DNA of 33,845 bases, taken from positions 1 through 33,845 of the forward strand of contig JALIHJ010000090.1 in NCBI GenBank assembly GCA_022984795.1. Direction: 5' to 3'. Below the pieces are notes generated by a model. It saw only the letters and a program-made list of their open reading frames with translations. It made no database searches and had not been told where the DNA came from. Position 1 is the first letter of the stretch; each line of letters opens with the position of its first letter. This document shows, piece after piece, positions 1-33,845 of this stretch. Source of the stretch: Fabrea salina. Lineage: Eukaryota > Ciliophora > Heterotrichea > Heterotrichida > Fabreidae. Position numbers and translations under genes: made by a program.

Positions 1-1232
1 GCAATAGCTTACATCTCTTCTTCAAGTACTTTCCGAGAGGACATGGGGATCTCTCCAGAACTCTACGGGGTGATGACGGGGCCTTTGTTTCTGATCCTAG
101 TAGCAGTATCTACTTTTTTGCACGTATGAGTTAGTCAGAGCACATACTTAGACAAGGTTCTGCACATAAAGTGGATGCTAGTTGCTTACTCAGGGATTAC
201 TTCAGCAGCAGTGCTAGTGATTTCAGCAAGTAACCAGACCTGGCAAGTAGTAGTGATGCTGGGAGTGATTGCAGTTTCTTCTTCAGGGTTGGTGCCTGCT
301 TTTTTGAAGCAAGTAGGTAGGCACTTTCCTTCCGACAAAAGAGGACTTGCTTTGGGGTTCTTTCAGATGAGAATATACTTAGGAACTGCTTTGGCTTCTT
401 TAGTGATCTTTCCTTCTATTTACTTAGGGTGAGTGATAAGTAGTTGGCGGATGGCCTTTTTGGCGATTGGCCTGTTAGGAGCGGCTTACTGCTTAGTGAT
501 GGTGTTTGTGCTGCGAGACGAAGTCAGAAAAAGCGAAGTGCTACTGCTAGACACAACTCAAGGAAGCTTACTCGAGAAGTTTAAAGTGCTTGCAAAGAAC
601 CCTACAGTGCTGCTAGTGACTTTTGCCAACTTTGTCAGGTACGGCTCAGGACTGGCTAGAGGCTTTTACGAAGCCCTGTACTTCGGAGAGCAGTTTCCAG
701 AACACCTCCACGAGTACTGTTAATTAACGCAGCAGGTTTGCTGCTTGCACCGATTTCTTTGTACTTAGGAGGGAGACTGTCTGACTACAAAGAAAGACAC
801 CAAAAACACAAGTGGATGCCTCTTATTTGCAGGTAAACTCTAAACAGTGTCACTAACCTGGCCTGTGTGCCTCTTCTGGTTTTGATGTACTCGACAGAGT
901 CCTTTTTGGCAGCTTCTATAAGCTTGCTGGCGGTGTACTCGATAGGCGAGACCTACATTTCCTTGAACATTTCGATAGTGTTGAACATCACTCCTAAGTC
1001 GATGCACGCCCTGCGTAAGTTTTAAATAGAGTCAGGAGTTATGCTGTGCATTTCAATGCTGGGAGGAGCACTGAGTTGCCTTACAATGGGGTACTTGTAC
1101 GAGGACCTGGACTCTTTGCGTGAAGGACTGCTTTGGGTAGTCACAGGGGGATTTGCTTTGTCAGGGGCGTGTTTCTTTTTGGCGAGTTTCTTTTACGAAC
1201 AAGTCAAGAAAAGGCTTTTGGAGTACCATTAG
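1..1232 (+). CDS. MFS transporter, 5' end outside the window
   Basis: C-terminal part of a multi-pass transporter of the major facilitator superfamily, about 390 residues. The frame is open from base 1. It contains hydrophobic helices, the loop GRHFPSDKRGLALGF, which resembles the cytoplasmic loop of MFS proteins, and GGRLSDYKERH, which resembles the conserved G-x-x-x-D-R/K loop. Four 15-nt introns (124-138, 429-443, 833-847, 1015-1029) carry or flank the apparent frame breaks, and removing each restores continuity (for example YLG|WRMAFLAIG). One further break near 719 is not explained by a 15-nt intron. The protein reads best (INAAGLLLAPISLYLGG) if one base is missing there; a 14- or 17-nt GT-AG intron starting at 719 is the alternative. 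The gene ends with TAG at 1230-1232, overlapping the stop of the opposite-strand gene. The substrate cannot be told from sequence. The family call is firm. Confidence 0.85.
124..138 (+). other. 15-nt intron (MFS gene)
   Basis: gtatgagttagtcag. GT...AG, A at position 10, in-frame stops inside. Removal joins FLH to STYLDK. Confidence 0.85.
429..443 (+). other. 15-nt intron (MFS gene)
   Basis: gtgagtgataagtag. It contains an in-frame TGA. Removal gives YLGWRMAFLAIG, a typical MFS helix start. This rules out reading the TGA as tryptophan here. Confidence 0.9.
833..847 (+). other. 15-nt intron (MFS gene)
   Basis: gtaaactctaaacag. Contains an in-frame stop. Removal joins MPLIC to SVTNLACVPLL. Confidence 0.9.
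1015..1029 (+). other. 15-nt intron (MFS gene)
   Basis: gtaagttttaaatag. Contains an in-frame stop. Removal joins SMHAL to QSGVMLCISMLGG. Confidence 0.9.
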
Positions 1233-1567
1233 CGTGTAACTAAAGTGTTAATTTTTTTGGTTAGGGCTTTTTGGAAGTCTTCTAGCAAAGCAGAGTACTC
1301 TTGGAGGCACCTCTGAGAGCACTTAGAAAGGTCTTGACTCTCCCAGCACTCTAGTTTGCAGTACTCAACTCCTTTTTTGACGTACAAGTTCTGTTTGTTT
1401 TTGACGTACTCTTGTAAGCTGTCTAGGTCCCGGGAACATTCATTTTTGCACTCAGAGTCTGTGCAGTTCTCTATGCACAGGTTATTTTTTGCCTGGAGTG
1501 CTTTCAACTTGGTTTGCCAGCTTTCTGAGTTCAGAAAAACTTCTGTATCAAAGTGCAGTTCAGCCAT
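1229..1567 (-). CDS. Small twin-CX3C cysteine-motif protein
   Basis: A 112-residue protein with four CX3C motifs in two pairs: CIENC with CKNEC around residues 31-45, and CKLEC with CSQRC near residues 75-95. The rest is charged, helical sequence. Twin CX3C arrangements are known from mitochondrial intermembrane-space proteins such as small Tims and from the DUF842/FAM136A family, where cysteine pairs form disulfides between two helices. The spacing here is tighter than in FAM136A, so I do not assign a family. The start is the ATG complementary to 1565-1567; an upstream reading without ATG would run into the neighbouring exportin gene. The stop TAA overlaps the stop of the convergent MFS gene. 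The start lies 6 bp from the start of the divergent exportin gene. Confidence 0.7.
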   Translation of the reverse strand: MAELHFDTEVFLNSESWQTKLKALQAKNNLCIENCTDSECKNECSRDLDSLQEYVKNKQNLYVKKGVEYCKLECWESQDLSKCSQRCLQEYSALLEDFQKALTKKINTLVTR

Positions 1568-1576
1568 ATTAATATG
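1565..1576. promoter_or_regulatory. 12-bp palindrome joining two divergent start codons
   Basis: CATATTAATATG is a perfect palindrome. Its two ends are the ATG codons of the minus-strand CX3C gene and the plus-strand exportin gene, leaving only ATTAAT between them. Any promoter must lie inside the neighbouring coding sequence or use these six bases. A function is inferred only from position. Confidence 0.6.
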
Positions 1577-4370
1577 CTGGATATCTGCGTGTTTGAAAAG
1601 ATCAGTCAGGATTTCTTTAAGTAACTTATAAGTAGTGAAGGTCAAGCTGCAGACTACGTCAGTGAACTGATTGAATCACAAGAAGGAACTTTTTGTTTCC
1701 TTAGCTGTGCTAACTAGTGATTGCTCTGACCAAGCCTACATGCTTGCTGCCAAAGTACTAGAAAGAAAAGCCACGAAGTAAGATTTAAGCAGTCACTGGA
1801 CCCTACTGACTCCCGAAGTAAGAATCCAGGTCTACCAAGCTGCTCTTCAAAGACTCTATAGTTCAAATTTAGACCTAGTGCTTTCGCAACTAGCTTCAAG
1901 ATACGCTCGCCAGTTTTGGAACGAAAGCAGCGAGTTCTCCCAGCTGCCTAAATACGCTGCAGAACTCATCCAAAAAGGCTGTTTGAACAAAGGACTCTGT
2001 TTGCTGAAACAACTAGTAACTGAGATGCACCCTCTGTCAAGTGAAGCACTTCCTCAGCACAAAAGGAACTCTGAGTGCTTCAAGAAAGAACAACTAGGGA
2101 GTATCTTAGAAGTAGGAATGAACTACATCCAAGAACTAGAAGCACTGCGACTAGTGAGCAAGGTGCTTGACTTTTCAGAGTCAGGTTTGTGGAGTTACCA
2201 AGACTGGTGCAGACTCACAAGAGTGCAGGATATTGCTGTGTTTTACCAATTGTACAAAACTTACGGAGACTACTCTGAAGGGGCTGAGTTGGTCCTCAAA
2301 GTTCTAGGCCACACTGTTACAGAGCCCTACTTCAATGAAGAAACCAAACTTGACGTACTCCAAAAACTAACTGAGTTTGTTGGATTGCTTTTAAAAAGAG
2401 AAGTTGTGTCCCATGAACTCCTGGTGCTTTTGTACAAGATCTCCCAAACAAGAACTCTTCAGTACCTAGAAGACAGACTCGACCTAAGAGAGTGGTTGCA
2501 ACTAGTGCACAACCACACAACTTTTTGCTTAAATAACCAAGTGAACGGAAACACCTTGCACTACTTAGTGGGGTTTTGGGAGTGCTTAATTGACTTTGTA
2601 GACTTTAAACAGGAGTTCTGGTACAACAAAATCACTGAAGTTACAAAAGCACTTATAAAGCACAGTGTGGAATACGAGTCAAAGGACCAAGTAAACAAAG
2701 TGAGTTCCTTAGTCAGAGTGTGTTTTGTGGAGGTAGGTAGTTTACTCATTCAGGAATTCAAAAGTGGAGCAGAGAAAGTAGTGTCTGGAGAGTGGGGAGC
2801 TCAAAAACTAGGAGTCTTGGTAAAAGTACTGGGCACTTTACTAGTCAACAACTCAGAACAATACCACCAAGTTACTAATAAATTCACTTTAGTGGAAACT
2901 CAGACACACCAACTCGAAGTCCGAGTCCAGGTAGTGCACTTAACAATAGAGTTACTAGAAAGAGCCCAAAACTACCCAGTTCTAAGAGACCCTGCACTGG
3001 TTAAGTCTTGCTTTAAGGTCCTTGGGGTGTTTTTAGGAGCTTACCTACCTCTAAAGGCACCTAGTGACTCCGTTCTAGAAGGCTTAGGCCCCTTAGTTCT
3101 CAAGAAACTGCTTAGGGTTTGCTTGAACCCATTTACTTTTTGTCCAGTTTTTTTCAACAAGCTAACTAAAATGCTCCGGAAGACCAGTTCTGGAGTTATG
3201 TGTGGGAAGTTAGAACTACTGGACTCCCATGAAATTCTAACTAACTGCCAGAACCCCAACTTAGACAAGCAAAGCCGACTTGAGTACATGGAGGGCATTG
3301 CTAGGGTCTACTACAAAACCCAAGCCTGCTTAGACCTCAGTCAGTTTATAAGCTGTGGAGATTTACTACTTGCAGTCCAAGACCTAAGGGGTTTTTTGAG
3401 AGGAGCAGAAACTACTAAAGACTTTAGAGTTTTCATGAACTGGTACTTTAGTGGTGTGTCAGGGCACTTAACCAGTTACTTAAGAAGCAACTTCGAAAAT
3501 TTAGGAGTTGCTTTGATAACTCTAGTTAGAGACTTGAGTGAAAACAAGCTAGGAAGACTAGAACTAGGACAACACGCTTCAGAACTAATCACTCTGTTCA
3601 ACTACTGCTTAGAGTTAGTGAGTTTTTACATCTCACAACTAATGCAAGCCAACAACTTCAAAGTCTTTGCAAGAACTGTGGAAGTCTTCAGCAACATACT
3701 TACAGGAAGGCACTTTGGGGTCACTGGGAGAATTGTACTGTGCAACCAAGACATCAGAAACAACTTCGAAGCTGTGTTCCAACTGGTTCTACAAGTACCT
3801 ATCCAAGTGGTGCTGTCTAACCAAAAAACACTTAAGCCAGTCTTCAGCTTTATAAGACACATCAGCAACCAGAAAGTGCTTCTTCCTTACTTTTACAGAA
3901 TTGACCCTCTTGCTATGAACCACCTTTTAGAGATACTCAACCACACAGTGGACTCCCTGCACCACGAAATCTGCATTCTGAGCTTCTCGACCCTTTCAGA
4001 AGTCATTAAAGACCTTAACTCCCCTGAAGAGCTTAAGCTGGAGTTTTTGGAGACTCAAGACTCAGGGCTCAAACAACTCATGAAGACTCTGTTTTTGGTG
4101 CTGCTTAAAGGCAACGGGAAGTACGTAAGGGAGTTGTCTGTGCCTTTGCTAGGACTTGTTAACTTGAAGCAGAGTTACTACCTAGAAATAGTTGAGTGGC
4201 TAACTACTTTGCAGGGCCCAACTCGGCAGCAACTTCTGCAGTTTGAGTTGGAACAACTTTGGAAAGACTTCTTGTGGAGCGAGGACCCCTTTGAGTCGCA
4301 GAAGAACATGGGAAAAGCCAAAGCCTTCACAGAGACTCTTGTAAACTTTTCCAAAAAAGTAGTTAATTAA
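1574..4370 (+). CDS. XPO7: Exportin-7-like nuclear transport receptor
   Basis: Importin-beta/exportin HEAT-repeat protein of about 920 residues (human XPO7 is about 1090). Exportin-7 carries cargo through the nuclear pore with Ran-GTP. From memory of the human protein, collinear matches are NTLHYLVGFWE...ITEVTKA (human SVHYLLSLWQ...PEVTKA), AVQDLRGFLRG...LVRDLSENKLGRL (human LVRDLRGIAFA...LMAELVHNRSQRL), and the C-terminal EFSKKVVN-like end. Exon 1 is 1574-1620, with introns at 1621-1635 and 1778-1792. Between 1637 and 1717 the frame shifts by one extra base (FCFLSCAN stops at TAG; the next frame reads TSDCSDQAYMLAAK). I find no 15- or 16-nt GT-AG intron to explain it; only a 10-nt GT-AG (1695-1704) fits the phase. 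TAA at 4368-4370 overlaps the convergent gene's stop. Confidence 0.85.
1621..1635 (+). other. 15-nt intron (exportin gene)
   Basis: gtaacttataagtag. Starts inside codon 16. It carries a TAA in the upstream frame and has A at position 10. It supports the 1574 start because it links exon 1 to an open frame. Confidence 0.75.
1778..1792 (+). other. 15-nt intron (exportin gene)
   Basis: gtaagatttaagcag. Contains an in-frame stop. Removal gives LERKATNHWTLLTPEVRIQ, running straight into the long exon. Confidence 0.9.
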
Positions 4371-5679
4371 TACTCTGTAAGTAGTTTAATGGTTTCAGCC
4401 CACTCGTGGATTTCTTCTAACAAAGAGGACTTCAACACAACTCGTTTGTTGGCACTGAGTCTCCTCAAAAAGCCTTGAGGTTTAGTTTCAACTACTTCAA
4501 AGTAACTTTCTTCCTCGCTAGAAGGCACCAAAACCCTTGCTCCTGTCAAGACCAGCGTAAAGTAGGGCTCAACTAGGTCTAAGTCTCCGCTTTTGAACAA
4601 GTGCAGGAATCTGTCTTGTGTAAGCACTACAAAGCATTCTTTCCAGTCACTAAAAACTCCAGTTTCGCGCAGAAGCACTCCTTGCTTAACAACTAAGTTA
4701 GTTCGGGGAGGTTTCTCAAGTTCCCACATCAAAAGCACTTCCAAGGGTTCTGTGCCTTCGCCTATGTTTTCAAGCAGAGGTTTTTCGTCCTGTGTAAGTA
4801 ACTTGTCAGCTGAGAGCACTCCAGTTAGGTCTTCAGAGACTTCCGAAAGGGCCTTTTCAACTGAGGAAGAGTCAGTTGAGTAGACTTTTTTGTGGATTTC
4901 TATGTACTTGCTCATAGCTGTTTTGACAGCTTTGATTCTTTTGGTTTCAAGTTCAGTTATTTCTTTCCAAAAAGTAGCCACGAAGTTAGCGTAGGCTTTT
5001 TGGATTTCGAAAACCCTTTCACAGGCCTTCACGTACTTGTTTTCTGAGAGCCAAACACAGCTTTTGTTTTGTTGGCCAGCACTCAACTGGATCTCGATGT
5101 TCCTGAAGCCTTCTAAGTGGTCTTTGAAGCTCTTTTCTACTTTTGAGTTGAGTGCTGAAAGTTCTTTTTTAAGTGCTTCAGCCCGCATGTGGCCTTCGCT
5201 TACTTTGCTGTCGTAGTCCAGCATGATGTCTGCCAGATCAGACTTTAAAAGCTCTCTCTATAGAACGCTTACTCTACTTCTCCTGAAAAGTTCTTAAGTG
5301 ACTCGCAGAGTTGGTTTTGGAAAGAGTTCACAGCAGACAGTCCTGACTTGAGGGAAGTTGAAGACTTGGACTGGGAAGGCAAGTAGACTAGTTGGGAACT
5401 CAGCACGTTGCTTGAGTTGAGTTCGCTGTCTGCTCTTTCTTTGAGGAACCTAGCAATGGCCAAGTTGGCTTCTCTGCCAATGTTGGCTTTTTGGAAGACT
5501 CTTGACAAAATAGTTTCAATGAGGCTGCGATGCAAGTTGGTTTTTTGGGCTAAGTGGTAGTTACCTCTTTGGTCTTCCCAAAGCTTCAGAGCAATGAAGC
5601 TTTCCTTTTTCTTTTCCCAAAAATCTTGCAGTGGCTCTACTCTGGAGCTTTCTAAAAAGGAGTCTGTTTGTTTTTCCAT
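4367..5679 (-). CDS. F-BAR domain plus PH domain protein
   Basis: A 431-residue protein made of two open frames joined by an intron at 5256-5272. Residues 1 to about 260 look like an F-BAR helical module: FLESSRVEPLQDFW, FLKERADSELN (compare the F-BAR signature FLKERA..EE.YAK) and long charged helices. About residues 325-430 form a PH fold: KQGVLLRETGVFSDWKECFV, then strands, ending in an EEIHEWAETI helix with the expected tryptophan. F-BAR proteins bind and curve membranes, and PH domains bind phosphoinositides, so a role in endocytosis or membrane remodelling is likely. Splicing gives GEVEELLKSDLADIM without a break. The start ATG is at 5677-5679, 12 bp after the stop of the upstream LRR gene on the same strand. 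The stop overlaps that of the exportin gene. A 15-nt GT-AG at 5550-5564 could be a further intron. Confidence 0.75.
5256..5272 (-). other. Probable 17-nt intron (F-BAR gene)
   Basis: Read on the minus strand it is gtaagcgttctatagag. The usual 15-nt form, ending two bases earlier, leaves a stop in frame. The 17-nt form, or a 20-nt one starting five bases upstream, joins the two halves of the F-BAR domain. It lacks the A at position 10 seen in the others. Confidence 0.55.
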
Positions 5680-5691
5680 CTTAAGTTTACA

Positions 5692-7323
5692 CTATGTTAT
5701 TTCGAACCTTTCTAGGAGTTCTTTGAGTCCACTTTTGTTGCAAACTTCAGACTCGAAGTAACTTTTTTCGTTAGCAACTTTGATTTTCTTAAACACTGGA
5801 AAACTACTTCTGAAGGCTTCAAGGTCCTTTTTGGAGATCTGGGAGTTCCCTGAAATAGCTAGGTGTTGGAGTTTTTTGTTGAATTTAAGTTCTTCAAATA
5901 AGCACTCCAGGCCTTTAATTGTAAGTTGGTTGGACTTCACCGAAACCATAATTAGTGTTCTGCTTTTAATTGCTGACTTTAGTTCTTTTAAGTCTGAGTC
6001 TCTTAGTTGGCACTCGTCCAAGTAAACCACACTCAGAGTTCCACCCAACAGTCCTCTGCAAATATGTTTAAAGGGCTCTCCTCTAAGGGAGTTCTTTGAT
6101 ATATCAAGCACTTTCAGCGACCTACTCAGTCTGAGCAGTTTACCGATTCCAATAGCTCCAGCCACTCCTATTGGAACTTGTGTTGACTTCAGACACTCCA
6201 AGTTCGAGTCACAGCACGCCATAACTATGCTGCTAAAAGCTTGGTCGTCTATTGAGTTGTTGCCAATGTCCAAGCAAGTTAGGGTATCCAGTCTTCCAAG
6301 CAGAACCGAAATAGCTAGGGCAGAAGCACCTGAGATGTTGGTTGAGTTCAAGTTCAGGCAACTAAGGTTTTTTGAGTGAGTAGTTAGCATGCACAAAATC
6401 AAGCTGCAGCAAGTATCTTGTAAAGAATTGCCCTTTAAGTTCAGGTACTTTAAGTTTTTCAGTTCTTTGTGACTCAGTATGCTAAATGCTATAAAGTCTC
6501 GAGTTAAACCACTTGACTTTAGGTTTAAACTTTGGGAGGTTAGTTCAGGAAGCTTTTGAACAGTGGCGTAAAACTTCTGAGTGTCAAAGTCTTTAAGGGC
6601 CTTAAGGTACTTTTTGACCTCTGGTGTGGCTCCAAGTTCCCTAGTAAACACAACCTTTCGGGAGTTTTTAACGTTGTAAAGAGCCCTGAACACATCATCC
6701 TGGGTTTTTGCTTCTTGAGGAACTTTCAGTCTATAAGCTTCCAACACGGACTTTCCCAAACCTAAGAAGTAAGCTTTTTTGTCAAATCTGTTTTTTCTGG
6801 GCTTAAAAACTTCAGAAGTTACGAAGTCAAGTTTTTCTTCAAGAGTTTTTAAGCCTTCAAGTTTACTTTTGATTTCTGGTAAAATTCCTGGTCTAGGAGG
6901 GGCCTTAGGTCTAGGTCCAGAGGACCTGATTTCTTGCTCAATTCTTTTACAAATGGCTCTGGCAGCTTTCTTTTTAACTTTGACGGGCGAATTCATCAGC
7001 AGTGCTTCTCTGGGGTTGGAGTCTAGGAGTTCCCAGGGGTCAACTTCTGTTTGGGAGGATTCCATGTTGTTGGTTTTGTTGTTGACTGTGATGAACAAAG
7101 CAGTAGTGAAGTTTGGAGCAATTCTTAGTTTACTGACGAGTTTGTGAGACTCTGAAATGGGCAAGTTCGAAACTGACTTGTTATTTAAAGTTTCAAGTGA
7201 GTAGTTGCTAATTGATTTTTCTGAAGCCTGACTCCGAAGTGAGGTGAGTTTGTACAAGTGTCTTTTCTGCGATTTAAGATTCAAAGAGCGTCTGGGCAGA
7301 GCTTTTTCGCTCCTTGAGTTCAT
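5692..7323 (-). CDS. Leucine-rich-repeat protein, ribonuclease-inhibitor type
   Basis: A 543-residue protein. The first 100 or so residues are basic and serine-rich and probably disordered. From about residue 270 onward there are repeats of the form LKNLKYLNLKGNSLQD, LSCLNLNSTNISG, LTCLDIGNNSIDD, LKVLDISKNSLRG and LQHLAISGNSQIS, spaced by 28-30 residues as in RNI-like LRRs. These form a curved protein-binding surface. In ciliates and other flagellated cells RNI-like LRR proteins often work in axonemes or as scaffolds, but nothing here fixes the role. ATG at 7321-7323 is the first in the frame. TAG ends it. It is followed by the F-BAR gene after 12 bp and preceded by the MFS gene's stop 33 bp away. 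Confidence 0.75.
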   Translation of the reverse strand: MNSRSEKALPRRSLNLKSQKRHLYKLTSLRSQASEKSISNYSLETLNNKSVSNLPISESHKLVSKLRIAPNFTTALFITVNNKTNNMESSQTEVDPWELLDSNPREALLMNSPVKVKKKAARAICKRIEQEIRSSGPRPKAPPRPGILPEIKSKLEGLKTLEEKLDFVTSEVFKPRKNRFDKKAYFLGLGKSVLEAYRLKVPQEAKTQDDVFRALYNVKNSRKVVFTRELGATPEVKKYLKALKDFDTQKFYATVQKLPELTSQSLNLKSSGLTRDFIAFSILSHKELKNLKYLNLKGNSLQDTCCSLILCMLTTHSKNLSCLNLNSTNISGASALAISVLLGRLDTLTCLDIGNNSIDDQAFSSIVMACCDSNLECLKSTQVPIGVAGAIGIGKLLRLSRSLKVLDISKNSLRGEPFKHICRGLLGGTLSVVYLDECQLRDSDLKELKSAIKSRTLIMVSVKSNQLTIKGLECLFEELKFNKKLQHLAISGNSQISKKDLEAFRSSFPVFKKIKVANEKSYFESEVCNKSGLKELLERFEIT

Positions 7324-7356
7324 ATTTAATAACTCATTAAATTTACACTAGTTACA

Positions 7357-8790
7357 CTAAGAAAGTTCCCCCGGAATGATTTCGTGAAGCATGTTTTGGG
7401 CGTTTAAGGTCCTGGCTCTCTGTATAAGTCCTGGAGGAATCTCAGAAACGGGCATGCTGAACCTGACCTTCAAAGGTTTGTTTTCCACTAAAACTAGTGA
7501 AAACAAGGCCATCAAAAAAAGCAAACAAGCCAAAACTATCATGCAGGTGCTAAGTCCTCCCTTTTCGTAAACAGGTCCGAACAACACTGGGGCAAATCCT
7601 CCTGCTAGTCTAAACACAGCAGTTTCCCAGCCCACTCCCACTGCTCTTACTTGGGAAGGGTAACTCTCTGCAACTATAGTGCTCAGCACAGTTCCGTTCA
7701 CAGTGTTCAAAAGGTAAAAAAAACAAGCCAGTGCTAGTTGGTAGTAAAACTGTTCACTTATCAAAAACAACAGAACCAATAACCCCACTGCTGAGTTAGA
7801 TGCTATGTGGAGTTTCTTGACTCCTAACTTGCACTTCAGCAGCAAAGTCCCAATGTAAGTTCCTGGAATCGCAGAGGCCTGCATGCTGATCACTAGCACA
7901 AAAGCCATCCACTTCTCATCTGGAATAGTCCACACTGGCATGAAAAACACCACTCCGAAAAAAACCAAAGCACTAAGGGACCCTGCAACTGTGATTTTGA
8001 GAGTTACATGTCTGAGTCCAGGCCTCATGAGCTTCCTAACGCTTTGCTTAGTGGCGAGTTCGTACTGGGAAGGAAGCGACCTCAAGAACTCCTTGACGAG
8101 TGCTTCGTTTTTTTGGTTGTACTTAGCTAGCTTCCTGAGCACCCTTGCTAAGTTGCGCATTTCGTGGTGTTCGTACAAAAATGCAGGGCTTTCAAGCACG
8201 TATGTTCTGAAGTAAGCAAAAACAAAACAAAGCAAGGAAAAAACCAAACAAGTCACTCTCCAAATCTCGAAATTGCCTGTTCCAGTGAAGAACAGCAGAA
8301 GTGCTATGGCTGCCACAGATATTCCTCCTAAAGCCCACATCAAGTTAATCACGTTCACTAAGTTCTTCTTGATAGAAGGCAGGTTTTCTATGAAAACTGT
8401 GTAAGTAACTACCAACTCGCCCCCGTTTCCAAGTCCCAAAAGAAAACTGCACGGAAGCATGTAGTAAATGCCTGGAGCAAACACCAGCAGCAAAGAACCC
8501 AGTGCAGAGAAAAGAATCATTCTCTGGAAAGTGTAGGCACGCCCGATGTTAGCTGCCATTCTGCTGAACCAAATGCACCCTGCAAAGGCACCTACGTTGT
8601 AAACCACAGCCAGAAGGGACCCTATAGAAGTCCCTTGCTTCAAGTCAAGCAGAATGATACTTATCAAAATAGGCCACACCATTATAAGAGCTGTTCCAAA
8701 ACAACAGTTAACGAAAAGGGACCGGTGGTACCTGCCCCAGCCGAGTTGGTCAAGTGTTCCTTGAAGCAGTGTTTTGGGGTCTGTTTTCAT
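7357..8790 (-). CDS. MFS sugar-porter-type transporter (SV2/SVOP-like)
   Basis: A 477-residue protein with about 12 hydrophobic helices. The opening LDQLGWGRYHRSLFV is typical of SVOP/SV2 relatives, where G-W/F-G-x-F/Y-H starts helix 1. ESPAFLYE follows helix 6, as in sugar-porter family members. ESYPSQVRAVGVGWETAVFR and RLAGGFAPVLFGP match the helix 10-11 signature (E-x-x-P-x-x-x-R). The open frame continues upstream of the ATG at 8788-8790, but that extension is the antisense of the charged neighbour gene, so I use this ATG. Substrate is unknown; organic ions or sugars are both possible in this family. It is divergent from the 8828 gene with 37 bp between starts. Confidence 0.85.
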   Translation of the reverse strand: MKTDPKTLLQGTLDQLGWGRYHRSLFVNCCFGTALIMVWPILISIILLDLKQGTSIGSLLAVVYNVGAFAGCIWFSRMAANIGRAYTFQRMILFSALGSLLLVFAPGIYYMLPCSFLLGLGNGGELVVTYTVFIENLPSIKKNLVNVINLMWALGGISVAAIALLLFFTGTGNFEIWRVTCLVFSLLCFVFAYFRTYVLESPAFLYEHHEMRNLARVLRKLAKYNQKNEALVKEFLRSLPSQYELATKQSVRKLMRPGLRHVTLKITVAGSLSALVFFGVVFFMPVWTIPDEKWMAFVLVISMQASAIPGTYIGTLLLKCKLGVKKLHIASNSAVGLLVLLFLISEQFYYQLALACFFYLLNTVNGTVLSTIVAESYPSQVRAVGVGWETAVFRLAGGFAPVLFGPVYEKGGLSTCMIVLACLLFLMALFSLVLVENKPLKVRFSMPVSEIPPGLIQRARTLNAQNMLHEIIPGELS

Positions 8791-8827
8791 TAGAAGTATT
8801 TGATAAGAAAATGGAATAATAATTACT

Positions 8828-9637
8828 ATGAGTAAAGAAGACGAAGGATGGGAGACCATAGAAGAACCCCAGCACGAAATCGAGATTGACGTCACAAAAC
8901 TAGCAGAGGAAGAAGAAGAAGCCAGTGACGAAGAAATCAAACAAACAGGTCCTGCCTGGCAGCTCACTGAAACAACCGAAGAACCTAAGCCGCAAGAACC
9001 TTCAAAGCGGACCTACGACCCCAAAACCAGAATCCAAAAGAAACTGCAACAAAACGACTTCCCAGAAATGGGAGACCTCAAACCAGAAACTGAAAAGTCC
9101 AAAGACGAACAACTCAAAGCCAAAGAAAAGGCCAAAGTAGAAATCCCCAAATCAGGAAATGTGTTTATGCAGCTCAGGGAAGAAGAACCCCAAGAAGAGT
9201 CCAAACCCAAAGAAGCTGAACTCAAACAAAAGAAAAAGAAAAAGAAAGCCCAAAAACTAGACCTCAACCTTAAAGTAACCACCACACAAGCCCAACAAGA
9301 AAAAGGACTCTTCGAAGAAGAAAAAAAAACTTACTTGCCTCCTCAGGCCAGAGAACGCCCTCAGTTTAGAGGCGAACCTCGTCCAGGCGGGATTTTCAGA
9401 AACACACAAAAAGTCAATCCCGAAATCGAAAAACCCAGGACAGGGTTCGTGAGGAACGAAGTCAAAAGTGAAAAACCCATAGATCCCATAGTTACCAAAG
9501 GACCTCCCCCTAGGCGCTTCATCAACTCTAAGAAACAACCCAACTCTCAGGAAAAAAAGCCCACCACAGACGTCTGGGGTGAAGACGTAGGGCCCAAACA
9601 ATCAAACCAGTGGGAAAGCGGAAAGTCTTTATTCTAA
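8828..9637 (+). CDS. Charged disordered protein, possibly RNA- or translation-associated
   Basis: A 269-residue protein almost without hydrophobic clusters. There is an acidic N-terminus (EEEEEASDEEIKQ), then Lys/Glu/Pro-rich sequence with a Lys run (KQKKKKKKAQK) near residue 140, and an Arg/Pro/Gly-rich C-terminal half (PQARERPQFRGEPRPGG, GPPPRRF). The short motif NDFPEMGDL resembles the FPxLG-type motif of eIF4B-like and other translation-linked proteins, but this is too short to name a family. Codon use is like the neighbours, and the frame is uninterrupted. TAA at 9635-9637 lies one base from the stop of the convergent gene. Real gene: high confidence; function: unknown. Confidence 0.7.
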   Translation: MSKEDEGWETIEEPQHEIEIDVTKLAEEEEEASDEEIKQTGPAWQLTETTEEPKPQEPSKRTYDPKTRIQKKLQQNDFPEMGDLKPETEKSKDEQLKAKEKAKVEIPKSGNVFMQLREEEPQEESKPKEAELKQKKKKKKAQKLDLNLKVTTTQAQQEKGLFEEEKKTYLPPQARERPQFRGEPRPGGIFRNTQKVNPEIEKPRTGFVRNEVKSEKPIDPIVTKGPPPRRFINSKKQPNSQEKKPTTDVWGEDVGPKQSNQWESGKSLF

Positions 9638-9638
9638 A

Positions 9639-10046
9639 TTAATAGTTTTTAAGTATTTGAAGGAACTGCTCGTCCGAGATACTTTGTGCCCAGAGGGGAT
9701 GCTTGATTTGCAGCTTGTTCATGGTTTGCTTAATCTTGGCGATTTTCTCTGGAGACAAGTTAATTTCCCTTTTAGGGGGTTTTTGTGGTTCCTGCAGTTC
9801 TTCGTCAGAGGACTCACTGGCGCACTTGTAGTACCCAAAGTCGTCTTGGAAGTCAGCTTCCCAATCTTGGTTAGGAGAAACGGACTCTTCAAATGTTTTT
9901 AAAGGGTCTACTTTTGCAGCTTTTGTGAGTTGGTAGTCCATATCCAGGACTTTGAGTCTTCTTTCTGCTATTTGTTGGTAGTTCACATCTTCTAGCTGGT
10001 TTTCTAGATACTCATTAATAGTTGCTACTGCTTCTGAGTCCGACAT
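9639..10046 (-). CDS. MEA1-like small acidic protein
   Basis: A 135-residue acidic protein. The C-terminus SPEKIAKIKQTMNKLQIKHP followed by LWAQSISDEQFLQIL has the pattern I recall for the conserved end of the MEA1 (male-enhanced antigen 1) family: a helix with IK..M, a short linker, then P-x-W-A and a S-D-E/x-Q-W/F helix. MEA1 function is poorly known. The middle (DWEADFQDDFGYY, ESSDEELQEPQKP) is acidic and disordered. Start ATG at 10044-10046, stop TAA. It is upstream of the long non-coding gap and divergent from the kinase gene. The family call is tentative. Confidence 0.55.
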   Translation of the reverse strand: MSDSEAVATINEYLENQLEDVNYQQIAERRLKVLDMDYQLTKAAKVDPLKTFEESVSPNQDWEADFQDDFGYYKCASESSDEELQEPQKPPKREINLSPEKIAKIKQTMNKLQIKHPLWAQSISDEQFLQILKNY

Positions 10047-10639
10047 TACTTGTTAGGTTCTTTTTTAAACTAGTTCATATTTCTAATTTTCAGGTTAAAT
10101 GAAAAAAGGTCTGTGGCAGAGGTAGTTCCTCAAACAAGTATAATTAGCAACACCAAGCCTGAAATTTAAGTATCTGGCAAATTAAAAATAATCTTTTAAG
10201 TTCAATATTTGTGAAGTAGCAACATAAACAGTTTTGTGTGTCTTAGTTAAAAGCTAAGCCTAAGAACTACACAGGTGTGGCTTGGCCTAGACTTAAAAAG
10301 TATGGTGAGCTGTCCAAATGCCAACTTTTTCCCAAAGTTAAGTTGCGTTATGCAGCTTCCAACGGACACTCAAAACCAAGTCTAGGCTCCACAGGTCAAG
10401 CACCTACTTAAAAACTCCTGAACCCCCATTCTCAGACAGAAACTCAGTAAAATTTTCACTTCTATATTTACTGGGTTAGCATAAAGAAGCTAAAATCAAA
10501 GAACTAGAGACTTTAACGATACTCCTCCGGAGAGAACTGGTTTTCCAAGCGAGTTTAGACTAGTTAGAACTTAATGGTCTTTTATTCTTATCATATCAAC
10601 TAATGTTAAGTAAATATTTGGGTGTTTATAATAATTATT
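10047..10639. other. 593-bp intergenic gap between divergent genes
   Basis: By far the longest gap between genes here; most are 1-125 bp. It separates the minus-strand MEA1-like gene from the plus-strand kinase, so it must hold both promoters. No ORF with a recognisable product is visible. It contains a candidate structured RNA (10276-10393), a small hairpin (CTTAG 10242-10246 with CTAAG 10254-10258), and AT-rich sequence just before the kinase start. I see no tRNA boxes. Confidence 0.7.
10276..10393. ncRNA. Candidate structured RNA with nested helices
   Basis: Complementary segments nest without conflict. TGTGG 10276-10280 pairs with CCACA 10389-10393. GCCTAGACTT 10285-10294 pairs with AAGTCTAGGC 10378-10387 (10 of 10). 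TGAG 10306-10309 pairs with CTCA 10369-10372 and, after one bulged C, TGTCC 10311-10315 pairs with GGACA 10364-10368. Inside are two hairpins: AACTTT 10323-10328 with AAAGTT 10334-10339 (loop TTCCC), and AAGTTGC 10340-10346 with GCAGCTT 10352-10358 (loop GTTAT, one G-U if transcribed from plus). The result is a closed three-way junction. The strand is not settled; one U-G pair fits plus and becomes A-C on minus. It lacks the signatures I know for SRP RNA, RNase P RNA, U1-U6 or a CCCTAACA-type telomerase template. Confidence 0.5.
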
Positions 10640-12061
10640 ATGGGAGTTAATGCTTCAACTAAAAACGACCAGAAGTTCATTGAAATATATAGAAACCGGT
10701 TGAAGCAGAAACTAAACGACTGCTACGAGTACAAAAAAACTGAGTTTGAAAAGTACTACAAAACCCTTTCCGTTGTCAAAAGGAACGACAATGGAATCAT
10801 CAGGAAAGTAGTCCGTGTCAATAGACTTGACAGAAAGGACCCACTGAAGTCCGAAAACGACTTGCCTGTATTTGCTGTAAAGACGGTGTACAAATATAGT
10901 GAGCACTCTAGTCTTAATAATTTGATTAGAGAAAAAGAAATGCTCAAAATAGTGGACCATCCTTACGTTTTAAGGTTTTTTGACTACATTGAAGAACAGT
11001 ACTCAATCCACTTTGTAACAGAACTCCTCGAAGGTTCCAACTTGCACCAGTTCGTGACTCAAAAGGGCAAACTCGACGAAGCCCAAGCTGCGTCTTTAGT
11101 CTGTAAAATACTAAAAGGGCTTAATTACCTCCACACCCACTACATAATACACAGAGACATCAAACCTGAAAACATTATGGTCTCTGAAGACTTGGAGCAG
11201 CTCAAGATAATAGACTTCGGCTTGTCTAGGTTCATCCTTCCCAAAGAAAAAGTTACCTGCCGAGTTGGGACTCCTTTGTACATGGCTCCAGAAGTTGTTG
11301 CCAAAAAGTATGGCGTCAAGTGTGACCTTTGGTCTTTAGGTGTGCTTACTTACTTCTTAGTTACTGGCAACTACCCCTTTAAGTGCTCCAGAAAGCACGA
11401 AGAAGGTGTGAATAGAGACATAGACTCTATTGTTTGGGAGGGCATTTCTTGTGACTTAAAAGACTTCATTAAAGGGCTGTTACAGCCAAAGCCCTGCAAA
11501 AGGTTCTCGGCCGAGCAAGCTTTATCACACGTGTGGCTTGACTTTTCGAACCTCCCTGCGTCTATTCCTATCAAAGAGACTTCGAACATTCTGAACTACC
11601 GTGCAAAAAATGCATTCTTAGAAGAAACTCTGCAGTTACTTGTTAAGACACTTCCTCAAACTAAAGTAAAAACTCTAGCTGAAGCTTTCTTTTGCCTTGA
11701 AGAAGCTAGCAAAGGCTATGTAAATGTACCCAACCTTAAGAAGTACCTTCTGAAGTTCTGCAGTTCTTCCAAAAAGGCGATGAACAAAGACCTGAAAATG
11801 AACAGAGTTTACTTCTCTGAATTCCTAAGTATGAACTTCAAAGAAGCTGCAGACGACCAGTCTCTAGAAATTGTTTTTAAGCTTTACGACTACGACAACG
11901 ACGGCTATTTAAGTTTAGATGACCTCGAGTGGTACTTCAACTCTGTAGGCAAAAGTTTGCAACACACTGAACTTTTCGAGGTTTTTGGTGAAAACTCTTT
12001 ATCTGACAAAGTTGACTTCGGCCAGTTTAAGACTATAATTAACAATCTGATTTCTCAGTAA
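10640..12061 (+). CDS. CDPK-like calcium-dependent protein kinase with degenerate P-loop
   Basis: A 473-residue Ser/Thr kinase. The start MGVNAS fits an N-myristoylation signal (Gly2, Ser6), so it is probably membrane-attached. Kinase domain about residues 43-310: AVK with Lys81, HRDIKPEN at 171-178, DFG at 192-194, and GTPLYMAPE. The glycine-rich loop is not recognisable: the stretch before Lys81 reads VVKRNDNGIIRKVVRV. The C-terminal 150 residues resemble a calmodulin-like domain with one good EF-hand loop, DYDNDGYLSLDD, and three eroded ones. Position 12 of the good loop is Asp, not Glu. ATG at 10640 is chosen over the in-frame upstream GTG because it gives the MG start shared with the paralogue at 25347-26798. 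TAA ends the gene 66 bp before the Kelch gene. Confidence 0.85.
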   Translation: MGVNASTKNDQKFIEIYRNRLKQKLNDCYEYKKTEFEKYYKTLSVVKRNDNGIIRKVVRVNRLDRKDPLKSENDLPVFAVKTVYKYSEHSSLNNLIREKEMLKIVDHPYVLRFFDYIEEQYSIHFVTELLEGSNLHQFVTQKGKLDEAQAASLVCKILKGLNYLHTHYIIHRDIKPENIMVSEDLEQLKIIDFGLSRFILPKEKVTCRVGTPLYMAPEVVAKKYGVKCDLWSLGVLTYFLVTGNYPFKCSRKHEEGVNRDIDSIVWEGISCDLKDFIKGLLQPKPCKRFSAEQALSHVWLDFSNLPASIPIKETSNILNYRAKNAFLEETLQLLVKTLPQTKVKTLAEAFFCLEEASKGYVNVPNLKKYLLKFCSSSKKAMNKDLKMNRVYFSEFLSMNFKEAADDQSLEIVFKLYDYDNDGYLSLDDLEWYFNSVGKSLQHTELFEVFGENSLSDKVDFGQFKTIINNLISQ

Positions 12062-12127
12062 TATTCTAGAAAGCTCTTTATTCCTTAAGTTAGGTATTGA
12101 ACTGCTCAGTGCAACTAGCTTTTAAAA

Positions 12128-15100
12128 ATGAAGTGTTTGGGCTTTTTCCTTTTAACTCTGTCCCTCTGCTACACTTACACCATTGAGAACCTTCCACAGT
12201 CAAACATTCCTCCTACTAAACGTTCTTACAACCAACTCATAAGAACCAACTCTAGCTTGATTTCGTTTGGCGGGTCCTCAACAACTAAGTTACAAGAAAT
12301 TTGGGAATTCGATATTGCAAGTAATAAGTGGAGAGAAATTTCGCCTACTACAACAGCAAGACCAGGCGAGAGAATAGACACAGGAGGTTTTACACTCGAA
12401 GATGGCAAAAGCTTCTGCGTTTTCGGGGGACTTGGCCTTAAAGGCGACCTCCAAGACTTGTGGTGCTTTAGATACGAAGGGTCAAGAGTAAGTGCTACAT
12501 AGTGGGTGGAAATAACCACATCTGGGGACATTCCTTCTCCTCGTTTTAGATTTGGTTACACAGATGCCGTGCATAACGGCACTAGGTATTTCTTTGTGTT
12601 TAGTGGCGTGACTGACTTTGAAAAGAGCAAAGAACTGTTTGCACTCAACCTAGACACTTGGGTTTGGAAAAAACTTCCTAGACAGGGAGAAGCCCCCAAT
12701 CCTAAAATTGGCCCAACATTAAATTACTACGAAGGGTTTCTCTACTTAGTTGGTGGAGATGCCAGGCTAAGTAAGTACCCCAGAATTTCGGACTTTTACC
12801 GATACGACTTAGCAAATTCTAGATGGGAAAATATCACTTCTTCAAGAACTTACACTCACAGGTACTTGCACGGAACTTGCATCTACCAGGACTACTTGTA
12901 CTTGTTTTATGGGTGGTCGAACTTAGTCAACTACAATATTGACTTAATTCAAAGAGTAGACCTAAAGTCTAGTGCTTATGAATGGGAAGATGTTTCTGTC
13001 AACAGAAAAGAAGACTACCATGAAATACTGAGGTCTGCTTACGGGTACAGTTGCTTTGAAGGCAAGTTACATATGGTTGGAGGGTATTCTTCTGAAAGCT
13101 TAAGGAACTCAGTAGTTGAGTTTGAATTAAACAAAGACCCTCTTGAGTACAGAGTCCTAGCTGAAGAGTACACAGGGCCTCTCAGTAGAACTGAGCACTC
13201 TTTAGCAGTCATCAACAAGAACTTCTACATGTTTGGCGGAATCAACAACCAAGAAGTCCTTGGGGACTTTTGGAAGTACCAAGAGGACTTAGGCTTGTGG
13301 ACTGAAGTAAACGCAGAAGGAATAAACCCCTCAGAAAGACTAGGCCACACTGCTGCTGCCTTTGCAGACAACCTGGTTGTTTGGGGCGGCGAAAACGACT
13401 CAGGCTTGCTGAATGACGCCTACCTGTACAACGCATACCTTAACTTGTGGCGAAAAGTAACTCCAAGTGGAGGGGTTCCAAGTCCCAGAAAGAACTTGTG
13501 TGCTGTGATGATCAAAAACCAACTCTACTTATACGGAGGGAATTCTTACACTGGAATCTCAAGTGAGCTTTGGAAACTCGACCTGGGACTGGAGTCTTAT
13601 GAACTGCTGAGCAAAGACGACTCCAAAGGCCCTGGTCCAGTTTCACACCACAGATGTTCTTACGAAGCCAACAGAGAAAACTTAGGAATGTACGTAATGA
13701 TGGGCCAAACTAAAACCAAAGAACCTCTAGGGCAGGTGTACTACTTCAACCTTAAAACCTTGGCTTGGCAAAAAGTGTTTGACGAGGGGTATAACGAGTT
13801 CCTTAACAGAGCAAGTGCAAGCGTTGTAAAACTCGAGAATGAAGTTTTTGTTTTAGGAGGAAGTATCTGGGACAATTTAGTGTTCAGCTCTTTTTTCTCT
13901 CTGGACTTGGACAACTCAGAGTACACCTACCACCTTGACTTTGACCAAGTAGTTTTCGGAGCAGCTTATGTGTACTACAAAGACTATTTATATGTGCACG
14001 GAGGAGGGTCTACTTCAGAAGCTGCTCCAGAGACTACTTCAAGGTCCGCTTCAAAGTCTGCTTCAGAGTCTGCTTCAAGTGGTGCTATAAGGAAGTACAT
14101 TCCAACTAACTCTTTCAAAAGAATACACATGAGGACCCTAACTAAAGAACCACTCTGTAGTCCAGGGACTTTTGAAAACCAAGGAGCTTGCTCTGTCTGC
14201 CCAAAAGGTACCTTTTCTTCTGCGTATGGAGCCCGGTTTTGCACAAAGTGCCCCCCAGGCACTTACAATACTTTTGAAGGTTCAAACTCGATTTACCAGT
14301 GTAGACCTTGTCCTGAAGACCACTTCTGTCCTAACAACGGGACTGTGTTTTTGTACCAGTGCTCAGGCTACCAAGTATGCTACGTAGGTTCTGTCCAGCC
14401 TACTTACCGAAAGATCGAAAGGAGTCAGTTGTCTCTCCAGCCTGACTTCTACACTGGGGCTTCTGGGAGCTACCAAAGTTTTATTTACTCAAGTCGTTTT
14501 GTTTTTGCTTTTATAGGAGTGTTGCTTTTGGCTTCAGTTTTAAGCATCAAGAAGCTAAGAAACTTAGTGGCTAAGGTTGACATTTTCAAGTCTTCACACA
14601 ACTACACACTAAACTACCCTATGATGTACAAAAAAACCTTTTTAGGGGGTTTTTTTGGGTGTGCTTTTATGGGTTTTGCTTTGCTTTTGGCAGGGGAGGC
14701 TTTGCTGGTGTTTGTTTACGATAACTTAGAAGAAACCAAAACCCTTGTGCCCTACGTAGTGCTGGAAAAAGAAAACGACAACATCAATGGCGACTTAGAA
14801 GTTAAACTGAAACTTCACTACTACGGAGGACAGTGCCTTTTAGAAGACATTTGCCACCCCACAATTAGCCTTGCTTTCGAGTCAATCCAAGGAGACCTAG
14901 AAACTGATTGCCAAGTGTTTGACGAAACGGGGTGTTTAATTCACATTGTGTGCAGGAACTGCCAGACACTAACTGGAAGCAAGATAAGCCTTGAAATATC
15001 GGAGTTGTTCAGTTATGCCTCTGCAATCCAGCTAGAAATGAACTCCACATCTTCGATTCCCGACCAACAGAGTTCAGTGGTCCAAACCATTGCAGCTTCG

Positions 15101-15706
15101 AAGCACAAAGTATTTGTAGGGAGTTTGCCTTCTGTATTCTACGTAAGTTTTATTCCTTCTGTAAGTTTTACTCAGGTCTTCCGAGACCTAGACACCGAAA
15201 AAACAGGGTACCATTTATCTGGTTTAGTAGCTCCTTCAGAAGGTTCTCAGCACGAAGTTCAAGAGTAATTGTTACTTAGACTCACAATTGAGTCCAACCT
15301 TAGAGTGATCATCAACATCCAAAGAAGCGACTCCGGACTTCTAACTAAAAGAGTTCAAAAACAGACTTTCCTGATGAGTCTAAGTGCAGTCATAGGTTCC
15401 ATTGTAGGAGTGTTTGGAGCCAGTAAGTTCTTGATGATTGTTTCTGAAAAGCAGTTTGTGGAGTTGAGTAGGTCCAAAGAGAAACAACAAAGCATGGAAA
15501 AAAAAACCCAGAAAATTTTGGACTTGGAGTTCCGTGTTTTTGGGAAGAACTTCACTAGGAGTCCCAGACAAACTCCCAGAAGACACCTAACCAGGAGGTC
15601 CACAAGGGTAGTTCCAGAGTCTTTTGTAGAAAGTAGGTACTTCTGCGAAGAAGACAGTGTAGTAGACCTGCATTCCCCACACTCAAGGCTAGCTTTTAAG
15701 TATTAA
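12128..15706 (+). CDS. Kelch-repeat / cysteine-rich multi-pass membrane protein
   Basis: About 1180 residues after splicing. An N-terminal signal peptide (MKCLGFFLLTLSLCYTYT) is followed by a Kelch beta-propeller to about residue 620, with repeats such as YFFVFSGVTDF, GFLYLVGGDAR, LHMVGGYSS, FYMFGGINN, LVVWGGEND and LYLYGGNSY. Next come a Ser/Ala linker, a GCC2/GCC3-type cysteine-rich stretch (CSPGTF...CPKGTFSSAYG, CTKCPPGTYNTFEGS), two hydrophobic helices near 14480-14560 and 14640-14720, a loop with cysteines, and a third helix in the last exon before a basic tail. This architecture (Kelch, then EGF/TNFR-like, then membrane helices) is common in large ciliate surface-protein families whose ligands are unknown. 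Introns are at 12488-12502 and 15265-15279, with a probable frame-neutral one at 15161-15175. A decaying paralogue lies at 29525-32200. Confidence 0.85.
12488..12502 (+). other. 15-nt intron (Kelch gene)
   Basis: gtaagtgctacatag. Contains TAG in frame. Removal joins EGSR to WVEITTSGD. The same position and phase are occupied in the Kelch pseudogene (29884-29898). Confidence 0.92.
14033..14080 (+). repeat. 12-bp tandem repeat encoding Ser/Ala linker
   Basis: Four successive 12-bp units close to tctgcttcagag (14033, 14045, 14057, 14069) code for the linker SRSASKSASESAS between the propeller and the cysteine-rich stretch. It looks like a recent in-frame expansion. Confidence 0.7.
15161..15175 (+). 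other. Probable 15-nt frame-neutral intron (Kelch gene)
   Basis: gtaagttttactcag matches the local intron consensus, including A at position 10. It has no in-frame stop, so the frame alone cannot prove it. If spliced, FIPSVSFTQVFRDL becomes FIPSVFRDL. Confidence 0.6.
15265..15279 (+). other. 15-nt intron (Kelch gene)
   Basis: gtaattgttacttag. Contains a stop in frame. Removal joins HEVQE to LTIESNLRVII and adds the last membrane helix and the cytoplasmic tail. Confidence 0.9.
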
Positions 15707-15728
15707 ACATTCAAATAACTTTATTAAA

Positions 15729-16196
15729 ATGAGTACCATCGAACCCCTTAAACTAGCGATTCGTTTCCAACCACCTAAGCTAGCAGTGATTTACAAGCAA
15801 AATAAAGGTGACTACATACACGAAATTCCAATATCAGAACAAGACTTGGAAGAAAGCCCTGAATTCGTCCTTGAAACTTTAATGGCGGCCCATTCTAGTT
15901 ACCTCTCAAGCATCGACCCTGAACAAATAATACGGCTCATAGAAACTATGCAGAGAAACCAAGACGACAACTACGGCGGAAAGTTCTCTGGACCCCAAAA
16001 ACTCAGAGACATGCTGGGGGACCAGCAGGATTTGGCTTCTTTTAACAAGTACATTGACAACATGGACCTGTACAGTCCGCGCGAAGGGTCGTCTGACGAA
16101 GAAGGTTTTTACGAAGACCAAAACGAGTACGACTTCGACGCCATCGAAAGAGAGATGCAAGAAAGTTTTTCAGATGAAGATTTAATAGAGTTGTAA
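15729..16196 (+). CDS. CEP19: CEP19, centrosomal/basal-body protein
   Basis: A 155-residue protein. LAIRFQPPKLAVIYKQ near the start matches the CEP19 hallmark (human GIRFQPPAIILIYE), followed by the PISEQDL segment and helices corresponding to the SYL...LEKL region of the family. The acidic C-terminus (SSDEEGFYEDQNEYDFDAIE) also fits. In animals CEP19 sits at the distal centriole with CEP350 and the FOP protein and recruits the GTPase RABL2, which lets IFT-B enter the cilium. The ATG follows 22 bp after the Kelch gene's stop. It converges with the BBIP1 gene with 13 bp between stops. Length is close to the human protein (163). Confidence 0.88.
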   Translation: MSTIEPLKLAIRFQPPKLAVIYKQNKGDYIHEIPISEQDLEESPEFVLETLMAAHSSYLSSIDPEQIIRLIETMQRNQDDNYGGKFSGPQKLRDMLGDQQDLASFNKYIDNMDLYSPREGSSDEEGFYEDQNEYDFDAIEREMQESFSDEDLIEL

Positions 16197-16209
16197 CTGG
16201 GTTAATTCA

Positions 16210-16374
16210 TCACTTGTTCTGTTCAGTTATTTTCTTTTCTAACTCTTCGATTTGTTCCAGTGTCATGGACTTAATAGGCAGCATTTTAGGCTTGCACATG
16301 ACTCCTGTGTGGAGTCCCCTTTCTGAGTAAACAAGTCCAGCTTTAGGGGCTACTTCTTGGATTCTGTTTTCCAT
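16210..16374 (-). CDS. BBIP1: BBIP1 (BBSome-interacting protein 1), 54 residues
   Basis: A tiny gene, below usual ORF length cut-offs. The protein begins MENRIQEVAPKAGLVYSERG and continues with VMCKPKMLPIKSMTLEQIEE. Human BBIP1 has FREVLPKQGQLFVED and LCKPKLLPLKSVTLEKLEK in the same order, so the core CKPKxLPxKSxTLE is conserved. BBIP1 is an assembly subunit of the BBSome, the coat that carries membrane proteins out of cilia; in human cells it also affects microtubule acetylation. ATG at 16372-16374, ending at TGA with a second TGA directly after. Divergent from the DUF229 gene with 83 bp between starts, convergent with CEP19. A compositional accident is unlikely given the ordered match. Confidence 0.88.
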   Translation of the reverse strand: MENRIQEVAPKAGLVYSERGLHTGVMCKPKMLPIKSMTLEQIEELEKKITEQNK

Positions 16375-16457
16375 AATTTAAAGTTAATAAAAACCAAATT
16401 AGCTCAGGTTAGATACCTGTGGACATTATTAGTAGTTCAGTGTCCAAAATAACTAAT

Positions 16458-18845
16458 ATGGGCCGCAAAGAAGATTTAAAGTTCTCTTTTGGGAAACTCA
16501 CCAAGCAAGAACTCCTGTTCCTTGGGTGTTACTTAGTGCTGTTTAAAGCTTGCACAGCGCTTTACGAGTACACTTTGCAGGGGGGAGACGTTAAGTTCAT
16601 TAAGGACCACATGGCTTCTTTTGGAGTGTGCTTGGTAGTTTCAGCAGTTGGGACTCTCATGTTGACTGTGCTGCCACTTTTTAGTTTCAAAAAAATAAAC
16701 CCCTTCATCAAAGCACTATCGCTTGGAGTGGGTTGGTTGGTCTTTTTAAACACTGCACTTGCAGACTTAAGTACTACACTGCTCCACCACGGTCAGTATA
16801 ACTTTACGGGGTTTGTTGGGTTTTGGGTAGTTGGTTTCTTTTTAATCTATGTTGCTAAGTTTTTTGGAGCAGCAAGGTCAAAGTTAGGCAACTGCAAGTT
16901 TTGGGGTATTTTTGGTGGAGTTTTGGTGATAAGTTGGTGGTTCTGGGCTGAAAAAAGTGTAGTGGCTCTGAACGAGTGGAACAGGGGCTTGGGAGGAGAC
17001 CACTTGCTTTACTTGTGGAACAAGTGTGACATCATTCTGGAGTCTACTCCTTGGGCTGGAATATTTCCAGACAGAACTTTTAACTTCTACATGGGAAGTG
17101 ACAAGTGTCCTGAAGTCCACAAGTTTTCGCAACTAAATAATGGAGTGCTTTCGTTGAGTTGTTGGAACCAAAAGGCCACTGTTGTCGAGTACCCTGACTT
17201 TCTGAGCCACCACAACGACGAGTTCATTTTGGACGAACTCGGAATTGCAGAGTGGAAAGCCAAAAGCCTTGAAAAAAGGTATACTTTGCCAGGAGTGGGA
17301 AACTTCAACGTCACAGCTAAGTACTTCCAGGTGTTTTGTGGAGACCAAGAAAACTACTACGTGCAAAACTTGAAGGACGAAAACGTAGAACAGAGACTTG
17401 GAAGTTTCAGTAGAAGAAGCACTAAACTTAACTTGCTGGTTTTCCAAATAGACACTTTGTCCAGAGCGCATTTCATGAGGAAAATGCAAGCAACTGTGGA
17501 TACTCTGGAAAGGCTGAACTCAACCTACAGGGTTTTCCAGATGCTAAGAGTCTCTACAGTTGGGTACAACACAGAGCTAAACACAAAAGCTATATACACA
17601 GGGTCCCAAGCACGCAAAGAGCGAAGCGGGGAGCCTATTTGGAAGATTTTCAAGCAACAGGGAAACGCAGTGCTGTACCTCAACGGGTTTTGCGAAGACT
17701 GGAGTTACAGGTTCCTCAAAAAAAGAATGCAGGGAGTCGATGACTTTGTGTTCCAGCCCTGGTGCCACCCTGAGTACACTCCTGTGAACACTACCTTCAG
17801 TAACTTCAACGGAGTTAACTCCATGAGGAGAAGGTGCATCAACGGGGAACACGTTCACGACAGAGTTTTTGGGTACTTAAAGGAGTTCTGGACTAACTAC
17901 CAAGAACAGGGCAAAATGGCCCTTTTGCCTATGCAGGAGGCCCACGAAGCCAGTATGGAAGTTATCAAAACTCTGGACTTGTCTTTTTCTAAGTTACTGG
18001 AGTGGCTAGACCACTCAAAAGAACTTAACAAAACTGTAGTTCTAATCACTTCTGACCACGGGTCGCACATGAGTCTTTACTACACCTTTTCTGGGGCTGG
18101 CAGGGTTGAGCACAAAATGCCCAACTGGGTAGGAGTCTTTCCGAAGTGGTTGGTTGAAAAGTACCCTTTTATCGGAAAAGGACTGCTGCAGAATAAGCAA
18201 AGACTCATCAGTCCCTACGACACTTACTGGACTGTAAGGCACCTAGCAGAACTGCCAGAGTTCGGCGGACCAAGTAGCCACCCTAGGAACTACACAAGCA
18301 TATGGGATTGCTCTGCCAACGAAAAGTACATCAAGGATATTTGGTACTTCAAAGGAAAGCAGTTTTACAACATGGACGGCTGGGAAGGGTTCGATTTGCA
18401 AGTCCCAAATGTGTTTAAGCACATGGAACACTGCATACAGACTTATTCCGAAAAAAGTCCTAAAACAAACCCTATGAAGCATACTTTGAGTCCTGAAAAG
18501 GCTTCTTTCCTGGGCTACAAACAACAGTTCTACATCGGCCTAGAAAACATTCCTCCCTGCACATCCAAGAAGTGCTACGACGTCACGGTTTTTGATTTAA
18601 TAAAGGACATGGACAGTTACTTGTGGTTTTTGGATGCAGCTATGGACCTAGAAATGCTTTCGTGGGCTAAAAAAGACACTCCGAAAAATGTTACTGAAGA
18701 AAAACTACTGGACTCCAAAGCTTGGAGTGAGTACAGGGCACAGACTTCAGGCAGGTACAAGTTTGGGCAGAGTTTATTTAAGTATGTAGAAGACAGGAAC
18801 TGCCTTGAAATAGGTTCTATGGACTGTGCTTGCTACCAAAAGTAA
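16458..18845 (+). CDS. DUF229 membrane hydrolase (alkaline-phosphatase/sulfatase fold)
   Basis: A 795-residue protein. The first 180 residues hold about five hydrophobic helices (for example LFLGCYLVLFKACTALYEY, FVGFWVVGFFLIYVAKFFG). The rest is a DUF229-type catalytic domain of the alkaline phosphatase superfamily: LLVFQIDTLSRAHFMRKM, with the first metal-binding Asp and the active-site Ser/Thr region, and VVLITSDHGSH, with the metal-binding Asp-His pair. It probably faces the ER/Golgi lumen or the outside; several N-x-S/T sites (NSTYR, NTTFS, NYTS) fit that. The natural substrate of DUF229 enzymes is largely unknown; phosphate or sulfate esters are expected. An in-frame GTG lies upstream, but ATG 16458 is the first ATG. 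The gene reads on to GDPD with 31 bp between. Confidence 0.85.
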   Translation: MGRKEDLKFSFGKLTKQELLFLGCYLVLFKACTALYEYTLQGGDVKFIKDHMASFGVCLVVSAVGTLMLTVLPLFSFKKINPFIKALSLGVGWLVFLNTALADLSTTLLHHGQYNFTGFVGFWVVGFFLIYVAKFFGAARSKLGNCKFWGIFGGVLVISWWFWAEKSVVALNEWNRGLGGDHLLYLWNKCDIILESTPWAGIFPDRTFNFYMGSDKCPEVHKFSQLNNGVLSLSCWNQKATVVEYPDFLSHHNDEFILDELGIAEWKAKSLEKRYTLPGVGNFNVTAKYFQVFCGDQENYYVQNLKDENVEQRLGSFSRRSTKLNLLVFQIDTLSRAHFMRKMQATVDTLERLNSTYRVFQMLRVSTVGYNTELNTKAIYTGSQARKERSGEPIWKIFKQQGNAVLYLNGFCEDWSYRFLKKRMQGVDDFVFQPWCHPEYTPVNTTFSNFNGVNSMRRRCINGEHVHDRVFGYLKEFWTNYQEQGKMALLPMQEAHEASMEVIKTLDLSFSKLLEWLDHSKELNKTVVLITSDHGSHMSLYYTFSGAGRVEHKMPNWVGVFPKWLVEKYPFIGKGLLQNKQRLISPYDTYWTVRHLAELPEFGGPSSHPRNYTSIWDCSANEKYIKDIWYFKGKQFYNMDGWEGFDLQVPNVFKHMEHCIQTYSEKSPKTNPMKHTLSPEKASFLGYKQQFYIGLENIPPCTSKKCYDVTVFDLIKDMDSYLWFLDAAMDLEMLSWAKKDTPKNVTEEKLLDSKAWSEYRAQTSGRYKFGQSLFKYVEDRNCLEIGSMDCACYQK

Positions 18846-18876
18846 GGAAACTTTTAATTAATTTCTGATCATTAAT

Positions 18877-19863
18877 ATGTTGTTGGTATTGCTACTGTTT
18901 ACTCAAGGGCTGGCAAAGCGCTCTCCAGCTACTTACTTCTACAAAGAAGACAAGCCCTTGATAATAGCCCACAGGGGAGCTTGTGGGTACATTCCTGAAC
19001 ATACCATGCAAGCTTATCAAGTGGCTGCTTACATGGGAGCTGACTTCATTGAACCTGACTTGGTGCCTACTAAAGACGGTTACTTACTTATAAACCACGA
19101 CGCGAACCTAAACGACACTTCAAACGTTTCTGAACTGCCTGAGTTCCAGCACCTAAAAACTACCCTGACGTACTCTACCTTTGCGGGAAAGGTTACTGAA
19201 ACAGGGTGGTTTGCGCAGAACTTCACCTTAGAACAAGTCAAAAAACTAGATGCCAAGCAAAGAATACCTAAAAGGCCTCAGAGTTTGAACGTTTTCAAAA
19301 AGATCACTATTGAAGAAGCTTTGGACTGGGTAATAACTGAAAACCAAAAAAGAACGGCAATCAACAAGCCTCTTTTGGGGGCTTACATTGAACTTAAGAA
19401 CCCAGAGTACTTTAATTCAGCTGGGTTTCCAGTTGAAGACATGCTTTTGAAAGTCCTTAAACAAAAAGGAATATCAGACATCAAAGGTGCCAGTGCAAAG
19501 TGCCCAGTTGTTCTTCAGTGCTTTGAACTGCAGAGCCTCAAGTACTTATCTACGCAGACTGACTTGCCTTTGACTTTCCTTATGAAGAGTGTTCTTAACT
19601 ACGACATCAACGAGTACAAAGACGCTGTAAATGCTTTAGGTCCTAACTTCGGGTTTATTTTTGGCGAAAACGGAGCTTCAAGTGGATTTGTAGAAGAAGC
19701 CCACGAGTTGGAGTTGGCAGTGCACCCCTGGGTAGTCAGGGATGACTTCATTAACTCTGAAGCCGAAGTGGAAAGCTACTACATGAAACTTAACTACGAA
19801 CAACTTGACGGTGTTTTCACTGAGTTTCCGGACTCTGCTTACCACTTCTTTAACCTTTACTAA
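18877..19863 (+). CDS. Secreted glycerophosphodiester phosphodiesterase (GDPD/GlpQ-like)
   Basis: A 328-residue enzyme with a short signal peptide (MLLVLLLFTQGLA). Catalytic signatures of the family are present: AHRGACGYIPEHT (His32, Arg33), FIEPDLVPTKDG (Glu59, Asp61, metal ligands), NHDANLNDTS (His74), and IELKNP further on (Glu in the third ligand cluster). The enzyme hydrolyses glycerophosphodiesters such as glycerophosphocholine to glycerol-3-phosphate and an alcohol. Length and architecture fit the periplasmic/secreted GlpQ-type forms, including the W(F)..N(FT)LEQVK segment. It follows the DUF229 gene on the same strand. Both are predicted secretory-pathway ester hydrolases, which may be coincidence. 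It converges with CEP20 with 14 bp between stops. Confidence 0.9.
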   Translation: MLLVLLLFTQGLAKRSPATYFYKEDKPLIIAHRGACGYIPEHTMQAYQVAAYMGADFIEPDLVPTKDGYLLINHDANLNDTSNVSELPEFQHLKTTLTYSTFAGKVTETGWFAQNFTLEQVKKLDAKQRIPKRPQSLNVFKKITIEEALDWVITENQKRTAINKPLLGAYIELKNPEYFNSAGFPVEDMLLKVLKQKGISDIKGASAKCPVVLQCFELQSLKYLSTQTDLPLTFLMKSVLNYDINEYKDAVNALGPNFGFIFGENGASSGFVEEAHELELAVHPWVVRDDFINSEAEVESYYMKLNYEQLDGVFTEFPDSAYHFFNLY

Positions 19864-19877
19864 GAATAACACTAAAC

Positions 19878-20285
19878 TTAACTTGGAGGTTTAAAAATTT
19901 GAAAGTTGGACTGCGGTTGGGTTTCTTGGGCGTTGGGTCTTAACCCCCTTACAAGTCCGTAAAGCAAAGGAACAGAGCGGGACTTAAAGTCCTCTGCTAC
20001 TCTGAGTTCCCTTGCTAAGTAAGCCCTGTCAAAAGGAGGTTCTGAGGGCTGTCCCGTTTCTGCAAGTAGCACTGAAGCTGCGTGGTGGTAGTTGTTGTAG
20101 GAAAGGTACTCTCTAATTAACTCGTTTATAATTAAGTTTTCATCTGTGAGTTTTGGTCTGGCAACTTCTTGATCGTCTAAAGCTGAAAATATTTCTGACC
20201 TGATCTTTGCTTTGATTTCAGATAAAACTCCTCTTGAGTCCAGTGTTTCTTTTAGCGCGTTTTTCAAATCCTCTAAACTGGCCAT
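19878..20285 (-). CDS. CEP20: CEP20/FOR20, LisH basal-body protein
   Basis: A 135-residue protein closely matching human FOPNL/FOR20: LKNALKETLDSRGVLSEIKA (human LKAVLKDTLEKKGVLGHLKA), IRSEIFSALDD (human IRAEVFNALDD), then ENLIINELIREYL, and ASVLLAETGQP (human ASVLIAESGQP). The LisH dimerisation motif lies around residues 48-80. In Paramecium and human cells FOR20 is needed for basal-body docking at the membrane and for cilium formation. It is related to FOP, a CEP19 partner. ATG 20283-20285, stop TAA. It is followed downstream by the DUF229/GDPD pair in the opposite direction and preceded by the RING gene 29 bp away on the same strand. Confidence 0.95.
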   Translation of the reverse strand: MASLEDLKNALKETLDSRGVLSEIKAKIRSEIFSALDDQEVARPKLTDENLIINELIREYLSYNNYHHAASVLLAETGQPSEPPFDRAYLARELRVAEDFKSRSVPLLYGLVRGLRPNAQETQPQSNFQIFKPPS

Positions 20286-20314
20286 TTAATTATACCAAAA
20301 GTCTTATTTATGGT

Positions 20315-20836
20315 TCAAACTACGTTTGAAGCGTCCAAAGTAGCCTTGCATATAGGACAACTTGCTTTTTGGGTGAGCCACTCATCCACGCAAGAACTAT
20401 GAAAGGTATGGGAACAGGGCATCACAGTGATTTGCTCGCCCTTTTCCACATCTTGTATACAAATGCAGCAACTCCCTGGGTCCGAAGCTTCCAAATGGGG
20501 AAGTCTACTTATTTCTTGTGAAGTAGCGCCTTGGGAGTTGTCTTCAGCTAAATTGAGGAAATCGTCTAAGTTACTGAACTGGCTTGCGTACTGGAAAGCT
20601 ATCATCTGGATATAGTTGTTATCGAATTCAGTTGAGTTCTCTCGGGAAAGAAACACCAACCTAGCGGTAGAAAGCAAAAAGGCCGAAAAGAGCCAAGCCC
20701 AAATCATGGTGTCTGGACTCAACACAGAAGCATAAACAAGTAGAAGGTACAGTAGTGAACTTAGCATGTAAGTTGTTACGAAGTGCCTAACACTCAAGAA
20801 GAAGCATCCCCTTCTGATTACCTCTGTTAATTTCAT
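20315..20836 (-). CDS. Membrane RING-H2 ubiquitin ligase
   Basis: A 173-residue protein with two N-terminal hydrophobic helices (about 20-38 and 42-62) and a C-terminal RING-H2 finger: Cys123, Cys126, Cys141, His143, His146, Cys149, Cys160, Cys163, with the E2-contacting Ile125 and Trp153. This spacing fits an active E3 of the membrane-anchored RNF/ATL type. The substrate is unknown. It ends in TGA, which supports TGA as a stop. The ATG at 20834-20836 is the first in the frame. Upstream lies a 53-bp AT-rich gap before a short plus-strand ORF. Confidence 0.88.
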   Translation of the reverse strand: MKLTEVIRRGCFFLSVRHFVTTYMLSSLLYLLLVYASVLSPDTMIWAWLFSAFLLSTARLVFLSRENSTEFDNNYIQMIAFQYASQFSNLDDFLNLAEDNSQGATSQEISRLPHLEASDPGSCCICIQDVEKGEQITVMPCSHTFHSSCVDEWLTQKASCPICKATLDASNVV

Positions 20837-20889
20837 TATTCCACAGAATTAGGCAATAATGGTTTAGATTTAACTTACAGTTTTAAATT

Positions 20890-21153
20890 ATGGGAGAACT
20901 TCTTAGTATTCCTAGTTTTGGGGAATTAATTGTGCAACCTGTTGAAGAAATTTTTCTAGAAAAATGTGTGAAGGCTAGGCTCGTAAGTAATGATTTAATA
21001 AATTACTATTCCCGCGAACTCGTAAAGAGAATAGAAACAGCTTTAGCAGTGAAGTTAACTTTGGTTTTGAACATGCACACCTGGACAAAACAAGCGTTTT
21101 TGAAGTTGGCTGTTCGGTCTTCAGAAAACTCCTTGAAGTCGCTAAGGGAGTAG
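20890..21153 (+). CDS. Short ORF of uncertain reality, antisense to a membrane-protein gene
   Basis: An 87-codon ATG frame beginning MGELLSIPSFGELIVQPVEE. The first 38 residues are in sequence not used by another gene; the remainder is antisense to the 3' end of the membrane protein gene (21006-21779). The early part looks helical and protein-like, and the start has the short AT-rich leader typical here. It could be a real small gene, a remnant, or chance. I do not recognise a family; a dynein light-chain (Tctex) resemblance was considered and not upheld. Confidence 0.3.
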   Translation: MGELLSIPSFGELIVQPVEEIFLEKCVKARLVSNDLINYYSRELVKRIETALAVKLTLVLNMHTWTKQAFLKLAVRSSENSLKSLRE

Positions 21154-21779
21154 CATGAGTATAGTATAGCCCAAATTATGGGGAAAAGGCTCAGTATTGA
21201 CTGGCTTGGACGGTCAACTACTAAAAAGCACAGAAAGCACCCTAAGAACACACTCAGCATCAACTGCCTGCCCTTTCCAACTTCAAATTCCTCAGGAACT
21301 AGTGCTTTGTACAGAGTCACTCCTAAAAACCCAGTACTCAGCACTGCACAAAACCGCATGGCTGTTCCAAAAAGGAAAAAACTTCCCAAAAAAGCTATTA
21401 AAACTAACTCGCAAAGCGCAAGTCCCACCCAAACCACAAAAGCCTTTTCTTCAAAGAACCTCTCCAACCTTCCAAACAAAAAGTAAAAAGCACAAATTGC
21501 TAACAGTGCAACTATGAACCCCCAAAACAAAACAAAAGTAAGCAAGGAACTTAAGGGCACCAGAATAACAGGAACGCCTAACACTAAAAGACTAAGCAGG
21601 TACTGCAAGGCCTGCATTCCTAAAGCTAAACTCAGCAAACTCCCCTCAAAAGGTAACTGGGTCCCCAAGAACCTGTTGTTGATTCTTTCAAGCTCCGGAA
21701 GAACTCTCTCCTGGAGTTGGTTCAAAAGTGGTTGTTGAAGGTCTTCGTTATAACCGGTATTTTCGGGTTCATTTAGCAT
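21006..21779 (-). CDS. Multi-pass membrane protein of unknown family
   Basis: A 257-residue protein. The N-terminal 45 residues are hydrophilic (MLNEPENTGYNEDLQQPLLN, LPELERINNRF). About six hydrophobic segments follow, including LQYLLSLLVLGVPVILVPLS, FVLFWGFIVALLAICAFYFL, VWVGLALCELVLIAFLGSFF, LSVFLGCFLCFLVV and ILSLFPIIWAILYSCYS. A soluble tail of about 45 residues ends it. Topology resembles small Golgi/ER membrane proteins (Yip1 or Bax-inhibitor size class), but no signature residues are visible. The last 148 bp overlap the plus-strand short ORF. It ends at TAG (21006-21008). Start ATG 21777-21779, 91 bp from the divergent histidine kinase. Confidence 0.75.
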   Translation of the reverse strand: MLNEPENTGYNEDLQQPLLNQLQERVLPELERINNRFLGTQLPFEGSLLSLALGMQALQYLLSLLVLGVPVILVPLSSLLTFVLFWGFIVALLAICAFYFLFGRLERFFEEKAFVVWVGLALCELVLIAFLGSFFLFGTAMRFCAVLSTGFLGVTLYKALVPEEFEVGKGRQLMLSVFLGCFLCFLVVDRPSQSILSLFPIIWAILYSCYSLSDFKEFSEDRTANFKNACFVQVCMFKTKVNFTAKAVSILFTSSRE

Positions 21780-21870
21780 TGTATTATATTCTTGTTATAA
21801 TAGAATTAATAATTGCGTGATCTAAGTTACACAACACTGGTTAGTTTGAATTGATAATATTTGAGCTGAA

Positions 21871-24366
21871 ATGGTAAATACTCAGAAAAAGTCCTGGCTT
21901 AAATACGCTTACCCCAAATTTGAGAGGAACAGAGTGCAGTCCCAAGTACTTGAGTACAGAGTAGGGCTGATTATTTTGCTGTGCTTGATTTGCTTTTTCT
22001 GCGCATTTTTTTACACCTTCCATCATTCGTTCCCGAAGAATCTTCTGGACTTGGCTTTAGCAGTGTACTTTTTGGTGATTCCAGTGCTTATGAAGAGGTA
22101 CGGTAACTGGAAGTTATTTGGGAACTTAGTTTGCATAGGTTGGTTAGTTGACAACTTGTTGGTGGCAACAGAATCTCCGTCAGAAGCATTGGCCCTGTCT
22201 TTCTTCCAGTCGCTGATTCCTAGTTACTTGCTGTTGGCTTCTGAACAGTACTTGTTTGCAGGGTGCTTTGCAAGTTTTGTGTTTTTCTTTGCCCTTCCTT
22301 ACGAATATGACCTCTTAAATGGCACTTTGGACTACAAAACAGAAGAAGAACTAAGGGAATACATAGGCAATGTAGTGGACAGTGCCCAGGTTCTGAACAG
22401 AGGCCACTTGATTGCTACCTTTTTCATGACTCTTTGGTTAACTATGTGCAACAAACAAGACAACAAGTTCATGCAGGGCCTTTTGGAAGAAGCTGAAAAC
22501 GCCAGAAAAGCTACTGAAACCTTTTTTGCTGCTTTTTCGCACGAGTTCAGGAACCCTTTGAATGCTTTGTTGGGGAGTTTGGACTTGATTAGTGAAGAAC
22601 AAAGTGAAAAAGGAACTAGCAAAAACCTAATCAGGACTGCACTGGACTGCGGAGAGATGCTTTACACCCTCATAAACAACGTACTTGACGTTTCTAAGAT
22701 CCAACAAGGAATGTTCACTGCCAACACCAACCCCCACGAAATAAGACTCATTCTGCACAAAATTCTAAGCATCCTCAAAAACCAAACTCTGAACAAAGGA
22801 CTCAAACTCGAACTCAACATCAGCAAAGAAACTCCCATAAAGCTGTTGTTCGACGGAACCAGACTCATGCAGATTATAATGAACCTTGTGAGCAACGCCA
22901 TTAAGTTCACAGAAGAAGGCCACATAAAAATAACTGCAACCTGGGAAATAGACCACTCAACTATTCCCGAGGGCCAGAACTACCACGTTCCTATACTTGA
23001 GTACTCTTCAAGTGCTTACGGAGCTAACTTTATATGCATTGCTCCTTCAAGTGGAGAAATCCCTGAGCAAGAGTCAGAGACAGAAAACGAAACTTACACC
23101 CAAGAACTTACAGAACTCAAAGGCGAAATAGACCTTAACCCAGTTAACTACCAAAAAACAGTTGCTTGTCAAACCAAAGACAGTTGCCTTGAGTCTAACA
23201 AAATAGAAGTCCCCGTTCTCCAGGACACAAATTCCTGCTCCAGTGTCCAGGGAGAACAAGTGTTGTGTGAGTACCACCACGAAAAAAGGGGAGTCCTTAA
23301 AGTGTCGGTGGAAGACACTGGAATTGGAATTTGCGAAGAAAAACTCAAAAAGCTTTTTGCGCCATACCAACAAGCTGACGAAAAGATCAGCAAGAACTAC
23401 GGAGGCACAGGTTTGGGTTTGTTTATTTCAAAAACAATTGCTGAGTTCTACGGCGGCAAAATAGAAGTGAAGAGTAGTTTAGGAGAAGGTAGTACTTTCA
23501 CGTTGAGTATACCTTGTGAAGTTTACTTTGAAGACTCAGACTCACCGCCTGACTGCAGAAGAAGGGAAATGGTTGGAGTGAGGACACTGCTTTTGGACAA
23601 AAACTCAAGAACAGGAAGAGCTAACTCAGAAACCCTGTCGAGTCTGAACATAAACCACGTGCTGTTGCACTCAGTAGAAGAAGCACTTAAAATATTTTCT
23701 AGAAACGGGTTTTTTGAGTTCCAGATAATTCTGGTGGGACTGAATTTGGAAGGCTACAACGGAGTGAGTTTGGTGAGCAAACTCAGAGAAATCGAGAAAA
23801 CTAAAGGCGTTAAACAACACACCCCTATTTTCCTGATGGTCAACGAAAACTTCAAAGAAAGAGGTGCAGCAGTTCCCTGTGAAGCCAGTGGGTACCTCAA
23901 CTACCCTCTGCGGAAAAAAGAAGTTTCTAGAATCATCCAAGGCTTCTCCCAGAAGTCCAGAACCAACCAAGACAAAAAGAAGGTCCTTATTGTTGACGAC
24001 GACAGGTTCATCACTGAAATCCTCAAAAAGTTCCTTGAAAAGGAATACATCGAAACTGTTTGCATCAACAACGGAAAAGAAGTGCTGGAAAACTACCCCC
24101 AACTCCAACAAGATTCAGGAGTAGTTATTCTAGACGCCAACCTTTATGACATCACCGGCTACGAGGTTGCTAAGTGGATCAGAGACTACGAGAAACAACA
24201 TAAACTCAGTGAAGTCCCTATCATCTGCAGTTCTGGAAACAACGGAAAAGAACACGAGGAAAAGTGCTACAACTCAGGCATTTCCTTCATCTGTAAGCTC
24301 TATTTAGTGCCCAAGCCAGTCAAGCGCGAGAACTTCCTCAACATAATCAAGGCTTACCTAATGTAA
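21871..24366 (+). CDS. Hybrid histidine kinase with pseudo-receiver and receiver domains
   Basis: About 826 residues after splicing. Four to six N-terminal membrane helices (about 32-190) are followed by a dimerisation/phosphoacceptor helix with FSHEFRNPLN (His224), then a HATPase domain: N box IMNLVSNAIKFT (about 337-347), G1 DTGIG (482-486), and G2 GGTGLGL (511-517). Between the N and G1 boxes is an unusual insert of about 110 residues, rich in Glu, Thr and Cys. Two receiver-like regions follow. The first (about 568-692) lacks the phosphoacceptor: ILVGLNLEG has Gly623 where Asp is expected. The second (about 703-826) is intact, with VDDD, Asp755 in VILDANLYD, and the KPV lysine. Phosphate would pass from His224 to Asp755. 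An intron at 24293-24307 interrupts the last helix region. Confidence 0.9.
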   Translation: MVNTQKKSWLKYAYPKFERNRVQSQVLEYRVGLIILLCLICFFCAFFYTFHHSFPKNLLDLALAVYFLVIPVLMKRYGNWKLFGNLVCIGWLVDNLLVATESPSEALALSFFQSLIPSYLLLASEQYLFAGCFASFVFFFALPYEYDLLNGTLDYKTEEELREYIGNVVDSAQVLNRGHLIATFFMTLWLTMCNKQDNKFMQGLLEEAENARKATETFFAAFSHEFRNPLNALLGSLDLISEEQSEKGTSKNLIRTALDCGEMLYTLINNVLDVSKIQQGMFTANTNPHEIRLILHKILSILKNQTLNKGLKLELNISKETPIKLLFDGTRLMQIIMNLVSNAIKFTEEGHIKITATWEIDHSTIPEGQNYHVPILEYSSSAYGANFICIAPSSGEIPEQESETENETYTQELTELKGEIDLNPVNYQKTVACQTKDSCLESNKIEVPVLQDTNSCSSVQGEQVLCEYHHEKRGVLKVSVEDTGIGICEEKLKKLFAPYQQADEKISKNYGGTGLGLFISKTIAEFYGGKIEVKSSLGEGSTFTLSIPCEVYFEDSDSPPDCRRREMVGVRTLLLDKNSRTGRANSETLSSLNINHVLLHSVEEALKIFSRNGFFEFQIILVGLNLEGYNGVSLVSKLREIEKTKGVKQHTPIFLMVNENFKERGAAVPCEASGYLNYPLRKKEVSRIIQGFSQKSRTNQDKKKVLIVDDDRFITEILKKFLEKEYIETVCINNGKEVLENYPQLQQDSGVVILDANLYDITGYEVAKWIRDYEKQHKLSEVPIICSSGNNGKEHEEKCYNSGISFICKLYLVPKPVKRENFLNIIKAYLM
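24293..24307 (+). other. 15-nt frame-neutral intron (histidine kinase)
   Basis: gtaagctctatttag matches the consensus, has A at position 10, and contains no stop in frame, so it hides inside the ORF. Removing it turns FICKLYLVPKPV into FILPKPV, the normal receiver-domain spacing before the conserved Lys-Pro. Confidence 0.85.
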
Positions 24367-24401
24367 ATTATTTAAACTGCCTAAAATGGCGAATAAACGA
24401 T

Positions 24402-25340
24402 ATGTCTTCTAAAAAAAGTAGCTTAACCCTAAAACCCTGTTTGCCGCAAGACAAAAACACCAGTCCTCCCAAACTAGGCTCTGACTTTGCGACTTTGTTG
24501 CTCGAAAAAGAACTAGAAATCGACAACAACCCCAGTCCCCAACTGATCAACGAGTGTGTGGAACTTTACACTCAGGCCATTGAGTTCTACGAGTACAAAA
24601 AGGACTCTAAGTACTTGGACTTCCAAGAAAGAATGCACAAAATGCTAGTTAAACCCCACATTCTAGCTGCTATGTCAGGCACAAAAAGAACTACTCACTC
24701 TGCTTCGCCTACAATCCACAGCACCGACAGACTCAAAACTCGGAAGTTAGAAACAGAAAGGTCCAAAAAAGCACTTGAAGTGGAGTTCTCGAGGTCCTCT
24801 CCAGAGCTCCAAACTAACAAGAACTCAGTGCGGATGCTCAAAAGACACAAAGCCAGAACTGACGAAGTAGTTAACAGAACTAAAAATGACTTTTCTTCCC
24901 AAGACTCAGCTCTCCAGAAAAGACTGGAAGGCCGCAAAGCTAAAAACCTCAGCAAAACCATTGCTTTGGAGAGTGCCCCAGACATTTCTATGGACAGAAG
25001 CCAACTCTTCGAGTGCAACTTGTCCGACATTGGCGAAGAGTCTCCTCCGCAACTTAGTTTTTCCCAGTTCGACATGATTCCAGAAAGCAACTTAGAAACC
25101 TTTGAAAAGGACTTAGAAGAAATCATGGAGCAGTCCTTTGAAGAAAGGAGCAAAAAGGTCACAGAAATCAAGGTTAACTACGAAACCCAGTTCAAAGACC
25201 TTGAGTCCCAGGGAGAGTTCGGCAAAATGATAATTGACCAAATGAAGCAACAGATGCAGCAAGAGATCGACAAGTTGTCTCAAGATCTTGACCAAAAAAG
25301 AAAACAACAAATAAGGCTCCTCAAGGAGCAATACAAATAA
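24402..25340 (+). CDS. Coiled-coil protein with conserved-looking N-terminal helical segment
   Basis: A 312-residue protein. An N-terminal segment (residues about 25-90: LINECVELYTQAIEFYEYKK, ERMHKMLVKPHILAAM) looks like a folded helical module; I have a vague memory of similar modules in ciliate proteins but no named family. The middle is basic and serine-rich, then acidic. The last 90 residues are a coiled coil rich in Gln, Lys and Glu (MKQQMQQEIDKLSQDLDQKR). A structural or scaffold role is a guess. The gene lies 35 bp after the histidine kinase on the same strand and converges with a kinase gene with 6 bp between stops. Confidence 0.7.
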   Translation: MSSKKSSLTLKPCLPQDKNTSPPKLGSDFATLLLEKELEIDNNPSPQLINECVELYTQAIEFYEYKKDSKYLDFQERMHKMLVKPHILAAMSGTKRTTHSASPTIHSTDRLKTRKLETERSKKALEVEFSRSSPELQTNKNSVRMLKRHKARTDEVVNRTKNDFSSQDSALQKRLEGRKAKNLSKTIALESAPDISMDRSQLFECNLSDIGEESPPQLSFSQFDMIPESNLETFEKDLEEIMEQSFEERSKKVTEIKVNYETQFKDLESQGEFGKMIIDQMKQQMQQEIDKLSQDLDQKRKQQIRLLKEQYK

Positions 25341-25346
25341 ATTATG

Positions 25347-26798
25347 TTAGAGTAATGTACTAGTGGAGACTAAGCTCCTGAATTCTTCAAGCGTAAGCAA
25401 AAATTCTTCACTGAGGCCTAGTGCAGCTCTCAGATCTTCTAGATCGTCTTCATTGAACTCTTCTTCGTTAAATTCAAAGTAAAACTTGATGTCTTCAGGT
25501 GACAAGCACCCGTCATTGTCCAAGTCGAACATTTTAAAAGCCAACTTTAGACTGTCTTCGTCAATGAATTCTTTTAAGTTGATTCTTATAAAGTCAAAGT
25601 ACTCCAGCCTTCCTTTTTTGGAGCCAGTTAACTTTATGAAGTCTTTTGAGGCAGTTTTGAACGTTTCTGGACTTGCTTTTAAACTTGCTAAGTCAATAAA
25701 TCCCCTTTTAAAAACATCCAGTTGAAGAAAGTCTTTAGACAAGTCCACAAGTTTATGCGAAGGCACAACCCTTGACAGAACTCTGAAGGCCTCTTTCTGG
25801 AATCTGCAGCTGTACTCAACTGGCTTTATCCTTTTGAGAGCAAGAGGGTTGGACCAGCTCGTTTCTCTTCTAACCCAAGGGTGCATAAGTGCTTTTTCTG
25901 CCGTAATTCTTTTCTTGGAGTTCTTTGTAAGCAACTTCGAAACCAAGTCCTTAGCAGAGTCGCTGACTCCTTTCCAGCAGTCCTCTTCAAAGTTGATGTT
26001 TTGGGTTTTAATAGCTTCAAAAAGGTCTTCTTTAAATTGACCCGTAAAGGGATACTTTCCAGTTATTAAGAAATAAGCAGTCACTCCAAGTGACCATAAG
26101 TCACAAGCCTGGTTGTACTTACCACTGCGCATCTCTGGAGCCATAAAAAGAGGAGTCCCTACACTTGATGAGAATGGGACTTTTTTATCAATGAACCTTG
26201 AGAGACCAAAGTCAATCAGCTTTGGGTACTCTAATTCATCGATTCCGCCGACGAGAACGTTTTCTGGCTTAATGTCTCTATGAGCAATGCCACTTAGGTG
26301 TAAGTAGTTAACTGCTAGTAGTAGTTTCTGGATTAAATCAGCAGCTTCGGACTCGTCTAGCTTACCTTTTGCCTGGATTACGTTCTGCAAGGTACAGCCC
26401 GGGCACAGTTCAGTTACTATGCTTACTGAAAATTCTTCCTTAATGAGGTCTACATACCTTAGGATGTAAGGATGGCTGACATACTTCAAAACCTTAATCT
26501 CTTTTTCCAGAATGGCTGACTTATAAACATTTGTCATTCTAGGAATAGACTTAATGGCCAACTTAGGAAGTGACAAAGGGCTATTTTTCATAGCAAACCT
26601 TTCTGAGATAGTGACTCTAATGCCTTCTCTAACTATCCCGAAGTGCCCGCTTCCTATTTGGTTTCCGATGTTATAAAACTTAAACAGCTCTAAATAAATT
26701 TTACTTTTAGTGTGCTTTTGGATTGCAACACTTGTCCTCCTTCTTGAGTCTGATCTTTTAACTAAAGTGCTTTCTCGTTTTGATACCTTTACTCCCAT
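25347..26798 (-). CDS. CDPK-like calcium-dependent protein kinase with intact P-loop
   Basis: A 483-residue Ser/Thr kinase. Start MGVKVS (Gly2, Ser6) fits myristoylation. Kinase domain about 41-320: GSGHFG near 49-54, AIK with Lys83, HRDIKPEN at 173-180, DFG at 196-198, GTPLFMAPE. Ahead of Lys83 the N-lobe has about 20 extra residues (REGIRVTISERFAMKNSPLS). The C-terminal part has one good EF-hand loop (DLDNDGCLSPED) and three weak ones, as in the kinase at 10640-12061. Both have Asp at loop position 12. The two are paralogues, but this one keeps the ATP-binding loop. Stop TAA, 6 bp from the coiled-coil gene's stop. Start is 123 bp from the divergent 26922 gene. Confidence 0.9.
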   Translation of the reverse strand: MGVKVSKRESTLVKRSDSRRRTSVAIQKHTKSKIYLELFKFYNIGNQIGSGHFGIVREGIRVTISERFAMKNSPLSLPKLAIKSIPRMTNVYKSAILEKEIKVLKYVSHPYILRYVDLIKEEFSVSIVTELCPGCTLQNVIQAKGKLDESEAADLIQKLLLAVNYLHLSGIAHRDIKPENVLVGGIDELEYPKLIDFGLSRFIDKKVPFSSSVGTPLFMAPEMRSGKYNQACDLWSLGVTAYFLITGKYPFTGQFKEDLFEAIKTQNINFEEDCWKGVSDSAKDLVSKLLTKNSKKRITAEKALMHPWVRRETSWSNPLALKRIKPVEYSCRFQKEAFRVLSRVVPSHKLVDLSKDFLQLDVFKRGFIDLASLKASPETFKTASKDFIKLTGSKKGRLEYFDFIRINLKEFIDEDSLKLAFKMFDLDNDGCLSPEDIKFYFEFNEEEFNEDDLEDLRAALGLSEEFLLTLEEFRSLVSTSTLL

Positions 26799-26921
26799 AT
26801 TATAACTAAAGCCATTAAAAACTACTTGAAATATGCTGGATTAAGTCTCCATTTAACTTGAAGTAACCTGAAGTTTTTGGAACTATTCAATTGATAACTA
26901 AGTAGGTGTTTTAGTAAAAAG

Positions 26922-27551
26922 ATGAATGGAAACACGATTTTGCAGTCCAAAGCCCTGAAAAAGAGTTCTAAACTTACTAAAAAGAAACTACCGGACAGAA
27001 CTCCTGGAAAAAAGTCACCCAAACTTTACAAACAACAACCCAAAAACACAGATTTTGAGGAATTGGTGATAACTAACTCTCCGATGAGAGTGAGGGAGAC
27101 TTCAGAGTCTCCTTCGCGCTGGCATATAAGAGGCCGGAAGTTCAAAGCAATTCTTTCAGCACAAAAGCAGAAGTTACTGCACAACCGGAAGAAGTCAGTT
27201 GAAATTCCCCAGTCAGTGTTTTCAATCTACACTGAAATTAGTCACTGCAACAAGTCCTCGCTTGACCCTAACCTGCTTCCTTACTTCGCACTCACTCCTA
27301 AAAGGAAACTCTTATTTTCCAGACAAAACCAAAGACCTAGTTCTTCTTACGTTAATACAATTAAGTTCAACTACCATCGGAAAATCAACTCGATGGGAAG
27401 TGGGTTTGGAAAAAAGACTAAGGAAATCTCAGCTCTAAAGAACAAACAAAGCAGTGAAAGTATTGTTGTTTACGAGAAACACCCCAGAACTATGTCCCAG
27501 GGGCTCCAAGTCAGTGAAGATGTTCTGAACTCTATTTTCGACGCTTCATAA
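26922..27551 (+). CDS. Basic disordered protein, unknown
   Basis: A 209-residue, strongly basic protein (many Lys, Arg, Ser) with short motifs such as SRWHIRGRKFKAILSAQKQK and LTPKRKLLFSRQNQRPSSSY. No family recognised. It has the look of a microtubule- or cytoskeleton-binding disordered protein, but only by composition. Single exon, TAA stop. First of four neighbouring basic proteins; it converges with the 27560 gene, 8 bp between stops. Confidence 0.6.
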   Translation: MNGNTILQSKALKKSSKLTKKKLPDRTPGKKSPKLYKQQPKNTDFEELVITNSPMRVRETSESPSRWHIRGRKFKAILSAQKQKLLHNRKKSVEIPQSVFSIYTEISHCNKSSLDPNLLPYFALTPKRKLLFSRQNQRPSSSYVNTIKFNYHRKINSMGSGFGKKTKEISALKNKQSSESIVVYEKHPRTMSQGLQVSEDVLNSIFDAS

Positions 27552-27559
27552 TTAATTTA

Positions 27560-27919
27560 TTAACTTTTTTTTAGTTTTGGAAGTTTTATGCGCTGCATTT
27601 TGGGTGTAACACTTTGGTTGAATAACTTAGGGTGGTTCAGTGTGTTAATTAAAGCCCGACTGCGCTTTATTCTGTTGGCTGCGAAGTTCTTAGCTTGCTT
27701 TTCGTAAAAGTCCGAAAGCATAAGGAGCTTTTCACAGTGTTTATCTAACTGAGTTGCGTTTGGGGTTTTAATAGACAACTTTAAAGGAGTGACTGAAGAG
27801 TTGGTGGACCTAGGGGACACTGACATCCTTGAATTTATAATTGAGTTGTTTAGTGTTGACAATTTAAGGGACTTCTTGTGCTTAGTTTCTTCTATTTTCT
27901 CTAAGCATCCTTGTTTCAT
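27560..27919 (-). CDS. Small basic protein, unknown
   Basis: A 119-residue, basic, mostly disordered protein with a possible helix around LDKHCEKLLMLSDFYEKQAK. The Met at 27917-27919 is the first ATG; the reading frame runs further upstream only with a non-ATG start. It ends LPKLKKS then TAA. 30 bp separate it from the next upstream gene on the same strand. No family recognised. Confidence 0.55.
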   Translation of the reverse strand: MKQGCLEKIEETKHKKSLKLSTLNNSIINSRMSVSPRSTNSSVTPLKLSIKTPNATQLDKHCEKLLMLSDFYEKQAKNFAANRIKRSRALINTLNHPKLFNQSVTPKMQRIKLPKLKKS

Positions 27920-27949
27920 GCTTATTATATGGACAGTGTACAATTTAAG

Positions 27950-28642
27950 TTATTTGGGAATATGAAACTTGTGACTGTAAAGTCTAGAAACTAGCACGTT
28001 TTCGTCTTTCTTAGAAAGCTTCTTGCTAGGTTTTCTGGCACAACTTTCTTTGGAGTCTTCAAAGAGTTCTGCAACTACACTTTGCTTGTTGGTCTTTTTG
28101 TGAGGGTTTCGCACATTTACGACAGACCTTTTAAGTTCTTTAGTTCTTAGTGCATAGCGTTGTGCTTGGTTTTTGGGGTCTTTTTGTTTTGAACCAACTG
28201 GTGTTTTGGACTTTGGGTTGGTTTGTGGGCATTTCGAATAAGGAGGAGGGTGGCCATCATCAACATTCCTGGGGACTTCTTTAGTTGTGGGACTTTTGTT
28301 GGTCTTTCTAACTCGGTTTTTTAACTTAGTTTCAGCAACTTGGGCACTTCCAAGTGCTTTTTGGGTAGCTGAAAAAATTTGACTTCTCAGAAGTGAATTT
28401 TCAACGCTGAGTTCTCTTTTTCTGGTTTGGGAGTTCCTTGTTCGGTGGAACTCTTCCAAACTAGGTCTAGCTTCTAGGTCTAACTTTAAGTTCTTCCAGT
28501 TGGACTCCACTTCTACAAAACATGGACTCCGGGATTGCAAACCACTTCGAGAAAAAGACTTCAACAAAGACCTTTCTTCGTTTAGGTTCCTTAGCTTTCT
28601 TAACCCTGGTTTATTTGGACTGACTGAGTAGTTTGATTTCAT
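27950..28642 (-). CDS. Basic disordered protein, unknown
   Basis: A 230-residue, Lys/Arg/Ser/Asn-rich protein with a Pro patch (DDGHPPPYSKCPQTNPK). Short helix-like pieces occur (LSVENSLLRSQIFSATQK; SVVAELFEDSKES). No recognised domain. ATG 28640-28642, stop TAA. Divergent from the 28694 gene with 51 bp between starts. Confidence 0.55.
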   Translation of the reverse strand: MKSNYSVSPNKPGLRKLRNLNEERSLLKSFSRSGLQSRSPCFVEVESNWKNLKLDLEARPSLEEFHRTRNSQTRKRELSVENSLLRSQIFSATQKALGSAQVAETKLKNRVRKTNKSPTTKEVPRNVDDGHPPPYSKCPQTNPKSKTPVGSKQKDPKNQAQRYALRTKELKRSVVNVRNPHKKTNKQSVVAELFEDSKESCARKPSKKLSKKDENVLVSRLYSHKFHIPK

Positions 28643-28693
28643 TTTATTAGTAACGTTGTTTAAAGGAGTTAAGTAAAGAAACCAATGTTATAA

Positions 28694-29494
28694 ATGAAAA
28701 GTTCTAACATCGAAGCTGCCTGCACGCAAATTCTAGTTAACGAAAGCCAAACCTTCGACATGAGTGAAAACCTTGAAACCGCCAATTCCGAGTTCAGTGC
28801 TTTACTAGACTCTGAAATAACGGGTTGGACCAACCTCAAATACTTGTACAACCAAAGACCAAAAACTCAGAAGTGCAACAAGCCCAACAGACTAAGCACC
28901 ACTTCTGCAAGGTACTCCAAAAGAACCCACGGCTCCAAAAAACCCCAAAACTTCTCAGTCGAACCTTTAAGCTACATCAAAAATCAACTAAGTTTGGGTT
29001 CCAAAGTCCACAAAAGCCAAAACTACAGCGAACGCGCTAAAAGGCACGATTTGGGCTTCCGTAGAGTAAGTGAACAAAGCTACGAGTTACTGAACCTTTC
29101 TAGGCATTCCAAAAACCCCATAAAAAGCCTTGATTACAAAAGAGTCAACAAAGAAAACTCTGCACGTCCAGAAACTGTTCTTTGTGAAGAAAACAGTGTA
29201 AATAAGGTCCAAAGTATTTTTCCAAACGACTGCAACAATGTATTTAGGAACTCAAGGAAAGGGTCCATTATATGCAAGTTAATTACACCTAAACCCCGTC
29301 CAAACGTTGTTAAGGTGGACTCTCTAGTTTCATACAGGTCTAAGCCCAAAACTTCTCTGAAAACGTACTCCATTCTTAAAAAAACCCAAACAAACTCTGT
29401 GCCCAAAACTCGTGCTTCCAGCAAATACGCCCCTTTTACGGCTAAGTTCAGGAGTTTTGGACGAAACTACGCTAACTTGAGTAGTTTGAATTAG
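28694..29494 (+). CDS. Basic disordered protein, unknown
   Basis: A 266-residue protein. The first 50 residues are acidic and helix-like (SENLETANSEFSALLDSEIT); the rest is basic and low complexity (Lys, Asn, Ser, Arg). No family recognised. The codon choice (CAA, AAC, TAC favoured) matches the expressed genes nearby, which argues that it is coding. Ends in TAG, 30 bp before the Kelch paralogue start. Confidence 0.6.
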   Translation: MKSSNIEAACTQILVNESQTFDMSENLETANSEFSALLDSEITGWTNLKYLYNQRPKTQKCNKPNRLSTTSARYSKRTHGSKKPQNFSVEPLSYIKNQLSLGSKVHKSQNYSERAKRHDLGFRRVSEQSYELLNLSRHSKNPIKSLDYKRVNKENSARPETVLCEENSVNKVQSIFPNDCNNVFRNSRKGSIICKLITPKPRPNVVKVDSLVSYRSKPKTSLKTYSILKKTQTNSVPKTRASSKYAPFTAKFRSFGRNYANLSSLN

Positions 29495-29883
29495 TTAAGA
29501 ACAACTAATTAACCTAAATAATAAATGATCCTTTTGCTGGTTTTAATTGCTTTGGCCTACTCACTAGACTTTACCAAAATCCCCAGACGTGATTTGCCGC
29601 CCTCCAAAAGACAGCACTCTTCTATGACTTACTTAAACACCCTTAATGCTTTGTATGTTTCTGGAGGCAATTTTGGTACGACTAACTCGTATAATGACAT
29701 ATGGGCTTACTACTTCGACAGAGACACTTGGGAAAAGTTATCTCCTTACTCACATATCTATCCGGAAGCAAGGTACAACGCAGGAAGTTTTGTTCACAGC
29801 AGCAGTAGGATTTGCTTTTTGGTGGTTTGGGAGAAAATGGTCCTTTGCAGGACACTTGGTGCTTTTATACGTCAGGAATGAAA

Positions 29884-29898
29884 GTAAGTTCCAATTAG
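29884..29898 (+). other. 15-nt intron (Kelch pseudogene)
   Basis: gtaagttccaattag. Same position and phase as the intron at 12488-12502 of the intact paralogue; the following codon is Trp in both. Confidence 0.85.
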
Positions 29899-30038
29899 TG
29901 GCATGAGTTGTTAACTAACGGCTACGAACCTGATCCTCGGTACAGGTTTGCCTATACTACTGGGTATAAAAACTCTAAGCCATACTTTTTTGTGTTTGGT
30001 GGAATTAGCGACTCTGGGTATAAAAATGACTTGCACGG

Positions 30039-30053
30039 GTAAGAGTTACTTAG
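30039..30053 (+). other. 15-nt intron absent from the paralogue
   Basis: gtaagagttacttag. Carries TAA and TAG in the reading frame. Removal joins KNDLHG to LNLETLTWEKL. The intact paralogue reads through this point (KELFALNLDTW) without an intron. Confidence 0.8.
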
Positions 30054-31854
30054 ACTGAACCTGGAAACTCTGACTTGGGAGAAGTTAGAGTCTGGAGGAC
30101 AACTGCCTCTTCCTAAAATGGGCTCTAGACTTGACTTCCACGGAAACTACCTCTACCTCACTGGTGGAGAAACTTATGGACAACCCAACAACTACAAACC
30201 TGAACTTTTCAGGTACGACTTAACCAACCAAGTTTGGGAGGACCTTACTTCTTCCAGCATGTACATTAATGTTTACTTGCATGGCACTTGTGTCTACAAC
30301 AACTACCTGTACATTTTTTATGGCTGGTCTAACGAGCTTTCGCAAGACGTAGACCAGATTGCAAGAGTGAGTCTGGAAAGTGGCAGCTGGAACTGGGAAA
30401 CACTGCAAGTTCAGAAGGGCCCTAACTACCACCTAGTGAAAAGGGACTCCTTTGGGTTTGCCAAGGTGGGAAGCCACTTCTACATGTTTGGGGGCTACAG
30501 TGAGTCTGGAATCAGGAACTCCTTGGTGCAGATAGACCTGGACTCGCTTCAGTACTCAGTTGTAAGTGAAGACTTTGAAGGACCCTCTGAAAGAGCAGAG
30601 CACTCACTCATGCCTATTCTGGGCAAGTTCTACTTGTTTGGAGGCAAAAACGAAGGACAAAAGCTAGGGGACTTCTGGGTGTTTGACCCCTTAAAAGAGG
30701 AGTGGTCTGAACTTAAGTCAAAGGGCAACTTGCCTTCGCCAAGGTCGTCTTACGCACCCTGGAACTTGCAGACAACTTAGTGGTTTGGGGAGGCGAAAAC
30801 TGAAGAAGGACTTGCCAACGACGCCCACATCTACACTGCTTACTCCAAACGACTGGAAACTACTGGAAGTCAGGTCAACAGTGCACCTAGTCCTAGAAAA
30901 GGACTGTTTGGGAGTAGCACAAACCATCATTTAAGTCAGGCCCACTAGCAGACTTGTGGAAGTTTGACACTGGAGCAGGGACCTACGAACTACCTGACTA
31001 CAGCTAAACATGCAGTGCAGCTAGAAGGAGAAAAGCTCTACGTAATGTCAAAGTAGTCAGAAACGCCTTTAGAGATGGTTTACATCTTTCAACTAAAAGG
31101 TGGAGGTGTTCTGCTACAGGTTCAGGAGCAATTATACTGTAAAAAAAATCGGAAAAATAAGCCAGGGACCAATAACTACTTTACAAAGCTTCTACGTACT
31201 TCAAGTCCGACCTGTTGAACTCCCTTGTTTTGCAAAATAAACCTGAACTCCCTTGAAGGCATATCTGGAATACCTTGCAGTCCAGGAACCTACCAAAGTG
31301 GTGAAGACTGCATACTCTGCCCAAAAGGAAGTTACTCCTCTGAGTTTGGACAAACTTCTTGTAAGCAGTGTCCGGCAGGAACTTTAACTCTTACCCAGGT
31401 GCAGTCTCGATATCCCAGTGTTACCTTTGCTCCAAAGACCAATACAACCCGGAAATAGGAAATCCCAATGCCTAGATTGTCAATCACATATGCAGTGTCC
31501 CGTTGGAACAATAAGCCCTTCAATCAGCTATTCAGATTACCAGTACAAATCTATTCAGCCACTGCCTTATGATGATACCATTGAAAACAAAAGACCAAAT
31601 AGTTCTGTTGATCCAGATAACAGTGGTGTTAGTTGGAGTAATTATCCTTGGAGTAGGTACTTTCTAAAAAAGGTTCAGAAATTTGATTAAGTTCATCGAC
31701 TTGTTTGAGCGTTCTCATAACCACAAGATAATGAGCCCGTTTACATCAAGAAGAAACCTTACAGGGGTTTCTTTTCACTAGTTTTTGTCTTCGCAGCAAT
31801 GTTTCTGGTTTCGAAACACTCATTGACTTCTTTGGAAACAACACCACTAGTTCC

Positions 31855-31970
31855 TTTGTAGTCTTGGAAAAACAAAAGCAATTCAATGCAGAACTGCAAA
31901 TTCCTTGTTGTTTGTAGTCTTGGAAAATGAGCAAAAACAATTCAACTTGCAGTAATGCGTCTGCAAATTC
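31855..31970 (+). repeat. Degenerate 56-bp tandem duplication
   Basis: tttgtagtcttggaaaa occurs at 31855 and 31911, followed in both by similar sequence (caattcaa..., ctgcaaattc). It lies in the eroded 3' end of the Kelch pseudogene. Confidence 0.6.
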
Positions 31971-32001
31971 ATTTAAAGCCTTGTTGTACTCCAGCAGCAT
32001 T

Positions 32002-32170
32002 CCCAAACAAACCTGGTTTGTCTTGTGGGAAGTGACTTTGTTCAGGTTCTGTAATTTCTAAGCAGAACTTCTGGACTGAAGTATTTAGGTTCTGGACTTG
32101 TCATAAACAGAGTCCCAAACAAACCTGGTTGGCAGTGGGAAGACGTTAGGTTCTGTTTGGACTTCTAGAA
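32002..32170 (+). repeat. Degenerate direct repeat, 112-bp offset
   Basis: cccaaacaaacctggtt begins at 32002 and 32114, each followed by a similar gtgggaag and ggttctg pattern. The offset is twice the 56-bp offset of the repeat just upstream. No coding frame explains it. Confidence 0.55.
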
Positions 32171-32253
32171 GCAAGTTCATCTTCTACGGAATCCCGGTAC
32201 CAAGACTTAAAGCAGCTCAGCGAGGAAAGGCATCTTAGGAAAACATTAAAACA

Positions 32254-33523
32254 TCAGAAAAAGTCAACCGAACTAACGCCAAAAGTATGTCCTTCTAGTA
32301 ACTGGGTTTGCTCGCCCGTTTGCAGACTCCAAATTCTAACTGAGTTGTCTCCATAGCCCCCTCCGGACACTAAGTAGTTGTTGTCTCTTGATAAACTCAC
32401 TGAGCGCACATGGCCAGTGTGCCCTCTAAGAACTAGAGTTTGTTTTCCAGAAACAAGACTCCACACCCTGATAGTCTTGTCCCAACTTCCAGACACAACA
32501 AAGTCACCCTTACTAGAAATAACCACTGAATACACATGATAGTTGTGCCCATTCAGGACCCTAAGTTGCTGTCCAGAAACAACACTCCAGACCCTAAGTG
32601 CTTTATCCTGACCCCCAGAAACTATGAGGTCATCTCTACTTGAAATAGCTACTGAACAAACCTCGCTGGTATGCCCTTCCAGAACCTGGGTTTGCTCAGA
32701 CAAGTTCCAAATTCTAATAGTTTTGTCTCCACTTCCTGAAACAAAAAACTCATCCTTGCTAGAAACGGCCACTGACCTAACTCCATCACTATGACCTTTG
32801 AGCACTTGGACTTGCTTTCCGGAAACTAAACTCCACAGCCTGACTGTATTGTCAGCACTCCCCGACACAATTAAGTCGTTCTTTTTGGAAATAACTACTG
32901 ACCACACTGCACCACTGTGACCACTTAGTACTTGAGTTTGCTCTCCAGAGGACAGGTTCCACACTCTGATGACTTCATCAAAACCCCCAGAAACGATGAG
33001 TCCTTTAGTTTTACAAACAGTCACTGACTGCACTGCACTCGTATGACCCTGCAACACTCTAGACTGGTCGTTTTTCCAAACTCTAATGGTATTGTCTCTG
33101 CTTCCAGAAACTATCGTTGGAACACTAACAGTGAACTTGTCAGCACTCAGCTTCTCAATGAGATCATTGAGTTTGCCTAGTTGTTCTCTTGATGGTTTGA
33201 CAGCGTCTACCCACCCCTGACTTGCTCTATACTAACTGCATTCATTTCGTAAAAGTCAGTAACCCTTTTTTCAGGTTATTGAGTTGGTTAAGTTGATATG
33301 AAGTTATTGTTTGGACTTGCTTAATTATTAACTGACTCAACTCGGCTATTTCTTCTTCGCGTTCAGAAATCTGGGCAAGGATTTGGCCCAAACTTACTCT
33401 ATGAGGAAGAGAGCATGTCATGTGCCCCCTAATAGTGTGATTAAGAATTGTATGTGTGCACAGTAAAGCTCCGCACTCACACTTAGAAGTGGGTTGGCAT
33501 TTTCCCTTGCAAGAAGATTCCAT
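32254..33523 (-). CDS. Zinc-finger / coiled-coil / seven-bladed WD40 protein
   Basis: About 423 residues if two single-base frame changes are allowed. The N-terminus (33523 down to about 33400) has a Cys/His cluster (CKGKCQPTSKCECGALLCTH) like a B-box-type zinc finger, then a short coiled coil (EREEEIAELSQLIIKQVQ). WD40 repeats fill the rest: six GH...W units such as GHTSAVQSVTV and SGSWDKTIRVW. The closing blade is shared between the N-terminal strand (IVSGSRDNTIRVW) and the C-terminal GHTFGVSSVDFF, the usual way a propeller shuts. The frame changes fall in an A run (complement of 33266-33271) and a G run (complement of 33214-33217). Without them the gene splits into a zinc-finger ORF and a WD40 ORF. 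It ends in TGA. The partners of such proteins are unknown. Confidence 0.7.
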
Positions 33524-33555
33524 TTGTAACTAATGCTTTAATTAGAGTTTAATAA

Positions 33556-33845
33556 ATGGAAGGTAGCTTACAAAATAGCTACTCGGAGGATAACTCACTA
33601 GTAGAGGAGGGCCTAAACTGCTGGACTTACTTTTTGCTCAGTGTGCTCAACTACCCTTGGGAAGGCACCGCTCACTTTGAGATCGCGCTAAACTTAACTA
33701 TTGGGCTAGTTTGGTCGGTGCTGCTACTGGACCGTGGCTACGATCTAGCTTGCGTGGCTTTTTTTTCAGGTTTCTTCGGAGCTTTGCTAGTAGTGGTGAA
33801 TTTGAGCAAATACGGAAAACTTCTATTGATGGGTGTTTTTGCAGC
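33556..33845 (+). CDS. Start of a multi-pass membrane protein, cut by the window edge
   Basis: An open frame of 96 codons from ATG 33556 to the end of the window with no stop. After a short hydrophilic start (MEGSLQNSYSEDNSLVEEG) come hydrophobic stretches: TYFLLSVLNYPW, IALNLTIGLVWSVLLL, LACVAFFSGFFGALLVVVNL and a fourth beginning KLLLMGVFAA. Family not recognised. The start is 32 bp from the divergent zinc-finger/WD40 gene, a spacing typical of this window. Confidence 0.7.
   Translation, partial: MEGSLQNSYSEDNSLVEEGLNCWTYFLLSVLNYPWEGTAHFEIALNLTIGLVWSVLLLDRGYDLACVAFFSGFFGALLVVVNLSKYGKLLLMGVFA

Follow-up and report, generated by a model that had tools for sequence, protein, structure and literature searches.

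Why does a very compact ciliate genome keep 593 bp of non-coding DNA between two divergent genes, and does the nested fold in the middle of that gap belong to an RNA gene? The window examined here, the whole stretch of 33,845 nucleotides from Fabrea salina, is C93, one of the 103 contigs that make up an 18.33-Mb genome. EF-hand protein kinases, a MEA1-like protein, and a Kelch protein are among the products of its genes, and this gene content, together with the CCCTAACA/TGTTAGGG telomere repeats found at both ends of contig C7, fits a heterotrich ciliate. We favor, tentatively and with a probability of roughly 0.45, a predicted orphan gene for a structured non-coding RNA on the plus strand of the gap.

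The gap and its neighboring genes

The gap extends from 10047 to 10639, with limits set by the ends of open reading frames (ORFs) and a codon-score scan. To its left lies the gene for a MEA1-like protein of 135 amino acids (9639–10046, minus strand; Pfam PF06910, E 4.1e-7), and to its right the gene for a CDPK-like protein kinase with EF-hands (10640–12061, plus strand; Pfam PF00069 and EF-hand models), whose start at 10640 was taken from reading of the sequence. A protein-coding gene inside the gap was ruled out by the codon-score scan, in which the best 90-nt score in any frame was 0.08, against a yardstick of 78% of in-frame coding windows scoring above 0.15. A laxer codon-score map left just 10194–10482 (289 bp) as non-coding and called both ends of the gap coding; these end calls were taken as artifacts because the 90-nt scan found no coding frame there.

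The first-pass annotation had described this as the only long gap. Its length of 593 bp was confirmed, but "only" proved too strong, since non-coding runs of 232 bp (32058–32289) and 164 bp (33392–33555) also occur in the window. When codon scores were mapped over 125 kb of the genome, the 95 non-coding runs had a median length of 47 bp, and the longest were those of the signal recognition particle (SRP) RNA (362 bp), U3 (337 bp), U1 (292 bp), and the candidate element (289 bp), a ranking biased by the fact that the SRP, U3, and U1 loci had been picked for their RNAs or their promoter box. The next-longest, at 269 bp (L031:1875–2143) and 242 bp (L009:108–349), contained no recognized RNA. These two and the two further runs of the window, all within 160–270 bp and without a recognized RNA, contributed no window to the best 35 listed in the fold scan of the same 125 kb; separately, a plus-strand segment at 33486–33603, overlapping the 164-bp run, had a z score of −3.20 in the scan with 118-nt windows. 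The 125-kb scan and map comprised the window and 30 loci (L006, L007, L009–L011, L013–L035, L037, and L039). L001–L005 (window copy, C7 copy, telomere) and L040–L042 were omitted, as were loci present elsewhere in the set, namely L008 (U6) and L012 (U2), contained in L014 and L024, and L036 and L038, which repeat stretches of L009 and L023.

The other head-to-head gaps between ATG-starting ORFs in the window measure 51, 91, and 123 bp (n = 3; a fourth possible pair at 1645/1878, with non-ATG starts and 232 bp apart, was left uncounted). Two divergent promoters therefore seem to need little room, and the middle of the 593-bp gap seems unexplained by such a need. Between the helices of the element and the flanking starts lie 235–247 nt on the kinase side and 227–230 nt on the MEA1-like side. 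A cis-acting role, either as a structured leader at the 5′ end of the kinase mRNA (plus strand) or as DNA belonging to the two divergent promoters, would agree with the position of the element upstream of the kinase gene and on the same strand, and EF-hand kinase genes would be plausible targets of regulation. However, a leader starting at about 10270 would hold five upstream ATGs (10302, 10318, 10350, 10574, and 10603), and the three short head-to-head gaps suggest that leaders in this genome may be short. We consider a cis-acting role improbable.

Predicted fold of the element

The predicted structured RNA core occupies 10276–10393 on the plus strand, with a minimum free energy (MFE) of −41.5 kcal/mol. 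Four helices, which the first-pass annotation had described as nesting into a three-way junction, are all readable in the sequence, and the MFE structure reproduces this shape apart from two minor changes of register; the pairing itself is thus confirmed, and an RNA function is putative. The outer 5-bp helix (TGTGG/CCACA, 10276–10280 with 10389–10393) appears in both the sequence and the MFE structure. It is followed by a 10-bp helix (GCCTAGACTT/AAGTCTAGGC), which pairs 10285–10294 with 10378–10387 in the register first read and which the MFE structure moves one pair outward (10284–10293 with 10379–10388, one G-U pair). An asymmetric A-rich bulge (UAAAAAGUA, 10294–10302) is present in the MFE structure, and the inner 9-bp helix, TGAG(C)TGTCC/GGACACTCA with one bulge, is extended there beyond an AAA bulge by UGGU/ACCA. 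The junction holds a 6-bp hairpin with the loop UUCCC (10323–10339), in which a T5 run lies at 10326–10330, and a 7-bp hairpin with the loop GUUAU (10340–10358). A possible extension, AGGTG/CACCT with a partial helix, would widen the element to 10273–10405 and rivals the outer 5-bp helix; it appears when 10230–10420 is folded (−58.2, z −4.03). Watson-Crick pairs account for 38 of the 40 pairs in the MFE structure, so the pairing may instead reflect an inverted repeat at the DNA level. The element lies in a G+C-richer island (10270–10405, 47% GC), a value inside the range of six recognized RNAs of the same genome (43–56%); the GC content is 43% from there to 10440 and 29–31% in the remaining gap.

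Strength of the fold relative to chance

On the plus strand, the MFE of −41.5 for 10276–10393 compared with a shuffle mean of −25.5 (SD 3.4; z −4.67), and none of 200 shuffles folded as low. The minus strand of the same interval reached −38.0 (z −2.72), a value equaled or exceeded in stability by 2 of 200 shuffles. When 118-nt windows were moved in 10-nt steps along both strands of the contig and ordered by composition-corrected energy, the plus-strand element came second among 6,746; over the 125 kb it came third among 24,306, with a best z score of −4.8. The two windows with lower z scores in the larger scan (13936–14053 of the window and 2326–2443 of L031) both lie in long open frames. A grid with larger steps (60 nt; 1,126 windows of 120 nt) did not place the element among its 25 best, because the two outer arms never fall within one window of that grid.

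Recognized RNAs of the same genome provide a scale for these values. The best windows at U2 (z −4.43), SRP (−4.37), and U5 (−3.50) were among the best of the 125-kb scan, a stability of structure that the element shares, and its best z score exceeds all three, which counts for an RNA gene. U1, U3, U6, and RNase P, on the other hand, contributed no window to the best 35 listed among the 24,306, so a low z score is an unreliable mark of an RNA gene here. Coding windows elsewhere in the genome reached z scores of −4.9 and −5.1, and such values therefore occur without an RNA gene.

We corrected for the choice of the best window in the gap with segment-wise shuffles of the whole gap (n = 500), in which the best window matched the real one in 2 shuffles on the plus strand and in 53 on the minus strand, giving a better-strand p of 0.006. 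By a cruder statistic, the minimum over both strands, 12 of 400 shuffles reached −41.5 and 25 of 400 reached −39.9, the value of the real gap on that statistic's own grid. The plus-strand fold is thus beyond chance, though less overwhelmingly than the single-window z score implies, and the energy test on both strands, a check proposed in the first-pass annotation, did not refute the candidate. From the 125-kb scan and map, we estimate that about one contig in 20 of similar size would hold one such non-coding window by chance.

In the main rival explanation, the gap would be long for some other reason, such as regulatory DNA of the two divergent genes, and would contain an inert structure that arose by chance. 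The modest gap-wide significance (p 0.006, or 0.03–0.06 by the cruder statistic), the coding windows with similar z scores, and the existence of the 242- and 269-bp non-coding runs without a recognized RNA are all compatible with this explanation. A chance fold does not readily account for a G+C-richer island that covers the fold, although 43% GC continues to 10440, or for the strand specificity and for helices that are nested instead of forming one long repeat. We regard a chance fold as somewhat unlikely. That the plus strand stands out in the gap-wide shuffles and the minus strand does not counts for a plus-strand RNA gene.

Copies of the element

In a search of the genome, C93 and C7 each contained a single copy of the element, hence one per assembled haplotype, which rules out a dispersed repeat. 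The covariance model R1, applied to the window together with 34 of 39 loci (149 kb of the genome), returned nothing beyond the element. Positions 1–15369 of the window duplicate the telomere-proximal end of C7 with 94% identity over 15.4 kb (344 substitutions and 537 gap positions). Reading frames are broken in the C7 copy, where gap positions outnumber substitutions, as if this copy came from unpolished long reads or a second haplotype. The two copies are identical over 10270–10409; however, 16 difference-free runs of at least 139 nt, that of the element included, occur in the 15.4 kb, so identity at the element is uninformative on conservation and is compatible with a chance fold. Just outside the element, an 11-bp hairpin at 10441–10477 (z −3.61 in the window) is abolished in C7 (L003:4817–4868, minus strand; z −0.09) by clustered substitutions on both arms, in a comparison where scattered gaps are elsewhere the commonest difference.

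The ends of the element also bear on a different origin, as a retained internal eliminated sequence (IES) or a MITE-like relic in the somatic genome. TA dinucleotides lie at both sides (10268–10269 and 10405–10406), and the sequence has imperfect terminal inverted repeats. The parts of the Blepharisma report that treat this subject (PMC9942856) describe IESs that are mostly short and TA-bound, many of them palindromic or with inverted repeats, and the palindromic or MITE-derived ones resemble the element in being TA-flanked with inverted-repeat ends. In the same parts of that report (PMC9942856), most IESs are intragenic, whereas the element is intergenic, occurs singly per haplotype, is found in both assembled copies (without the left TA in one of them), and contains an internal three-way junction. 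Nested internal hairpins would be unexpected for a MITE. An IES or MITE relic is, in our judgment, the least probable of the alternatives and very unlikely.

A probable promoter box shared by small-RNA genes

Seven of the eight small-RNA genes identified with Rfam carry an exact CCCTTAAA 54–60 nt upstream of the model start, with offsets, counted from the starts of the Rfam models and not from mapped 5′ ends, of −60 for SRP (L006) and U6 (L008), −59 for RNase P (L011), −56 for U3 (L009) and U2 (L012), −55 for U5 (L039), and −54 for U1 (L027). U1 is a less independent case than the other six, since it came to light when loci retrieved by means of the box were scanned with Rfam. RNase MRP, the eighth, has no CCCTTAAA box within 300 nt. 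Downstream of the box, U1 and U2 have a TTAAAAGGG-like box, with similar ones in U3 and U5, and U6 and SRP have TTTAAGT; judged from these sequences, the two boxes together are likely to form a shared snRNA-type promoter. Counterparts of these genes elsewhere are transcribed by RNA polymerase II or III. The titles and abstract openings of the papers found on ciliate or heterotrich snRNA genes and the proximal sequence element (PSE) mention no such box.

An extended form, TGTCCCTTAAA, lies upstream of U1, U2, U3, and U6 and occurs 26 times genome-wide, compared with 12 times for the reversed control. An Rfam scan of the 26 loci placed U1, U2, U3, or U6 beside the box in four and a U4-like RNA in one, and recognized no small RNA beside the box in the remaining 21; the box alone is therefore not specific. 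The U4-like RNA (L032:1564–1654, plus strand; best model U4atac, 44.1 bits against a cut-off of 53) has a AATTTTTGG Sm-like site and was left out of the count of seven in eight because the box itself led to it.

The 593-bp gap contains no copy of CCCTTAAA with zero or one mismatch, and its best PSE-like site by position weight matrix is at chance level, being equaled in 149 of 300 shuffles. A U6-like TTTAAG box at 10165–10170 was rejected, since the start it implies (by eye, as in U6) runs straight into a T4 at 10194. The lack of a box counts against an RNA gene and fits a chance fold. However, RNase MRP also has none, so an RNA gene may lack the box, and its absence argues only against the commonest promoter type.

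Known RNA families

The covariance check suggested by the first-pass annotation was carried out with the models of Rfam 15: over the whole window no family reached its gathering score, and none matched at E values up to 1. The gap alone gave four chance-level matches (E 0.42–9), one of which, PART1_2 on the minus strand (10384–10566), touches the last 10 nt of the element. The annotation had also reported no motifs of SRP, RNase P, spliceosomal, or telomerase RNA in the element. SRP, RNase P, RNase MRP, U1, U2, U3, U5, and U6 were each located at other loci, so these identities were rejected, and none of their models matches the element; the family searches for SRP, U6, U3, RNase P, U2, U5, and RNase MRP gave one locus each above the cut-off. 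For telomerase RNA, judged by a template for TGTTAGGG telomeres, the longest template-like run in the gap, found by eye, is 7 nt (10051–10057, minus strand) and lies outside the element, and the best genome-wide match of the Telomerase-cil model, a weak one (E 0.36), lies elsewhere.

Small nucleolar RNAs of the H/ACA and C/D types resemble the element in size, in hairpin character, and in having an ACA close to the 3′ arm. An H/ACA RNA has a single-stranded ACA 3 nt from its 3′ end and a pocket 14–16 nt upstream. The ACA of the element (10391–10393) is paired inside the closing helix, about 19 nt from the internal loop (by eye, on an RNA whose ends are unmapped), and this class was rejected. 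C/D RNAs have a C box (RUGAUGA), a D box (CUGA), and a terminal stem; the best C-like box found by eye on the plus strand is ATGGTGA (10302–10308, one mismatch), with CTGA at 10418–10421 and no terminal stem, and this class was rejected as well. A search for SNORD14 gave no match. T5 runs inside the element on both strands (10326–10330, plus; 10299–10295, minus) speak against an RNA polymerase III unit. No match was obtained when a phage collection was queried with the gap or when viral contigs were queried with one exact 30-mer.

A candidate orphan RNA gene

The first-pass description of the element as an unrecognized structured RNA thus holds in that the plus-strand fold beats its shuffles and no Rfam family matches; the missing CCCTTAAA box and the coding windows with equally low z scores weaken it. 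The non-coding gap, the GC island, the distance from both flanking starts, and the lack of an Rfam match count for a plus-strand RNA gene, the plausible reading that we favor. Its product would be about 120–145 nt long, extending from about 10270 to 10405, with a long stem formed by the RNA's own ends, an A-rich bulge, and a junction bearing two short hairpins. By analogy with small ribonucleoproteins (RNPs), the closing stem may protect the ends and present the loops to a protein or a target RNA; transcription, the RNA ends, and RNP function are all inferred. The T5 run of the UUCCC hairpin, combined with the lack of an snRNA-type promoter, suggests RNA polymerase II acting from another promoter rather than an snRNA-type or polymerase III unit. 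Going further, the element could belong to a new structural class of small RNA specific to heterotrichs, with a long end-to-end stem, a three-way junction, and its own promoter without CCCTTAAA, which we consider doubtful.

The CCCTTAAA box is a firmer by-product of this work than the candidate element: although not specific alone, it can help to locate genes for small RNAs in this genome. Seven of eight recognized small-RNA genes carry it, in contrast to RNase MRP and the candidate. Should the element prove to be transcribed, this very compact ciliate genome would possess an orphan structured RNA, which would serve as a marker for small-RNA genes without the usual promoter box.
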